Source: Pseudomonadota bacterium
GTDB lineage: Bacteria > Desulfobacterota > Desulfobulbia > Desulfobulbales > Desulfocapsaceae
Direction of reading: 5' to 3'
DNA: 64,000 bases
Assembly: GCA_018820855.1 (NCBI GenBank)
Contig: JAHJNL010000043.1
Coordinates: forward strand, 1 to 64,000
Below, piece after piece: positions 1 through 64,000 of this stretch. How positions within the stretch are numbered: position 1 is the stretch's first letter; each line of letters opens with the position of its first letter. The position numbers and the translations under genes were made by a program. A model generated the notes under the pieces. The model worked only from the letters and a program-made list of their open reading frames with translations. It ran no database searches and was not told the origin of the DNA.

Positions 1-21
1 GCTCCTTTCTCTTTTTAGCAG

Positions 22-1239
22 TTATTCAACTCGTTCCACGGCCAGAAGGGTGATGTCGTCATCAGGGTCAGTCTGGTTGCCAAATTGTTTCAAATTCCCC
101 ATGATATTCTGTACCGCAGCCTGCAGGGAGATGTCTCGACTTTTCTTTATTGAGTCAATGAGACGATCCTGGGAATAGACTTCCCCCTTTTCATTTGCAT
201 GGTGGATAATACCATCAGTATAAAAGAAAATTCTGTCTCCGCAGCTGAGAGACCCCTCTCCTTCCAACCATGCACCACCAAGCCCGCCAAGTCCTACAGG
301 AGGCCCACCTGCATCCAGGAGAGAGACACTGCCGGTGCGGCAAATGTGAATGGGAGGAGGGTGGCCACCGCAGGAATAGCGGAATGTATTATGGCTCGTG
401 TTAAAAAGGAGATAGACGATGGTCATGTACAGATTGAAACGTTCTATGGGAAATTCCCGATCAAGATCCTGCAAAACTTCTCCCGGCGGAGTGATGGTTT
501 CATGGGTATCCCGTAATCCGGCTTTTTTCACAATTCCGCCAGACTGACACAGTGCCTGGGCAGCAAGGGCTGTCATCATGGCGGCAGGAAAACCATGACC
601 ACTGACATCAAGGATAAAGAGGCCCAGATGCTCATCATTCAGTCGCTGAATGTTGTAAATATCTCCCCCCACACCCTGGCAGGGGCTGAAATAGGAAGCG
701 AAGCGTAGTTGCTTGCAATCGGGGACTCGTTTGGGGAGAAGGTTTTTCTGGAGCTCTGCCGCCGCCTGAATACCTTGCATCAGCTCTTCCTGGTTGGCGA
801 GCAGCTCGCTGTTTGTCTGTTGTAATGAACGGGTCAGGCTGCTGATTTTTAAATGGGTGCGGATTCTTGCCAGAATCTCTCCCTTGCTGAAGGGTTTTGT
901 GAGATAGTCAACTGCCCCGAGAGCAAAGGCCTTTGTCTTTGATTCGGTTTTATCGTGTCCTGTGAGCATGATGACAGGAATAGTACGCAACAGTTCTTCT
1001 TTCTGCAGTATAGCGCACAGCTCAAATCCATTCATTTTGGGCATGGAAATGTCCAGCAGGATTAAATCAGGGAGCTGACTGCGACAGATTTTCAGTCCTG
1101 ACAACCCATCAACCGCTTCAAAGACCCGGTATCCAGCTTCCTGAAGATAGGTCCTGACCAGGACTCTTACGGCTTCACTGTCATCAACGACCAGGATTGT
1201 GGTGAGATTATCAGAGTGGTCCATGTTTTTATCGGGCAT
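22..1239 (-). CDS. Response regulator with SpoIIE-type PP2C phosphatase output (RsbU-like)
   Basis: 405 aa. An N-terminal receiver domain (residues about 14-130) has acidic pocket D19/D20, phospho-acceptor D63 in LLDISMPK, and the conserved Thr (MLTGHDK) and Lys (TKPFS). A helical linker (about 130-165) leads to a PP2C/SpoIIE phosphatase domain with GGDIYN, DVSGHG and PDDDITLL metal-binding motifs. By family logic the phosphorylated receiver switches on dephosphorylation of a STAS anti-anti-sigma protein. It is last in a minus-strand cassette after an RsbW-like kinase (13-bp gap) and a STAS-PilZ protein, so all three components of a partner switch are together. The sigma factor or other target is not visible. 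Confidence 0.93.
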   Translation of the reverse strand: MPDKNMDHSDNLTTILVVDDSEAVRVLVRTYLQEAGYRVFEAVDGLSGLKICRSQLPDLILLDISMPKMNGFELCAILQKEELLRTIPVIMLTGHDKTESKTKAFALGAVDYLTKPFSKGEILARIRTHLKISSLTRSLQQTNSELLANQEELMQGIQAAAELQKNLLPKRVPDCKQLRFASYFSPCQGVGGDIYNIQRLNDEHLGLFILDVSGHGFPAAMMTALAAQALCQSGGIVKKAGLRDTHETITPPGEVLQDLDREFPIERFNLYMTIVYLLFNTSHNTFRYSCGGHPPPIHICRTGSVSLLDAGGPPVGLGGLGGAWLEGEGSLSCGDRIFFYTDGIIHHANEKGEVYSQDRLIDSIKKSRDISLQAAVQNIMGNLKQFGNQTDPDDDITLLAVERVE

Positions 1240-1252
1240 GTTGGGATAACTG

Positions 1253-1678
1253 TTATAAGTATTTTACCAAGGTGAGAACATTGTCCTCTTCTTTTCGCGT
1301 GTAGCTCACTTCATCCATTATCTCATAGATAAGAGCGATACCTCTCTTATTTTCTGCGAGCAACTGTAGATCATTACAACGGCATATTGGTTGGTGTTCT
1401 CGAAGAAAGTCTGCCGGTTTTCCCTGGTCCACAAAGGTGCAGGTTACCCTGTCTTCTGTGACGGAAAACTCCATGTCGAGAGCAGTATTCTTTTCCTGTT
1501 GATAGGCGTGTAAGACAATATTATTGGCAGCTTCAACCACGGCCAGTTCGAGTTGAAATGCATCTGTTTTACCAAAGCCAAGACTGGAAAAAAGGGCTCG
1601 AGCAGAGATGCCAAGCAGGCAAATATTGTTGAGTTGTGCAGGGATACGAAAGGAGATGGACGAACTTGAAGGAATCAC
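1253..1678 (-). CDS. RsbW-like anti-sigma factor serine kinase (HATPase_c_2)
   Basis: 141 aa from a GTG start. It is a GHKL ATPase of the anti-sigma factor type: the N-box sits around VVEAANNIVLHAY, a DQGKP segment corresponds to the G1 box and KRGIALI to the glycine-rich lid. Such proteins phosphorylate a STAS partner and sequester a sigma factor or another output protein. The length is typical. It lies between the STAS-PilZ gene and the phosphatase gene, probably in one transcript. No strong ribosome-binding site precedes the GTG, so the exact start is uncertain. Confidence 0.88.
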   Translation of the reverse strand: MIPSSSSISFRIPAQLNNICLLGISARALFSSLGFGKTDAFQLELAVVEAANNIVLHAYQQEKNTALDMEFSVTEDRVTCTFVDQGKPADFLREHQPICRCNDLQLLAENKRGIALIYEIMDEVSYTRKEEDNVLTLVKYL

Positions 1679-1723
1679 GTCAGTTATTTGAGGTGTGGGG
1701 AAACCATATAGATATGAATTCGA

Positions 1724-2533
1724 TCAAAAATGACGGAATCTATCATTATGCTCAAGGATCACGGCGCCGGTAAGCTGGTTTAAAAAAAGACTGGTTTTTT
1801 CTGAAGGGTTCATGAATTCAAGTCCATATTCTCCATCATGGCATGAGCGGATAACAGTGAGTTCCTTCAACTTGAAATTTTTTCCAATACTACTCCTTAT
1901 AAGCAACTCATCACCAATGGAGTGGTGAGAAGTCGATATCATCAATATTCCGCCTGGACTGATGTTGAGGATAACAGCAGTGGAGTTTTTTCCTGTGGCT
2001 GTATTGGTACAGTAGGCAACGAGATCTTCATCCAGAATTTGCCGATGTCCTATTCTTCGGTGTCTTCTTCGTTCATCGCTGGCGATTTCTTTCACGTCTG
2101 CGTCTTCCACTTCAAGCAGAATCGCATAGTCATCCTCATCTTCTTTAGGAATTCCAGATACCGCAGAAATTGTCGTTCCGGTTCTTTTTGGTCTTTGCCA
2201 CGAGAGGCTGTTCAAGGCCTCGTCGCGATCTGCTGCCCTCGTAAATATTTTGTCCAAGCGGGTCATTTGAAGCAGGCTGAGGACCATTTCATTCACTCCG
2301 CAGAGGACCAGTTGTCCACGTGAATCGATTTCCTTGAGGCAGCGGACAATGGAGCCAAGTCCGGTGCTGTCAACAAAATCGACGGCTGTCAGATCCAGGA
2401 GGATATCCAAATGACCTTTTTGGATAAATCCCTTCATGGCGTTAAGAAAATCCTGGGCAAAGGAGGCGTCCAGACGGGGCCCTTCAAAGGTGACGATAAA
2501 GATGGAGTTGATGATTTCAGTCTTTATTTTCAT
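1724..2533 (-). CDS. STAS anti-sigma factor antagonist fused to a PilZ domain
   Basis: 269 aa. Residues 1-105 form a STAS domain with the phosphorylatable serine S56 in VDFVDSTGLGSIV. After an acidic linker (about 115-150) comes a PilZ domain with the two c-di-GMP motifs RRRHRR and NISPGG. The protein is first in the cassette with the RsbW-like kinase and the REC-PP2C phosphatase, which should phosphorylate and dephosphorylate S56. The PilZ part suggests that c-di-GMP adds a second input or that the protein is itself the c-di-GMP output. That coupling is inference. Confidence 0.88.
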   Translation of the reverse strand: MKIKTEIINSIFIVTFEGPRLDASFAQDFLNAMKGFIQKGHLDILLDLTAVDFVDSTGLGSIVRCLKEIDSRGQLVLCGVNEMVLSLLQMTRLDKIFTRAADRDEALNSLSWQRPKRTGTTISAVSGIPKEDEDDYAILLEVEDADVKEIASDERRRHRRIGHRQILDEDLVAYCTNTATGKNSTAVILNISPGGILMISTSHHSIGDELLIRSSIGKNFKLKELTVIRSCHDGEYGLEFMNPSEKTSLFLNQLTGAVILEHNDRFRHF

Positions 2534-2683
2534 GATACTGAATTTCCATGGATGCGTGTGAAAGACTTATTGCCATAGAGTTGAACAGGAATATGACAAC
2601 TTTTAAACCTAATAAAGGATACTCTTTATAATCAATACCTCAAGTATATTCTCCTGAATTTCATTTTTTAAAAATAAAATTCT

Positions 2684-2719
2684 ACTGTTTTCCAAACAGT
2701 ATTCAAATCGAATTTGAAT
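2684..2719. promoter_or_regulatory. Two abutting palindromes upstream of phnC
   Basis: ACTGTTT-tcc-AAACAGT (2684-2700) is followed directly by ATTCAAAT-cga-ATTTGAAT (2701-2719), both perfect with 3-nt centres, in an AT-rich 278-bp gap between the divergent STAS-PilZ and phnC genes. They look like operator sites for a dimeric regulator of the phn operon, the cassette, or both. No canonical Pho box was recognised and no regulator gene is adjacent. Function is inference. Confidence 0.42.
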
Positions 2720-2811
2720 CCCATCTTAAAATTCTTCTGTTTTATTGCTTGGTAATAAAGGGAGCGCCTGTTTATCCGGCACATTCGTAGACCATAGGAC
2801 AGAGGAAGAAA

Positions 2812-3660
2812 ATGATACGTCTCAAGGCAGTAAATCTCGGTTACCAGGACGACACCGTACTGAGAAACGTTAATCTCAGTATTTCCAAAGGTGAGTTCGT
2901 CGGAATTATCGGTCTCTCAGGTGCCGGCAAGTCAACGCTGCTCACCTCTATTATTGCCAATGTGGCTGTCCAGGAGGGAGAGTATCAGGTCTTTGGCGAT
3001 GATATCACCACTCTGAAAAGAAAGGGGTTGCGGGATATGCGCTCCCGGATCGGTTTTATCTTCCAGGGCTACAATTTGGTAAACCGTCTCAGCGTGTTAC
3101 ACAATGTCATGAGCGGTATGTTGAAAACCATACCGCTACAGCGTTCTCTTATCAAGTTCTATAGCAAAAGTGAGCTTGCCAAGGCCTATGAGTACATGCA
3201 GGTCGTGGGGATTGAGGATCTGGCCATGAAACGCTGTGATGAGCTTTCAGGAGGACAGCGGCAGCGAGTGGCCATTGCCAGGGCTCTGGCCCAGGAACCG
3301 GAGGTCCTCCTCGCCGATGAACCCGTTGCCGCCCTTGATCCCAAGAGTGCGACCCTGGTGATGGACATCCTGGGTCGGATCAATTCCAGATACAAAGTAA
3401 CCATTATTGCTAACCTGCATCATCTCGATTTTGCGAATAAATATTGCAGACGTATCCTGGGGATCGCCGATGGCGCTATTGCCTTTGATGGTCAGCCTCG
3501 GGAAATGACCAAGACTGTTCTGAACCGAATTTACCGGAACACAACAACCTTTTCTGATGAGGAAAGAGTGGATCATCTGCAAATGCTACGGAAAACTGCT
3601 TGTGCAGGTACCCCTATGGGGGGCGGTGAACTTGAAACGTTAAGTGAAGCGGCAGCATGA
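2812..3660 (+). CDS. phnC: Phosphonate ABC transporter ATP-binding protein PhnC
   Basis: 282 aa ABC ATPase powering phosphonate import. Walker A is GLSGAGKST, the signature is LSGGQRQRVAIARALA, Walker B is VLLADEPVAALDP, and a switch His sits in NLHH. An AGGAAG ribosome-binding site precedes the ATG. It opens the phn operon, 42 bp upstream of phnD. The C-terminal 25 residues or so extend beyond the usual nucleotide-binding domain. Confidence 0.95.
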   Translation: MIRLKAVNLGYQDDTVLRNVNLSISKGEFVGIIGLSGAGKSTLLTSIIANVAVQEGEYQVFGDDITTLKRKGLRDMRSRIGFIFQGYNLVNRLSVLHNVMSGMLKTIPLQRSLIKFYSKSELAKAYEYMQVVGIEDLAMKRCDELSGGQRQRVAIARALAQEPEVLLADEPVAALDPKSATLVMDILGRINSRYKVTIIANLHHLDFANKYCRRILGIADGAIAFDGQPREMTKTVLNRIYRNTTTFSDEERVDHLQMLRKTACAGTPMGGGELETLSEAAA

Positions 3661-3702
3661 GGCTGCCTCTGTAACTCTTATACACAAAAAGGAGCAAAAA
3701 AA

Positions 3703-4581
3703 ATGAAAAGAATACTCAGTGCCCTGGCCGCTGTTCTGGTGGTGGCAAATGTTCTGCCTGCTGACGCTTCAGCACAGCAGCAATGGCCGGAGGAGATCAC
3801 CTTTGGCGTCATTCCGGTGGCATCTTCTCGAAATATGTCCGACAGCTTCGGTAATCTGGTCCAGCACCTTGAGAAGGAGTTGGGCATCAAGGTGAAACTG
3901 CAGGTGGCCGGTGATTATGCCGGAGTGATTACCGGTATGCAGCATGGTCATATCGATATCGCTTATCTTGGTCCCAAGTCGTATGTGGAGGCGGCCACCA
4001 GGGCAGGAGCCGAGGCCGTTGCCGTGGAGAAAGATGTCAACGGCACTCCTGGATATCACGGTCTTATCATCACCAAGGCCGGATCCGGTTTGAAGCGGCT
4101 GGAAGACTTGAAGGGAAAGACCTGGGCCTTCACTGACCCCCATTCCACCTCAGGGACTCTGGTTCCCACTGTCTATTTCAACCAGATCAATATCGACCCG
4201 CAGACCTATTTCAGCAGGGTCATTTACTCGGGAAGTCATGAGGCCTCTATTCTGTCGGTCAAGGCAGGAAAGATCGCTGCCGCCTCAACCAACGATCTCG
4301 ATTTTGATCGTGGCCTGGGCAAGCAGTGGAAGGAAGATGATTTCAATGTAATCTGGACATCTGCTTTGATTCCCGGTTCTCCCATGACCGTGCGCAGTGA
4401 CCTGCCCAGTTCTCTGAAAATGGCAGTGAAAGGGGCCTTTATTTCGTATGACGATAAGGAGGGGCTCGGCAAATTGAAAATTTCAGGGTACGCGCCTGGA
4501 AATGATTCCATGTATGACCCCATCCGGACCCTGATAGCCACTAAAAAGGCCCTGCAGGATAAGAAAGTGGCGAAAAATTAA
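3703..4581 (+). CDS. phnD: Phosphonate ABC transporter periplasmic binding protein PhnD
   Basis: 292 aa with a Sec signal peptide (MKRILSALAAVLVVANVLPADASA). The mature part has the PhnD-type fold features FGVIPV, the YLGPKSY hinge segment and the ligand-contacting DPHSTSG loop. It should deliver phosphonates to PhnE and PhnC. A 118-bp gap with a hairpin separates it from phnE, which may allow differential expression of this component. Confidence 0.95.
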   Translation: MKRILSALAAVLVVANVLPADASAQQQWPEEITFGVIPVASSRNMSDSFGNLVQHLEKELGIKVKLQVAGDYAGVITGMQHGHIDIAYLGPKSYVEAATRAGAEAVAVEKDVNGTPGYHGLIITKAGSGLKRLEDLKGKTWAFTDPHSTSGTLVPTVYFNQINIDPQTYFSRVIYSGSHEASILSVKAGKIAAASTNDLDFDRGLGKQWKEDDFNVIWTSALIPGSPMTVRSDLPSSLKMAVKGAFISYDDKEGLGKLKISGYAPGNDSMYDPIRTLIATKKALQDKKVAKN

Positions 4582-4627
4582 GGTGAAGCAGTGCCGTTGG
4601 TGAAAACGGCCAACTCAATTTTTCCTC

Positions 4628-4669
4628 CTTCCTGCGCCACGACTCCGTAAGGACGACTGGTGCAGGAAG
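4628..4669 (+). other. RNA hairpin in the phnD-phnE gap
   Basis: CTTCCTGCGCCA (4628-4639) pairs with TGGTGCAGGAAG (4658-4669) over 12 bp with one G-U pair. Inside, symmetric cgac/cgac internal loops and a TCC/GGA stem close a GTAA (GNRA-type) tetraloop. No U-tract follows, so it is more likely an mRNA-stabilising or translation-modulating element than a terminator. Confidence 0.55.
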
Positions 4670-4699
4670 CCCTCAGCAGGCAATGATAAGGAACAGAAT

Positions 4700-5557
4700 A
4701 TGGATTTGAATCGGCTTAGAAAAGAAGCATCTCCGTTTAAGATACAGACCGGCTCGGCACTTGTTGTCGTGACAGTTCTTTTTGCCATGAGCTGGCGGAA
4801 TACGGAAATGAGTCTGCCGGAGCTCTTCCAGGGCTGGCATCATATGCAGTCCTATATGGCAGGTAATCCGGATATCGCCGGGTCCAGTTTTTTCCCTCCG
4901 TCCTTTATTGCGAGAGACTTTACTGTCTATCTCAGGGCCATGTTCGAGACCATTGAGATGGCTGTTGTTGCTTTGGTTCTTTCGGTTTTGTTGGCCTTTC
5001 CCCTGTCTCTTCTGGCCTCGCGCAATATTTTGAAAGTTCTTCTCCCGGGCCGCACAGGGATTCCTCGTTTTGTACGACGCAGTATCTACGTTTCGGCCAT
5101 GCTGCTGGCCAATGTCTTTCGTTCCATCAACGAGATCGTCTGGGCTCTTCTTTTTATTTCGGCCATTGGTCTTGGTCCCATGGCAGGTATCCTCGCCTTG
5201 GCGATCCACACCGGCGGGGTTCTCACCAAACTCCTGGCAGAGGGAAATGAGGCCATTGATCCCGGGCCGGTGGAAGCAATTATTGCCACCGGAGCCAGCT
5301 TTCCGAAAGTCATCCTTTATGCGGTGCTGCCCCAGACCATGCCACATTTTGTTTCCATGGTCCTCTACCGGTTTGAGTCTGATGTCCGCAGCGCCTCTAT
5401 CCTCGGCTTTGTCGGGGCGGGGGGGATCGGTTTTTATCTCTTTGATAAGATCAGGGCCTTTGAAAATGGAGATGTGAGTACCATTATTCTCATTATTGTG
5501 GCGACCGTCTGGTGCATCGACAAGGCCAGTGCTGTGATCAGAAGAAAATATATCTAA
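4700..5557 (+). CDS. phnE: Phosphonate ABC transporter permease PhnE
   Basis: 285 aa membrane protein. The coupling-helix segment runs from EAIDPGPVEAIIATGA to VILYAVLPQTMPHFV, typical of binding-protein-dependent permeases. A first hydrophobic segment lies near residues 17-32, and several more follow from about 90 onward. AAGGAA precedes the ATG. There is a single phnE in this operon. Confidence 0.94.
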   Translation: MDLNRLRKEASPFKIQTGSALVVVTVLFAMSWRNTEMSLPELFQGWHHMQSYMAGNPDIAGSSFFPPSFIARDFTVYLRAMFETIEMAVVALVLSVLLAFPLSLLASRNILKVLLPGRTGIPRFVRRSIYVSAMLLANVFRSINEIVWALLFISAIGLGPMAGILALAIHTGGVLTKLLAEGNEAIDPGPVEAIIATGASFPKVILYAVLPQTMPHFVSMVLYRFESDVRSASILGFVGAGGIGFYLFDKIRAFENGDVSTIILIIVATVWCIDKASAVIRRKYI

Positions 5558-5588
5558 GAGAGTTGGAAGACCAAGAGAAGAGGTGTGT

Positions 5589-6002
5589 ATGAATCGTGAA
5601 GAGCTCAATTTTTATCTGCAGCAGGCTGATCTGAGAGGAGTTGCGGATCTCAGTCACAGGATAGAGGCCGAACAGCAGGTCCTCCTGATCCAGAAGCCCA
5701 TGGCGCAGACCCTGCTTCTGCCGGTACAGGATCCGGTGGCCTCAGGGAGTTTTTACGGGGGAGAGATCCTGGTCACCTCTGTCATTGTCAGGGTCAATGG
5801 CTGTGACGGATGGGCCATGGTCATGGACGAAGAAGAGGACTTGGCCTTTCATATCGCGGTCCTGGATGGGGCCTGGGCGGCAGGTTTAGAACGAAGCGCT
5901 ATTGAGCAGCTGGCCTGGCAAGGCAGAGTTGGTCATGAGCAAAGGTGTCGAGAGCAGGCAGCCGAGATCGATAAGACCCGTGTCTCATTTGACCTGATGT
6001 AA
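5589..6002 (+). CDS. phnG: C-P lyase subunit PhnG
   Basis: 137 aa subunit of the C-P lyase core complex (PhnGHIJ), which with PhnI forms ribose-1-phosphonate 5-triphosphate from ATP and the phosphonate. The ATG at 5589 is preferred over an upstream in-frame GTG at 5583, because AAGAGG lies five bases before it. The family hallmark KPMAQTLLLPVQDPV and the ILVTSVIVRVNG segment are present. The gene lies 31 bp after phnE and 2 bp before phnH. Confidence 0.93.
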   Translation: MNREELNFYLQQADLRGVADLSHRIEAEQQVLLIQKPMAQTLLLPVQDPVASGSFYGGEILVTSVIVRVNGCDGWAMVMDEEEDLAFHIAVLDGAWAAGLERSAIEQLAWQGRVGHEQRCREQAAEIDKTRVSFDLM

Positions 6003-6004
6003 CA

Positions 6005-6568
6005 ATGAACGGAAATGGTACAGATATGATTATGCAAGTTGACATGGAACAACTGAACAGGAGGAATTTTCGTTCCCTGTTGCAGGCCCTGTCGCGTCCC
6101 GGGACTGAGCATCCCCTTTATCCCCTTTATGGTTCGGTGGTCATGGCCGCAGCCTCTTTACTCCTCTATGCGGAAGTGAGTTTTTTTGAAGATGCGGCTG
6201 TTGATTGGAAGCTTATCCAGGCGCTCACCGGGTCTCTGCGAAGCGGGGCGGAAGAGGCGGATTATCTTTTTTTTGATGATCCGTCTCTGCAGGGGCTCAG
6301 ATGGGCCAGGACAGGGGAGTCAAGAAATCCTGAGTCCGGTGCCACTCTGCTTTTTCGTTGTCAGGATTTGCAGGCGGGCAGTCGGGTGCAGCTCAGTGGA
6401 CCGGGCATTGACGGCAGCCTTGAAACCATCCTCCCTGTTTCCCGTAGTTTTCTTGATCTGAGGGCCGTGAAGAACCGTCATTTTCCCACTGGTGTTGATT
6501 GTTTTTTTCTCTCTGACAAAAAAGAGGTGCTGGGGATACCTCGCAGCACAGTGGTGAAAATATTATGA
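6005..6568 (+). CDS. phnH: C-P lyase subunit PhnH
   Basis: 187 aa core-complex subunit. Family features include RRNFRSLLQALSRPGTEHPL near the N-terminus, SGPGID, and a C-terminal PTGVDCFFL segment. PhnH is a pyridoxal-transferase-like fold without known independent catalysis. It overlaps phnI by four bases (ATGA), indicating translational coupling. Confidence 0.93.
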   Translation: MNGNGTDMIMQVDMEQLNRRNFRSLLQALSRPGTEHPLYPLYGSVVMAAASLLLYAEVSFFEDAAVDWKLIQALTGSLRSGAEEADYLFFDDPSLQGLRWARTGESRNPESGATLLFRCQDLQAGSRVQLSGPGIDGSLETILPVSRSFLDLRAVKNRHFPTGVDCFFLSDKKEVLGIPRSTVVKIL

Positions 6569-7617
6569 GTTATGTCGCGATCAAGGGGGGCATTGAGGCC
6601 ATCAAGTCTTCCAAGGAGTTGTTCCGCAGGCTTCTGCAAGGGACAGAACCCATGGCAGCGAAGGATGTTTCCCGTCGTTTTCCCTTTGCCTGTGACCGGA
6701 TTATGGCTGAAGGGGCGCTTTACAGTGAAAAGCTTGCTGCAAGGGCCATGCTCCGCAGCGGCGGCGATCTGCTTGAGGCGGCCTTTTATTTGAGAGCCCA
6801 TCGTTCCACCTGCCGTCGACTTGGTGAGGCCGAGCCTGTTGCAGGTGGTGAGTTGCGTCTTTTACGTCGCATCTCTTCGGCCTTTAAAGATATTGAGGGC
6901 GGACAGATTCTCGGACCATCCTGTGACTATGTGATTCGTCTGTTTCGCTCCCGACTTCAGCAAGAGAAGAGCAGCCCTGTAACAGGAGAAGCGGATCCCA
7001 TCTATTCGCCTTCGGCGGTGGAGAGTCTCCGGCAAAGAGACCAGGTACTGGTCCTGGGAAACAGGGAAAAATCTCCTTTTGATGTCACCCGCAGTTTCCC
7101 TCTGCCGCCCTATCCGAGAAGTGCCCTCATGCAGGTCATGGCCAGGGGAGAAAGCGGATCCATGCTCGCCTTTGCCTATACCTCCATGCGCGGCTATGGC
7201 GATGTTCATCCCACTATCGGAGATCTTCGTATCGGTATGGCAGAGATCTGCTTTGCGCACCCATTCACCGGAGGAAAGGTGAAGATTGGCGAAATCAGGG
7301 CCACCTTCTGCGAGACCGTGGGCAGTTTCCAGCGAGATCCCAGAGACGGTCGCCTCCGCCTGAGTACCGGATTCGGATTCTGTCTCGGTCACAATGAGAC
7401 CCGGGCCATTTCCATGTCCATCCTCGATCTGGCCATGCATCATCGTGGCTATTCTGTGGGGGGGATGGATATTGCCGCCAACCCGGAGATCGTTATTCAC
7501 CACATTGACGGAATCGAATCCATGGGCTTTACCAACCATTTCAAGCTGCCCCACTATGTGACTTTTCAGGCTGATCTTCATGTCTACGAAAATGCGAGGA
7601 AAGAGAGCGATGAATGA
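6565..7617 (+). CDS. phnI: C-P lyase subunit PhnI
   Basis: 350 aa nucleosidase-like subunit that with PhnG, PhnH and PhnL displaces adenine from MgATP. Recognisable blocks are MSYVAIKGGIEAI, SMLAFAYTSMRGYGDVHPT, GEIRATFCETV and the C-terminal SVGGMDIAANPEI. Length is normal. It overlaps both phnH and phnJ. Confidence 0.95.
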   Translation: MSYVAIKGGIEAIKSSKELFRRLLQGTEPMAAKDVSRRFPFACDRIMAEGALYSEKLAARAMLRSGGDLLEAAFYLRAHRSTCRRLGEAEPVAGGELRLLRRISSAFKDIEGGQILGPSCDYVIRLFRSRLQQEKSSPVTGEADPIYSPSAVESLRQRDQVLVLGNREKSPFDVTRSFPLPPYPRSALMQVMARGESGSMLAFAYTSMRGYGDVHPTIGDLRIGMAEICFAHPFTGGKVKIGEIRATFCETVGSFQRDPRDGRLRLSTGFGFCLGHNETRAISMSILDLAMHHRGYSVGGMDIAANPEIVIHHIDGIESMGFTNHFKLPHYVTFQADLHVYENARKESDE

Positions 7618-8467
7618 ATCAGTTTTTGCCTTTATGGATGAGGACGCCAAAAAGGAGATCCGTCGTACTCTGCTCAAAGCGGTCGCCATCCCGGGCTATA
7701 CTGTGCCCTTTGCCTCCCGTGAGATGCCGGTGGCCCGGGGTTGGGGGACGGGCGGATTGCAGATCACTCTCTCTCTTCTTTTGAAAAGAGACTGTATCAA
7801 GGTGATTGACCAGGGCTGCGACGGATCTGTCAATGCCGTCAATATCCGTGATTTTATTGCTTCGGTGAGCGGTGTGAAACAGACTTTCAGCACCCGGGAG
7901 GCCACAATCATCCAGACCCGGCACCGCATTCCCGAACATAAGCTGGCAGAGGGACAGATCCTTGTCTTCCAGGTCCCCTATCCTGAGGTCCTGACCACCG
8001 TAGAGCCGGATACCGAAAAGCAGAAACAGATGCACGCCGATTCTGATTATTCCAAACTCTGGGTCCTTCTCTACGAGGATACTTCTCAGTTTGGGGACAG
8101 CCGCATTAGTAACCGCTATCCGGTGGAGGTGGAGGATCATTATGTCATGGATCCGTCACCCATCCCCAAGTATGACATCCCTCGCCTGAATAACAGTCCG
8201 GCCCTTCTGCTCTTCGGCGCAGGACGGGAAAAGCGGATTTATGCCATCCCTCCCTATACCAAAGTGGAGCCGCTGAAGTTCTCGGATCGACCTTTTAAGG
8301 TTGAAACCTTTGCCGGGAAGCGCTGCGGACGCTGCGGGGCAGACAATGTGTTTTTGGATGAGGTGCGTCAAGGTACGACAAGTCTCTACTTCTGCAGTGA
8401 TACGGAATACTGCGACTCTATCCTGACGGAGCAAGGTGATGTTACTGGAAATACAGAATCTGAGTAA
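7610..8467 (+). CDS. phnJ: Alpha-D-ribose 1-methylphosphonate 5-phosphate C-P lyase PhnJ
   Basis: 285 aa radical SAM enzyme that cleaves the carbon-phosphorus bond. ATG at 7610 is chosen over 7580 because AGGAAAGAGAG precedes it and the family N-terminus (NESVFAFMDE) begins there. Its non-canonical cluster ligands are C239, C242, C262 and C268 (C-x2-C-x19-C-x5-C). The spacing between the second and third cysteines is slightly shorter than the 21 residues recalled for the E. coli enzyme. The gene overlaps phnI by 8 bp and phnK by 29 bp. Confidence 0.95.
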   Translation: MNESVFAFMDEDAKKEIRRTLLKAVAIPGYTVPFASREMPVARGWGTGGLQITLSLLLKRDCIKVIDQGCDGSVNAVNIRDFIASVSGVKQTFSTREATIIQTRHRIPEHKLAEGQILVFQVPYPEVLTTVEPDTEKQKQMHADSDYSKLWVLLYEDTSQFGDSRISNRYPVEVEDHYVMDPSPIPKYDIPRLNNSPALLLFGAGREKRIYAIPPYTKVEPLKFSDRPFKVETFAGKRCGRCGADNVFLDEVRQGTTSLYFCSDTEYCDSILTEQGDVTGNTESE

Positions 8468-9275
8468 GGTGTACGGAGTTTCCTGCGGAGAATGTCTGGA
8501 TCTCACAGGGGTGGCAGATGACAGCTGTATCTGCCCGGTATGCGACTCAGTGGTGGCCATGAACCGTGTCAGTCTGAGCCTGGACGGTAAAGAGGTGCTG
8601 GGCATTGTCGGTGAGTCGGGCAGCGGCAAGTCTACCTTGCTTCAGCTCATCTATCAGGATCAGTGCCCTGATAATGGGCGGATTTTTTACAACGGCTTTT
8701 GTGACAGACATGGTGTCCCGCTGAACATCTTTGAGGCATCTGTCTCTGAGTGTTCGGTCCTGCGTAATAAAGAGATGTCCATGATTTATCAGAATCCCAG
8801 GATGGGATTGAATTACCTGTTTTCGGCTGGTGGAAATATTGCCGAGAAGATTATCGGTGCCGGGGAGCGGAGTTATGAGGTGGTACGGAATCGCGTCATC
8901 GAACTGATGGGGCGCTTGGAACTGCCGACGTCCCGGGTGGATAATTATCCGGATACCTTTTCGGGCGGCCAGCAGCAGAGGATCCAGATAGCCAAGGCCC
9001 TGTCGAGTTCACCGAAACTTCTTCTCCTTGATGAACCGACCACCGGCCTGGACCTTTCAGTGCAGGCCAAACTCCTGGACCTGATCAAAGAACTGCAGAA
9101 GGAGATGGGCTTTGCCATGATCATTGTCTCGCACGATCTGGGGGTGATCAACCATCTCACCGATGTCACCATGGTCATGAAACACGGCTGTCTTGTGGAA
9201 TACGGCCTCACCGATCAGATTTTGGAAGACCCGCAGCAGCCTTATACCCAGCTCCTGGTGTCCAGTATTCTCTAA
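8439..9275 (+). CDS. phnK: C-P lyase ABC-type subunit PhnK with a cysteine-rich N-terminal insertion
   Basis: 278 aa ABC-type ATPase that docks on PhnJ. Walker A is GESGSGKST, the signature is FSGGQQQRIQIAKAL and Walker B is LLLLDEPTTGLD. ATG 8439 is favoured over GTG 8436 by a GGAG seven bases upstream. Unlike E. coli PhnK, about 25 residues with five cysteines (C16, C19, C30, C32, C35; C-x2-C and C-x-C-x2-C) precede the first strand of the nucleotide-binding fold, suggesting a bound metal. Whether it is Zn or Fe-S is not decidable here. Confidence 0.94.
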   Translation: MLLEIQNLSKVYGVSCGECLDLTGVADDSCICPVCDSVVAMNRVSLSLDGKEVLGIVGESGSGKSTLLQLIYQDQCPDNGRIFYNGFCDRHGVPLNIFEASVSECSVLRNKEMSMIYQNPRMGLNYLFSAGGNIAEKIIGAGERSYEVVRNRVIELMGRLELPTSRVDNYPDTFSGGQQQRIQIAKALSSSPKLLLLDEPTTGLDLSVQAKLLDLIKELQKEMGFAMIIVSHDLGVINHLTDVTMVMKHGCLVEYGLTDQILEDPQQPYTQLLVSSIL

Positions 9276-9302
9276 CCCTTGTCCTGCGGGAGCAGATAAG
9301 CC

Positions 9303-9989
9303 ATGAAACTCGATGTCCGCCAGATAGAAAAGCAGTTTGTCCTCCACAACCGGGGAGGGGTCAGGGTAACCGGTTTTTCCGATATCAGCTTTAATGTTGC
9401 CCGAGGGGAACTGCTGGCCCTGGTCGGTCCCAGCGGTGCCGGGAAATCTTCTGTTCTCAAGGCCATTTATCGGACTTATCTGGTAAACGGCGGCTCCATC
9501 CTCTTTCATCGTCAGGATGGCACGGTGGTGGATCTGGCTGTCTGCACCGAGAGCAGTGTTCTGGAACTGCGGCAGCGGGAGATCGGTTTTGTCACGCAGT
9601 TCCTCAAGGTGTTACCCCGTATCAGCGCTCTCCAGGCCGTGGCAGCGCCCCTCCTGGAATTGGGCGAAGAAGAGGATGCGGCACGCAGGCGGGCCGCTGA
9701 ACTGCTTGCTTTTCTCAATATCAGAGAGGAACTTTTTGATATCTCGCCCCTGACCTTTTCCGGCGGGGAACAGCAGCGGGTCAATATCGCCCGTGGTGTC
9801 ATTGCCCCCAAAGAGTTGTTGTTGCTTGATGAGCCCACAGCCTCTCTGGATGAGGAGAGTTCCTCCCGAGTCCTTAAATTGTTGGGCAATCTGAAAAAAC
9901 AAAACATTGCCATGATCGGTATTTTTCATGACCAGCGTAAGGTGGACCAGGTGGCGGATCACTGTTACAGAATTTTGAGAGAGGCATAA
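9303..9989 (+). CDS. phnL: C-P lyase ABC-type subunit PhnL
   Basis: 228 aa ABC-type ATPase required with PhnGHI to make ribose-1-phosphonate triphosphate. Walker A is GPSGAGKSS, the signature is FSGGEQQRVNIARGV and Walker B is LLLLDEPTASLD. It follows phnK after 27 bp and precedes phnM by 3 bp. Confidence 0.94.
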   Translation: MKLDVRQIEKQFVLHNRGGVRVTGFSDISFNVARGELLALVGPSGAGKSSVLKAIYRTYLVNGGSILFHRQDGTVVDLAVCTESSVLELRQREIGFVTQFLKVLPRISALQAVAAPLLELGEEEDAARRRAAELLAFLNIREELFDISPLTFSGGEQQRVNIARGVIAPKELLLLDEPTASLDEESSSRVLKLLGNLKKQNIAMIGIFHDQRKVDQVADHCYRILREA

Positions 9990-9992
9990 GAA

Positions 9993-11147
9993 ATGCAATT
10001 TGTTCTCCGTTCCACCCGGGTCCTGATCCGGGAAAGTATCCGTCCGGCAGATATTGTGATCCATCATGATCTGATCGAGGATGTATTACCCTTTCAGAGT
10101 GTCAGCGGCGGTTATGATCTTGGAAATATGCTTATTGCTCCGGGTATTGTTGACCTGCACTCTGATGCGATTGAAAAGGAGATAGAGCCCCGTCCCGGAG
10201 CCCATTTCCCCATCAGGTCCAGTGTCATTGAACTGGATAAGAAGTTGACCATGGCCGGAATCACCACCATGTATCATGCGGTGGCCTTTAATGACGAGGC
10301 CATTACCAAAAACCGAGGAACAGAAACGGCGGCCCGGATCATTCGCAGGATCAACGAGGCGGATCGCAATCAGCTGGGAGTCGACAATCTGGTGCATGCC
10401 CGCTATGAGCTGACCTCCTTTGCTTCGGTTCCGGTTATCAAAGAGCTTATCGAGTCCGGTGCGGTGCATATCCTTTCGGTAATGGACCACACCCCGGGAC
10501 AGGGACAGTTCAAGTCCATTGAGAATTGGAAAAAATTTCACCTGCCTGTTTATGACCTCTCAGACAGTGAAGCGGATCTGATCATCGAACAGAAACAGCG
10601 GGATAAGCTCCGCTCCTACGAGGTGGTCAGTGATCTCCTGCGTTTTGCCGGAGAATGCGGTCTGATGCTTCTTTCCCATGATGATGATTCGCCGGAGAAA
10701 ATTGATCTCATAGCCGATCTGGGTATCAGGGTTTCTGAGTTTCCGCTGGATAAAGATGTTGCCGCCTATGCCAGGGACAAAGGGATTGCCACTGGTATGG
10801 GTGCTCCGAATGTGGTCAGGGGACAGAGCCAGAGCGGGAATGTCTCGGCACGGGAACTGGTGCGGGCAGGCGTGTGTGATTTCCTCTGTTCCGATTATCA
10901 CCCGAGTTCAATGCTGCAGGCCCCTTACCTGCTCCACAATGAACTTCAGATGCCGCTGGTTGATGCTTTCCGGATGGTGACAGCAACCCCTGCTGCCCTG
11001 GCAGGATTGAATGACAGGGGAGAGATAGGCTCTGGAAAACTGGCTGACCTCCTGGTCATAGAAGACAGTTCTATTCCCCGGGTGGTTATGACCCTGAAGC
11101 GGGGGAGTGCTGTATACAACGGAAGAGGATGTCTCGGAAAGGAGTGA
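9993..11147 (+). CDS. phnM: Alpha-D-ribose 1-methylphosphonate 5-triphosphate diphosphatase PhnM
   Basis: 384 aa amidohydrolase that removes pyrophosphate from ribose-1-phosphonate 5-triphosphate, giving PhnJ its substrate. Diagnostic blocks are DLHSDAIEKEIEPRPG (metal-binding His region), YHAVAFND, SVMDHTPGQGQF, LLSHDDD and CSDYHPSSML. Length is typical of the family. Confidence 0.95.
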   Translation: MQFVLRSTRVLIRESIRPADIVIHHDLIEDVLPFQSVSGGYDLGNMLIAPGIVDLHSDAIEKEIEPRPGAHFPIRSSVIELDKKLTMAGITTMYHAVAFNDEAITKNRGTETAARIIRRINEADRNQLGVDNLVHARYELTSFASVPVIKELIESGAVHILSVMDHTPGQGQFKSIENWKKFHLPVYDLSDSEADLIIEQKQRDKLRSYEVVSDLLRFAGECGLMLLSHDDDSPEKIDLIADLGIRVSEFPLDKDVAAYARDKGIATGMGAPNVVRGQSQSGNVSARELVRAGVCDFLCSDYHPSSMLQAPYLLHNELQMPLVDAFRMVTATPAALAGLNDRGEIGSGKLADLLVIEDSSIPRVVMTLKRGSAVYNGRGCLGKE

Positions 11148-11149
11148 TC

Positions 11150-11890
11150 ATGCAGTATATCGGAATGTACAATCATGAAGAGTCCGTAACGCTGGGAATT
11201 TGGCCGACTCTGGCCCCCAATGCCAGTGTCAGGGATTCAAATTTCGGACGCTATACTGAGGTGCGCGATTTTGCCGAACTCATTGAATCCAGTCTTGATG
11301 ACTATTCCTATGTAATGGAACGCAGTTCCATTGCCTACAGTGATATCGGTAAATTCGTCAATATTGCTTCGGACGTCCGCATAAATCCCGGGAATCATCC
11401 CATGGAATGGGTGAGTCAGCACCACTGTCTCTATCGCCGGGTGCAGTATGGTTTTGCAGAATGTGATGACGAAGAATTTTTTTCAAGACGGCGCCAGCAT
11501 CAGGTCCATATCGGTCATGATGTATGGATTGGTCACGGAGCGACCATCATGGGAGGAATTAGCATCGGTAATGGGGCAGTGATTGGAGCGGGGGCTGTCG
11601 TCACCCATGATGTCGCTCCCTATACCATCGTTGCCGGAGTGCCGGAGAAGGAGTTGCGTCTTCGTTTTCCTCATAATATCCAGACGGCCATAGAGCGAAT
11701 TGCGTGGTGGGACTGGGACCATGAGACACTGAAAAAAAGGATGGGTGATTTTCACGATATCCACAAATTCCTTTCCCTGTACGGTCCTGAAATACGAGGA
11801 GACGGGAATGGGGAAGAACTCGCTGCGGCCCTTGCTGCCGTGGAAAAAAAGGAGAAACAGTATGAAGATAGTACTTGTTGTCGGAGCTAG
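11150..11890 (+). CDS. phn-operon hexapeptide-repeat acetyltransferase
   Basis: 246 aa. Left-handed beta-helix hexapeptide repeats (IGHDVWIGHGATIMGGISI and following) and a WWDW segment match the transferase family found in phn operons. ATG 11150 is chosen over 11129 because GGAAAGGAG lies just upstream and the phnM stop is two bases before. The substrate is unknown, though acetylation of an aminoalkylphosphonate would be analogous to PhnO. That is inference. Confidence 0.85.
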   Translation: MQYIGMYNHEESVTLGIWPTLAPNASVRDSNFGRYTEVRDFAELIESSLDDYSYVMERSSIAYSDIGKFVNIASDVRINPGNHPMEWVSQHHCLYRRVQYGFAECDDEEFFSRRRQHQVHIGHDVWIGHGATIMGGISIGNGAVIGAGAVVTHDVAPYTIVAGVPEKELRLRFPHNIQTAIERIAWWDWDHETLKKRMGDFHDIHKFLSLYGPEIRGDGNGEELAAALAAVEKKEKQYEDSTCCRS

Positions 11891-12476
11891 CGGAACAGGA
11901 AAGGATAGCCTCCTTCGTTCTGCCAGATCCTATTATAAACACGATTCCCGCTTCTGTTTTGCCAGACGTTTTGTCACCCGGCCTCCGGATGAAAACGAAG
12001 ATAACTATTATATTGATCGGGCAGGATTCCTTATCCTCAAAAATCATGGTTACTTTCTGGCGGAATGGGAGGCCTATGGCAATCTTTACGGCATTCCCTG
12101 GTCTGCCTGTGAAGCCGCTCAGGGTAGCACTCTATTCTGTTCAGTCTCGCGCACTGCAATAAGGGGAGTTGAGAAACAGTTTGATTCGGTGACCACCCTG
12201 CAGATTACGGCCAGGGCTGAGATGCTTCAGGAGCGGCTTGAAAAGAGAGCGCGGGAAAACGCTGCCAGCATTGAAAAACGGATAGCAAGGGCCAAGGAGC
12301 TTTGTCATGCCAGGGATCTGATCCTTTTTGATAATTCGCCTCCTCTTTCTCTGACTACTGTTTCCTTTATTGATATGTTGCCCAAGCTGGTCATGGAAAA
12401 GGCAGACTACTCTTTTAATAAAATGGGTTTTACGGAGAACTTGCCTTCGTTACGAACAGCCTGTCTGGTTGAATGA
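11862..12476 (+). CDS. phnN: Ribose 1,5-bisphosphate phosphokinase PhnN
   Basis: 204 aa guanylate-kinase-like enzyme that converts ribose 1,5-bisphosphate to PRPP, the exit step of the C-P lyase pathway. The P-loop is GASGTGKDS, with RFVTRPPDENEDNY and FLAEWEAYGNLYGIP blocks. ATG 11862 is preferred to the upstream 11745 start: GGAG lies seven bases before it and the family N-terminus begins here. The gene overlaps the acetyltransferase by 29 bp. Its roughly 25-residue C-terminal tail exceeds the E. coli length. Confidence 0.93.
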   Translation: MKIVLVVGASGTGKDSLLRSARSYYKHDSRFCFARRFVTRPPDENEDNYYIDRAGFLILKNHGYFLAEWEAYGNLYGIPWSACEAAQGSTLFCSVSRTAIRGVEKQFDSVTTLQITARAEMLQERLEKRARENAASIEKRIARAKELCHARDLILFDNSPPLSLTTVSFIDMLPKLVMEKADYSFNKMGFTENLPSLRTACLVE

Positions 12477-12570
12477 TCATGCAGTTGAGTCATTAGAAGA
12501 CGAATGACAGGAGGAAAACGTAACTGTCTTAAGTTGAGGTATAATCAAGGTTGTGGGAGAGGATTTTTGC

Positions 12571-12649
12571 AAGGGGGGGGCTTTCCTGATTTCGCTTTCT
12601 GTAAAAATCACGAAATGTTGGCGGATAAACAAGTGATTGTCCCCCCCTT
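12571..12649. other. G/C-tract stem-loop between phnN and the EAL-GGDEF gene
   Basis: AAGGGGGGG (12571 onward) is complementary to CCCCCCCTT (12641-12649) and encloses a second stem, ATTTCG/CGAAAT. It lies between two convergent genes, so it could act as a bidirectional 3' element. Neither side has a clear U-tract, so a terminator role is only possible. Confidence 0.35.
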
Positions 12650-12667
12650 AATAAGTTGCAGAGGTGT

Positions 12668-14494
12668 TTAAAGGGAGAACGTTTCAGCTTCTTTTCTCAT
12701 GTGATTGTCTGACCTGATAGTGTCGGCTTGTATCACTTGTCTTATCAATTCCTGCCCTGCAGGTCGGTGAATATAGAGAAAGCTGCCCTGCTGGAACTTG
12801 GCATAATGTTTGGCGATTGCCGCCTCTTCTGATAAATCTATATTCGCCATCCCAATAGAAGACGGCTCAATAACAACAGCGCCTACGGAAAGTCCCATGC
12901 GATTAAAGGAACAAATATTGCCCTGGCGGTCAGTGGTGGTTATTTGTTTGTTCTCTTCCCGGCCATCGTAAAAGCGCCCGATTTGACGGTCAAACTGATC
13001 CAGAATGCTTTGAACTTTGGCCTCCCAGGCACCTTCGTGGAAAATGGCGACAAAATCGTCACCACCAATATGACCGATAAAATTTTTCTCACTGTCTATA
13101 TTTGTTGTTAATAATTCGGTCACTAGCAGAATAATCTCGTCCCCCTTTCTGAACCCGAAGACATCATTGAATGGCTTGAAGTTATCAAGATCAAAATAAC
13201 AGATGATAAAGGGATGTTGTTGTTTTGAAAGTTTTTGCAGCTGTTTCTGAATTGGCACGTTGCCCGGTAAAAGAGTCAAGGGGTTTGCATGACGTGCCTG
13301 TGTGACCCGTAATTTGGTTATTTCATGCAAAAGATCGATCAATCGTGCCTTGCCGATGAGCTTGCACCTATCAAGGATAATAAATTCTTCGGTATACAGG
13401 TCAAGAGAGGTGGTCAGTCGATAACTCACTTCTTCAAGGGAGAGTGTTTTCTCGATTTGCAGAATGTTGCGGTTCATAAATTTGAGAATAGGTTCTTTCC
13501 CATACAATTCCTTACCGTAAAGGCTGGCGTAGACATTCATGAATTCTTTTTTCAACACCATACCAAGGGCTTCGTCGTCATGTACCACTACTATTGATTC
13601 TACATTTTGCATATCATTAAACATCTCGCCCACTACGAGAACCTTGGCAGTGGCCTGCACAGAAACAGCAGGCTGCATCAACAGTTCCACCGTTGGAGAA
13701 TCATTGTCTTCCTGATTTCGCTCCTCCTTTCTGAACAGGTGGAAGGGGATTTCCAGAGGAGGCATCGGTTTTGGCCTACTGAAATAATACCCCTGAACCA
13801 ATTCAACCCCAAGATTTCGCACCGTGGCGTATTCCTTCTCTGTTTCCACTCCTTCCGTAATCACTCGGCATCCCATGGACGTCGCAGTCTTCATTATCGT
13901 GCTGATAAATTGTTGTTTTGTTCTATCCTCGTCCACACCCTGAATAAAATGACGGTCCACCTTGACGATATCGGGCTTTATTGCCGACCAAAGCTTGAGT
14001 CCTGAATATCCTGCGCCAAGGTCATCAAGGGCCACCCTGAACCCCATATCACGATAATGGGTCATGACCTTCTGCATCAGGGCCATATCATCAACCGGAT
14101 GGGTTTCTGTCAGCTCGATAATAATCCGGCTACAGTCAATTCCTGCCTCTTCAGCCAGCTCTAACGTCTTTCCTGCTCTGAAATTTTCATGGAGGATACT
14201 GACTGGGTCAATATTCATAAAAAGTCGACCAGGGAGATTCAGCCTGGAGAATTGCTTGATCACTATCTCTCGGCATAAAAAATCAAGCTCGGCAAGATAG
14301 CCGCACTTGGTTGCTGCATCAAACAGCATCGTTGGTGAATGAAGGAGGGTGTTTACCGGTCCACGAATAAGTCCTTCATATCCATAAATTGTTTGATTTC
14401 CCAAACAGACAATGGGTTGGAAGTGAACTGTCAGATTTTTTTGCTGAAGAGTGGACTCAACGAGTGAACGAATGGAAGAATCGGAATTATTCAT
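12668..14494 (-). CDS. EAL-CBS-GGDEF cyclic-di-GMP turnover protein
   Basis: 608 aa. The EAL domain (about 5-250) retains EGLIR, NIDP, ELTE, DDLGAGYS, KVDRHFI, EGVE and QGYYF, so it could hydrolyse c-di-GMP. A CBS-pair region (about 285-405) follows, then GGDEF (about 410-575) with the GGDDF signature, which also looks intact. ATG at 14494 is chosen because CCAGGTAAGG lies just upstream. No membrane segment is seen, so it should act in the cytoplasm with ligand control through CBS. Confidence 0.9.
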   Translation of the reverse strand: MNNSDSSIRSLVESTLQQKNLTVHFQPIVCLGNQTIYGYEGLIRGPVNTLLHSPTMLFDAATKCGYLAELDFLCREIVIKQFSRLNLPGRLFMNIDPVSILHENFRAGKTLELAEEAGIDCSRIIIELTETHPVDDMALMQKVMTHYRDMGFRVALDDLGAGYSGLKLWSAIKPDIVKVDRHFIQGVDEDRTKQQFISTIMKTATSMGCRVITEGVETEKEYATVRNLGVELVQGYYFSRPKPMPPLEIPFHLFRKEERNQEDNDSPTVELLMQPAVSVQATAKVLVVGEMFNDMQNVESIVVVHDDEALGMVLKKEFMNVYASLYGKELYGKEPILKFMNRNILQIEKTLSLEEVSYRLTTSLDLYTEEFIILDRCKLIGKARLIDLLHEITKLRVTQARHANPLTLLPGNVPIQKQLQKLSKQQHPFIICYFDLDNFKPFNDVFGFRKGDEIILLVTELLTTNIDSEKNFIGHIGGDDFVAIFHEGAWEAKVQSILDQFDRQIGRFYDGREENKQITTTDRQGNICSFNRMGLSVGAVVIEPSSIGMANIDLSEEAAIAKHYAKFQQGSFLYIHRPAGQELIRQVIQADTIRSDNHMRKEAETFSL

Positions 14495-14749
14495 AACCTT
14501 ACCTGGATAAATTGATATGTACACTTGGCACCACAAACACTACGAACCAGACAGGAAGGCATGATTTATCGTTTTGTGCCAAAGCGTAGAAGATGTATTC
14601 ATATCAGGGTATCCAGCCTTTATTAAAGTCCTGTTCGGGCTCAGTTACAGTTCGGTTGGAAGTCAGTTAGGGATTAATTGGGACAACCCCCGGGGGAGTG
14701 TGCTGAGCGCATCCAGCAGCGCGGCAATGCCCTATTGCCCACTCTTTCT

Positions 14750-14897
14750 TTAAGGTCACCTCGAAAAATTGCCTTGTTACCCAAGCTCTTCGGCACAGCC
14801 AAAAAATTAATGCTCACATATCAACTAGATGCTGCGCTAAGTTTTTGTCTGCTCCTCGATCTTGAAGAAAAAATCAAATTTTTCAAGGGACCCTTAA
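14750..14897. mobile_element. MITE-like element with imperfect terminal inverted repeats
   Basis: The left end, TTAAGGTCACCTCGAAAAA (14750-14768), is mirrored on the other strand by TTAAGGGTCCCTTGAAAAA (right end, 14897 back to 14879). They match with a few substitutions and one offset gap. The 148-bp interior has no transposase. This is the form of a non-autonomous insertion element. No direct target repeat could be assigned with confidence. Confidence 0.45.
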
Positions 14898-14913
14898 GAT
14901 GTTGTCGCATTGT

Positions 14914-14947
14914 GACAGTCACATAGTCTGGCGATTATGTGGCTGTC
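14914..14947. other. Hairpin next to the MITE-like element
   Basis: GACAGTCACATA (14914-14925) pairs with TATGTGGCTGTC (14936-14947) over 12 bp with one G-U/A-C position and a 10-nt loop. It has no U-tract. It may be part of the porin leader or a further repeat. Function unknown. Confidence 0.4.
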
Positions 14948-15197
14948 TGCCCGATATTCTTGTTCCTCTGCAGAGGGCAGAGAAAGATGTTGCCAGAGTA
15001 GCAGTACTCTTTTCTTGAGTCTCTGCTTGTCAATATTCTTTACAACCCAGCCCTTGCTGTTGAATCTCCTGGAGCTGATCTGGGACAAATAACTAACAGA
15101 TTTTTAATCATTTTTTAGCAGGAACATAACAATGCTGGTTTAGGTTGCTGTCTGCAATTCACGTTGGTTATTTATTATTTAACGAAGGAGAAAGGAA

Positions 15198-16502
15198 ATG
15201 AAGAAGAGTTACAGAACAATGGCAGTCATGGCTACCACAACCTCTCTGGTGTTAGCGCTGTCCAGCGCAGCAGTGGCAGGATCCGGCTCACCTACCGTTA
15301 CAGAGCTTGACCGAATCGTTCAGGAGCAGCAACATCAGCTCAGTGTTCAGTCCGGTGAGATTGCCTTGTTGAAAGAGCAGCTCAACGCCCTGCTTGGTGT
15401 CACTGAAAAAAACAAGGAAGCCCTGGCCGCCAAGGTGGACAAGGAGGAAGTGGAAAAACTGAAGCTTGACAAGATGGTCAGCTCAAAAAATAAAAATGTT
15501 GACGTGACCGTATACGGACAGGTCAACCGCGCGGTACTGTGGGCCGATAACGGTGACGTCTCCAAGACGTATTTTGTTGATAACAAAAACTCTTCCAGCC
15601 GTATGGGAATTGCTGCCAAGGCCAAGGCTACAGATGATCTGACCTTAGGTGGGAAACTCGAATACGAGATCTATTCTAATTTTTCCAACAAGGTTAACCA
15701 GTTTGAAGAAAGTACCGACGCCTCACTGGATCTTCGTCATGCTGATATTTACATGGAAAGTAAAGCCGCAGGTAAGCTCTCTCTGGGACATGGTTCCACG
15801 GCTTCAGACGGTAGTGCCGAGATGGATCTGTCCGGAACCAAGGTTGTGGCAACTTCTGCAGCAGGGGATCTTGCCGGAGGCCAGTACTGGTATGATGCCA
15901 GCAGCGGGGTAGCTGTGTATGACACTCAGGTCAGCAAAACCATTGACAATATGGACGGTCTGAGCAGAAAAGATCGAATCCGTTATGATACCCCTTCTTT
16001 TGGCGGATTCTCCCTTGCCGCTTCTGCCATTGAAACCGGGGCCTATGATACAGCAGCCCGTTACGAGAGAAAATTCGGTGATTCCACATTAGCAGCTGCC
16101 CTTGCCTGGGCTGCTCCCGGTGATTTGAAAAAATGGGATAACCAGATTGACAGTTCTCTTTCCTATCTCCATGGCAGCGGCTTCAATATCACCTTTGCCG
16201 GTGGTCAACAGAGTTATGATATTGAAGGCAAGGATGATCCGACATACTGGTATGGAAAACTTGGTTATCGGGCCAAACTGTTCTCACCGGGTGAATCGGC
16301 CTTTTCCATCGACTATGGTACGTGGAACGATTTCAGCAAAAATAACGATGAAGTCAAGTCTCTTGGAATTGCTTATGTGCAAAACGTCAAGGATTGGGGG
16401 ACTGAGTTTTATGTCGCTTACCGATTACATGAACTTGACCGTACCAACCACGATTATGACAACGTGAATGCACTTATGGCCGGTGCCAGGATTAAATTCT
16501 AA
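15198..16502 (+). CDS. Outer-membrane general porin with N-terminal coiled coil
   Basis: 434 aa. A Sec signal (to about residue 27, AVAG) is followed by a heptad-like helical segment (about 34-95) resembling the trimeric coiled coil or SLH-like stalk of some deltaproteobacterial porins. Then come beta strands (VTVYGQVNRAVLWADNGD, SSSRMGI) and a C-terminal aromatic residue (ARIKF), typical of BamA-recognised porins. A strong GAAGGAGAAAGGAA ribosome-binding site is present. Its location directly after the phn region may be coincidental; the substrate cannot be assigned. Confidence 0.85.
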   Translation: MKKSYRTMAVMATTTSLVLALSSAAVAGSGSPTVTELDRIVQEQQHQLSVQSGEIALLKEQLNALLGVTEKNKEALAAKVDKEEVEKLKLDKMVSSKNKNVDVTVYGQVNRAVLWADNGDVSKTYFVDNKNSSSRMGIAAKAKATDDLTLGGKLEYEIYSNFSNKVNQFEESTDASLDLRHADIYMESKAAGKLSLGHGSTASDGSAEMDLSGTKVVATSAAGDLAGGQYWYDASSGVAVYDTQVSKTIDNMDGLSRKDRIRYDTPSFGGFSLAASAIETGAYDTAARYERKFGDSTLAAALAWAAPGDLKKWDNQIDSSLSYLHGSGFNITFAGGQQSYDIEGKDDPTYWYGKLGYRAKLFSPGESAFSIDYGTWNDFSKNNDEVKSLGIAYVQNVKDWGTEFYVAYRLHELDRTNHDYDNVNALMAGARIKF

Positions 16503-16527
16503 TCTGTTTGTATTGGAGGAAACATAG

Positions 16528-16737
16528 ATGAAACTCATTGCCTGCATTCCGCTTTTTTGTATTTATTTGCTGCTCTCTGGTTGTGTTGGCGAAGAGTACA
16601 CCTATGTTGATGACCGGGACCTGAAACCAGGTCCCGGTCTCCTCTCCGGTAAAGACGGTGTCATTACTGTTTACGGCACTCCTCTGCCTGCACAGGAGTC
16701 CAGCGAAAAAATAACAGAGGATAAAAAGAAAAATTAA
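16528..16737 (+). CDS. Small lipoprotein
   Basis: 69 aa with a lipobox (LLLSGC, lipidated Cys about residue 19) after a hydrophobic stretch. The mature part is short and charged, with a repeated GPGL-type turn and a Lys-rich end. TTGGAGGAAAC lies upstream. It sits 25 bp after the porin gene and is probably co-transcribed with it. The family is not recognised. Confidence 0.72.
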   Translation: MKLIACIPLFCIYLLLSGCVGEEYTYVDDRDLKPGPGLLSGKDGVITVYGTPLPAQESSEKITEDKKKN

Positions 16738-16752
16738 TACACCGCATTCTAC

Positions 16753-16968
16753 TTGAATACTATTTCACATATTTCTCCCCTTGAACAACGATCGACTTCA
16801 ACTGAGTATAAAAGGTGCATGCGGCTTCTTTTGCAGAAAATCGACACCAATGCTTCTCTATATTCTTCTGCCTCAACCCATTGTAAAGAAATTCTGGAAA
16901 AACTTTCGGAAAGAAATAAAGAGAAGATTGTAACGGTGCTTGTATCAGGGAGGTTGCCCGTTATATGA
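16753..16968 (+). CDS. Hypothetical small protein (uncertain)
   Basis: A 71-aa open frame from a TTG, without a clear ribosome-binding site, 15 bp after the lipoprotein gene. The product would be helical with several Ser and Lys residues (RCMRLLLQKIDTN, ILEKLSERNKEK). No family is recognised. It could be a real small gene in the porin transcript or chance. Confidence 0.25.
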   Translation: MNTISHISPLEQRSTSTEYKRCMRLLLQKIDTNASLYSSASTHCKEILEKLSERNKEKIVTVLVSGRLPVI

Positions 16969-17111
16969 ACGAAATGAGATAACGGGTCATTTCTCTGGGT
17001 AAGCTACAAGGTATGCAAAAGACAGGATTGCAGATAAAACGCTTTGTGGAGCAGTTCCCCCATGCCGGGGAGGGCGTCATTCGAGTGCGTACTCATTGCC
17101 CCTGGTGGGAA

Positions 17112-17657
17112 TTACCAGATGCGAACCCTGCCGGTATCGAGATGAACAAAGTCTGATTTGGGGTAGTAGCCAACTCCCCCCCCCTTGAGAGAACGGGCAA
17201 TATCTCGGAGATCCTTGGTCCTGAGCCCTGAGAGACGGACGTCAATGGCCATTCCTTTCATATGCAGGCTGCGCTTGGCTACGCCTGTGCTTCTCCCGCG
17301 TAACATGGAATTGGTCTTGGGGGAGCGATATCCTGAGATTACTTCATAGGTCCCACCCCCTGCCTGTTTCTTTATTTTGTAAAGTATATCAAGGAGATGG
17401 GGGGCAATCGGATGCGTTTCATGGGTACGGAAATCCCGGAGATGGTGATTCACTTTTTTAAGTGCAATGGGGTCATATCTGCCGGCTATTTTATAAGTGA
17501 CATCAAGTTCTTTGCCGGTATGGGTATGGTAAAAGGAAAGGTCGCGGATATCGAGTTTTTTGGCTATGGAAAGCGTTGGCGAGAGAAGGGCTACTCCAGC
17601 CATGATCTGGAGTGAGTTACCTATAAATTCGCGTCGCTTGTATAGTTTTTCCAGCAT
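17112..17657 (-). CDS. MepK/YcbK-type murein endopeptidase (DUF882, peptidase M15A fold)
   Basis: 181 aa. A twin-arginine-like N-terminus (KRREFIG) is followed by a hydrophobic segment. The catalytic region shows VISGYRSPKTN, SLHMKGMAIDVRL (zinc ligands H and D) and DFVHLDTG (third His). YcbK-type enzymes cleave 3-3 and 4-3 peptidoglycan cross-links. The neighbour upstream on the same strand is an L,D-transpeptidase, the same pairing as ycbB-ycbK in E. coli. Confidence 0.9.
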   Translation of the reverse strand: MLEKLYKRREFIGNSLQIMAGVALLSPTLSIAKKLDIRDLSFYHTHTGKELDVTYKIAGRYDPIALKKVNHHLRDFRTHETHPIAPHLLDILYKIKKQAGGGTYEVISGYRSPKTNSMLRGRSTGVAKRSLHMKGMAIDVRLSGLRTKDLRDIARSLKGGGVGYYPKSDFVHLDTGRVRIW

Positions 17658-17844
17658 GTTGACCAGTTGGCAGTTATTGAAATAAGAACTGGGAGCTTAA
17701 ATAAGAAACAGAGAATAATCCATTCCATGTATCTTCGATATTAAAGTAGACAAATTTTCCTTTGTCAAGGTCGCGGCATGATTATCTTGCAAAAAGCAGG
17801 CAAAAAAGTGTGACACTCCGGCAAGTTCAAGAATAAGGAAGAAG

Positions 17845-19452
17845 TTATTCCTCCATGGGACACATGGTATCCAGTGACTGGAGAATCCGTTCATCCCGTT
17901 GGTAGCCATCATCAATAAAGCGGAGGTCTTGGCTTTCTCGATCAACAAGGACGGTCCAATAGAGGAGATAAATAGGAACGGGTTTCTTGAGGAGGATTCG
18001 GGTATTTTTTCCTTCAGCAATAATGGCATCAATTCGTTCCCGAGTCCAATCATCCTGCCCTTTCAGCAGCCACTGAGCCAGATCCAGAGGTTGCTGGACT
18101 CTGATGCAGCCTGAGGAAAAAACGCGCTGGGTTTTTGAAAAGAGCTCCTGAGAAGGGGTGTCGTGGAGGTAGACATTATGTTGGTTGGGAAAGATAAACT
18201 TGACCCGGCCCAAGGCATTGTGGGGGCCAGGGCGCTGTCGCAGTTGATAGGGGAAATTGTTTATTGAGAGTTCATGCCAGGTTATCGTGTTTGTATCAAC
18301 AATTCGATTTTCCCTGTCCAGGAGTTCAAAGCCGGCCCGCGTGAAATAGCTCGGATCTTCTTGAAACATGGGAAGTTTGTCCTGGGTGGCAAGTTTCCTG
18401 GGTGCGTACCAGTAAGGATTGAAGTCCAGGTATTTGATGGCATTGGAAAAAATTGGGGTCTGCCGGTAGCCGAGGCCGACAATGACCTTGTGAATACGGG
18501 GTTCCTCTCCCTGCTCACGAGCCTCCAGATAAAACCCGGCCACATTGACACGTATATGCTTCCTGCCAAGGTCTTCAGGGAGCCATCGCCATCGTTCCAT
18601 GTTGATGCGAAGGGTATTGATCCGGTCAAAGGGGGTCTTATTCAGGTTGCGCAGGGTATTGAGGCCAACGATACCATCTGCTTCCAGATTAGCCCGGTTC
18701 TGAAATTTTTTGACTGCCTCTTGCAGGGTGGCGTTAAACTCTGCCGGATCCTGGTTGGAAGGTTCTGGTGCGAGATCGCCGCTTATTCGGAGGCGGGCAC
18801 GCAGTTGGATTATCCGCTCATTGTGATTTCCGAGTTTTAAAAGCTTGCCGGGTGCGACCAGGCCCCAGCCGCCCTGTTGCGCGATTTTCCGGTAGTGAGC
18901 AAGGGCGTTTTTCAAGGTGGAATATTCATGGCAGCGTGGTGCCAGTTCATCAAGACTTTTTTCGATTTCACCGCTTTTCAGGGCATCTGTCAGGTGCTGC
19001 ACCAAGTCTCTCTGGCGGCTGGCCATTGACCAGCTCGGGGTAATGGAGACGGGATCAACCTTGCCGGAGAGGATATGTCCTGCCAAGGTCAAATAGGCAT
19101 CACTGGCTACGAGTTCACGCCGCACGCTATCTATATCCTCTTTTTCAAGGAGATTAACCCGATAGTCGCACGGGGTCAATCCGTGTGTTGTGGAGTTGTT
19201 GAGAGCCGTAATCAAGCGTGGCAGCAGTGTCTCGTCCCAGGCCTTTTGATAGCCACGAGCCTGATACAGCCTGCGCAGTTCTTTCAGGTTCTGCAGGGCC
19301 CAGGCCTGAGATTCTGTCCCGGACAATGCCTGCTGCAGCCGAAGGTCTGCGTCCGGGGGCAAGGCAGGAATGGAGACGGCCCAACTGGTGGAGAGGAAAA
19401 AACAGAGGATCACGGAAAGGATGAATCCTGTTTTATGACCTGTTGTAGCCAT
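17845..19452 (-). CDS. L,D-transpeptidase of the LdtD/YcbB family
   Basis: 535 aa with an N-terminal signal peptide. A peptidoglycan-binding-like helical region (about 235-275, FQNRANLEADGIVGLNTL) precedes the YkuD catalytic domain. Active-site blocks are YLHDTPS and RVFSSGCIRVQ, with the nucleophilic Cys in SSGC. It makes 3-3 cross-links in the periplasm. It lies 187 bp upstream of the mepK-like gene, so a cross-linker and a matching hydrolase are paired. Confidence 0.93.
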   Translation of the reverse strand: MATTGHKTGFILSVILCFFLSTSWAVSIPALPPDADLRLQQALSGTESQAWALQNLKELRRLYQARGYQKAWDETLLPRLITALNNSTTHGLTPCDYRVNLLEKEDIDSVRRELVASDAYLTLAGHILSGKVDPVSITPSWSMASRQRDLVQHLTDALKSGEIEKSLDELAPRCHEYSTLKNALAHYRKIAQQGGWGLVAPGKLLKLGNHNERIIQLRARLRISGDLAPEPSNQDPAEFNATLQEAVKKFQNRANLEADGIVGLNTLRNLNKTPFDRINTLRINMERWRWLPEDLGRKHIRVNVAGFYLEAREQGEEPRIHKVIVGLGYRQTPIFSNAIKYLDFNPYWYAPRKLATQDKLPMFQEDPSYFTRAGFELLDRENRIVDTNTITWHELSINNFPYQLRQRPGPHNALGRVKFIFPNQHNVYLHDTPSQELFSKTQRVFSSGCIRVQQPLDLAQWLLKGQDDWTRERIDAIIAEGKNTRILLKKPVPIYLLYWTVLVDRESQDLRFIDDGYQRDERILQSLDTMCPMEE

Positions 19453-19477
19453 TCAATCAACTTTTTTAGAAGTGGAA

Positions 19478-19526
19478 AACAAGAAAGCAGGCCGCCAGCG
19501 AACGAGTTGTCGTCGTGTCGGCCTGC
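19478..19526 (-). terminator. Probable rho-independent terminator of the DAHP synthase gene
   Basis: Read on the minus strand, GCAGGCCG and CGGCCTGC (19519-19526 and 19487-19494) form an 8-bp GC-rich stem with a 24-nt loop, followed by the T-rich tract TTTCTTGTTTT. It lies just after the class II DAHP synthase stop and before ldtD. Confidence 0.55.
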
Positions 19527-19542
19527 CGAGGTGGAGACGCGA

Positions 19543-20898
19543 TCAGCTTCTGATCATATCAGCGATCTGAAAGGCGACCTCAAGGCTCTGTTCGGCATTG
19601 AGGCGCGGATCGCAGGTCGTGAGGTAGTTGTTGGCCAGTTCCGCATCCACGATGTTTCTGGCGCCACCCGTACATTCGGTGACATTTTCACCGGTCATCT
19701 CCAGATGGATACCGCCGGGAATCGTACCTTCGGACCAGTGAGTCTCGAAAAAGCAGGTGATCTCGGAGAGGATATCGTTGAAGTTCCTGGTCTTGTGTCC
19801 GCTGTCTGCCGTGTAGGTGTTGGCGTGCATCGGGTCGCAGCTCCAGACGATATTGTATCCTTCTTTCTTGGATTCGCGCAGGAGAGGGGGCAGGGCCTTT
19901 TCGATATTTTTCAGACCCAGGCGGGTGATCAGGGTCAGGCGTCCTGCTTCGTTTTCCGGGTTAAGGGTCTCGATGAGTTTTTTAACATTGTCAAGATCGT
20001 AGTCCGGTCCGATTTTCACCCCGATGGGGTTGTTTACTCCGCGTAAAAATTCCACATGGGCACCATCAATCTGACGGGTCCGTTCGCCGATCCAGAGCAT
20101 ATGGGCGGAACAGTCGTACCAGCCGCCGCCTGTTGAGTCTTCCCGTGTCAGTGCGGTCTCGTAACCGAGGAGCAATGCCTCATGAGAGGTAAAGAGTTGT
20201 GCCTGTTTCATCTGAGGGCTGTCGGAATCGATACCGATGGTCTCCATGAACTGCAGGGCCTGATTGATTTGTCTGGCCAGCCGTTCATAGTTGCGTCCCA
20301 TGGGGGACTGCTTGACAAACTCCTGGTTCCAGGCCGAGACCCGGTGCAGCGCAGCGAAACCGCCGCGGGTAAAGGCACGCAGCAGGTTCAGGGTGCAGGC
20401 TGCCATGTTGTAGCCCTGAAGCATGCGGTTCGGATCGGGAATTCGGGCGGCTTCCACCGGTTCGGGGCTGTTTACCATGTCACCGCGGTAGGAGGGCAGC
20501 ATGGTATCGCCAACCTTTTCCAGGTCTGCCGAGCGCGGCTTGGCAAACTGACCGGCAATACGGCCCACCTTGACCACAGGCTTGCCACCGGCATAGGTAA
20601 GAACCACTGCCATCTGCAGCAGAACTTTCAGGGTCTCCCGAATTTTGGGAGCAGTGACCTGGGAGAAATCTTCGGAACAGTCGCCACCCTGCAGGAGGAA
20701 GGCATCACCGGTGACTGCCTTGGCCAGCATGGCCTTGAGGTCCCTAATTTCTCCGGCAAAGACCAGCGGTGGCAGATAGGATAGATTGGCAAGTACTGCG
20801 TCGTATACAGCCATATCCGGCCATTTTGGTTGCTGTAGGGCGGTATGGTTTTGCCAGCTTGTTTTAGTCCAATTGTTCAGCTCAGTTCCCATGGTCAT
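19543..20898 (-). CDS. Class II 3-deoxy-7-phosphoheptulonate synthase
   Basis: 451 aa type II (plant or mycobacterial-like) DAHP synthase, condensing phosphoenolpyruvate and erythrose 4-phosphate in the first shikimate step. Hallmarks are LLQGGDCSEDF (metal-binding Cys), VKVGRIAGQFAKPRS, YRGDMVN, IWI-type GERTRQIDGAHVEF, SCDPMHANT and GGIHLEMTGENVTEC. Length is normal. AGGATAA precedes the ATG. No other aro gene is adjacent. Confidence 0.95.
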   Translation of the reverse strand: MTMGTELNNWTKTSWQNHTALQQPKWPDMAVYDAVLANLSYLPPLVFAGEIRDLKAMLAKAVTGDAFLLQGGDCSEDFSQVTAPKIRETLKVLLQMAVVLTYAGGKPVVKVGRIAGQFAKPRSADLEKVGDTMLPSYRGDMVNSPEPVEAARIPDPNRMLQGYNMAACTLNLLRAFTRGGFAALHRVSAWNQEFVKQSPMGRNYERLARQINQALQFMETIGIDSDSPQMKQAQLFTSHEALLLGYETALTREDSTGGGWYDCSAHMLWIGERTRQIDGAHVEFLRGVNNPIGVKIGPDYDLDNVKKLIETLNPENEAGRLTLITRLGLKNIEKALPPLLRESKKEGYNIVWSCDPMHANTYTADSGHKTRNFNDILSEITCFFETHWSEGTIPGGIHLEMTGENVTECTGGARNIVDAELANNYLTTCDPRLNAEQSLEVAFQIADMIRS

Positions 20899-20987
20899 TT
20901 ATCCTTGAAATTAAAGTATGTTATAGACATTAAACTAATAGATTTTTAAAAGGTCAAAATCAGAGATGGCTCAGGAGATGAGTGTCA

Positions 20988-21536
20988 TCATAGTGTTCTG
21001 CAGCAGATCTCTACGTCAAAGGCGTTCAAGATCCGGAGTTCACGTTCCCTCTTTTTTCCTTCCAGAGGGGCTCGAAACACGAGCTCAGAAATCATTTCCT
21101 TTGCGCGGCTTCTGGATGGGATTGCTCCCATGCCTGTAGCCAGGATCTTTCCGGTGGCAGTGTCGAGCAATTCTGCATCCCGACCGTTGGTTACCACGGC
21201 CAGTGGAATCTGATATTCTTTTTCCAGGACCCTGGCAGCGGCAATGGCGGAACGTTCCCGGCTCACCAGGGAACCTGGGCCGTAGCGAAGAACCAGAAAG
21301 CGCTTTCCTTCCAGGCTGGCAGTGAGCTCAATGGTGGAGCGTACAAACTGAGAGGAGAAGAGGGTTTCAATAAAACGCCGTGGTTCCAGTTCTTGTTTGT
21401 GGTAGCTCAATTCTTCAACCATCATCCTGGCCAGCTGCTGCCGGTATCTTTCATCATCGGTATCGGTGAGCTCTTCACCGGTGAGAAAATCCACCAGAGT
21501 GCCGTAGACCATGTGATGGGTACGAATTTCAGTCAA
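20988..21536 (-). CDS. HsdR_N_2-type protein (type I restriction R-subunit N-terminal domain)
   Basis: 182 aa from a TTG start with AGGAG seven bases upstream. The N-terminal motif VYGTLVDFLTGEELTDTDDE and the LVLRYGPGSL and VVTNGRDAELLD blocks match stand-alone HsdR N-terminal domains (PF13588). That fold is related to PD-(D/E)XK nucleases. No hsdM or hsdS is nearby, so this is not a restriction system. Function unknown. Confidence 0.72.
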   Translation of the reverse strand: MTEIRTHHMVYGTLVDFLTGEELTDTDDERYRQQLARMMVEELSYHKQELEPRRFIETLFSSQFVRSTIELTASLEGKRFLVLRYGPGSLVSRERSAIAAARVLEKEYQIPLAVVTNGRDAELLDTATGKILATGMGAIPSRSRAKEMISELVFRAPLEGKKRERELRILNAFDVEICCRTL

Positions 21537-21666
21537 GGCACAGCTCCTGAGCCCAGGTAACTTGGAAATTATAAAAGTCTTGGACTCTGTTCAGAACCCT
21601 TTGAAGGGTAATTATATCTTTTTAAGATAATTTTACACGGAAAAGGGGAAATTATCTGTAAGTACT

Positions 21667-21700
21667 AAAAAAAATGCCCCTCCATTGGATGGGAGGGGCA
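21667..21700 (-). terminator. Rho-independent terminator of the acsE-like gene
   Basis: On the minus strand, TGCCCCTCC pairs with GGAGGGGCA over 9 bp around an 8-nt loop, followed directly by eight Ts. It sits 25 bp past the methyltransferase stop codon. Confidence 0.88.
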
Positions 21701-21724
21701 CAGCTACTGTTCTTCTCCCCAGGG

Positions 21725-22621
21725 TTACAGTTCGAGCCAGGACTCGGAAAAGACGGTCTGGCCGGAGAGTGCCTTGTAGGTCTTGTAGTGCTCCAGGGCA
21801 ACTCCTGAGAGTGAGGAGACGTCAGGCTCGATACCGTCCATCATCCCATGAACCATGTCCACATGCTCCTGGCGCTGACCGTTGCAGATGGCCATGAGTT
21901 CGGCATCATAGGAGTTGACGATGGCAGTGGATATACCATATTTCATGAGCATGATGAGGTAGGTGCGATCCAGGTACTTACGCAGATTCTCGGCAACACC
22001 ATTGGAAACATTGGAGAGGCCGACAGTGGAACCGGAACCTGGTGCGATATCCGGAAGCATTTCCATGAACTCAAGGCCGGCGGCAATCTGGTCTGCGCCC
22101 AGGGTAATTGGAGTACCAATGGGATCAAAGAGGATTTTTTCGTTGGGGATACCGGCATCGTTAAGTGCCATCATCAGATCAACGGCCATGGCGGCGCGCT
22201 CGGCAGAGTCGCGAGGCATGCCATCAGGTCCCCAGAGGAGGGCAATGACGTCACACTTGGCCTCGGCGGCAACGGGAATCAATTTTTCCATACGCTCGGG
22301 CTGAGCGGAGATGGAATTCATCAGCGCCTGAGTCTTGTTTTTGACTACCTTAAAACCAGCGGTCATGGCATCGGTATTGGTGGTATCCAGACAGAGAGGG
22401 GTGTCAACAACCGCTTCAACAGTCTGGACAACCCAGGGAAGGAGCTCGGTACCGTCTTTACGTGCAGGTCCGATGTTGAGATCAAGGTAGGAAGCACCGG
22501 CCTTTGTCTCTTCTTTGGCCATCTCCTGCACCGGAGCAGGATTACGTTCTTTCATGGCTCCGCCGCTGCGTTTTCCCATGATATTGATACTCTCTGCAAT
22601 TGCTTTTACGGTCTGAGACAT
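21725..22621 (-). CDS. Methyltetrahydrofolate:corrinoid methyltransferase (AcsE/MtrH-like)
   Basis: 298 aa with a pterin-binding TIM barrel. Blocks include ESINIMGKR, GASYLDLNIGPARKDG, LCLDTTN, KTQALMNSISAQ, ILFDPIG and VGLSNVSNG. AcsE-type enzymes move a methyl group from methyl-H4folate to the cobalt of a corrinoid iron-sulfur protein. It is co-oriented with a RACo-like reductive activator 128 bp upstream, which supports corrinoid chemistry. CO dehydrogenase and acetyl-CoA synthase subunits are not in the window, so a demethylase system is an alternative to the Wood-Ljungdahl pathway. Confidence 0.88.
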   Translation of the reverse strand: MSQTVKAIAESINIMGKRSGGAMKERNPAPVQEMAKEETKAGASYLDLNIGPARKDGTELLPWVVQTVEAVVDTPLCLDTTNTDAMTAGFKVVKNKTQALMNSISAQPERMEKLIPVAAEAKCDVIALLWGPDGMPRDSAERAAMAVDLMMALNDAGIPNEKILFDPIGTPITLGADQIAAGLEFMEMLPDIAPGSGSTVGLSNVSNGVAENLRKYLDRTYLIMLMKYGISTAIVNSYDAELMAICNGQRQEHVDMVHGMMDGIEPDVSSLSGVALEHYKTYKALSGQTVFSESWLEL

Positions 22622-22749
22622 ATTTCTCTCCTTAACTCCATGATTTCTTGAATTTTTTATTAATCCTCATTGTTGTAAACAAGGATGCCAATTTAACCTT
22701 TTTTTTATATCCTGTCAATGCAGGCAGTTCCCTGGACATCAGGGAAGAG

Positions 22750-24669
22750 TTACTTCATTTTTACCGAAGGAAAAAGGCTCATATCCGTGTGTGGAAGAAA
22801 GAGCGCTGCCATGTAGTGATTCATGAAATTTGGATTCTCCGACAGTTCTATGTTGGTCATGAGCGTCCGCACTGCCACCCTGTCCCGAAAACGGCGATGA
22901 TCGGTGAGGCTGATCTGACAGCCGAGCATGGAGGCATTACCGAGATAATAGAAGCGGTCCCGTTCGATATCCGGCAACAAGCCGATGGTGATGGCCCGCT
23001 CAAGATCAATGTAGGCGCCGAAGTTCCCGGCCAGGATGACCCGGTCCAGATCGGAGAAAGTCATGCCCACTGATTCGAGCAGGGTCTGATATCCTGCATA
23101 CATGGCTCCTTTGGCCCGAATCAGGTTGTCGAGATCAACCTCGGTGATGACGATATCCTCACCGATCATGGAATCCCTGCTCCAGGCCAGCACATATTCC
23201 CAGCGATCCTCGCCCTCACGGATGCGGGGATTGTTCAGGTCTCGTTTGAATTTGCCCTGAGGGTCGATAACACCTGCGGCCAGAAGCTCGGAGACGATGG
23301 AAATTAGGCCGGAGCCGCAGATACCTCGCGGTTTGGTCTGACCAATGGTGACGATCATCGGGTCAAAGGTTTCGGGGTGGATCTGGAAATTTTCAATGGC
23401 CCCCTGACTGGCACGCATGCCATATTTTATGCCTCCACCCTCAAAGGCCGGTCCGGCGGAACAGGCGGCGCAGACCATCCAGTCCTTGTTGCCGATAACG
23501 ATCTCACCGTTGGTGCCGATATCGATAAAGAGAGAGATCTCTTCATTCTTCTGCATCTGGCAGGCATGCACCCCGGCTACGATATCCCCGCCCACGTAGG
23601 AGGAGACACAGGGGTAGAGAAACATCCTGACTGAGGGATGGGCCATGATGCCCAGAGCTGCGGCCTTGGTCAGGGGAAACTGGCTGACGCTGGGGACATA
23701 GGGCGCTTCCCGCAAGAATTTGGGGTTGATGGCCAGCAGCAGGTGGGCCATGACCGTATTGCCGGCGGTCATGATATAGCTGATATCACTGGGACTGATG
23801 ATGACCTTCTTGCACACCTCTTCGATGATATTGTTGATGGTGTAGATGACCTTTTGCTGCAAGCCCTTGAGACCTCCGGGGCGCTGGGCGTAGATCATAC
23901 GGGAGATGACGTCTTCCCCGTAGCCGATCTGTGAGTTGTAGCCGGAACCGTCGGCAATGATTTCACCGTTGTTCAGGTCGATCAATACTCCGCTGCAGGT
24001 GGTTGTGCCGATGTCCACAGCCAGTCCGTAGAGACGGTCTGTGGTGTCACCGGGCTCCACGGCAATAATCCGGTCCGGTTCAGTCTTTCGTTTACCGTGC
24101 AGGAGAATGACCGTCACTTCCCAGTTGGCCTCGCGCAGGATAAGGGAAAGTTCCCGGATGAGTTCAGGGTGATCGTAGGTGGGCTCGGGATTCTCCGGCA
24201 TGGCGTTCTTGAGAGAGCGCATCAGGCGCTGCATGTCGGAGATGTTGTCTTCGAGCGTTGGGGGCGGCAATTTGAGATAGATCTTGCCCACCGGCGGATC
24301 GACATCCCAGGTTCCGATCAGGGCCTCGAGCGAGCGGGCTGAGATGGACCTGGTGGTCTTTGGTTCCCGTTTCAAGGCCTTGCCATCGGACTTGACTATG
24401 TCCGGGATGCGAACCGTGATATCGGAGACAACCTTTGCCTTACAGGCCAGACGGATTCCCTTATCATATTCGCTCTGTTTCAGGGTGGCGGCATTGTCGG
24501 AGATCACGTCTCCTTTTTCCAGCTGTACTTTGCACTTTCCGCAGACCCCATCTCCACCGCAGTAGGCATGGATATAAACGCCGGCTGAAGCTGCCGCTGT
24601 GAGGAGATTTTCTCCATCTTCAACGGTCACATGGACGTTATCGGGTAAAAAATGTATATTGTGTCCCAT
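22750..24669 (-). CDS. ASKHA-domain ferredoxin, reductive activator of corrinoid proteins (RACo/AcsV-like)
   Basis: 639 aa. The N-terminal [2Fe-2S] domain has CGGDGVCGKCK (C-x5-C-x2-C) and a fourth Cys in RLACKAKV. A linker leads to an ASKHA (actin-like ATPase) region of the DUF4445 type with LAVDIGTTTCSGVL, SLFIDIGTNGEIV, CSAGPAFEGGG and ILAGNFGAYIDL. Such proteins use ATP to push an electron to inactive Co(II) corrinoid. It is placed with the acsE-like gene. There is no sign of truncation. Confidence 0.92.
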   Translation of the reverse strand: MGHNIHFLPDNVHVTVEDGENLLTAAASAGVYIHAYCGGDGVCGKCKVQLEKGDVISDNAATLKQSEYDKGIRLACKAKVVSDITVRIPDIVKSDGKALKREPKTTRSISARSLEALIGTWDVDPPVGKIYLKLPPPTLEDNISDMQRLMRSLKNAMPENPEPTYDHPELIRELSLILREANWEVTVILLHGKRKTEPDRIIAVEPGDTTDRLYGLAVDIGTTTCSGVLIDLNNGEIIADGSGYNSQIGYGEDVISRMIYAQRPGGLKGLQQKVIYTINNIIEEVCKKVIISPSDISYIMTAGNTVMAHLLLAINPKFLREAPYVPSVSQFPLTKAAALGIMAHPSVRMFLYPCVSSYVGGDIVAGVHACQMQKNEEISLFIDIGTNGEIVIGNKDWMVCAACSAGPAFEGGGIKYGMRASQGAIENFQIHPETFDPMIVTIGQTKPRGICGSGLISIVSELLAAGVIDPQGKFKRDLNNPRIREGEDRWEYVLAWSRDSMIGEDIVITEVDLDNLIRAKGAMYAGYQTLLESVGMTFSDLDRVILAGNFGAYIDLERAITIGLLPDIERDRFYYLGNASMLGCQISLTDHRRFRDRVAVRTLMTNIELSENPNFMNHYMAALFLPHTDMSLFPSVKMK

Positions 24670-24912
24670 GGAGTTCTCTCTGGTCAGAAAAATAAATACT
24701 AATTTGTCAGCGTAAAAATAACAGGAAGCAGAACCTTGTCAAGAAATATCACTGATAATATCTATAAATAGAATTGATTTGTGAGTGTCAGGAAAGTGCA
24801 GAGGTCCATAACAGGACCTCAGATGAGGCTCGTCAGGAGTCAAATTTTGAGATGACCAGGCAGATGAAGAGTTGTTTGTGAAACCATCTTGTCTGAGAAA
24901 GTGGAGGAGTGT

Positions 24913-25827
24913 ATGGAAGAAAGCGAGAGTAGTCCTTATTGGCTCAAAGCTGTTATTGAGCTGGATCCTGTTCTGGAAGAGGCTGTCAGTGAATATCTGG
25001 TCGGGGTGCTTGGAGCAGGCGTGGAACAGGCAGCAGATACTGTCGGCCCAAGTCTCTGTCTCAATGTTTTCATGGAAGAGAAAAATCTGGATGCAGGACA
25101 GAGGCAGGAGCTGCAGGATAACGTGAAAAGGCAACTGGATGAACTTGCCGCTATTTTTGAGGTTTCCCCTCCGCACATTTCCTGGGAGCAGATTGAGGAC
25201 CAGGACTGGTCCAGCAACTGGAAGGTGCATTTTAAGCCCTTTGCCATTGTCCCTGGATTGGTGATTGCCCCGACGTGGGAAGAATATCAGGCCAAAGAGG
25301 GAGAAAAGGTCATTGTGATGGATCCGGGCATGGCGTTTGGTACAGGTCATCATGGTACCACGGCCCTTTCCCTGGCCTTTGTGCAAGAGATTGTTTCGCA
25401 AGGGAAAGGGGATCGTGTCCTGGATGTCGGAACCGGAACCGGGATCCTCGGTATGGGAGCAGCCCTTTTTGGCGCTTCACGAGTACTGGCCATTGATAAT
25501 GATCCGGAAGCGGTGCGGGCAGCCAGTGAAAACGTGGTATTGAACAAGCTGGAATCCGTAATGGAGGTGACGTTAACCCCGCTTGATCAGGTGAAGACGG
25601 GCTATGATCTTATTATAGCGAATATCATTCATGACGTCCTTCTCACCATGTCCGACGACTTTTCCCGTCTGCTTACCAGTGGAGGGAACCTTGTCCTGTC
25701 TGGCCTCCTTCATGGTGAACAGGAAGAAAATATTATTCGTGTCTTTGAAGGCATCGGTTTCGTGCTCCAAGGTAGAGAACAGCAGGATGAGTGGGCTGCT
25801 CTCTGGTTTGCCGCGAGTCGGCAGTGA
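24913..25827 (+). CDS. prmA: Ribosomal protein L11 methyltransferase PrmA
   Basis: 304 aa. N-terminal substrate domain, then a Rossmann methyltransferase domain with MDPGMAFGTGHHGTT, VLDVGTGTGILGMGAALFGA (motif I), IDNDPEAVRAA and IIANIIHDVL (the NP.Y-like motif IV region). ATG at 24913 is chosen over TTG 24889 because GGAGGAG lies 3 bases upstream. It trimethylates L11 at several sites in better-studied species. Confidence 0.92.
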   Translation: MEESESSPYWLKAVIELDPVLEEAVSEYLVGVLGAGVEQAADTVGPSLCLNVFMEEKNLDAGQRQELQDNVKRQLDELAAIFEVSPPHISWEQIEDQDWSSNWKVHFKPFAIVPGLVIAPTWEEYQAKEGEKVIVMDPGMAFGTGHHGTTALSLAFVQEIVSQGKGDRVLDVGTGTGILGMGAALFGASRVLAIDNDPEAVRAASENVVLNKLESVMEVTLTPLDQVKTGYDLIIANIIHDVLLTMSDDFSRLLTSGGNLVLSGLLHGEQEENIIRVFEGIGFVLQGREQQDEWAALWFAASRQ

Positions 25828-25872
25828 AGGGAGCAGAGTGGTTTTGGTGAATAAGAGATGCGGTGATGGTTG

Positions 25873-26268
25873 TCAGGCCGCAGTTTTTTTTGAGGACTCC
25901 TTTTCCGTAATGGGGTTCATTGGGGAGATCTGATAATTGTCATCAAACATGATCGCCATACCTGTTGGCTCATGCCTGATGACAATACCGGAAGCGCTGA
26001 CCCATAGCCGCTGATCTTTCAGGTGCTTGAGACTTTCCCGGGAAAGAACGAATTTCAGTGTTGTCAACTCTTCCAGAGAGATGAGAAACTCCAGGCGGAC
26101 CTTGCTGACCAAAGGCAGAGGACTGTCTGTCTCGATAAAGGCACCGCCGGCACTGATGTTGGCAGTTAGAAATTCCAACGTCGGTGTCTGACCGGATAGG
26201 GTTTCTGCCGTCATCTTGCTTTGTATCCGTAAAGGATAACGTTCCTGCACTCTGCGTTCCTTTGACAT
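25873..26268 (-). CDS. PilZ-domain protein
   Basis: 131 aa single PilZ domain with the c-di-GMP motifs RRVQERYPLR and NISAGGAFIET. It lies 15 bp after the stop codon of the secretin-N-like gene on the same strand, so the two may be co-transcribed. The target is unknown. A cytoplasmic c-di-GMP receptor is the family expectation. Confidence 0.85.
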   Translation of the reverse strand: MSKERRVQERYPLRIQSKMTAETLSGQTPTLEFLTANISAGGAFIETDSPLPLVSKVRLEFLISLEELTTLKFVLSRESLKHLKDQRLWVSASGIVIRHEPTGMAIMFDDNYQISPMNPITEKESSKKTAA

Positions 26269-26283
26269 CTTGTTTCCCCTGTT

Positions 26284-27147
26284 TTACTCGGTAACGTCGG
26301 CTTTGATCTGGATGGAAAAATTGTCTTTTTTACTGGATTCGGCGGTGGAAAGGATGGCTTCCAGGATATCGCTGTCGTTTTTCGTTATACTGCTCATTCC
26401 CCCAAGACCGATCCATTGTGACCGGGGCATGGTGAGCCGGGTGGCGGCATCGACAAAACGGAAGCTGTCAGGCCTGCCATTCACCATCCAGCTGATACGC
26501 GGAATAATGGTGAGGATGACCTGGTCACCGGCGGCAACGGGCGAGACCTCCATCCCTGTTTCAATGGTCCGGGTCTCTTTGAGAAGGTATGGTACACCAT
26601 GATGCCTGCAGAAGAATATCCATTTTTCCGTTACCGGAATCTCACGTGCCATACGGATGTAGCCGCTACTGCCGGAGAAGAGAGTAACAAAGGATCGGCT
26701 CTTTCTGCTTTGGCTGGAGTCTGCATAGCGAAAGAGGGTGTCTTCGCTGGAAAGATGTCTCCCTGGTTTTTTTCCTGTTGTGCGTATTCGCTGTGCAGGG
26801 TCACTGTCGGTGGACTCAAATGTCATCTGTACTGTCACCTGGGGCATCCGTTGATCAGAGGAAAGGAGGAGACTGCGTACGGTCTCGATAACTTCTGGTG
26901 TATCGTTGACGATAATCATATTCCCGACACTGTCGGCAACGGCTCTGCCCTGTGGAGAAAGTGCTGCCCTGATCACCGGCAGGATCTCGTCAGCCGGTCG
27001 ATTTCTGATCTGGAAAATTTCAGTGGCAGCAAAACAGCTGCAGCAGGAAATCAGAAGCAGGAGGAGTGACAGGAAGATTGTTGGTTGCAGACTCATAAAA
27101 AATGTAACGTCCTTTTTTCCCTGAATCACCGTGAGATTCAACACCAT
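26284..27147 (-). CDS. Secreted protein with secretin N-domain-like repeat
   Basis: About 287 aa. A hydrophobic signal (SLLLLLISCCSC) precedes a segment (IFQIRNRPADEILPVI, ADSVGNMIIVND) resembling the secretin N0/N1 domain. No beta-barrel secretin domain follows, so it cannot form a channel alone. ATG 27147 has AAGGGA seven bases upstream. An internal ATG at 27096 gives a more usual signal-peptide length. The rest is not recognised. Confidence 0.68.
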   Translation of the reverse strand: MVLNLTVIQGKKDVTFFMSLQPTIFLSLLLLLISCCSCFAATEIFQIRNRPADEILPVIRAALSPQGRAVADSVGNMIIVNDTPEVIETVRSLLLSSDQRMPQVTVQMTFESTDSDPAQRIRTTGKKPGRHLSSEDTLFRYADSSQSRKSRSFVTLFSGSSGYIRMAREIPVTEKWIFFCRHHGVPYLLKETRTIETGMEVSPVAAGDQVILTIIPRISWMVNGRPDSFRFVDAATRLTMPRSQWIGLGGMSSITKNDSDILEAILSTAESSKKDNFSIQIKADVTE

Positions 27148-27345
27148 CAACTGGTCCCTTCTTATGGCCTATGACCCTGACAAGACCATAAATTTCTTTA
27201 TCTCTATGTTATCGTTTTCACAAGCGGAAGGCAATTTTTTTTTCTGTGATCTGCAGTGCTTTTCTTTTGCTATGACCAGGGTTTTATGGAAAGATGCATA
27301 TAAGAGTAGTTGTAATTTAACGTTCATAACGGAAAGGAGATTGTC

Positions 27346-27531
27346 ATGTGGGAAGTAGTCGTTGATAAGGACAAATGCCAGGGAAGTGAAGAATGTATAA
27401 CTGCCTGTCCGGCCTCAGTGTATGAGCTGGTTGACGGGAAGGCGGATCCGGTCAATGCTGACGAGTGCATCGGTTGCGAGACCTGTGTCGAGGTGTGTCC
27501 CACCGGTGCCTGTACCGTAACCGAGATCTGA
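27346..27531 (+). CDS. Dicluster ferredoxin of the D. africanus FdIII type
   Basis: 61 aa. The second motif is complete (CIGCETCVEVCP). The first is C-x2-S-x2-C-x3-CP (CQGSEECITACP): the second cysteine is replaced by serine. In D. africanus FdIII the equivalent position is Asp and the site holds a [3Fe-4S] cluster. A 7Fe protein, or a site-differentiated 4Fe cluster, is therefore expected. A strong GGAAAGGAG ribosome-binding site is present. It is followed by rsmE after 16 bp. Confidence 0.93.
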   Translation: MWEVVVDKDKCQGSEECITACPASVYELVDGKADPVNADECIGCETCVEVCPTGACTVTEI

Positions 27532-27547
27532 TGGACCCACACACTTT

Positions 27548-28279
27548 ATGCGCCGTTTTTTCCTAAGTCCGAATATCGAGGTCAGTGATGAGGTCCTTCT
27601 TTCTGAAGCAGAATCTCATCATCTGACAAAGGTTCTCCGTCTGCCTGTAGGCATGCCTCTGCAACTTTTTGACGGAAAGGGCCATATCTATGATGCCGAG
27701 ATAATGGCCATGGGCAAACAGGTCCGTCTTCGCATCCTCTCTTCTCGTTATGTGGAAGAGGACGGGAGTCCCTTGCGGATCTGTCAGGGACTTTTGAAGG
27801 GACAAAAAATGGAATTCCTCCTGCAGAAATGCACGGAACTGGGGGTCGCGGAGTTTATTCCTTTTTACAGCAGCCGCTGCCAGCTCAAAAAGACAGAGCT
27901 GCGTAAGGTTGCAGAAAAGGATGGGCGCTGGCAACGAATCATTGATGAGGCCTGTAAGCAGTGCAACAGGCCCAGACCAATGCAATTGGGAACGGCGATC
28001 TCCCTGGAAGACATGGTGTCGCAGCGGGAGGAGGCAAGGCAGGGGATTTTGTTCTGGGAGGAGGAAAAAGAGGTATCTCTCCACACTGTTTCCTTGTCTG
28101 CAGATAGTGCTGGCCTGCAGGTTGTTCTGGGCCCGGAAGGCGGTTTTTCTCCAGAAGAGGCTGAGTATGCCCGGAAGGCAGGATTTCAGGTCCTGAGTCT
28201 CGGTCCTCGAATTCTTCGGGCCGAGACTGCAACCCTGGCAGCTGTCTCAATTATTCAGCACCTGACTGGCAATATGTGA
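27548..28279 (+). CDS. rsmE: 16S rRNA (uracil1498-N3)-methyltransferase RsmE
   Basis: 243 aa SPOUT methyltransferase. It starts MRRFFLSPN and carries the family blocks HHLTKVLRL, QGLLKGQKMEFLLQKCTELGV, EACKQCNRP and GPEGGFSPEEAE (cofactor knot), then LGPRILRAETA. Length and motifs are normal. It is probably co-transcribed with the ferredoxin gene upstream. Confidence 0.95.
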   Translation: MRRFFLSPNIEVSDEVLLSEAESHHLTKVLRLPVGMPLQLFDGKGHIYDAEIMAMGKQVRLRILSSRYVEEDGSPLRICQGLLKGQKMEFLLQKCTELGVAEFIPFYSSRCQLKKTELRKVAEKDGRWQRIIDEACKQCNRPRPMQLGTAISLEDMVSQREEARQGILFWEEEKEVSLHTVSLSADSAGLQVVLGPEGGFSPEEAEYARKAGFQVLSLGPRILRAETATLAAVSIIQHLTGNM

Positions 28280-28419
28280 AAATGAGGAAATGAAAAAAAG
28301 AGAGGTCTCCCTGTACCTTTTTATATGCACTGAGCGTATATAACAGGTTGACGACGCATTGCTTACAATAGGGCCGGAAAATATCGTTCAAGATCTCAAG
28401 TTATACTGAGAGGTTAGTC

Positions 28420-29149
28420 CTGAGACACAGGTTCTCCCTTCTTCTTGTCCTGTTGATAGCAGTTCACTTCTTTCCCTGTTCTGGCCGCGGGCAGGCTTCC
28501 CAGTCCCCGGAGTCGGATGAACTCGTGCTGGCAATTCATTCTTATCTGCCTGCCGTAGGACTGCACAAAAGGTCCGTCCCTCTCGTCCGTTATCTGGAAG
28601 AAAAAACAGGAAAAACAATCCGCATCGATATATCCGGCAATGAAGGAATTCTCACACCCCGGCAGCAGGAATATGGAGCCGGTTGATTTAAATCGGATTA
28701 TTTCTACTACGGTTACTGTTGCCCGCAATGAATGGAAATACGTGGCAGATGTTAAAACCAGTTTTTTCGAGAACCTTCCCGATATTTACTGTCTTGCCGA
28801 CGAAATGGGCCAGGTTTTTTTGAATCTACTGGTCAATGCCGGTCATTCTATTGCGGAAAGGATTGGTGAAAATTCAGGTATGAAAAAAGGATGCATTACC
28901 ATAAGGACTTCCCGCAAGGATGGCTGGGTAGAGGTGCGAATCCGGGACAACGGCATGGGGATAGAGGAAAACGCGCGTGATAAGCTATTTGATCCGTTTT
29001 TCACGACGAAGGAGGTCGGTAAGGGAACCGGTCAGGGCCTCTCCATTGCCCATGATGTCATAACTAAAAAGCATGACGGCACCATTACCTTTGAAACAGA
29101 AGTAGGGAAAGGGACAACATTTATTGTCAGGTTACCGGCAGCAGGATAA
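28420..29149 (+). pseudogene. Remnant of a PhnD-like sensor histidine kinase, internally deleted
   Basis: Two frames abut. The first (to 28686) has a signal-peptide-like stretch (FSLLLVLLIAVHFF) and the start of a periplasmic binding domain (ELVLAIHSYLPAVGLHKR, LVRYLEEKTG). At about 28640 coding jumps to another frame: MKEFSHPGSRNMEPVDLN, then a GHKL ATPase domain with N-box (QVFLNLLVNAGHSI), DNGMGI and GKGTGQGLSIAHDV. The rest of the binding domain, the membrane helix and the H-box helix are missing. No ATG starts the first part. A 169-aa kinase fragment could still be translated from 28640. Confidence 0.75.
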
Positions 29150-29580
29150 TCAGCCTTTTATATGCCCGCATTACATTACGCAAGATGCTTTGACCTTTCG
29201 CTCATGAATTTCTTGTTAATTTCGCGTTCAATATTTCCCATCTCCGCTCAGGGAATTTTTACTCTCCGGCCATTCTGATATTCCCGTTGCCAGAGGCAAC
29301 AACCCTGCCTGGTTCTGCTGTAACTAAAATCGAGATCCTTTTGTGAAATATTAAAGATTCCCTTGCTTGTTGAAGTACCTCATTTCCTCCGCCGTTCGCT
29401 ATCATCAGAACTCTTAACCTGAGTTGTATCCAATTTCCGGACAGGTGTATTCGCAACTGGGTTGTGGCAATCCGCTCCCGAATGAAACAGTTATGATATT
29501 GTAATTTGATTGTAACATTCGCTCTGTATTATCTGATTTCAGAAAGACTTAATTCTCACTATTCATTGAACCGGTCTGAG
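29150..29580. other. 431-bp gap upstream of the 800-aa gene
   Basis: No supported gene. The open frame at 29259-29456 (-) has no ribosome-binding site or family features. The AT-rich end next to 29581 presumably holds the promoter of the downstream cluster, but no convincing -35/-10 pair was found. Confidence 0.5.
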
Positions 29581-31983
29581 ATGATGACATCACCCCTCTG
29601 TTTTAAGAATGATGCTCCGCTGGAAAGCCGGACTGCTTTTTGTGCAGTGGCGCAGCAGGCTGAACAGTTCCGCAAAAGTGTGCTGCGGAAGGAAGATATA
29701 TTTGGGATTGCAGATACAACGGTGGGTACGGAAAATGAGTTGCAGGCCACAGTTTCCGGCGCAAAAGAGCATGTTGACCTGGCGCTTACCATAGAGCAAT
29801 CCAATTACTTCAGGAACCTCGTGCAGCGCGCAAAACGCGGAGATATGCCGCTTGCGACTGTTGTCGAGCTGCGGCAGGTGCTTGATGAGAATCATGAGCA
29901 GGTATGGGAAAACAGCTGGGTGCGCTTTCCTCGGCATCTCCTTTCCTCTTATGCGGACAAGACGCTGCGACATGACCTGCTTGCCGATAAATCCCTGCCG
30001 GACGGTCCGAATCGCGCAGACTCCAGCCGTTTTCTGATGAGTTACCAAGGGGAAGAGTGGCTCAGGATTCCGGTGAGTTATCTCCTCAAACTATCTCTTG
30101 CCGATGCAATAAGCCGCTATGAGCCAAGATTTCCTTTGTTCCTCCAGACGGGAAAGCGGTTAATGAGCCATCTTATCAGTGATAATATTTCACCTGAGAT
30201 AACCTCATTTTCCGTCACCGGTGGACAAGGTCCGCAGCTGCCCGGCAGAGATGCGGCCCGCGAAACATGCCGACGGTTTTTTATTGTGCAACTGCTGGTA
30301 CACTATGCCAATCATCAGTTTCAACTTCGTGATCGTGGACAGACCTGCCACCTTTATTTTGCTCCTAATGCGCCGTTTCGACAGAAACGGATCAATGATC
30401 TGGTCTCCGACGCATTTTATCGGGAGTTGTTTTTAAACCCCTGTCTTTCTGGGTGGAAGTGTGGAGAGGAAAAAAACCGTTACATGGCGCTTTGCCACAG
30501 GACTCTTTCCCGCAGTCAGTTGAATACCATTGCCAAGTTAAAAGAGGCCGGTATTGTGACCAACAATCTGGTTGTTCTGCCCAATACCTCAAATACCAGC
30601 CTGGCGAATAACGGTACGCATATATCCCTTGGCAGTAATGTCCTGACCGCTCTGTTTAAGAATCGCGGGATAGAGCACGGCGGTCGCTATGAAAAATATT
30701 TCGGCGATCTGGTGATAAAGATAGTCGAGCACTTCCTGCCCCTTTTTGTGACCACGGTTTCCGCTGCTCCGTTCCGGCTTGGTTTCAATGACTTTCATCC
30801 GGAAAAGTTGCTTGGCTTTCTCCCCCACGAGCTTGATTATACACATCTGCGCATGATTTGGCGGCGCTGGAAAAAGAAGGCCAATCTTCGTTTCTGCGGT
30901 CACCGCATGACACCGCTTGGTCCGGAAAGACTGGATCGTTTTATCAGTAAAATTCTGCGCCTGCGTGGAGATTTTGTGCCGGATGTCAGGCTGGTGGATT
31001 ATCTCGTTGCTCTGCAGAGTGTTGAGCAGAGTCCTGCGCTCAACGGTAGCTTCGGTAATCAGGAGCTTCTGAAAATGGATCTGACCGAGATGGGGGTATT
31101 TGATACCCGCATGGCCATGTATCTCCCGTATCGCTTGAGGGAGTTGCAGCAGATGGGTTTTTCCGGTTTTGAAGGCCGTCACTACTCACTTTTTCCCAGT
31201 CTGTTGAATAACATGGCACAGGCGGTCAACCTACAGCTGATTGTTACGGCACTTGCCTATCACTGGGTGGCCACCGGTAAAATACGGCACCATCATATTC
31301 CCGACGATCCGTTCACCGAAAGTGAACGGCGGCAGATCTTTTTTGCCTCTTCGATCGGACTTCCGACCTTTTTTGTCCGGGCCGAAACCGGGAACCATCT
31401 GCTGAGGAAGATACTTGCCCGCACGAAAGGTCAGCGGCATAGTCGCAGGTACAAAGGCTATGTCCGGGTGGGAGTCGAGGCCTACAAAAAGGCCTGCCTT
31501 GATATGCTTTTTGAAGACAGGAGCAGGGTTTTTGATTCGGCGGAGGTCGGAGAGGAACTTACCGGCATGCAGGCGCTTCTTGCCGGTGACAGGATTTCGG
31601 CAGCTGATGAGCTGACACGAGGCATCCTTCGGGACAGCGGTAGCAGCGGCAGCGCCATGAATAGGGACGCCGAAGAGTTCAACCGCACAGCGGAGCGCTA
31701 TTATCGAACCACTCTCTGGTCCGAGCATATGAAGGAGGGGCTGCAGGTTCTGATGGATGACGGGAAAAGGCTGGATAGTTGCAGTGATCAATACTTTGCA
31801 CAGATGCGGCAGGAGGTAGCCGGTAATAAGGGTGCCGCTGAAGTTATTCAGCAACTTGGCAACAAGGTCATTGCTGATCAGGCAGACAGTGACGACACCA
31901 GACGGCTGATTATGTTGTCGATGTTGATCGTCGAGCAGGAACATCGCCAGTCAATGACACAATCATACACAGGAACACAGTGA
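29581..31983 (+). CDS. Large conserved-looking protein of unknown function
   Basis: 800 aa from ATG 29581 (a TTG at 29506 would add 25 residues). I do not recognise the family. It is a basic, soluble-looking protein without a signal peptide or membrane helix. The central part has the best conserved look: VLPNTSNTSLANNGTHIS, GFNDFHPEKLLGFLPHELDY, MGFSGFEGRHYS and DDPFTESERRQIFF. The many His, Asp and Arg residues in such blocks suggest an enzyme. The stop overlaps the GTG of the phosphatidylserine decarboxylase homologue (GTGA), so the two are translationally coupled, which hints at a phospholipid or envelope role. Confidence 0.85.
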   Translation: MMTSPLCFKNDAPLESRTAFCAVAQQAEQFRKSVLRKEDIFGIADTTVGTENELQATVSGAKEHVDLALTIEQSNYFRNLVQRAKRGDMPLATVVELRQVLDENHEQVWENSWVRFPRHLLSSYADKTLRHDLLADKSLPDGPNRADSSRFLMSYQGEEWLRIPVSYLLKLSLADAISRYEPRFPLFLQTGKRLMSHLISDNISPEITSFSVTGGQGPQLPGRDAARETCRRFFIVQLLVHYANHQFQLRDRGQTCHLYFAPNAPFRQKRINDLVSDAFYRELFLNPCLSGWKCGEEKNRYMALCHRTLSRSQLNTIAKLKEAGIVTNNLVVLPNTSNTSLANNGTHISLGSNVLTALFKNRGIEHGGRYEKYFGDLVIKIVEHFLPLFVTTVSAAPFRLGFNDFHPEKLLGFLPHELDYTHLRMIWRRWKKKANLRFCGHRMTPLGPERLDRFISKILRLRGDFVPDVRLVDYLVALQSVEQSPALNGSFGNQELLKMDLTEMGVFDTRMAMYLPYRLRELQQMGFSGFEGRHYSLFPSLLNNMAQAVNLQLIVTALAYHWVATGKIRHHHIPDDPFTESERRQIFFASSIGLPTFFVRAETGNHLLRKILARTKGQRHSRRYKGYVRVGVEAYKKACLDMLFEDRSRVFDSAEVGEELTGMQALLAGDRISAADELTRGILRDSGSSGSAMNRDAEEFNRTAERYYRTTLWSEHMKEGLQVLMDDGKRLDSCSDQYFAQMRQEVAGNKGAAEVIQQLGNKVIADQADSDDTRRLIMLSMLIVEQEHRQSMTQSYTGTQ

Positions 31984-33053
31984 ATATACATCAGTATGTT
32001 GTCAGAGAAACAGGTGAAATTGTAACGGAAAAACTGATAGGTGACCGTTTGGTGCACCTGCTCTACAACCCGGTGCGTGAACATGCGCCAGCCATGTTTA
32101 ATGCCCTGACATCCAGCCGCATGTCAAGCCTGTTGGGGTATTTTCATTTTGATTTCGATCTGGATCAGAGGCGGGGGAAGGGACTTGAGCTGCTCACTAA
32201 AATGGGAGTGGATTGGCAGGAATGCGTTGACTCTCCCCATACCTTGGACACCCCGCGCAAGGTTTTTGAACGCAAGATCCGTTACTGGGATATGCGGCCA
32301 ATGGATCAGGACCCGTTAGCCGTGGTTTCACCGGCCGATGCCAAAGTCCTGATCGGTTCGCTGGGAACAACGCCTGCTCTCTTTATCAAGGAAAAGTTTT
32401 TTTCCGTAGTCGAGTTGCTGGGTATGGAGCAGGGCTGGGTTGATGATTTCGAGGAGGGCGACTTTGCCGTCTTTCGTTTGACCCCGGATAAGTACCATTA
32501 CAACCATCTTCCTGTCAGTGGCAGGGTCTTGGATACCTATGAGCTGGGAGGACGTTATCATTCTTGTAATCCCGGAGCTGTTCTCGCCCTGGCCTCCTTG
32601 TATGCAAAAAACAAACGGGTGGTGACCATCATCGACACCGATGTTGAAAATGGTTCACAGGTTGGATTGGTGGCCATGATCGAGGTGGTTGCCCTTATGA
32701 TCGGTGATATTGTCCAGTGTTACTCAGGTCTCCGCTATGATGATGCGCTGCCGGTCAGGCCAGGCATGTTTGTGGAAAAAGGCTGTCCGAAGAGTCTCTA
32801 TCGGCCTGGAAGTTCAACAGATATCCTGCTCTTTCAACCGGGCCGGCTGACGTTCAGTGAGGATTTGCGCATGAATGCCTGCCGCCGGGACGTACAGAGC
32901 CGCTTTTCCTCCGGATTGGGCCACCCCCTGGTAGAGACTGACATTAGGGTTCGCGCAACTGTTGGCAGGGCAAACAGCGGGCGAGTGTGGCCGGTGCAGA
33001 AGTGCAGGAGAGAAAACTGGATAACTGATTGTCTGAAAAAAAAAGGTACTTGA
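31980..33053 (+). CDS. Phosphatidylserine decarboxylase homologue
   Basis: 357 aa from a GTG start with AGGAA five bases upstream. The core matches pyruvoyl-dependent phosphatidylserine decarboxylases: FRLTPDKYHYNHLPVSG, GRYHSCNPGAV and VEKGCPKSLYRPGSSTDILLF. The self-cleavage motif is GSST here, where E. coli Psd has LGST. A C-terminal extension of about 60 residues is rich in Arg. It would make phosphatidylethanolamine, or act on a related head group given its unusual neighbours. Confidence 0.85.
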   Translation: MNIHQYVVRETGEIVTEKLIGDRLVHLLYNPVREHAPAMFNALTSSRMSSLLGYFHFDFDLDQRRGKGLELLTKMGVDWQECVDSPHTLDTPRKVFERKIRYWDMRPMDQDPLAVVSPADAKVLIGSLGTTPALFIKEKFFSVVELLGMEQGWVDDFEEGDFAVFRLTPDKYHYNHLPVSGRVLDTYELGGRYHSCNPGAVLALASLYAKNKRVVTIIDTDVENGSQVGLVAMIEVVALMIGDIVQCYSGLRYDDALPVRPGMFVEKGCPKSLYRPGSSTDILLFQPGRLTFSEDLRMNACRRDVQSRFSSGLGHPLVETDIRVRATVGRANSGRVWPVQKCRRENWITDCLKKKGT

Positions 33054-33139
33054 AAGTGTGAAGGAAATGTTGCCAAATACAACGATATATCAATATGATA
33101 GGATGACATTCGTCCGGGCCGGTTGGAGGCGGATGAAAC

Positions 33140-34192
33140 ATGGCTGAGCAACTGTTTATTCTGTTTTGCTCTCTCGGGTTTATTGCCCTGTTTGTATGGG
33201 GCTTTCGCTATCTGCCTCAGGAGCGGTGGCAGATGATGGCGGTAATCCCGTATCGCAAGAAAAACAGCAGTCACTGGCATGGTGCCAACCTGACTTTTTA
33301 CGGTTTCCTGATCGCCTGTGCAATCGCTGTCGGGGTGCTCTTTTCCCTGATCCTGCTGCAGAGTGTGTCCATCTCTCTCCCGGGAGTTTTCGTCGTCATG
33401 CTGCTTATTCTCGCGGTCTGTCTGCCTGCTTCCAGAATAATGGCGCGGCTGGTCGAAAAAAAGCGCTATACCTTTACCATTGGCGGGGCATTTTTCTGCG
33501 GTTTGCTGTTGACTCCCTGGGGCATCGTTGCTGTGAACGCCTTCCTGCGGTCGTCAGGGTCTCAGGAGCTCGATATGATGGCCTTGCTTGCCGCTCTCGC
33601 CATTGGTTATACCCTCGGCGAGGGACTGGGCAGGTTGGCCTGTGTGAGTTTCGGTTGCTGTTACGGCAAGCCGCTGAAAGACTGCTGTCGGATGACTAAC
33701 TTGCTCTTTAGCCGTCTTGCCTTTGTTTTTACCGGCATCACCAAGAAAGCAGTTTATGAAGGGGCGCTGGAAGGTGAAAAACTGATACCTATCCAGGGGC
33801 TAACCTGTATCCTCTACACGGCTACTGCACTTTTTTCAGCACATCTCTTCTTGACGGCGCACTATGTAGCAGCATTCTTGATCAGCCTGTTAGTCTCTCA
33901 GGTGTGGCGGATAATTTCCGAAACGATGCGTGCTGATTTTCGGGGCTTCAGCAAGGTGTCGGCTTATCAGAAAATGAGTTTTGCCGCCTTGCCGTATGCC
34001 TTTCTTATAACCGTTCTGGCACCCACCCCGATGTTGCCAGCCCCTTCAGTTATTCAAGGTCTCTCTATTTTCAGTCAACCCCTTCCCATGATCAGTGTGC
34101 AGTTCCTCTGGCTTGCTCTCTTCTGGGTATTCGGGCGCAGCATGGTGACTTCATCTACAATCTCCTTTCAGGTTGTGCAGGAACACATTTGA
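33140..34192 (+). CDS. Lgt-like polytopic membrane protein
   Basis: 350 aa with about seven hydrophobic segments (near residues 4-24, 51-72, 78-100, 113-137, 148-165, 215-245, 325-345). The block GRLACVSFGCCYGKPL resembles the signature of the prolipoprotein diacylglyceryl transferase family, in which an Arg and a Gly-rich segment contact phosphatidylglycerol. It is longer than typical Lgt and the canonical lipoprotein context is absent. GGAGG is upstream. Likely in the same transcript as the decarboxylase homologue, 86 bp away. Confidence 0.7.
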   Translation: MAEQLFILFCSLGFIALFVWGFRYLPQERWQMMAVIPYRKKNSSHWHGANLTFYGFLIACAIAVGVLFSLILLQSVSISLPGVFVVMLLILAVCLPASRIMARLVEKKRYTFTIGGAFFCGLLLTPWGIVAVNAFLRSSGSQELDMMALLAALAIGYTLGEGLGRLACVSFGCCYGKPLKDCCRMTNLLFSRLAFVFTGITKKAVYEGALEGEKLIPIQGLTCILYTATALFSAHLFLTAHYVAAFLISLLVSQVWRIISETMRADFRGFSKVSAYQKMSFAALPYAFLITVLAPTPMLPAPSVIQGLSIFSQPLPMISVQFLWLALFWVFGRSMVTSSTISFQVVQEHI

Positions 34193-34538
34193 AACCAAAA
34201 AACAATCAGATCCAAACGGGTTTCTAACAGAAAAATAATATTGGCGATCTATTTAAGAAGAGAGAAGGATAACAAACTCAGCTGTAAGAGCTACAGGTCA
34301 GGAAATATATGGCGGTGAAGATGTTTCACGGTGCCGCTGTTCGAAACATGATCGCTTTGACTTTTTGATTGCTGAGATGCGGGAAAAAGGGGTTCATCAA
34401 TCTGTCTACCTGGTCAAGCTGTGCGGATATGGATTTGTTTACAGCAAGAGCAAAACTGTTTTTTAATAATCTGGCCATGCAGATGCAATTAAATGAAGAA
34501 ATGGCGGATAAGGTCTTTTTGAAAGGATAACCAATATC
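34193..34538. other. 346-bp gap between the Lgt-like and DUF1045 genes
   Basis: No supported gene. An open frame on the plus strand (34257-34466) lacks a good start codon. A minus-strand frame (34326-34715) runs into the next gene and is a shadow. Confidence 0.5.
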
Positions 34539-35300
34539 ATGCGATTTGCTCTTTACTATGCCCCTGCCTCTTCTTCCCTGCTGGGGGAGCTGGGCTGCAG
34601 GTGGCTGGGGCGTGATGCCCTCAGTCAACAGAAAGTCAGGCAGGATCGTTTTCCCGGTATTAGTCAGGACAGACTCCATGAGCTGACCCGCACTCCCAGA
34701 CGTTACGGGCTGCACGGAACCCTGAAGGCACCCTTCAGGCTGGTCGCCGATTACGATGTGGAGATGCTGCGATCGGCCATAGCTGATTTTGCCTGCCGCC
34801 GTCCTCTCTTCTCTATGCCATCACTGGTTCTCCGCCAGATTAATGATTTTTTCTGCCTGTGCCCTGAAAAACAGACACTGCCGCTGCAGAGTCTGGCGGC
34901 GGCCTGTGTGCAGAACTTCGATAGATACAGGGCAGCCCCGACCGCCGGTGAACTTGCACGCAGACGTCGTCACATTCTTACACCCGTTGAAAAAGATAAT
35001 CTTGCTGCCTGGGGATATCCGTATGTCCTTGATCAGTATCGATTTCATATTACGCTTACAACCAGAATATCGAGCAACAGGGAAAAGGAGGTGGTTTACG
35101 CCGCCCTCTCTGACATGTTTGCACCTGTACTCGGAGAGCCGATTGTGATGGATGCCATCTGTCTTTTTATTGAACCGGCTCCCGGACAAAAACTCTTCTG
35201 CACAGATCGTTTTCTCTTCAGCAGTTCAGACCAGCTCACCGAGAATATTGTAATCAATGCTAACCAGAAACAGCAGCAAAACGTCTATTCTGAATGGTAA
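34539..35300 (+). CDS. DUF1045 2H phosphoesterase (phn-associated family)
   Basis: 253 aa. It begins MRFALYYAPASSS and has two histidine motifs of the 2H phosphoesterase superfamily, HGTLKAPF (about residue 59) and HITLT (about 169). This family is often encoded in C-P lyase operons. In the C-P lyase pathway a cyclic 5-phosphoribosyl 1,2-phosphate must be opened, a step done by PhnP in E. coli. No phnP is seen here, so this protein is a reasonable candidate for that step, although it lies 22 kb from the operon. AAAGGA precedes the ATG. Confidence 0.85.
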   Translation: MRFALYYAPASSSLLGELGCRWLGRDALSQQKVRQDRFPGISQDRLHELTRTPRRYGLHGTLKAPFRLVADYDVEMLRSAIADFACRRPLFSMPSLVLRQINDFFCLCPEKQTLPLQSLAAACVQNFDRYRAAPTAGELARRRRHILTPVEKDNLAAWGYPYVLDQYRFHITLTTRISSNREKEVVYAALSDMFAPVLGEPIVMDAICLFIEPAPGQKLFCTDRFLFSSSDQLTENIVINANQKQQQNVYSEW

Positions 35301-35368
35301 GTATGTATGCAGATAAATTTTTTTTTCGATAGCATTAGCTGGAACACAAATCGCTATCTGCAGTACTT

Positions 35369-36052
35369 ATGAAAAACCCGCTGATCACCTTTTTACTGCT
35401 GCCAGCTTTTCTGCCAGGGCTTGCAGCAGCCACAAATCTGTCATATACCTATCGTGAAATAACCGGTGCCGAGAGCAAGACGTTTAACTGGGAACTTCTG
35501 GAAAAAGGTGATCAGGTGCTGATTACCTCAAGCGGTGCAGAGGAAAAGCTTGTCAATGTCTGCAGACGCGACGGGCTAACATTACGCTGGTCCGTAACAC
35601 AAGGCTCCGACACAGATTTTCAGGCGGAGCGTATTGCCAACACCATTTCTCTGCGTGGCAGGTTTCAGGGGAAAAAAATCGAAAAGTATCTGAACATCGA
35701 TGAGCGTCCCTGGTTTCAGCCGCTGTCATATTGCCTGCGTACACTCAGTCGCGGTGATACGAAAACCCTCAGTTTCTGGACAATCCGCATGGACACCCTT
35801 GAGCTTGTTGCCATGCAGGCTGAAAGACGGGGTGAGGAGCTCATTCGAATTGAAGGAAAAAAGATTGAAACTCGCCGAGTGGAAATCCGAAAAGAAGGTT
35901 TCCTCTCTGTGATGTGGAGCGCCAATTACTGGTTCAGGACAGATGACAACGTCTTTGTTCAATATCGTGGAACCCATGGGTTCCCTGGCACTCCGGAGAC
36001 GCACGTCACTTTGTCCAGAGCAGACTCTGCCTGGACTGATTCCAATATATGA
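35369..36052 (+). CDS. Secreted protein of unknown family
   Basis: 227 aa with a Sec signal peptide (to about residue 21, GLAAA). The mature part alternates polar and hydrophobic residues, as a beta-sandwich would (NLSYTYREITG, KTLSFWTIRMDTLELVAMQAER), and has two cysteines that could form a disulfide. It is reminiscent of periplasmic lipid-handling or DUF3108-like folds, but no motif proves this. It is the last gene of the lipid-like cluster and 68 bp after the DUF1045 gene. Confidence 0.65.
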   Translation: MKNPLITFLLLPAFLPGLAAATNLSYTYREITGAESKTFNWELLEKGDQVLITSSGAEEKLVNVCRRDGLTLRWSVTQGSDTDFQAERIANTISLRGRFQGKKIEKYLNIDERPWFQPLSYCLRTLSRGDTKTLSFWTIRMDTLELVAMQAERRGEELIRIEGKKIETRRVEIRKEGFLSVMWSANYWFRTDDNVFVQYRGTHGFPGTPETHVTLSRADSAWTDSNI

Positions 36053-36243
36053 ATATCTGAGATTTCTATTACAAACCGGCTTCGACTTGTTTTGCTGCAG
36101 ACTGCCCTTCAGGAACATTCTCTGGCCTCGCCTATGGCATGAGAACATCGTACTATTTCTTGGTAATTGCTCTTTTTTGTGATAAAAAAAGAATAGTAAA
36201 AAAAAACAAATCAACTCAAAATAACAACTGAGGGAGGAGTTCT

Positions 36244-36402
36244 ATGGACAAATACGAATGCCCCTGCGGCTATATCTACGATCCGGAAGAAGGGGATTAT
36301 GAGAACGGTATTGAGCCCGGAACAGCCTTTGCAGATCTCCCGGATAGTTGGGTTTGCCCTAAGTGCGGAGCTGCGAAAGAGGAGTTCTGGAAGGTCGAGT
36401 AG
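36244..36402 (+). CDS. Rubredoxin with a C-x-C first knuckle
   Basis: 52 aa, an intact small gene preceded by GAGGGAGGAG. The protein starts [20 protein letters not shown], and its second knuckle is [14 protein letters not shown]. The second loop is normal C-x2-C, whereas the first is C-x-C, one residue shorter than the usual C-x2-C of rubredoxin. The electron-transfer site should still bind one Fe by four Cys, but with altered geometry. Rubredoxins act as electron carriers in oxygen and superoxide defence in anaerobes. Confidence 0.93.
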
Positions 36403-36537
36403 TAGAGGGCAGTAGCACTCTTTTTCATGGTCTGACAATCCCTTGCCGTGTGTTCTCTTATTAACGAAGGGAGATGTGTTGTCGAGGCGCAGGGCAGGTA
36501 CCTGCAGAGACGGCGAACCCATTCAGGTGGCAAACTG

Positions 36538-37383
36538 ATGACATCGACCCTCTATCTGGCTTATGACGGCTCCATCAACGCCGATTGGGTTGCCCGCTAT
36601 GCTATCAATATGGCGGCCAACTCCCAAGATCCCAGGATCATCCTGATCCATATCCTGGATCACACCTATTCTCCAGACAAGATCGCCAGGAAAATCGAGG
36701 CAGTTGAAGGTGAATGTGCCATGCGCGGGGTGGGGACGACCAGCCGCATCCTGCCCCTCCGCAAAAACGTCTTTCAGTCCCTGCTCCAGGCTATTCCGGC
36801 GGGCGAGGACAGCCTCTGTGTATGCGGAGCTCGAGTTTCCTCTCGGGACAAAGGCTTTCTCGCCGGCACCATCTCCGAAAAACTCCTGCGCCGCAAGCAG
36901 TTCAAGGTCATGGCCATCCGGGTGGTCAAACCCGGCATCCTCGGAGCTCCCAAGGATTTGCTCTTCCCCCTTTCCGGTCATCCCAGGGGCTTTCAGGCAG
37001 CCATGTCATTTTTTCTGCTGTTGGCCCCGGAGGTGGAACGACTGCACCTTCTGCGGATCATGAAGGTCAGCTCCCTGTGGTTCCAGTATATGCCGGTTGC
37101 GACGGCCCGGGGCTTGCAGACAAAGGGTTTTACCTATATGAACGAGGTGCTGAAAGAGCTTCGCCAGCAGCTGGGGGAGAGTGATATCCACCTGGATACC
37201 AAGGTGATCCTCTCTGATGACTGGGTCAAGGAGATCCTTATCCATGCCAGCAAGACCCACGCCCAGATGATTCTGATGGGGGCATCGGATCGTAATCTGC
37301 CTTCCCGTTATTTTTACGGGAACAAGATCGAACAGATCCTCCGCCGTTCTCCCTGCGACGTGGGGATCTACCGCAAGATATGA
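36538..37383 (+). CDS. Tandem universal stress protein
   Basis: 281 aa containing two UspA-like segments: residues 1-140 (TLYLAYDGSINADWVARYA) and 150-281, ending in AQMILMGASD.NLPSRYFYGNKIEQILRRSPCDV. The ATP-binding G-x2-G-x9-G-S/T pattern is partly visible in the second half. ATG 36538 is preferred over 36448, with AGGTGG seven bases upstream. It overlaps the ATPase gene by 4 bp (ATGA), implying coupled synthesis and a regulatory role for the pump. Confidence 0.87.
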   Translation: MTSTLYLAYDGSINADWVARYAINMAANSQDPRIILIHILDHTYSPDKIARKIEAVEGECAMRGVGTTSRILPLRKNVFQSLLQAIPAGEDSLCVCGARVSSRDKGFLAGTISEKLLRRKQFKVMAIRVVKPGILGAPKDLLFPLSGHPRGFQAAMSFFLLLAPEVERLHLLRIMKVSSLWFQYMPVATARGLQTKGFTYMNEVLKELRQQLGESDIHLDTKVILSDDWVKEILIHASKTHAQMILMGASDRNLPSRYFYGNKIEQILRRSPCDVGIYRKI

Positions 37384-40091
37384 ACAGCCAGGCCAAACAG
37401 ATTCAGCAGCTCCCGCCGGATCGGGTCTATACTCTCCTGCACACGAGACCCGAGGGGCTGGGGGGCGGAGAGGTGGAGGAACGTCTGTTCCATGTGGGGC
37501 GGAACTCGTTCGACATCCCCGATCGCTGGAAAACACTGCGCAGCTTTGCCCGACAGTTCACCAATTTCTTTACCATCCTCCTTATTGTCTCGGCCTGCAT
37601 CTGTTTTGTCGCCCATCGTCTCAATCCCGGGGAGAGCATGAATTTTCTGGGCTGGGCCCTGTTTGGGGTGGCCCTGCTCAACGCCTTTTTCAGTTTTATC
37701 CAGGAGTATAGGGCCGAGCGGGCCATGGAGGCCCTGAAGAAATTTCTGCCCCAGTTGGTTCAGGTCCGACGTCAAGGGCAGATTGTCAGGATTCCGGCCG
37801 AGGAGATTGTCCCCGGTGATCTCCTCATCCTTGCCGAGGGCGACAAGATCACGGCGGATGCCAGGATTGTCGAGGCCGAGGGGCTGATGGTCGACAATGC
37901 TCCGCTCACCGGCGAGGCCAGTCCCTGTGTCCTTGTCCATGGACCGAGCCAGAGTCGACTGGTCGAAAGCAATAATATCGCTTTTGCCGGCTGTACGGTC
38001 ATCCGGGGCAGCGGCGAGGCGGTGGTCTTTGCCACCGGTCTGCGGACCGAGTTCGGCAAGCTGGCCCATCTTTCCCAGGAGATTAAGCGGGCGCCGTCGC
38101 CCCTGGAGCAGGAGACTGCTCACATGGTGCGGGTTCTCACTGTCATTGCCGTGAGCATGGGATTTGCATTTTTTATGTACGGGATGCTCACCGGCAGACC
38201 GCTGTGGGTGAATCTGGTCTTCATGATGGGGATCATCGTGGCCAATGTCCCGGAAGGGCTCTTACCCACCTTCACCCTGTCTCTGGCCATGGGCAGCCTG
38301 CGTATGGCCAAAAAAAATGTGCTGGTCAAGAGTCTTAATGCGGTGGAAGCATTGGGTGCAGTCCATGTTATCTGTTCGGATAAGACAGGGACGCTCACTG
38401 AAAACAGGCTCACCATCACCGAACTGCTCAGCCCCCTGCAGGGTACGTCTTATGCAGACAGGGAGCAGCTGGACCTCCTGACCTTAGCCCTGGCCGCCTC
38501 GGAGGTAAGGAACTCCGAGCAGGGCCTGAGCGGCGATCCTCTGGATGTGGCAGTGGCCGAACGACTGACTGCACTGGGCGGTGACCTGTTGATGCTCCGG
38601 GAACAGATTGAGCGCTACTTCACCTTTGACGTGGAGAAGCGACGGTCAGCGGGCATTATGACCTTTGCGGGGAAAAGGTTTTTTGTGGTGAAGGGAGCTT
38701 TCGAGGCCTTGGTTCCGATGATGACCGGTGTTCGCAGTCGTGCAGGGGATGAGGCGGCGAACCGGGAGGTATTAGAGCGGGCGGATGAGGTGCTGCGGGG
38801 CATGGCCGGTCAAGGTCTGCGGGTTATTGCTCTGGCCTGCCGGGAGCTGCGGGAAGGAGAGGGGGAGGGAGAAGAGAAAGATTCGGCGTCGCTCCAGGAC
38901 GTTCTGGAAAAAGAGCTGCTTCTCGCCGGCTTTATCGGTATTGAGGATCCGCTGCGCCAAGAGGTGCCGACAGCGGTGGCTAAATGCCATACCGCGGGGA
39001 TCGAGGTCCTGCTCATCACCGGAGATCATCCGGACACGGCCCAGGCCATTGCCCGCAAGGCCGGAATTCTGCCCCAGGAGGATGACCCGGCCCTGCTGAT
39101 GACCGGCAGTGAGCTGGAGCGTCTCACCGAGGCGCAGTTATCCGAGCGGCTGAGTCAGGGAACCAGGGTCTTTGCCCGGACCACTCCGGAACAGAAGATG
39201 AAGATTGTCGCGGCCCTCAAGGCTATGGAAAAAGTGGTGGCCATGACCGGGGACGGGGTCAATGACGCCCCGGCCCTCAAGGCCGCCGATGTGGGCATTG
39301 CCATGGGGCGGCAGGGGACAGACGTGGCCAGGGAGTCGGCCCAGATCATCCTCCTCGACGACAATTTTGCCTCCATTGTTGCGGGCATTGAGGAGGGGCG
39401 GACCGTGTTTGAAAATATCAAGAAGTTCACCAACTATGTCCTGGTGAGCAACGGCCCGGAAATCCTCCCCTACCTCCTCTATATACTTCTGCCGGTGCCC
39501 CTGGCTCTGAACGTGATCCAGATCCTTTCCATCGATCTGGGTACGGATATCATCCCCTCCATGGCCTTGGGTCAGGAGCCGCCTGACCCCGAAACCATGA
39601 ACAAGCCGCCCCGCCTCCGTGATCAGGGCCTCCTCACCCCGCCCCTTATCATTCACAGTTACCTCTTTCTTGGCCTTCTGGAAGGTCTCTGGTCGCTGGG
39701 ACTTTTTTTCTATGTTCTGACGAGCGGTGGCTGGCATTTCGGAGAGGAGCTGGCCACCGCAGATCCCCTGTATCGTTCGGCCATGGGGATTGCCCTGTCC
39801 ACCATCCTCCTCATGCAGATCGGCAATCTTGTGGGGCGTCGTTTTGCCAGGCGTTCCGGGCTTGACCGGACAATCTTCAAAAACAGGCTGATCCTCCTGG
39901 GTATTGCTGTCCAGGTGGTCTTTTCCTGGGCTACCCTCTATTATCCGCCCATGCAAAAGATCCTCAATACCGGACCGGTCCCCTTGTCCATCTATTTTCT
40001 GGCCTGGTTTGGGATTATTCTCATTTTCGGCAGTGACTATCTCAGGAAGCGATACCTGTTGGCGAGAGAGCGGCGTGCCATCGCCGATTGA
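37380..40091 (+). CDS. P-type ATPase with Na,K-ATPase-like (P2C) ion-binding residues
   Basis: 903 aa. N-terminal cation-ATPase domain, actuator (LTGEAS instead of the usual TGES), phosphorylation motif DKTGT at D334, nucleotide-binding KGAFE and hinge TGDGVNDAPALKAADVGIAMG. M4 has VANVPEGL (E292), M5 has SNGPEI (S690, N691, E694) and M6 has SIDLGTD (D719, T722, D723). These equal the Na,K-ATPase site residues E327, S775, N776, E779, D804, T807 and D808. No beta-subunit gene is nearby. A Na+ or K+ pump is likelier than Ca2+. Confidence 0.92.
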   Translation: MNSQAKQIQQLPPDRVYTLLHTRPEGLGGGEVEERLFHVGRNSFDIPDRWKTLRSFARQFTNFFTILLIVSACICFVAHRLNPGESMNFLGWALFGVALLNAFFSFIQEYRAERAMEALKKFLPQLVQVRRQGQIVRIPAEEIVPGDLLILAEGDKITADARIVEAEGLMVDNAPLTGEASPCVLVHGPSQSRLVESNNIAFAGCTVIRGSGEAVVFATGLRTEFGKLAHLSQEIKRAPSPLEQETAHMVRVLTVIAVSMGFAFFMYGMLTGRPLWVNLVFMMGIIVANVPEGLLPTFTLSLAMGSLRMAKKNVLVKSLNAVEALGAVHVICSDKTGTLTENRLTITELLSPLQGTSYADREQLDLLTLALAASEVRNSEQGLSGDPLDVAVAERLTALGGDLLMLREQIERYFTFDVEKRRSAGIMTFAGKRFFVVKGAFEALVPMMTGVRSRAGDEAANREVLERADEVLRGMAGQGLRVIALACRELREGEGEGEEKDSASLQDVLEKELLLAGFIGIEDPLRQEVPTAVAKCHTAGIEVLLITGDHPDTAQAIARKAGILPQEDDPALLMTGSELERLTEAQLSERLSQGTRVFARTTPEQKMKIVAALKAMEKVVAMTGDGVNDAPALKAADVGIAMGRQGTDVARESAQIILLDDNFASIVAGIEEGRTVFENIKKFTNYVLVSNGPEILPYLLYILLPVPLALNVIQILSIDLGTDIIPSMALGQEPPDPETMNKPPRLRDQGLLTPPLIIHSYLFLGLLEGLWSLGLFFYVLTSGGWHFGEELATADPLYRSAMGIALSTILLMQIGNLVGRRFARRSGLDRTIFKNRLILLGIAVQVVFSWATLYYPPMQKILNTGPVPLSIYFLAWFGIILIFGSDYLRKRYLLARERRAIAD

Positions 40092-40154
40092 CATCAAGCG
40101 TGTTGTGATCAATCCGGCGCAACCATAAAAGATGAGGAACAGCTGTGGAACGTA

Positions 40155-42662
40155 TTACTCTGTTTTGCTTCCCAGTTCTTCCACCGCCTTTGAGGCCACT
40201 GCAGACTTAGCCTCCTCCTTTGATGCCCGGTGCAGGGCCTGGTCCGCGGTATTTCTTGCCTCTCTTGCCGCCTCGATCCGGAGAAGGAGGTCTTCCGGAA
40301 AATTTTTGCCGGAACGTTCGATGGCGGCAAGTGTTGCCTGGGCCGCTTCCACGGCTTTGTCTGCTTCTTTCCGCGCCAATTGCGCTCGTTTCTGGGAGTG
40401 TTCGAAGTGATCCAGGGCTGCCACCACCTCTGCCATTCCCCCTTCTTCCGGCTCTGCATCAAGATCAAGGTCTTCAGCAGCCAGAACCAGAGCTACCATC
40501 TGCAAGCGGGACAGGAGACCTTCCACCGGTTTACCGGAAAGATCTTCAAGCAGATCACCTCGCAGACGGAATGGGACAAAGGTAAGGGCGGCCTCTGAGG
40601 AGTGGCTGACAATGGTGTCACTATCCATTTTGGTGACAATCTCTGCCGCTGTTTTGATCCTTGTTTCTGCCAGTTGCGCAGCAAGGTGTTTCTCGTTTTC
40701 TGCTGAGGAGGAGTCATAGTTCAGGGCAAAGAGGCGTATTGTTGCCCCGGTCCATTCTTCGTTTCGGGTAAGGAGATAGGCAAGGAGCAGTATCAGGCGG
40801 CTGGTTTTATCGCCATTCCACCAGACGTCTATCCGCTTTTCTTCCCCGTCCTTTTCGGCAAGGGCGGCAATGGACTCTTCATCTCCTGACCAGATAATCA
40901 GATTACAGCCTTGCAGGTAGGCGAGACGCAGATTTTTACCATAGAGCAGTTCACGTTTCTCCCGGGCCTGATCCGGACCTTGCTCCAGCCAGTTGAGGAG
41001 CAGGGTGTTGGCGTGCATGGGGCCGATACCCCAGGATTGGATCAGGGTCTGCAGTCCGGTGGTAGGGTCGGAACCGTTGATGACCAGGGGAAAGGCGTCG
41101 GAATTGCAGCGGTTGATATCAGCTCTCAGTTCCTGTTCTGCCTGATGCCGGAGGCGTTGTATCCGTATCCCTTCGCCCTGAATAAAGTGGACTGCGGCGG
41201 TGAGCCCGCTTCCTCCCTCGATCCAGGTGGCAAAGCTGAGCAGCTGACACCTGCGTTCGCTGCTGTCGGAAAGCGCAAGCAGGTAAGGGCGCCAGTCCCG
41301 TGGATGCTCTATTTCTTCAGCCGCAGCCAGGATACTTTTGCGGGCCTGCTGCAGTTGGTAGGAGCGCTGACCGTCTGCCCAGCGGGCAGGGCCGGAGGTC
41401 TTCTGCAGGTATTGGTAGATGGCAAAAAGGATGGCAACGGCAAGGACGCCGATCTTGAGATCAATGGCCATCATAACGCCGAGGCAGGCGAGGAATCCGG
41501 CAAGGCTGATAGTTTTATGATACCATCTGAATCGTGGCCGGAACGAGGGGCTTTGCGAGCGTGCTTCGAAGTAGGTGGCGTAGTTGAGCAGTCCGTAGGA
41601 TATGAGAAAAAACATGGTGACAATTCCGGCTATGAGATCCAGTTGCCCGAGGCCGATGGTGGCTCCGGCTATTGTCAGGGAGAGGAGTATGCCCCGGCGC
41701 GGATTGTTGTTGGGGCCGGAACCCTTGGCAAACGGTATGAGGAAGGGGAAAATACGGTCACCGGCCAGAGATTGCAGGATGCGGGGAGCGCCGAGGAAGG
41801 AGGCAAGGGCTGAGGAAAGAGTGGCGGCAACGACCCCGGCGTCAATAAGAAAACTCCAGGAGGCCACACGTTTCATGGCATGGTAATCGCGGGCCAGGGT
41901 ATCGTTGGGCAGGGCGCCGCTAAAGACCACGGCAACAGCGAGATAGACGAGAAAAGAGAGACCGACGGCGAGGAAGGTTCCAAGGGGCAGGCTTTTCCCT
42001 GGGTCCCGCAGATCGCCTGACATGCTCACCCCTTGGGTGAAACCGGTGACCGCCGGGAAAAAGATGGCAAAGAGTATCCAGAAATCGCTGCTCTGGGGAT
42101 TCCCATACCAGTTGGCTACAAGTGTTGACGGGCTCCATTGCTGTAATGCTCCTGAAAAGAAAGAGATCAGGGCCAGGACCAGGGTACCCATGATCAGGTA
42201 CTGGAATTTCGTGGCCCAGTCCGCTCCCAGCCAGGTCAGGAGAAACAGTCCCCCCAGGGCAAGGGCTGCACTGATCTGGGGAAAGAAGGGGATCTCTGTT
42301 ACCACTATGCTGGCCATTGCTTCGCCAAAGCCTATGCAATAGAAGGCAATGGAGATGGATTGGGCCAGGAAGAGGACAATGCCGATGGCTCCCCCGAACT
42401 CCACTCCCAGGGTACGGGAGATCAGGTAGTAGTCACCGCCGCCTTTGACCTTGTAATTGGAAACAATGGCAGCCAGGGAAAAGGAGGTGAGTATGGAGAT
42501 GAGATTGGCAAGGCAGATGATCAGCAGGGCCTTTCCCAGCCCGGCACTGCCCAGCACATGGCCCATCCGCAGAAAGAGAATGAGTCCGAGTATGGTCAGG
42601 ATGCTGGGAGTGAAAACTCCGGCAAAGGTCCCGAGTTTTTGGTTGTTGGCACTAGTGGACAT
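40155..42662 (-). CDS. SLC12-type cation-chloride cotransporter
   Basis: 835 aa. The N-terminus GTFAGVFTPSILTILGL and GLILFLRMG match the SLC12 (NKCC/KCC) family of the APC superfamily. About twelve transmembrane segments (to about 410) precede a cytoplasmic SLC12 domain with the IDVWWNGDKTSRLILLLAYLL block. A helical, Glu/Ala-rich tail (about 720-835) follows and looks like a coiled coil. It is convergent with the P2C-like ATPase gene across a 63-bp gap. Ions carried cannot be assigned from sequence alone. Confidence 0.9.
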   Translation of the reverse strand: MSTSANNQKLGTFAGVFTPSILTILGLILFLRMGHVLGSAGLGKALLIICLANLISILTSFSLAAIVSNYKVKGGGDYYLISRTLGVEFGGAIGIVLFLAQSISIAFYCIGFGEAMASIVVTEIPFFPQISAALALGGLFLLTWLGADWATKFQYLIMGTLVLALISFFSGALQQWSPSTLVANWYGNPQSSDFWILFAIFFPAVTGFTQGVSMSGDLRDPGKSLPLGTFLAVGLSFLVYLAVAVVFSGALPNDTLARDYHAMKRVASWSFLIDAGVVAATLSSALASFLGAPRILQSLAGDRIFPFLIPFAKGSGPNNNPRRGILLSLTIAGATIGLGQLDLIAGIVTMFFLISYGLLNYATYFEARSQSPSFRPRFRWYHKTISLAGFLACLGVMMAIDLKIGVLAVAILFAIYQYLQKTSGPARWADGQRSYQLQQARKSILAAAEEIEHPRDWRPYLLALSDSSERRCQLLSFATWIEGGSGLTAAVHFIQGEGIRIQRLRHQAEQELRADINRCNSDAFPLVINGSDPTTGLQTLIQSWGIGPMHANTLLLNWLEQGPDQAREKRELLYGKNLRLAYLQGCNLIIWSGDEESIAALAEKDGEEKRIDVWWNGDKTSRLILLLAYLLTRNEEWTGATIRLFALNYDSSSAENEKHLAAQLAETRIKTAAEIVTKMDSDTIVSHSSEAALTFVPFRLRGDLLEDLSGKPVEGLLSRLQMVALVLAAEDLDLDAEPEEGGMAEVVAALDHFEHSQKRAQLARKEADKAVEAAQATLAAIERSGKNFPEDLLLRIEAAREARNTADQALHRASKEEAKSAVASKAVEELGSKTE

Positions 42663-42872
42663 GATATCGTCAAGGTAAATGATTGTGTATGATTGATTGT
42701 AGCAGCTTTTTTATCTTTCCTGCCAGAAATTTTATCCCGGCGGGATAGAAGCAGAGTCTTTGTTTATCTGTACTTTGTTTCAGGCTGACCTGCCCTTGCT
42801 TCTTTTCTCAAATCACTATACAACTGGAAAGGAACCAAGGGAATGTTATAGGAATCCATTACATATGGTGAG

Positions 42873-44474
42873 ATGATGGAAGCGAAATGGCTCAAGGCCC
42901 TTTTTCCCCGCTGTGCAGAACAGGTGGGAGACGACTGGGATACATTGATTGCAGGTTTTGGTGACAATGCTCTTCCGGAAGCGCTTCCTGAGTTCCTGGA
43001 GGCTGCCACTATTTCCCTGCCTGCCTATTTACCGGACCTGGCCCGTCTTGAATTGGCCTTGCATGGGCTGCAGGCCATAACGCCCCCTGCCTCAGCGGAG
43101 GAAGGAGCCAGCCTGCAGATCAACCCGTCCCTCACTCTCCTTCCCCTGAAATGGAAGCATCTGTGCAGCATGCTGTGGCAGAGGGAAACACAGGTGGGGC
43201 CCGAATCGGGCGAGGAGTTCGTCCTCCTCTACAAGACCTCCGTCAGGGGGAAGGTGCGGGTTCGTCCGGCTGCCGACAGGGATCTGCTGGCCCTGAAGAT
43301 GATGGCTGAAAATCTCGATCGACAGGCAGTGGCAGACGAGACCGGGGTACCTGTGGGGGCAGTGGATGCAGCCATAGAGGCGGCCTGTGATCAGGGGCTT
43401 CTTCTCTCTGCCCCTTCAGCCATCGTGCGAACTGCTGCCCATTATCCGGCAGATGGGCCTGACGGCTGGCAGCGGCACCTGCGTTCCGCCTACTTCACCC
43501 TGCAGTGGCATGTTACCCAGGCCTGTGATCTTCATTGCAAACACTGTTATGACCGTTCCGCTATTTCACCCCTGACCCTGGACCAGGGCAAAATCATCCT
43601 TGATCAGTTCCGTGAGTTTGTTCTTGATCAGAGGGTGCATGGCCAGGTGACCTTCACTGGCGGCAATCCCCTTCTCTATGCCCATTTTGCAGAACTCTAC
43701 CGGGAGGCTGCTCATCGCAATTTTACCCTCGCCATTCTTGGCAATCCCACGTCCAGGCAGGTACTTGAGTCCCTGCAGCAGATTCAGCCTCTTTCCTTTT
43801 ATCAGGTGAGCCTGGAAGGATTGCCTGAACACAATGACTCCATCAGAGGGCCTGGGCACTTCCAGCGTATCATGGAGTTTCTCGAGATCCTGAAGGAGCT
43901 TTCCATCTATTCCATGGTGATGCTGACGCTTACCCGGGAAAACATGGGACAGGTCCTGGAGCTGGCGGAGATCCTGCGGGGAAAGGTCGATCTTTTTACC
44001 TTCAACCGTCTCTCTCAAACAGGAGAAGGGGCGGATCTGGCTGCTGCGGACAAAAAAAAATACCGGGCCTTTCTCGAAGATTATCTTGAAGCGGCAAAGT
44101 CAAATCCCACCATCAGTCTCAAGGACAATCTGATCAATATCCTCAAGGCAGAAGAGAGAACGACTCCTTTTGGCGGCTGTACCGGTTTCGGCTGCGGTGC
44201 CGCCTTTAACTTCTGTTCCCTCCTGCCCAACGGTGACATGCATGCCTGCCGTAAATTCCAGTCACCCATCGGCAACGTGCTTGAATCTTCTCTGCTGGAG
44301 CTCTATCACTCTCCTGCTGCAGAACGCTATCGACTGGGGCCGGAAGAGTGCCGAGGCTGTAAAATCCGTCCGGTCTGCGGCGGTTGCCAGGCCGTGATCC
44401 AGTCCAGTGGCCTGGATATCACCATAAGTCGAGATCCTTACTGCTTTTTGGAAGGGGTGGATAAAACTTCATGA
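42873..44474 (+). CDS. SbtM-like radical SAM/SPASM peptide maturase
   Basis: 533 aa. The radical SAM motif is CDLHCKHC (C218, C222, C225). The preceding 210 residues resemble the family-specific leader-binding region of selenobiotic-peptide maturases. The C-terminal SPASM-like region has many Cys (GGCTGFGCGAAFNFCSLLPN, ACRKF, ECRGCKIRPVCGGC) for two auxiliary Fe-S clusters. Such enzymes modify Cys or Sec-containing ribosomal peptides (thio- or selenooxazole). No precursor peptide could be found within about 350 bp on either side. Confidence 0.85.
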   Translation: MMEAKWLKALFPRCAEQVGDDWDTLIAGFGDNALPEALPEFLEAATISLPAYLPDLARLELALHGLQAITPPASAEEGASLQINPSLTLLPLKWKHLCSMLWQRETQVGPESGEEFVLLYKTSVRGKVRVRPAADRDLLALKMMAENLDRQAVADETGVPVGAVDAAIEAACDQGLLLSAPSAIVRTAAHYPADGPDGWQRHLRSAYFTLQWHVTQACDLHCKHCYDRSAISPLTLDQGKIILDQFREFVLDQRVHGQVTFTGGNPLLYAHFAELYREAAHRNFTLAILGNPTSRQVLESLQQIQPLSFYQVSLEGLPEHNDSIRGPGHFQRIMEFLEILKELSIYSMVMLTLTRENMGQVLELAEILRGKVDLFTFNRLSQTGEGADLAAADKKKYRAFLEDYLEAAKSNPTISLKDNLINILKAEERTTPFGGCTGFGCGAAFNFCSLLPNGDMHACRKFQSPIGNVLESSLLELYHSPAAERYRLGPEECRGCKIRPVCGGCQAVIQSSGLDITISRDPYCFLEGVDKTS

Positions 44475-44820
44475 TGGCGCGGTGTCGGCCTGGTCTTTTT
44501 CTGTTGTTGAAAAAGTTTCTGTTACCTACTTAGACCCGCCTAAGTAGGTAACAGAAACCGGGAAACAGGTACGGGAAAAGAAAGATTTCTTGTTTTATTA
44601 TGTCTTGGGTGCTAAGCAGCAACTAATTGGAATTTATTAATATTGTATAAATTTTATCAGGTGGCAATGTCAAACTTCTGGCGTGTCTGATTATGATTAT
44701 ACAGGCATCCTCTTCCGACAAATGCGGAACGATTCGAGACAAGATCGGAAAAAAACGGGAGTGTTCCCAGCAAATACGGAATCCGCCTAAACCACGTTAC
44801 GCGATAGAAAGAGAGGAATA
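44475..44820. other. 346-bp gap after the radical SAM gene
   Basis: Contains the perfect 19-bp hairpin (44515-44558) and an AT-rich stretch. The 42-codon frame at 44693-44821 stops overlapping the VOC start (TAATG) but has no family support. Confidence 0.55.
44515..44558. repeat. Perfect 19-bp inverted repeat
   Basis: GTTTCTGTTACCTACTTAG (44515-44533) and its exact reverse complement (44540-44558) flank a 6-nt loop (ACCCGC). There is no T-run on either side, so this is not an ordinary terminator. It sits at the border between the radical SAM gene and the AT-richer accessory stretch. It might be a recombination or protein-binding site, or a strong RNA 3' end. Confidence 0.7.
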
Positions 44821-45258
44821 ATGAAGATTTCAAGAGTTACAATAGTAACGCTTGGCGTAGCCGATTTAGGCAAAGCTACAGAATTCTATAAGGCCGTACT
44901 TGGTACACCTCCTAAGATATCGGATGGGATTACTTTTATTGAGCTGCCCGGAAGCTGGATTGCTCTTTATCCTTTTGAGAGACTTGCAGAAGACATTTCG
45001 CCCGATGTTCCTGTTACCCGTAACGGGTTTAACGGAGTCACACTCGCTCACAACGCTCGTAGCAAGGATGAAGTTGTTGAAATTGTAAGTCGTGCGGAGT
45101 CGGCTGGCGCCAAGGTTGTCAAAGAGCCGCAAGATACTTTCTGGGGCGGCTTCAGTGGATACTTCTCCGATCTTGATGGTTATTACTGGGAAGTAGCTTG
45201 GGGGCCAATGTTTGAGTTTACAGAGAATGGTGAACTGAAATTCAAAGAAGTCGCATAA
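44821..45258 (+). CDS. VOC (glyoxalase/bleomycin-resistance) family protein
   Basis: 145 aa with the vicinal oxygen chelate fold: a beta-alpha-beta-beta-beta unit from KISRVTIVTLGVADLGKATEFY, and a second with SGYFSDLDGYYWEVAWGP (terminal metal-ligand E). AGAGAGGAATA precedes the ATG. Substrate unknown. It sits alone before an RRM gene, which is a cassette-like arrangement. Confidence 0.85.
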   Translation: MKISRVTIVTLGVADLGKATEFYKAVLGTPPKISDGITFIELPGSWIALYPFERLAEDISPDVPVTRNGFNGVTLAHNARSKDEVVEIVSRAESAGAKVVKEPQDTFWGGFSGYFSDLDGYYWEVAWGPMFEFTENGELKFKEVA

Positions 45259-45321
45259 CGCAGCAAAACCATTAAAATGGACTTCTGCGCATTCACTAGA
45301 CACCTAATGGAGTATTAACTT

Positions 45322-45570
45322 ATGAAAATACTGATTCGTAATCTTGCTCGTAGCACTACCGAAAAAGAATTAAAAGTTCTCTTTGAAGAATATGGCACCG
45401 TACAATCTTGTGATTTGGTGTTAGATGAAAGAACCGGTGGATCCAAGGGGTTTGCTTTTGTGGAAATGCCGAAAACAAGAGAAGCCAAAGCTGCGATGAA
45501 AAGCTTGAACAATAAGGATGTTGCCAATAACAATATTCGTGTTAAAAAAGCTGAAAACAAAAAGGGATAA
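45322..45570 (+). CDS. RRM-type RNA-binding protein
   Basis: 82 aa single RNA recognition motif. RNP2 is ILIRNL and RNP1 is KGFAFVEM. Bacterial RRM proteins of this size bind RNA and are often cold-regulated in other phyla. GGAG is nine bases upstream. It ends in a Lys-rich tail. A 63-bp hairpin-bearing gap separates it from the VOC gene. Confidence 0.9.
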   Translation: MKILIRNLARSTTEKELKVLFEEYGTVQSCDLVLDERTGGSKGFAFVEMPKTREAKAAMKSLNNKDVANNNIRVKKAENKKG

Positions 45571-45575
45571 CTACA

Positions 45576-45602
45576 AAATCAAATGGGTCAGACACGAGTG
45601 AT
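45576..45602 (+). repeat. Dispersed 26-bp repeat, copy 1
   Basis: A plus-strand copy of the family with core GGGTCAGACaCGA, next to the RAYT pseudogene. It shares the family pattern AAATCAA...GGTCAGAC.CGA.TGAT with three minus-strand copies at 47891, 49668 and 51495. Confidence 0.55.
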
Positions 45603-45662
45603 ATTGTTTTTCGAGTGGTGTAGTTTCGGAAGCAAAGTCAACTCCCAATGAGAAAAAGTACC

Positions 45663-46180
45663 ATGGCTTGTCTCCCCCGTTTTGTTATTCCTGGCCATCC
45701 ACAGCATGTCATTGTCCGTGGCAACAACCGGGAACCTATTTTTTTGTCTGCTGCCGATTACCAGTTTTATCTGGAAAAGCTGAGGTTGGCCTACATAAAG
45801 CATCGGTGCGATGTCCACGCCTATGTCTTGATGACAAATTATCTCCACCTGCTCATCACACCCCATCAGGAAGATGATATCTCCAAAACGGGGCGATACT
45901 CTGTGCAATACTTCAACTGCACCTATCGACGACGAGTACGTTGTGGGAGGGCCGGTATAAAGCGACACTGATTGACAGCGAAAACTATGCCCTGATCTGC
46001 CACCGCTTTGTTGAACTCAATCCCGTACGCGCAAATATGGTTGCTCATCCTGGGGAGTACCCAGGTCAATTATCTTCAGGTGCGGTTAGTGCGCGGCGGA
46101 CAGTGACTTTTGTGTTTTTGACTTTGTTATGGTGGGGAGTTGGCGGCGGGGTTTATGAAATGGGTGACCCCTTGTGTTGA
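45663..46180 (+). pseudogene. Broken RAYT (REP-associated tyrosine transposase)
   Basis: The first frame (45663-45971) starts CLPRFVIPGHPQHVIVRGNN, typical of RAYT/IS200-like enzymes. Coding then shifts frame near 45940 to TLWEGRYKATLIDSENYALIC and ELNPVRANMVAHPGEYP. The HUH motif is damaged (YLH instead of HVH), and residues around ISKT...YSVQYF are missing compared with the usual family order. Not functional. Confidence 0.85.
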
Positions 46181-46240
46181 CCGCGGTAAAACTTTGGTTC
46201 CTGAGCCCCTGGACTACTTGTAAACGATTGAGGTAATTTC

Positions 46241-47881
46241 ATGAATAAATCTATGACAATAGGTGAGTACCTGATTGAGCAGCTTAGCCGGCATGGAGTT
46301 TCTCATGTTTTCGGGATTCCCGGTGATTACGCCCTTAGTTTTTTTGACCTAATGACCAAGAGCGACAAGCTGGATATTATTAACACTTGTGATGAGCAGG
46401 GAGCAGGGTTTGCTGCTGATGCGTATGCGCGAATCAAGGGGCTTGGGGCTGTCTGCATAACTTACGGCGTTGGCGGATTGAAAGTTGCCAATACTACGGC
46501 CCAGGCTTTTGCCGAGAAGTCGCCTGTTATTGTTATCAGCGGAGCGCCCGGGGTTAAGGAACAGGAAAAAAATCCCCTTCTGCACCATAAGGTTAAAGAC
46601 TTTAATACCCAAAAAAAAGTATTTGATGAATTTACGGTGGCCTCAACAATACTGGATGATCCGGCTACGGCTTTTTATGAAATTGATCGGGTTATTCATT
46701 GTGCCCTCAGGTACAAGAGGCCTGTTTATATTGAAATTCCCCGGGATATGGTTTCTGTCCCAGGGGTGAGGGACTACCAGCACAGTCGGTCTGGGGATAT
46801 AAGTGATCCCCATGCTCTGCAAGAGGCTTTAACTGAAGCCGTCCAGATTATTAATTCCGCAGAGCGGCCGGTCATTCTGGCCGGTGTTGAAGTCCACCGG
46901 TTCGGCCTGCAGCGTGAACTGGTCGCCTTTGCCGAGAAAACTCAGATTCCGGTTGCTACAACCATCCTTGCTAAGTCAGTTATTCCTGATAATAAATCAT
47001 TTTCTTTGGGCATCTATGAGGGGGCAACAGGGCTGAAAGAAATAACAGAATATGTCGAGTCCAGTGACTGTATTATCTTTCTTGGTGCATTTCTGACGGA
47101 CTTGAATACGGGCATATACACGGCGAATGTTGACACTGCTCGTTCAATCTATGCAACCAGCGAAAAACTGACCATCTACCATCATCGCTATGATAATATT
47201 CTGTTTAAAGACTTTTTGAATGGCTTGTCCGACGGAGATATAAAAAAGCGAACTGAAACCCACCCGGTTCCTGCACCGCCCCCACCATTCCACCCATTAA
47301 AGGGCCACCAAAAAATGAAGGTGCAGAGGCTTTTTCATAATCTTAACTCATTTATTACCAAGGATAATATTATAATAGCAGACGTGGGCGATGCACTGTT
47401 CGGCGCCAATGATCTCTATATCCATCAGGATACAAATTTTCTTTCTCCGGCGTACTATGCCTCCCTCGGTTTTTCGGTTCCAGCAGCAGTTGGAGCCCAC
47501 TATGCCAACCCAGCACTTCGAGCCATTGTCTTGATTGGAGATGGTGCTTTCCAGATGACTGGCATGGAATTGTCAACTATTGCCAGGTACGGCTTAAATC
47601 CCATAGTTATTGTTTTGAATAATGAGGGGTATGGCACTGAGCGGCCGATGCTGGACGGACCGTTTAATGATATCCTTCCCTGGAAATACAGCTTGATTCC
47701 TGAAATTTTAGGAAGAGGTAAAGGCTTTTATGTTGATAATGAAAAGGATTTCGATAGTGCTTTGCGTGAGGCGCGTGACTATACCGAAGATTTCAGTCTG
47801 ATTGAGGTAAAAATTGATAGAGATGACCGCTCTCCTGCATTAAATCGCTTGACCAGCTATCTGGCAAAAGAAGTAAAGTAA
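46241..47881 (+). CDS. Thiamine diphosphate-dependent 2-keto acid decarboxylase (IPDC/PDC family)
   Basis: 546 aa. The N-terminal ThDP domain has HVFGIPGDYALSFFD, a catalytic Glu in CDEQ, and the His pair (LLHHKVKDF) expected of pyruvate or indolepyruvate decarboxylases. The C-terminal pyrophosphate domain has IGDGAFQMTGMELSTIARYG with LNNEGYGTERPMLD. It converts a 2-keto acid to an aldehyde. Precise substrate not assigned. TTGAGGTAA lies upstream. It is followed by a dispersed repeat and a flavodoxin-like gene. Confidence 0.88.
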   Translation: MNKSMTIGEYLIEQLSRHGVSHVFGIPGDYALSFFDLMTKSDKLDIINTCDEQGAGFAADAYARIKGLGAVCITYGVGGLKVANTTAQAFAEKSPVIVISGAPGVKEQEKNPLLHHKVKDFNTQKKVFDEFTVASTILDDPATAFYEIDRVIHCALRYKRPVYIEIPRDMVSVPGVRDYQHSRSGDISDPHALQEALTEAVQIINSAERPVILAGVEVHRFGLQRELVAFAEKTQIPVATTILAKSVIPDNKSFSLGIYEGATGLKEITEYVESSDCIIFLGAFLTDLNTGIYTANVDTARSIYATSEKLTIYHHRYDNILFKDFLNGLSDGDIKKRTETHPVPAPPPPFHPLKGHQKMKVQRLFHNLNSFITKDNIIIADVGDALFGANDLYIHQDTNFLSPAYYASLGFSVPAAVGAHYANPALRAIVLIGDGAFQMTGMELSTIARYGLNPIVIVLNNEGYGTERPMLDGPFNDILPWKYSLIPEILGRGKGFYVDNEKDFDSALREARDYTEDFSLIEVKIDRDDRSPALNRLTSYLAKEVK

Positions 47882-47890
47882 TCGAGGAAA

Positions 47891-47916
47891 ATCAATCGAG
47901 TCTGACCCTTCGATTT
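47891..47916 (-). repeat. Dispersed 26-bp repeat, copy 2
   Basis: Minus-strand copy between the decarboxylase and flavodoxin genes, core GGGTCAGACTCGATTGAT, the best preserved of the four. Confidence 0.55.
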
Positions 47917-47937
47917 TCGAAATTATCAACATTATGA

Positions 47938-48600
47938 ATGGACAATATAATGAAAGTACTTGGCGTTTCCGGTTCACCTGTACAAAATAGTAATACAGAT
48001 CGTGCCTTGAAAATTGCTCTTGAGGCCACCTGTATGAAAAGTGAATTTATAAAATTAAGTGATTATACTTTTGGGCCGTGTGATGCTTGTCTGGGATGTA
48101 TCAAAACCAATAAGTGTATCAAAAAAGACGATGGGGTAATGTTGGCTGAAAAAACTTTCAAGGCTGATGCGTTGATCATAGCCGGTTTTACTCCTTACTC
48201 CTCTCTGGACAGTCGCACGAAGGCTTATATTGAACGACTCTATCCATTGCGTCATCGTAATCAGCTGATGGCTGGGAAACCCGGTGGCGCCATTGTCACC
48301 AGTGCCAATCCCTCCCGGCAGGAACAAATGTTGTCTGCCGCTGCAAGCAGCATAGATGCCATTAAACATTATATGATAGACGAAGGAATGAATTTTTTGG
48401 GTGGAGTATCCTTGCTTGGTAATGTTCCCTGCGTCCGTTGCGGTCAGGATGGCCAATGCCAGATGTCCGGCTTAAAAATACTCTATGGAAAGGATGCAAC
48501 TCCAGAGAGCGTCGGTATATTTGATTTTGAAAGCGACTCTGCAAAGGTATCTGAGTTGAAAAAATTAGGTGAAGCAATTGGCGCTTCTTTTTTTAAGTAG
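47938..48600 (+). CDS. Flavodoxin-like NADPH-dependent FMN reductase family protein
   Basis: 220 aa (ATG 47950 is another possible start; no strong ribosome-binding site). The flavodoxin-like N-terminus KVLGVSGSPVQNSNTDRAL carries the FMN phosphate loop. CDACLGCIKTNKCIKKDD is a cysteine-rich insertion of the kind found in multimeric flavodoxin relatives with Fe-S-like spacing. A second cysteine group (VPCVRCGQDGQC) occurs in the C-terminal part. Role unknown, probably redox. Confidence 0.82.
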   Translation: MDNIMKVLGVSGSPVQNSNTDRALKIALEATCMKSEFIKLSDYTFGPCDACLGCIKTNKCIKKDDGVMLAEKTFKADALIIAGFTPYSSLDSRTKAYIERLYPLRHRNQLMAGKPGGAIVTSANPSRQEQMLSAAASSIDAIKHYMIDEGMNFLGGVSLLGNVPCVRCGQDGQCQMSGLKILYGKDATPESVGIFDFESDSAKVSELKKLGEAIGASFFK

Positions 48601-48879
48601 ATAGCTACTTTGTTTCGTTGAGAAAATGATGGGCATGTCTTTGCTTGACCCTTTGTTGGCCGCAAATGAAGTGAATAGGATACCGAGAGACTTGTCGATG
48701 AACCGGAACGTTTGATAAAAAAGGACCTTCCCGGAAATGTGGAATGATCCGAGGGCAACATGTTAATTTTCCTGGTAAATGTGGATGAGTCCTATGCAAC
48801 AGTATGGATCTATTCGATATTATAACCAAGAAACGAGCTGGTATCTTTTCGTTTAAGAGTGGAGTGGGTAGCCATAAAG

Positions 48880-49599
48880 ATGAAAAACACAAATTTTTCC
48901 TGCAGTAAGTGCAGCAAAACCTGGCAGAAGAGCGGTGAAACGAATTGCTGGAGCAATGATCCTGAAAGCATGCCTCCCCAACCGGGGAATTGTCCTTCAA
49001 AGGATCACCTGGAAGTGATCCAGGAATGTTTTGAACTGTACAAGGGTGACAGCGATGATGCTAAAATAGCCAAGGTGGCGGCCAAAGTGGAAGGCCTCTG
49101 CTACCAGCCGGTTCCGGGAAGCGAGGCAGTGAATGCACGTTGGAATAGGGTCGAGGACACCATCGCTTTTGCCAAACTCATGGGCTATGAAAAACTAGGC
49201 ATTGCGACCTGTATCGGTCTGCTCGATGAGACTGAGAGACTGGCCTCAATCCTCAAGGCCCAGGGGTTTAGTCCGGTCAGTGTCTGCTGCAAAGCCGGGA
49301 GCATCGACAAGTTGGAACTGGGGTTGGGAGAATCCAACAAGGTGCGACCGGACACCTTTGAACCGGCCTGTAATCCGGTGGCCCAAGCCAAACTTCTGAA
49401 CCGGGCCCAAACCGAGATGAACATTATCGTTGGCCTCTGCGTGGGACATGACATGTTGTTCAGCAAATACTCGGAAGCGCCGGTCGCAACCCTGGTTGTC
49501 AAGGACCGGGTCACTGGCCATAATCCGGTGAGTGTCTTATACGGCCAGAATTTTTATCACAAAAGACTTCAGGCCCAACCGCTTGAGGTTGAAAAATAG
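48880..49599 (+). CDS. DUF1847 metal-binding protein
   Basis: 239 aa. The N-terminal CSKCSKTWQKSG.TNCW looks like a zinc or Fe-binding site. The rest matches a DUF1847 arrangement (EDTIAFAKLMGYEKLGIATCIGL, VCCKAGSIDKLE, ACNPVAQAKLLN, NIIVGLCVGHDMLF). Biochemical role unknown. The start at ATG 48880 is uncertain (an in-frame start at 48859 also exists). Confidence 0.78.
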   Translation: MKNTNFSCSKCSKTWQKSGETNCWSNDPESMPPQPGNCPSKDHLEVIQECFELYKGDSDDAKIAKVAAKVEGLCYQPVPGSEAVNARWNRVEDTIAFAKLMGYEKLGIATCIGLLDETERLASILKAQGFSPVSVCCKAGSIDKLELGLGESNKVRPDTFEPACNPVAQAKLLNRAQTEMNIIVGLCVGHDMLFSKYSEAPVATLVVKDRVTGHNPVSVLYGQNFYHKRLQAQPLEVEK

Positions 49600-49667
49600 C
49601 ACTGAGTATTGGCTTACTCTTTCAAAGTATTCCCGTGAATAGGGGTGAATTCACCGAGTGGCAAAAA

Positions 49668-49693
49668 ATCAATCGAGGCTGGCCCTTATTTTT
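49668..49693 (-). repeat. Dispersed 26-bp repeat, copy 3 (degenerate)
   Basis: Minus-strand copy with core GGGCCAGCCTCGATTGAT, diverged from the other three. It overlaps the C-terminal end of the IS110-like remnant. Confidence 0.4.
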
Positions 49694-49878
49694 AATTGAT
49701 TTCCTGTTCTCTGCGTTGTTATTGCCGTCAAAAACTCAACATTGTCCCTTATGATGCAACAGGCGGCCCGTGTCAGTTTATGTGATAATGCGGCATAAGC
49801 GATCGGTGCTTTGGTTTTTGCGGATTTTCGCTTGAAGAAGGTCTTAGCTCTGTCATCATGCCTCCTGCAAAATTCATG
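49669..49878 (-). pseudogene. C-terminal remnant of an IS110/IS116-family transposase
   Basis: About 70 codons on the minus strand end in a stop. The peptide has RRHDDRAKTFFKRKSAKTKA and APIAYAALSHKLTRAACCII, the pattern of the conserved C-terminal helix of IS110-type transposases. It lacks a start and the catalytic N-terminal part. The fragment shows earlier insertion activity in this accessory stretch. Confidence 0.5.
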
Positions 49879-50152
49879 GTGGTATCTTTCGGATGGAAAA
49901 GTCGTACTAAGCCAAGGTGTCGATGATCTTGGCGTCCATTCTGGTGATGATAGGGGTAACGATTGGATCAGGGAAAAGTTTCAGGATTTAGTATTTAAGC
50001 AGGATATCCCGAAACTGAAAGAACTCAAAAGAGTTGCAATAATCAATGATAATGTGCATGAACTTATAGAAATTATAATTGGAGTTGCCGATCTCTTGAC
50101 ATCCAATGAAATACGTTCACGACTGGCAATTATACCAGGCTTAAGTAAATAG
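49811..50152 (+). CDS. Hypothetical protein (uncertain start)
   Basis: 113-aa open frame from TTG, of which the first 25-30 residues overlap the IS110-like remnant and are doubtful. The C-terminal part (FKQDIPKLKELKRVAIIND, GVADLLTSNEIRSRLAIIPG) looks helical and coding-like. It may be the tail of a gene truncated by insertion. No family recognised. Confidence 0.3.
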   Translation: MVFADFRLKKVLALSSCLLQNSWWYLSDGKVVLSQGVDDLGVHSGDDRGNDWIREKFQDLVFKQDIPKLKELKRVAIINDNVHELIEIIIGVADLLTSNEIRSRLAIIPGLSK

Positions 50153-50245
50153 GCTTCGGCCATCTTTTTACAACCCGAAATTGCCCAACTTCGCTAGGCA
50201 TATATCTTGGTATCGCGTTGTGGGCCTGACAAAGGACCGTAAAAA

Positions 50246-50965
50246 ATGAATTCTAACAGAACAAGAGAAGCCGCAATATTGGGCGCTTTTATCTGCGTTG
50301 GATTAATCCTCTTTGGGTATTTGGTATCAACTGCTGCGATAAAAGTGAAAGGGATGGACAGGATCGTGACAGTGAAGGGCTTAGCTGAGCGTGAAGTCGA
50401 AGCAAACATCGCTATTTGGCCAATAAAATTTAATGAAGCCAGTAATGATCTTGCTCAATTATATTCTGTGATTGAGAGTAAGTCAGATATGGTCTTGAAA
50501 TTTATGAAGAAAAATGGATTTGCCGAGGACGAAATAACATTGTCCCAACCATCAATTATTGATAGGCAGGCCCAGGATTATGGAGATGCAAATAAAATTC
50601 AATTTAGGTTTACAGCTTCGGCAACAATAACAGTATATAGCCGCAAGGTGTCTCTTGTAAGAGAAACAGGAAATAAAGTTGTTGAACTTGGCAAAGAAGG
50701 GATTGCCATTTCAGGCCAGGATTACCAAAATAAAACCGAATTTTTGTTTACCGAACTCAATAAAATTAAACCGGAAATGATAGAAGAGGCCACGAATAAT
50801 GCCAGGGAAGTAGCTACCAAATTTGCCACAGACTCAAAAAGTAAATTAGGGAAGATCAAAAAAGCTACACAGGGGCAATTTACCATTACTGACCGAGACA
50901 CATCTACCCAACACATTAAGAAAGTGCGGGTGGTATCGACAATCGAGTACTATTTGTCAGATTAA
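50246..50965 (+). CDS. SIMPL (DUF541) domain protein
   Basis: 239 aa. A membrane segment or uncleaved signal (AAILGAFICVGLILFGYLVS) is followed by a periplasmic SIMPL domain: DRIVTVKGLAEREVEANIAIWPI at its start, then the repeated beta-alpha pattern through NAREVATKFATDSKSKLGKI. These are found in Gram-negative envelopes; in other species members affect signalling or oxidative stress. Role here unknown. Confidence 0.85.
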   Translation: MNSNRTREAAILGAFICVGLILFGYLVSTAAIKVKGMDRIVTVKGLAEREVEANIAIWPIKFNEASNDLAQLYSVIESKSDMVLKFMKKNGFAEDEITLSQPSIIDRQAQDYGDANKIQFRFTASATITVYSRKVSLVRETGNKVVELGKEGIAISGQDYQNKTEFLFTELNKIKPEMIEEATNNAREVATKFATDSKSKLGKIKKATQGQFTITDRDTSTQHIKKVRVVSTIEYYLSD

Positions 50966-51024
50966 TGCGTAGCCAAGGCAAAGAGTTAACTGTTCAGCGT
51001 AAGGTAATTGCCGCACAGCACCGC

Positions 51025-51315
51025 TTGCTAAGGCTTCGGACCGCAAAGCCAAATTTTGACGAGGGGCGGTTGTTTTATCGCTACCTCGACAGCGCAGCCG
51101 AGGGTTTTTTCGTTTCTGGCTCGGCCGCAACGCTGGTGATATTGTGGGCACAGCATTCATCCAGCCAAACCACGACCTGTCCTGCGAGAACGTAACCTTC
51201 GCTGAACGTGACAAGGTCATCGTGGGAATGGTCTCGGGCTACACCGCCGAGCAGCATGGTCGATCTTCAAACCGGCCCAGCCATACATGGCATCACGGGG
51301 TTGAACCCGATTAAT
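51025..51315 (+). pseudogene. GNAT acetyltransferase remnant
   Basis: Frame 1 encodes LRLRTAKPNF and LFYRYLDSAAEGFF. It then breaks at a six-T run near 51107, after which the next frame continues FWLGRNAGDIVGTAFIQPNHD, ENVTFAERDKVIVGMVSGYTAEQH and a stop. Together they follow the order of the N-terminal half of a GNAT domain. The C-terminal half is missing. Confidence 0.6.
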
Positions 51316-51672
51316 TACTTGGTGTGAAGCCAGAAACGTCAAGAAACTGTCCAGTTTCGTCTTTAACAGCCCGTATTGGCTGAAAACCCTTCCAATAGAA
51401 CATTTCCTGACAATTCATAAAGATCAAGAAGAACAATCCACAAACCCATTGGCCTGGTGAGCGGAAATCTACATCCTTTCGTGAGCGGCAGGAACTCAAT
51501 CGAGTCTGATCCCTTGATTTTCCGGTCTGGCCGGTACTATGATAAAAAGGATGGGGACATCACTGAAGGGAAGGGCTACGGTTTCTTTTCCTGTGATTTT
51601 TCATATAAACAGGAACAATATCTCTAAGATATGTCCCGTTGTTTTAAGCACAGTCAGACTCACAGGATTTGT
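51316..51672. other. 357-bp gap with a dispersed repeat
   Basis: Holds repeat copy 4 (51495-51520). A minus-strand open frame (51311-51499) is possible but has no ribosome-binding site. No other gene is supported. Confidence 0.5.
51495..51520 (-). repeat. Dispersed 26-bp repeat, copy 4
   Basis: Minus-strand copy with core GGGATCAGACTCGATTGAG, one base longer at the GGG tract than the others, located between the GNAT remnant and the NUDIX gene. Confidence 0.5.
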
Positions 51673-52179
51673 ATGCCGAAAATTCATTCCCACTGTTCGT
51701 ATTGCGGAGCCAGATTTTCAGATGCACAATCCTGGCCGAGATACTGTCAGGTGTGCAAAAATATCAGTTATCTGAACCCACTGCCGGTGGTGGTTGTCCT
51801 GTTGCCCTTGGGCAGAGGACTGGTTGCTGTCCGCAGGAATATAGAACCGCAGAAGGGCACCTTGGCCCTGCCTGGTGGTTACCTTGATTTTGGGGAAACC
51901 TGGCATCAGGGGGCGAGCAGGGAACTGGAGGAGGAGACCGGCATTCATGTCTCTGCCGAGCAGATCAGTCTGTATGATGTCCTGGACGGCCTGGATGATA
52001 CGCTGGTGGTTTTTGGTTTGGCTGCGCCACATCCTGTAGAGGTGCTGCAGCCTTTCTCTTCGCCTGAAACGCAGGAAGTGGTGTTGATTGAAGAGCCGGT
52101 TGAGATGGGTTTTCCATTGCATACTGAAGTAATAAAGCGATATTTTTCCGAGAAAAAGGAGAATTGCCATAGCCGTTAG
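51673..52179 (+). CDS. NUDIX hydrolase with N-terminal zinc ribbon
   Basis: 168 aa. A zinc ribbon (CSYCG...CQVC) lies at residues 8-30. The NUDIX box is complete: [20 protein letters not shown] then ETGI (G-x5-E-x7-REUxEExGU). Members with this zinc ribbon hydrolyse nucleoside diphosphate linkages such as NADH; substrate here not known. ATG 51673 is preferred over an in-frame 51631 because AGGA is five bases upstream. Confidence 0.85.
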
Positions 52180-52217
52180 CAGGTGATGATGCTGTGTAAT
52201 CGGTGATTTTCCAGACC

Positions 52218-53417
52218 ATGATCAATCTCAACTCCAACATCACTAAACTCTACATTTTCTCCTTCCTGAAGATGAGCCTGTTTCCCATGGCCATCATTAC
52301 GCTGTTCTGGAAGGACCAGATCGGCTTGAGCCTGACGCAGATCCTCCTGCTGCAGGGTATCTACTCTGTCGCCATGGTGATCATGGAGTATCCGTCCGGC
52401 TACCTGAGCGACCGGATCGGTTACCGTGCCGCCCTCAATTTAGCTTCCCTGTTGGGGATTATCGGCTGGGGGTTCTATTCCTTCGCCGATTCTTTTACCC
52501 AGGTACTGGTTGCCGAGATCATCCTCGGGTTTTCCTTCTCCTTCATCAGTGGCTCGGACAGTGCTCTGCTTTACGAAAGCCTGAAGGCCGAGGGGAAAGA
52601 GCTGCACTACGCCCGTCACGAAGGGCGAATGAACGGTTTCGGTCAGAGTGGCGAGGCCTGCGGTGCTGTTTTTGCCGGGTTGCTTTACGCAGCAGCCCCA
52701 CTGCTCCCTTTTCTGATCCAGATGGTCGTCTGGGTACTGGCCCTGTTGCTGACCCGCACCCTGATCGAGCCACAGCGAAAAATCAAATCGCCGGCCAGCC
52801 ATTTTGCCGCGGCCTGGCAGTCGACCCGCTACGCGCTGCTGGAAAACCGGCGGCTGCGCTTCACCATCCTCTTGAACCTGGTACTGGGGCTGGCCTCCTT
52901 CTATCCGGTCTGGCTGATTCAGCCTTACATGCAGGACGGCGGTGTTCCGCTCGCCTGGTTCGGACCGATCTGGGCCGTTGCCAACCTGAGTGTCGCCCTG
53001 TTTGCTATGGCCAGCTACCGCAGTCATCTCAAGCTGGGCGACCGGCGCATGGTGCTGCTCTTTATTCTCCTGGTCTTTGCCGGCTACCTGGGGCTTGGCC
53101 TGGTTGGTGGGCTCTGGGGCTTCCTCTTCTACTACCTGTTAACCAGTATGCGCGGCCTGCGTGGCCCGATGCTGCTCAATCACGCCCAACAGGAGATCCC
53201 CTCCGCCAATCGCGCCGGAATCCTCTCTCTGCAGTCGCTTCTTTTCCGCCTCAGTTTTGTTTGCACTGGCCCACTGGTCGGCATGCTTGCTGATAACGTT
53301 GGTGTTCAGCAAACTTTTCTGCTCCTTTGCCATACTTTTGTGTTGATATTACCAGTGGTGGCCTGGTTGTTTCTCAGGCAAATCGCCAGGGATGAACGCC
53401 TTCTGAAGACTACTTAG
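52218..53417 (+). CDS. MFS transporter
   Basis: 399 aa (GTG 52203 possible). About twelve hydrophobic helices, with the MFS signature between TM2 and TM3 reduced to YPSGYLSDRIGYR. It matches a family of uncharacterised drug or metabolite exporters. Its base composition is more GC-rich than that of the preceding genes. Substrate unknown. It lies 38 bp after the NUDIX gene. Confidence 0.85.
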   Translation: MINLNSNITKLYIFSFLKMSLFPMAIITLFWKDQIGLSLTQILLLQGIYSVAMVIMEYPSGYLSDRIGYRAALNLASLLGIIGWGFYSFADSFTQVLVAEIILGFSFSFISGSDSALLYESLKAEGKELHYARHEGRMNGFGQSGEACGAVFAGLLYAAAPLLPFLIQMVVWVLALLLTRTLIEPQRKIKSPASHFAAAWQSTRYALLENRRLRFTILLNLVLGLASFYPVWLIQPYMQDGGVPLAWFGPIWAVANLSVALFAMASYRSHLKLGDRRMVLLFILLVFAGYLGLGLVGGLWGFLFYYLLTSMRGLRGPMLLNHAQQEIPSANRAGILSLQSLLFRLSFVCTGPLVGMLADNVGVQQTFLLLCHTFVLILPVVAWLFLRQIARDERLLKTT

Positions 53418-53458
53418 ACAAACAACCAGTCTTCCTCTATCATATTCAGTCTTTCACA

Positions 53459-53602
53459 TTATAATGTCAACGTCAGGCTGACCTTGACCACCGATCCACC
53501 TGTGCTGCGCTCTGCTGTCCACTTCGCATGTTTTTGTGCATCTTCTGCTCGTTGATTGGCTATAAGTTCAATCTGTTCTTTTTGTTGTTGAGTCGTCCCG
53601 AT
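53459..53602 (-). pseudogene. C-terminal gene fragment, family unknown
   Basis: 47 codons on the minus strand ending in TAA, with a stop directly upstream in frame. The peptide (EQIELIANQRAEDAQKHAKW then GGSVVKVSLTLTL) has a coding-like charged helix followed by strands, so it looks like the broken end of a lost gene. Not recognised. Confidence 0.35.
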
Positions 53603-53902
53603 TTAGTCAAAAAAAGAATGGATCTTTTCCCTGAAAGGGTTCAACCTTGCCAGGTTAAGCAAGCCATACTGTCTTTTTTCCCTGTGTCCACTTTGAGATG
53701 ATATTTTTTTAAAACTGTTACCGGTTTGTTACTTTTTTAGTTGTAAACTTTGCTTTAGGGGGAAGTAGCAAAAGAATACAAAAAGAGAAAAAGCGAAGCC
53801 GGTTGTCGTTCTCAATTCGTTATATTTTTTTAGATTGTATCAGTGCGCTGAGATTACATTCATCGCACTTTGCAGAACCGATAGCTTGCGGCTTATCTTT
53901 TC

Positions 53903-53926
53903 GTTGAGAACATGCAGGTTCTCAAC
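53903..53926. other. Perfect hairpin upstream of the giant protease gene
   Basis: GTTGAGAAC (53903-53911) and GTTCTCAAC (53918-53926) with a 6-nt loop (ATGCAG), followed by TTTT on the plus strand. It lies 121 bp upstream of the start codon of the 2050-aa gene, so it could be a regulatory dyad, a leader hairpin, or a weak terminator of an upstream transcript. Confidence 0.5.
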
Positions 53927-54047
53927 TTTTGACTTGGAAGGTGTTTTTGTTGTTGGTGCTCCTGCTCTCCAATAAAAAGAACGAATCTGTTTAGCTGGCC
54001 CTTGTAGAAATTAAACGGTTTTTCCTCTTCACTCTCAAGGAGTCCTC

Positions 54048-57000
54048 ATGAGGACATTGCGCACAAGTTTAACGAATCTTTTCTGCATGGCAATTGTGGC
54101 CATTGCTGCCACGATGTCATGCGCTGCAACAGAAACTATCAAGCCAACCCGGTGCGGTACCCCAGGTACTTACAGTGATATTGAGTTTCTCAGGTTCGAC
54201 TGCTCGATCATGGAGATTTCTTATAAAGTCTGCACGTCCAGGGGCGTATTTCTTCAGCAGACAGCAAAGGTCCCCCTCAAGCCGATGCATCGCATCCGAT
54301 TGCCGAAGGCGCCTGTCTCACGGCACCCCTTCACCATGTTCTTCAAAGAGTCTCGTTCGGAGGTCGAGTATTTCCTGGTAGAATCAACGAGGGACAAGAA
54401 TGATGTGCCTCTGCGTGAAGCGAAGAACAGGATAATTCAGACATGGACGGTACCCAAGGGGAAATCTCTTCCCAAGACAGTGATCTGGAAGAGATCATCA
54501 GGATATTTCCTTTTGCTCAATGCAGATAAAACGCGCACTCTTTATCACTATAAAAGAGTGACCCGGCCAATTAAGTGGGTTGTCATCGGCAGTTGCAAGG
54601 CGGACACGGAGGATCCGTCACCGCCGGTAGAACTGGTTACCAAGGATATCCCTTTCACCATCGACGGCCCTGACTCGGTTCCCTTCGAATTGTTCAATGT
54701 GCTTGTTCCCGGTAATCTCACCATCTCTGTTGAATGGACAGGAGGAAGCAACACCCTTCAGGCGGTCCTCACCGGTCGGCGTCGGCCGTTACTTGCCGAT
54801 CCCGCGGCACCCTACGATGAAAAGAGTGGCACATCTCCGCTCAGCCTCTCTTACGTCGTGACAGATGCGGATCTTGCTCGTGGCGTCGGTTGGCGTTTGG
54901 CCCTCTACGATATGACGGGAAACGGAAGTGCCCAGGGGGTCATGCACATCACTTATCCCTATGATGCTCCTCTGGACTCCGATTTTCAAAAGGAAAAGGT
55001 TCGTCTCCGCAGTGGCGATCACTGGCCCAGCGCCTACCTGCATTCGCAATTCATCGATGCTCTGCAAGCCTCTTCTCTGGATCGCAAGCACGGCATCATC
55101 TCCCTTACACGTCCTCTTACCTGTAAGAACCGATGGCATATCGAGCAGCAGAAGATTCGCATGACATCATCGCTGCCAAGGTTCCGCTCCTACGGTTCGG
55201 TAAACAAGGAAAGTGCTCTAACTTCCCCCGAGCTCAGTGGGGTGTTCCGTCACTTCACGCCATTGGAACCGGAGGATAAGATCGATCCGAACATTCTGCT
55301 GCGCAATTATGCGCGGTACTCCATAGAGCAGATAGATGTTGAGAATACACCCAGGAATTACGTGCTTGATCCCTCGGGCAAGATCCGGGTTTCGGTCCTG
55401 TTCTCAGAGGATGTAAGCTATCTGCGGGTGAAGCAGATTGTCAATGCGAGTCTATGCATGCTGGAGTCCAAGGGGGACCATTACTATGTCGGCACCTGTA
55501 CCCCCGAGGAGATCGTCGCCCTGGCTGAAAACGATGAGGTTGAATGGGTCGGCCCGGGATCGGCACCGCATTTGATAACGAACGAGAATACCCGGCCATT
55601 TATGAACGTCGATGCTGTCCAGGATGCGCAGACAAACGTTGCCGGTGACCTCGTTCTTGTCGGTGGGATGCCCAACTATAACGGGCTGACGGGTAATGGG
55701 GTCAACATCGCCATCTGCGACAACGGTCTTGACGGTACCCATGATGACATCGCGGCTAATATCGTGTTCGACGATCCGAGCACTTCGGAGGCGCATGGTA
55801 CTCATGTGGCCGGGATTGCTGCAGGAAACGGGATCAGAAGCAGTCAGAATGACATCAACGGCAATCCAAACAATGGGACGCCGTTCCAGTTTCGAGGGAT
55901 GGCACCGGAAGCAGGGATCATCGATGGCCCCGGCGCCTGTGGCCTGGATGGCATGAGCAGGTATATTGGCAACAATTCAATGGATCTGTCAACCCACTCT
56001 CATGTTGTAGGAACAGTGGGTGATTACGGGGCGGGGGAACGTATTATCGATCAGGCAATACATGGAGGCGCCAGCTATAACGGTTCCAGTATTCCACGGA
56101 AACCTTCCATTGGCACATCGGCAAATAACGGCAGAGACAATCCTCAGTATGGTGACCTGCGAGGCTATTATTCCATTCTCAATCAGGCAAAAAATGCCCT
56201 GATACTGGGAAACTGGTTCCGCAGCAATAATCGCCTTGCCGATGGCAGCAGCATGGGACCGACCCATGACGGGCGCATCAAGCCTGACGTCGTTGCTCCC
56301 GGCACCTCGATTCGATCGACATGGACCGATGAGAATGAGATACAACGAGTAAGCATTGAGAACGGTACGCCGACGACAGGAACCTTCCAGCTTACTTTCA
56401 ACGGTTCAACGACGGCAAATATCAACTACGATGCCGATGCAGCAACCGTGAAAAGCAGACTTGAGGCACTTGGCAACATACCGGCCGGTGATATTGCCAC
56501 ATGGGGCGGACCTCTTCCCGGTGACAACATTTCCGTCCGCTTCGACAATTCATTCGCAGGCACAAATGTTGCCGACATGACCGCTGTAGGGACTGGTTTA
56601 GATAATGGTGCCACCGTGCAAGTGAATGTCGCGAGAAACGGGCACGACAACCGGCAGGGCTATACGTGGATGGGCGGGACATCGATGGCGGCTCCGGCTA
56701 CAGCAGGTGTCTACGCCCTCATGCTTGAGGCTTGGCAGAATAGTTACTCCACGCCGCTGGGAACCAACATCAGCGACAACCCTCCCTATCCGTCCACCCT
56801 CCGGGCAGTTACTATCCAGACGGCTCGTGACGAAGTGGCTGCCAATGTGCGAGCGGCCACCAGCGCCGACATCGATTCGGACAACAATCAAGCCAACGGC
56901 AACGATGGCCTCGGCATCCCTTCGGCAACAGCCGGGCCTGATTTTGCCACGGGATGGGGCAATGTCGATGCCCTTGCCGCCGTCGAGCTGATTCGTGAGA

Positions 57001-60000
57001 ATCGCCTGGTGGACGGGATGCCAATACCGAATCATATTATTCAGGATGCAGTGACTCAAAGTGTCCAGAAGGAGTATGATTTTGTTGTGGATGCTGTCGG
57101 ATCTCTGCGGGTGACCCTGGCCTGGGATGACAAAGAGGGCGCGGTTCAAAGTCCGGGAACGTCCCCGACGCTGGTGAATGATCTGGACCTTGAGCTTGTT
57201 GCGCCGGACAACACGATTTACTACCCGTGGCAGCTCGGTCAGAGCATTACCGACCTGAACGGCAACCCTCTGACCGATGCGCAGCAGGTCGCAGGCACTG
57301 CCATCGTCGTGACGCCGACCATTCCCGCCGGCAATCCGGCCAATGTCGATGAGTATGTGCAGGCCGCTGATCTCACCGGCAACGGAACATGGGTTGCCAC
57401 CCAGGGGAAGGATCATCTCAATAATGTTGAACAGGTTTTTGTGCAGAACGTTCCTGTGGGCCAGGTTGGTCATTGGAAAGCCCGTGTGACCGGTTTTGAT
57501 GTGCCCCAGGCCTATCAGGACTACTCCCTTGTGGGATTTCCCTATCCGGATTTGCCGGAACTGGAGGTCTTTTGTGATGACCGTGTCACCATCCAGGCGC
57601 TGAACACGAACATGACCTTTACCTGGCGTGTGGAGAACAACGGGGCGAAGGGCACCGGAAACAACTTTGGCTACCGCATCCTTCTCTCGGATGATGCCTA
57701 CCTGGGCGGTGATGTGGTACTGACTGACACTGCGCAGCAGATGTTCAACCCTCTGGCAATTAATGGATCTGTATCACATACCTCAACGGTTCAGATAAGT
57801 CAGGCAAACGCCGATGCTTTGCTTGGAGCGGGGACTACGGTAAACGATCTGCTTGAGAACGATGTATTCATTCTGATTCAGGTGGATCACAATAACGATG
57901 TCCTTGAGCACAAGGAAACAAACCTTGCAGTGGCTCAGGTTGCCAGAGTTGCCGATGTTGTCCTGGTCTTTGACCGAAGCGGCAGCATGGCAGGCAAGGT
58001 CCCGGTCTCATCGGGTGAACAGCTGAAGATCGATGTTCTCAAGAACTCTGCCAATCTCTTCCTGGATCTGATGCGTCTTGATGCCCAGGATCGGCTGGCA
58101 CAGGTGAGTTTTTCCGGGGACATCGGGGCGCAGAGCATCACGGTCGATTTTGGTCCTACCGATCAGCTTACCGATATTGGTGCAGGCAACATCGGCGATA
58201 TGAGAACCGCTGTCCAGAACCTCAACGCCGACGGTTCCACCGATATTCGGGGTGCCTTGCAGAAGGCCCTTGATGTCATGACGGCAGGAACAACTGCAGG
58301 ACGTCGCAAGGCCATCATCTTCTTCTCCGACGGGAAGAAGACCTCCGGCGGAAATCCGTCTGAGGCGGCATTCCTGCAACAATTCGGTGCGAATGACATC
58401 AACGTCTATTCCGTTGGTTTCGGTACTGTGGGAGGAGATGCCTACACCGGCATCGATATCAATCTGCTTCAGCTCCTGGCCAATACCACGGCAAATGGTT
58501 TTTTCCACGTGACCGAGAGTTCGCTTGGGCTGGACAAGTTCTTCGTCAATGCCGTGGCAGGGGCAACAAACAGCGACATGATTATCGATCCGGTGCGGAC
58601 CCTTGCCCCGGGGGAACAGCATGTCATTGATGTTCCCATTAACCGCAAGGACTACGCCTCGACCTTTGTTGCCACATGGGACAACCCCTTGGAGAAACTG
58701 AACCTCTCGGTTACAAGTCCCGAGGGTGTGACAATCAACAGATCGAATGCGCATCTTTTCGGCGGCAAGGTTGCCGCCACCAGCAGGAACTCCTATAGCC
58801 TGCTGAAAATCGGCTATCCCCTTACAACCGGGGCTTCTGTGGAGCACGGCGGTACGTGGAAGATGACCATAGCCAATCCATCGTCTCATTCCGTGCAGTA
58901 TTCGTCATCGGCGATGAGTGAATCGAGCATACATATGTCGATGAATCTCCCTGTTCCTTCGGGTGGCTCATACTGGGCGCCGGGAACGGCGATTCCACTC
59001 AGGGTTGATCTGACAGAGGAGAAGAATGCACCCATCACAACAGCGAACGTTGACTATACGGTCAATGTGCCGCTGATTAACATCGGAGACTTCCTGTCGT
59101 CAGCGGGGATCACACAGCAGCAGCTTGATCAGATTCCCAAAGAGATAAAAGGAGATCCCCTTGGTATTGAGCAGCGTATGATGATGGCTGTTGAAAGGGA
59201 GTTTGGAGAGCTGCCTCAGTTCAGAGAGGACTTGAAAACGATGCCTTTGAGGTTATACGAAAAACCAGGCACCTATTACGAAAGATTTCCCGAAACCAAG
59301 ATAGAAGGGTATTACCAGTTCACGTCAGTGGCCAGGGGAATTGCCGACTGTGATCCTTTCAGACGGGAGACCGTTCAGGGGTTCGGTGTCGGTATGAAGA
59401 TCGATGAAAAGAATCCGGAGATTTATATTACTCCGGATGAATCGAAGCCTGACGAAAGTGGGGTGACCGTAACAGTTATTCCGGTGACCGTGGGCGGAGC
59501 CCTTGTCGGACCGGGCCACAGTGGCTCCGTGACTGTTTCAGCGGGTGGCTGCCTCAAACCCACATCCACTGTTATCGACAATCTGGATGGAAGTTATTCT
59601 CAGACCTTTGTTCCCTCAAGAACAAAGATGGGCAACATCGTCGTCAAATTCGAAGATACACTTCTTGCGCGAATCCCTGTTATGCTGTCAATACCGGCAA
59701 TTAGCTCAGTCAAGCCAAGAGTCGTCGATGCCGGTCGGGAGCAACAGATCACCATTGGTGTCGACAGAGGTACTCTCGGCGAAGTAACCGAGATAGAGCT
59801 CGTGTCGGGTAAGATGAGACTGCCACTGCAGATAGTCCAGTCGGATGTGAGACGTAAATCGATCACTGCTTCTATCCCCAAAGGAACGGCGCCGGGTACC
59901 TATGGCGTATATTTTAAGAGTGCAAGGTATCGCGGTTTGGCAAAACAGTCATGCTACGTGCGGATAGTAGACCCCGAGCACAAGATTCCGGTGGCGTCGC

Positions 60001-60200
60001 GTACCTTTAATGAACGCCTGGCGAAACTGAAGGAGTCGAAATCCCGATCTCAATCCACCAGGCTTATTGGTCTGATGCTGAGAGATCTTCGTGACGCCTA
60101 TGTGCATCATGAGATTCCCTTAGAAGCATGGAAGGGAAGACAGAAAGGTCTTCTGGCGAGGCTGGTGAACAAGAAAGTCGACATCTTACCTCTTAACTAG
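54048..60200 (+). CDS. Giant secreted subtilisin-like (S8) protease with vWA domain
   Basis: 2050 aa with a Sec signal (to about residue 28). After a large N-terminal region comes an inhibitor I9-like segment (about 440-515). The catalytic domain has D558 (CDNGLD), H583 (HGTHVAG), oxyanion Asn in GTSANNG and S879 (GGTSMAAP). About 100 residues resembling a surface-protein repeat (GTFQLTFNGSTTANINYDAD) are inserted between PDVVAPG (746-752) and S879. A vWA domain starts near 1303 with MIDAS DRSGSM (D1309). The C-terminal third looks like Ig/filamin domains. A good AAGGAG ribosome-binding site is present. Confidence 0.92.
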   Translation: MRTLRTSLTNLFCMAIVAIAATMSCAATETIKPTRCGTPGTYSDIEFLRFDCSIMEISYKVCTSRGVFLQQTAKVPLKPMHRIRLPKAPVSRHPFTMFFKESRSEVEYFLVESTRDKNDVPLREAKNRIIQTWTVPKGKSLPKTVIWKRSSGYFLLLNADKTRTLYHYKRVTRPIKWVVIGSCKADTEDPSPPVELVTKDIPFTIDGPDSVPFELFNVLVPGNLTISVEWTGGSNTLQAVLTGRRRPLLADPAAPYDEKSGTSPLSLSYVVTDADLARGVGWRLALYDMTGNGSAQGVMHITYPYDAPLDSDFQKEKVRLRSGDHWPSAYLHSQFIDALQASSLDRKHGIISLTRPLTCKNRWHIEQQKIRMTSSLPRFRSYGSVNKESALTSPELSGVFRHFTPLEPEDKIDPNILLRNYARYSIEQIDVENTPRNYVLDPSGKIRVSVLFSEDVSYLRVKQIVNASLCMLESKGDHYYVGTCTPEEIVALAENDEVEWVGPGSAPHLITNENTRPFMNVDAVQDAQTNVAGDLVLVGGMPNYNGLTGNGVNIAICDNGLDGTHDDIAANIVFDDPSTSEAHGTHVAGIAAGNGIRSSQNDINGNPNNGTPFQFRGMAPEAGIIDGPGACGLDGMSRYIGNNSMDLSTHSHVVGTVGDYGAGERIIDQAIHGGASYNGSSIPRKPSIGTSANNGRDNPQYGDLRGYYSILNQAKNALILGNWFRSNNRLADGSSMGPTHDGRIKPDVVAPGTSIRSTWTDENEIQRVSIENGTPTTGTFQLTFNGSTTANINYDADAATVKSRLEALGNIPAGDIATWGGPLPGDNISVRFDNSFAGTNVADMTAVGTGLDNGATVQVNVARNGHDNRQGYTWMGGTSMAAPATAGVYALMLEAWQNSYSTPLGTNISDNPPYPSTLRAVTIQTARDEVAANVRAATSADIDSDNNQANGNDGLGIPSATAGPDFATGWGNVDALAAVELIRENRLVDGMPIPNHIIQDAVTQSVQKEYDFVVDAVGSLRVTLAWDDKEGAVQSPGTSPTLVNDLDLELVAPDNTIYYPWQLGQSITDLNGNPLTDAQQVAGTAIVVTPTIPAGNPANVDEYVQAADLTGNGTWVATQGKDHLNNVEQVFVQNVPVGQVGHWKARVTGFDVPQAYQDYSLVGFPYPDLPELEVFCDDRVTIQALNTNMTFTWRVENNGAKGTGNNFGYRILLSDDAYLGGDVVLTDTAQQMFNPLAINGSVSHTSTVQISQANADALLGAGTTVNDLLENDVFILIQVDHNNDVLEHKETNLAVAQVARVADVVLVFDRSGSMAGKVPVSSGEQLKIDVLKNSANLFLDLMRLDAQDRLAQVSFSGDIGAQSITVDFGPTDQLTDIGAGNIGDMRTAVQNLNADGSTDIRGALQKALDVMTAGTTAGRRKAIIFFSDGKKTSGGNPSEAAFLQQFGANDINVYSVGFGTVGGDAYTGIDINLLQLLANTTANGFFHVTESSLGLDKFFVNAVAGATNSDMIIDPVRTLAPGEQHVIDVPINRKDYASTFVATWDNPLEKLNLSVTSPEGVTINRSNAHLFGGKVAATSRNSYSLLKIGYPLTTGASVEHGGTWKMTIANPSSHSVQYSSSAMSESSIHMSMNLPVPSGGSYWAPGTAIPLRVDLTEEKNAPITTANVDYTVNVPLINIGDFLSSAGITQQQLDQIPKEIKGDPLGIEQRMMMAVEREFGELPQFREDLKTMPLRLYEKPGTYYERFPETKIEGYYQFTSVARGIADCDPFRRETVQGFGVGMKIDEKNPEIYITPDESKPDESGVTVTVIPVTVGGALVGPGHSGSVTVSAGGCLKPTSTVIDNLDGSYSQTFVPSRTKMGNIVVKFEDTLLARIPVMLSIPAISSVKPRVVDAGREQQITIGVDRGTLGEVTEIELVSGKMRLPLQIVQSDVRRKSITASIPKGTAPGTYGVYFKSARYRGLAKQSCYVRIVDPEHKIPVASRTFNERLAKLKESKSRSQSTRLIGLMLRDLRDAYVHHEIPLEAWKGRQKGLLARLVNKKVDILPLN

Positions 60201-60718
60201 GAACAGCCGGTCTGCAATGCAAGCTCCCCATGCATATGTGTGGGGAGTTGCATAAATCCGTAAGGATAAACTCAATTCTGAGACGCAAGACGGGGGGACT
60301 AAGTCAACAGGCTGGTATCATAGCTGAAAGCTCTTCAGATGAGCCATTTTTGTGATGTACCTCTTCATTTTCTTTGCTGGCCCAAAGAAAACGAAGCAAA
60401 AGAAAGGGCCCCCGTGTCACTGGGTCCTTCGGACTTCCTTGCGCTCCTCGAAGTTGCCGGGAGTTTGAAAACTCGCTTTGCTCAAACAGTTCAAACTCCA
60501 AAATCGGCATCTTCTGTGGTGCTCAGCCAGTGCCAATGGGATGAAGTAAAACTCCCCTTCCAGGGGTTATCAAGGCCGGGTCCTCTGGGCCCGGATTTTT
60601 ACTGATTTCTATTTCATAATGTTCACGACCCCGAGCTAATGGCTGAATCGTAAATACAGTCGGGGATACCTTTTTATAAGCTAAATAGTATTGTTAGCCA
60701 GAAGAGGAGGTAATGCAG
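60201..60718. other. 518-bp gap between the two large protease genes
   Basis: Contains a hairpin (60219-60251) just after the giant protease stop. It also holds a block at about 60350-60520 with text-like self-complementary runs (TTTCTTTGCTGGCCCAAAGAA and related) that resembles a repeat often misannotated as short proteins in other bacteria. Open frames in both directions (60304-60510 and 60339-60605) are judged spurious. Confidence 0.5.
60219..60251 (+). terminator. Possible terminator hairpin of the S8 protease gene
   Basis: GCAAgCTCCCC pairs with GGGGAGTTGC (bulged G) around a 12-nt loop, 19 bases after the stop. No U-tract follows, so termination efficiency is doubtful. Confidence 0.35.
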
Positions 60719-63700
60719 ATGAGATCTGTGAAACTTTTGAAGGCAATGTTTGTGTTGACTATGTTTTTTTCTCTGCTCGCAGCACAGACTGTATTCTGCG
60801 ATCTTCCCCTTCCCACCTCTTTCCTCTTTGATTTTGACGATCTCAGCCTGGGGGAACACTTCACGCTGACGAATCAGCCTTATGAGGATGCAGACGGATC
60901 GGGAAGAGGCATCATCATCACGGCCAGGCCGAACGGTGACCCGACAGTGGTCCTTAACCCCTACGGGAGTTACGTCCTGAAGAATGTGGGAGAAAGTGAA
61001 TTCGGCAGCAGCGAGTTCTCGAATCTGTATATCGATCTGGTGGGAATGGTCTCTGATCATATTGATGTGGAGGTGGGTCTGCTGGACGCGGATACCTTCC
61101 CGGTAACGGCCTATCTCTATGCCTATTATGATGGAATGCTGATAGACAGCGACAGCGTCGATATGGGGAGTGGGCCGACCACATCCATGTCTGTGCTGAG
61201 TGTCGAGGCCGGCATCTATCCCATCGACCGTATCATGCTCAGTTATGGGTATACTGGCACCGGTACCAGTAACGCTCAGCAGTCCGAGGTAATCGACGAT
61301 CTTTACATCAGTGTCTACGAAGAGGAACCACCGCCTCCCCCGGCAGATACTTCGCCGCCCGACATACGTCTCCTCCAGCCCCGTGAGGGAAGCGAGGTGG
61401 ATGACGGATGGATTTTCGGGGTCATATGGGAGAACAGGGGGCTTTCGAGTGTACACCTGAGTGCCGCCCCGAGTGGAAACGAAATAGTGATCACTGACCC
61501 GATTTATGAGGTTGTTGACGGAGAGGGGCGTTACCTCTTCTATGGCTGGCTGCTTCTGGAGGAGGGTGTCAACACCCTGACCGTCTTCGCTGAGGACCTT
61601 GCCGGTAATACCAGTACCCGGAGCGTTGAGGTTTACTATCAGGTGCCTGATTACTATCCGCCGCCACCAGTCTGGCCAGCTGACCTTGACTTCTATACCA
61701 CCGGCATCGAGGTGACCCAGGCCATCGAGTCATGGGAGAACATCAACCTCAACGCCGGGCTTCCTCCGGAAACCGAAGCGGAGCTGGTCTCCGGCAAGCG
61801 GACGCTGGTGCGGGTTTATGCCAGCGTTGCCGGTACGCCCGACCCGGTGTCTGAGGTGAATTGCGCCCTGCATGCCTATGGGGTCGGCGGCATTGAGCTG
61901 GAAGGCTCTCCGATTGATGTGGCCGAGACCATCACGATTTACCCGGGTGAAACCTGGCGCGATCAGCGCGGTGATCCGGACAGGAGTTTTAATTTCATCC
62001 TGCCGCCGGAGTGGACACGGGGGGCAAAGAGTTTCATGGCCACCGTGAATCCCTGGAATGCTATTCCGGAGGCGAACTATGACGGTCTCAACAATGCCTA
62101 TGCGGACGTCACCTTTACTGACACCGATGAACTGTGCCTTGAGGTGTTCAGAATCGAGTCCGACAACGTGCTTGGCGATCCGACGCCGACATGGACCGAG
62201 GTGGACAACAACCTCGAGTATCTCCGGCACCTGTATGCACTCATGCCGGAACGGTTGGTAGTGATAGATGGTGGTGTTTTCAGCACTAATGCGGATGTCA
62301 GTACCAACGATGGGCGGAGTCAGCTGCTGGATGAACTCGAAAAACATATCGACGACTACTACGGGGGAGCTGGTATCCTGGATCCCTGCGATCATAAGAC
62401 CTTCCTCGGGCTCACGGATGACACCGTCACCCATCGGGGAAGCACTCGCAGTTCGGAGCGGATCTCGCTTTCTGTGGCGGAGGTAACGGATTTTTACCGC
62501 ATCAAGACCGCCCATGAGGTTGGACATGCCCTATGGTTCCACCACATCGACAGCTATGAACTGGGACAGGGGTGCTGCGACGTTGACTCAAGTGGCGAGC
62601 ATGAGCCGAAATCGCCTTACGAAACAGATTATCCCACCTATATAGCCCCGGATGGCACATCCTACTTTGAGGCCTCCATCGGTGACTGGGGGGTGAGGAT
62701 CAACGCCGACAACAGTATCGACCTATGGGATCCCGCTGCGACTGGCGATTACATGTCGTACTGTAACCAACGATGGATCTCGACCTATATGCACGGCCGC
62801 CTGTTTGACCTCTTCACTTCTGTGCGAACTGCGAGTCTGGCGCTGGAGGCGGCTGTCGCCCCGGCGGCAGTACCTGTTCCCTATCTGGTTGTGAGCGGAC
62901 AGATCCAACCCCTAGCCCTCGGCGGCATCAACGACGAAGCAATTCTCGACCCGGCATGGCAGCGCTTGCTGCCGGAAGGCTCTGCCGATCAAACGGGGGT
63001 GGGCCGCTACTCGATCAAGCTGGTGGATGCAAAGGGTGAGGTGCTGTTCACGCGCTTCTTTGATCCGGAGCCTCTGGCAGATCTTGAGACCTTCACCAGC
63101 TTCTATGAGCTGATGCCTGGGAAAACCGGGACGACGCGCATCGTCCTCGACGGGGGTGATCTTTTGACACCTATGGTCATCGAAGCCGGTGAGACTGCAC
63201 CTGTTGTGTCCGTCGTTTATCCGAACGGTGGTGAACAGTGGGAGGCGAGCGGAACCCAGACCATTGTCTGGTCTGCCTATGACCTTGATCAGGATCCACT
63301 GACCCATGCAGTGTTCTACAGCCATGACAATGGTTCCACCTGGAAGGTGGTGGGGTCCCGGTTGCAGAGCCAATCCCTCGATGTCCGGCTTGAGGACCTG
63401 CCCGGATGCACTGCCAGCTGTCTGGTGCGTGTCGCGGTGACCGACGGTATCAACATGAGTGAGGGTGTTTCCGCGGCTCCCTTCAGTAAGGGAAAAATGG
63501 CGCCACGGGCCAGCATCCTTGGTCCTGAAAGCGGTTCCTCCTTCTCTGCCGGGGAGGTGATTCTTTTTCAGGGCCTGGCCATGGACCTTGAGGACGTGGA
63601 AATCCCAGGGGATCGCCTGACCTGGAACTCAAGCCTCGACGGAGACCTGGGCAGTGGCCACCTGCTGAGTGGCCGGGAACTCTCGGAAGGCCTGCATACG

Positions 63701-64000
63701 ATCTCCTTGACTGTAGAGGACAGCGACGGCATGACGGACCGTGATCAGATCTACATATATATCACTGCTGGGCCGGTAGAGAATGACCAGGACGGAGATG
63801 GTACTCCAGATAAGTATGACAACTGTCCGGTAGACGCCAATCCAGATCAGGCAGACAGTGACTGGGACGGTGAGGGTGACGTCTGTGATACAGATGATGA
63901 CAACGACGGCGTGCCGGACACAAGCGACGAGTGCGAGGGCACCGGGCCCCAGGAAGTGGTAAATGCCGAAGGGTGTTCAGTACATGATCTTTGCCCCTGC
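60719..64000 (+). CDS. Secreted metzincin-like metalloprotease with thrombospondin type 3 repeats (runs off the window)
   Basis: At least 1094 aa, open to the window end. ATG 60719 has GAGGAGG eight bases upstream; an ATG at 60713 is only two bases from it. A Sec signal (FVLTMFFSLLAAQTVFC) is followed by beta-rich domains. The zinc motif is HEVGHALWFHH (H599, E600, H603, H609), i.e. HExxHxxxxxH with W where metzincins usually have G. A Met-turn DYMSYC (M679) lies 70 residues later. Then come FN3-like domains and Ca-binding thrombospondin type 3 repeats (DQDGDGTPDKYDNCP). Confidence 0.9.
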   Translation, partial: MRSVKLLKAMFVLTMFFSLLAAQTVFCDLPLPTSFLFDFDDLSLGEHFTLTNQPYEDADGSGRGIIITARPNGDPTVVLNPYGSYVLKNVGESEFGSSEFSNLYIDLVGMVSDHIDVEVGLLDADTFPVTAYLYAYYDGMLIDSDSVDMGSGPTTSMSVLSVEAGIYPIDRIMLSYGYTGTGTSNAQQSEVIDDLYISVYEEEPPPPPADTSPPDIRLLQPREGSEVDDGWIFGVIWENRGLSSVHLSAAPSGNEIVITDPIYEVVDGEGRYLFYGWLLLEEGVNTLTVFAEDLAGNTSTRSVEVYYQVPDYYPPPPVWPADLDFYTTGIEVTQAIESWENINLNAGLPPETEAELVSGKRTLVRVYASVAGTPDPVSEVNCALHAYGVGGIELEGSPIDVAETITIYPGETWRDQRGDPDRSFNFILPPEWTRGAKSFMATVNPWNAIPEANYDGLNNAYADVTFTDTDELCLEVFRIESDNVLGDPTPTWTEVDNNLEYLRHLYALMPERLVVIDGGVFSTNADVSTNDGRSQLLDELEKHIDDYYGGAGILDPCDHKTFLGLTDDTVTHRGSTRSSERISLSVAEVTDFYRIKTAHEVGHALWFHHIDSYELGQGCCDVDSSGEHEPKSPYETDYPTYIAPDGTSYFEASIGDWGVRINADNSIDLWDPAATGDYMSYCNQRWISTYMHGRLFDLFTSVRTASLALEAAVAPAAVPVPYLVVSGQIQPLALGGINDEAILDPAWQRLLPEGSADQTGVGRYSIKLVDAKGEVLFTRFFDPEPLADLETFTSFYELMPGKTGTTRIVLDGGDLLTPMVIEAGETAPVVSVVYPNGGEQWEASGTQTIVWSAYDLDQDPLTHAVFYSHDNGSTWKVVGSRLQSQSLDVRLEDLPGCTASCLVRVAVTDGINMSEGVSAAPFSKGKMAPRASILGPESGSSFSAGEVILFQGLAMDLEDVEIPGDRLTWNSSLDGDLGSGHLLSGRELSEGLHTISLTVEDSDGMTDRDQIYIYITAGPVENDQDGDGTPDKYDNCPVDANPDQADSDWDGEGDVCDTDDDNDGVPDTSDECEGTGPQEVVNAEGCSVHDLCPC

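Follow-up and report, generated by a model that had tools for sequence, protein, structure and literature searches.

P2C pumps, the class of the animal Na,K-ATPase alpha subunit (PDB 8d3u), are already known in prokaryotes. The available part of one study describes a group of prokaryotic Na,K-ATPase alpha-type sequences (group I) without the beta-assembly motif (PMC9609216), and the available part of another describes methanogen P2C pumps said to have the residues of each of the three Na+ sites in place, while archaeal P2C pumps are treated there as uncharacterised and their role is called unknown (PMC10654040). Neither text, as far as these parts extend, describes a Usp or TrkA partner of a P2C pump. 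Control of a P-type K+ pump by a Usp-domain protein is found in the KdpFABC/KdpD system. KdpFABC is a P1A pump (PMC10654040, available part). In KdpD the Usp domain sits within a histidine kinase; it is able to bind c-di-AMP and to regulate K+ transport, c-di-AMP binding being described for the domain of S. aureus KdpD (PMC8214093, available part). The third system of relevance is the SLC12 family of cation-chloride cotransporters, KCC and NKCC, and for NKCC1 the residues S613 and S614 are described as making up the Na+ site (PMC7889885, available part).

The locus analyzed here lies in the window, by which we mean the whole stretch of 64,000 nucleotides of DNA that was analyzed, on contig C19 of a genome of 4.82 Mb. 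A tandem usp gene (36538-37383, + strand) encoding 281 aa with two Usp stretches is followed by a gene for a P-type ATPase of 903 aa (37380-40091, + strand). The stop of the former overlaps the start of the latter by 4 bp (ATGA, 37380-37383), an overlap already reported in the first-pass annotation. Convergent to the pump gene, again as reported there, is a gene for an SLC12-family cation-chloride cotransporter of 835 aa (40155-42662, - strand), and beyond it lies a gene for an SbtM-type radical SAM/SPASM maturase (42873-44474, + strand). The Pfam domains at the locus are E1-E2 ATPase, Usp and SLC12/AA_permease. The two partner types, pump and cotransporter, are thus indeed side by side in a bacterium, as far as the window is concerned. 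Compared with the described systems, the pump is P2C-like rather than P1A, its partner is a stand-alone tandem Usp protein encoded beside it rather than a domain of a histidine kinase, and its ion site III is altered, whereas the methanogen pumps are described as retaining all three sites.

Ion sites and beta subunit

The residues E292, S690, N691, E694, D719, T722 and D723 and a TGEA motif had been read from the pump sequence, and each is present at its position. With the animal alpha subunit the pump shares IVANVPEGLL in M4, YxLxSNxPE in M5, DLGTD in M6 and the equivalent of Q923. The mapping uses Na,K-ATPase residue numbers and ion-site assignments that we take to be the standard ones. Alignment of the window pump with 44 related loci, drawn from the best 80 of 403 candidates, yielded 42 readable rows, the three others being cut short. 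D719, N691, E694, D723 and Q813 are invariant in all 42 rows, and S690, the counterpart of S775 of the Na,K-ATPase, is serine in 41. Site III differs from that of the animal enzyme in that D926 is replaced by N816 and E953/E954 by V844/Q845 in the window pump, which consequently has neither of the site III acids, D926 and E954, of the Na,K-ATPase proper. The position of D926 is occupied by asparagine in 42 of 42 readable rows, and that of E954 by glutamine in 29 and by glutamate in 13. These residues suggest a pump in which sites I and II are intact and site III is changed. The TGEA motif had been singled out as an oddity; with alanine in 18 and serine in 26 of the 44 readable family rows, it is ordinary for this family.

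The altered site III raises the question of whether a P2C-like pump of this kind may transport different ions, such as H+ for K+ or solely Na+. The general replacement of D926 and the frequent replacement of E954 would agree with such a change, but the serine at S690 in nearly all rows does not, as the gastric H+,K+-ATPase has a lysine at the S775 position, and we regard transport of other ions as unlikely.

When the whole genome was searched with the beta-subunit model PF00287, a single match came up, at 12.9 bits and thus below the cut-off of 23.3, so that the earlier remark that no beta subunit is visible extends, at this cut-off, to the whole genome of the window. The SYGQ motif is also absent from the window pump, which reads GGWHFGEEL at residues 783-791 instead. 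Thus, the pump differs from the animal Na,K-ATPase in having neither a beta subunit above the cut-off nor SYGQ, the pair of features that marks the Na,K-ATPase proper, and in having a usp partner. SYGQ does occur in the M7-M8 loop of a single relative (L067), but was rejected there as a beta-assembly motif and is taken as chance on a conserved loop, because it is found in only one of the 45 proteins scanned, Gly 788 is invariant in the 42 proteins that reach the loop, and the residue preceding this glycine varies.

Genes beside the pump

The protein encoded upstream of the pump scores 61.7 bits against PF00582 (gathering threshold 24), with two stretches in tandem. A tandem Usp is encoded directly upstream of the pump in all 12 orthologs of the family. 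Among the wider loci, defined by pumps at least 53% identical (44 of the best 80 of 403 candidates), Usp is upstream in 43; the contig of the remaining locus starts inside the pump, and in L091 the upstream Usp is cut by the contig end. Some of the wider loci are contigs of the family genomes (L063, for example, is G007), and the counts of 12/12 and 43/44 are not additive. The usp stop and the first aligned pump codon are at most about 110 bp apart in 43 of 43 loci, with the exact 4-bp overlap in 15. The 44 loci are labelled as Thermodesulfobacteriota, Pseudomonadota (Rhodospirillales), Spirochaetota, Bdellovibrionota and Myxococcota, and many are from metagenome bins; the pair occurs in the cultured Malonomonas rubra DSM 5091 and Desulfopila aestuarii DSM 18488. 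Searched from the side of the Usp, the 296 genomes of a phylum sample gave matches (E<=1e-15) only in the three that have an orthologous pump, adjacent in each case, and within the family the query found the 12 pump genomes, G004 and a remnant in G018. As a control, 52 neighbours of 27 P2A-type pumps included Usp at most once and TrkA_N at most once, an upper bound that follows from the position of PF00582 and TrkA_N outside the 25 commonest of 97 families. Across 19 usp-pump loci, no family occurs in more than three of the 98 other neighbours. The usp-pump pair is a self-contained module, and usp, not the SLC12 gene, is the conserved genetic partner of the pump.

An osmolyte island was also considered and was rejected, as no recurrent family was found among the neighbours of the 19 other usp-pump loci. 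A glycine-betaine-type ABC locus does lie beside the usp remnant of G018, and homologues of part of that locus lie beside the usp-pump pair of G007.

The canonical nucleotide motif of Usp proteins is G-2x-G-9x-G(S/T). In the window Usp the motif stretches read GARV...GT and GASD...GN and look degenerate, which makes nucleotide sensing by this protein uncertain.

A deeper sample of 15 P2C-like loci comprised all nine from genomes of the phylum sample with pumps of 44-45% identity, five of eleven near-full-length loci from genomes of the genus g16 (42-44%) and L101. Usp is upstream in 13 of them (7/9, 5/5 and L101), usually at tandem length, about 280 aa; in L152 the assignment is by BLAST only, with no Pfam match, and in L151 the gene is broken into two pieces. 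Upstream of the pumps of G242 and G304 (short contig) Usp was not found. In three related loci, of Geobacter (L103, L104 and L105), two TrkA_N/TrkA_C (RCK) genes are located directly downstream of the pump, in place of Usp. The pump frame of L104 is broken by a stop, and L117, with a pump similar to the TrkA-linked ones, reaches the contig end. With tblastn, neither Usp nor TrkA was found beside the pumps of L100 (apparently the G242/L154 locus), L156, L107 and the archaeal L110 and L112; in the tree, L103 and L105 have L107 as their sister. TrkA proteins are regulators of K+ transport, and the exchange of Usp for TrkA/RCK thus provides circumstantial support for K+ as an ion moved by the pump. 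The exchange also points to control of the pump by a soluble sensor.

The protein of the convergent gene combines an AA_permease core with an SLC12 C-terminal domain (Pfam). It scores 463 bits against TIGR00930, below the cut-off of 953, and it matches KCC1 along most of its length, with an NKCC-like TM8: the TM8 fragment scores about 53 bits with NKCC1 versus about 26 with KCC. Its serine pair of the NKCC1 Na+-site type, S283/S284, is invariant in 13 of 13 aligned sequences. The first-pass annotation had set the two genes beside the animal arrangement in which Na,K-ATPase energises NKCC, and such a partnership is not supported by comparison of genomes. Among 93 genomes of the family, an orthologous pump (at least 64% identity) is present in 12, SLC12 in 22 and both in six, and only in the genome of the window are the two linked; they are unlinked in G007, G034, G036, G037 and G053. 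The same holds for two genomes of the phylum sample with an orthologous pump and SLC12 (G097 and G344) and for one with a pump of 45% identity (G161). The flanks of 80 pump-type loci (the best 80 of 403 candidates, 44 of which belong to the pump family of the window) contain no SLC12 gene, many of these flanks ending at contig ends. The nearest relative of the pump, in G007 (89-90%), is on contig C37 and the SLC12 gene on C82, more than 110 kb from either end of its contig. Finally, no orthologous pump was found in 16 of the 22 SLC12-bearing family genomes, in one of which (G004) the contig ends just past usp.

The junction of the two parts of the locus can be located with blastn. At the DNA level the window resembles the usp-pump locus of G007 up to 40058 and the SLC12-SbtM locus of G018 from 40154 onward; the two matches meet in the interval 40059-40153, which places the join at or just before the pump stop or in the intergenic gap. 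SLC12 adjoins SbtM in G007 and G018, the two genomes with the closest SLC12, as it does in the window. G018 retains SLC12 and has no orthologous pump; 2.5 kb from SLC12, in the orientation of the window, are about 150 bp of a decayed usp that contains a stop. In G004 a contig ends next to usp (81%), and a distantly related SLC12 paralogue (35%) lies 5.6 kb from this gene. The survey of neighbours thus found no recurring linkage to the pump, but an SLC12-type gene near usp in these two genomes. Their closeness speaks against a chance join and leaves weak local clustering; the proximity of usp and SLC12 may predate the species to some extent, yet it is not maintained. The SLC12 gene is mostly a local neighbour of the pump.

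A general pump-SLC12 module was accordingly rejected, and a local option was kept owing to G018 and G004. It would make the two proteins a functional pair in this lineage, with the pump energising NKCC-like uptake, as the adjacent and convergent genes, the TM8 serines, the usp remnant of G018 and the shared contig of G004 might indicate. The separate contigs in G007, the unlinked genes in the other family and phylum genomes with both orthologs, the pump-type flanks without SLC12, the SLC12-bearing genomes in which no orthologous pump was found, G018 among them, and the adjacency of SLC12 to SbtM outside the window argue to the contrary and make such a pair quite improbable.

Class of the pump

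The pump had been called Na,K-ATPase-like rather than of the Ca2+ type, and several comparisons concur. Its best NCBIfam subfamily profile is TIGR01106 (P2C) at 547 bits, yet below the curated cut-off of 946, followed by PMR1 (505), SERCA (412), P2D (383), P2B (360) and P3A (355). Searches of the PDB rank Na,K-ATPase alpha-3 at the top (479 bits), ahead of SERCA2 (375), SPCA1 (373) and LMCA1 (359), and for a bacterial P2A control (L131) the order is reversed, with LMCA1 at 680 versus Na,K-ATPase at 410 bits. At the position of D719, equivalent to D804 of the Na,K-ATPase, all 32 P2C-like rows have D and all 13 P2A-type rows have N; the SERCA counterpart is N796. The window pump thus has D719 where the P2A hallmark is N, and it carries the P2C hallmark, DLGTD in M6 together with IVANVPEGLL in M4. 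The other listed residues are less telling, as the 13 P2A-type rows retain E292 in 11, N691 in 13, E694 in 12 and D723 in 13, have T or S at T722 in 12 and have serine at S690 in 5. Within the listed set, only D719 separates the pump from Ca2+ pumps.

Two quick maximum-likelihood trees, in which the P2A side comprised 12 or 8 bacterial/archaeal P2A-type sequences and LMCA1, placed Na,K-ATPase on the side of the pump and split off P2A with an SH-aLRT of 100. Na,K-ATPase forms a long branch and is placed outside the usp-linked clade, and the alternative grouping, in which Na,K-ATPase joins P2A, gave AU-test p values of 0.129 and 0.089 and was not rejected. The phylogeny proposed earlier as a check is therefore favorable as to the P2A split and indecisive in the AU test, and it covers P2A alone, P2B, P2D and P3 being compared by profile scores only. 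For L043 and L110, two deeper sequences counted as P2C-like, PMR1 is a better-scoring profile than P2C. An AlphaFold model of the pump had a mean pLDDT of 56, too poor for use. With these caveats, profile, PDB match, motifs and tree support the window pump as P2C-like. A P2A-type Ca2+ pump that resembles Na,K-ATPase through convergence, as the ion-site residues common to P2A pumps, the second rank of PMR1 and the indecisive AU test might hint, is very improbable in view of the D804 equivalent, IVANVPEGLL and DLGTD, the profile and PDB rankings, and the split from the 12 bacterial/archaeal P2A-type rows and LMCA1.

Proposed working of the usp-pump pair

Judged from its sequence, the locus probably encodes a beta-less Na+/K+-type P2C pump and its dedicated cytosolic regulator, Usp, in one two-gene operon next to SLC12. 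Most likely the pump would export Na+ and import K+ at the expense of ATP without a beta subunit. Its cycle would probably involve two rather than three Na+ ions, because every readable member has Asn at the D926 position and most have Gln at that of E954. The usp and pump genes are presumably co-transcribed, and their overlap is as expected for coupled translation. The tandem Usp would most likely bind the cytosolic side of the pump or sense nucleotide, and so adjust pump activity under salt or energy stress. A pair of TrkA (RCK) proteins, a kind of regulator of K+ uptake systems, would take this role in the three loci where it replaces Usp. More tentatively, bacterial P2C pumps might in general be two-component systems, a beta-less pump with an exchangeable sensor, tandem Usp or TrkA-RCK pair, and nucleotide-gated. 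We know of no such cytosolic sensor in animal Na,K-ATPases.

The literature searched, judged by titles and abstract openings, contains no description of a usp-P2C operon or of a TrkA pairing. The function of prokaryotic P2C pumps is an open question for archaea (PMC10654040, available part), and a conserved partner makes the job of such a pump easier to test. Its presence in cultured species renders the gene pair open to expression, deletion and assay, and the pairing of usp with the pump is a result worth following.

The M7-M8 loop of the pump family

The M7-M8 loop of the pump family follows a consensus of GGW, any residue, an aromatic residue and glycine. A literal SYGQ, resembling the beta-assembly motif of the Na,K-ATPase alpha subunit, occurs in this loop of one family member (L067), probably by chance.

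Gene surroundings of the pump and SLC12

An SbtM-type thio(seleno)oxazole radical SAM maturase gene (42873-44474, + strand) lies divergent from SLC12 in the window, and this synteny is kept in two related family genomes, G007, which holds the nearest relative of the pump, and G018. In the latter the pump has been lost, yet several of the flanking genes (locus L144, contig C103) match the G007 pump locus; a decayed usp and the adjoining glycine-betaine-type ABC operon lie at 9506-13288 there. Upstream in the window, a DUF1045 protein (34539-35300, + strand) matches the TIGR03223 profile (putative phosphonate metabolism) with 240.8 bits, slightly below the cut-off of 248.95.

Neighbours of deeper P2C-like and P2A-type pumps

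In three Geobacter-type and Chloroflexi loci a deeper P2C-like pump is followed immediately by a pair of TrkA (RCK) genes instead of being paired with Usp (L103, 10802-12144; L104, 4385-5718; L105, 10826-12160). Two of the 52 neighbours of the P2A-type pumps (L115-L142) are Na_Ca_ex exchangers, in keeping with a Ca2+ role for this group.
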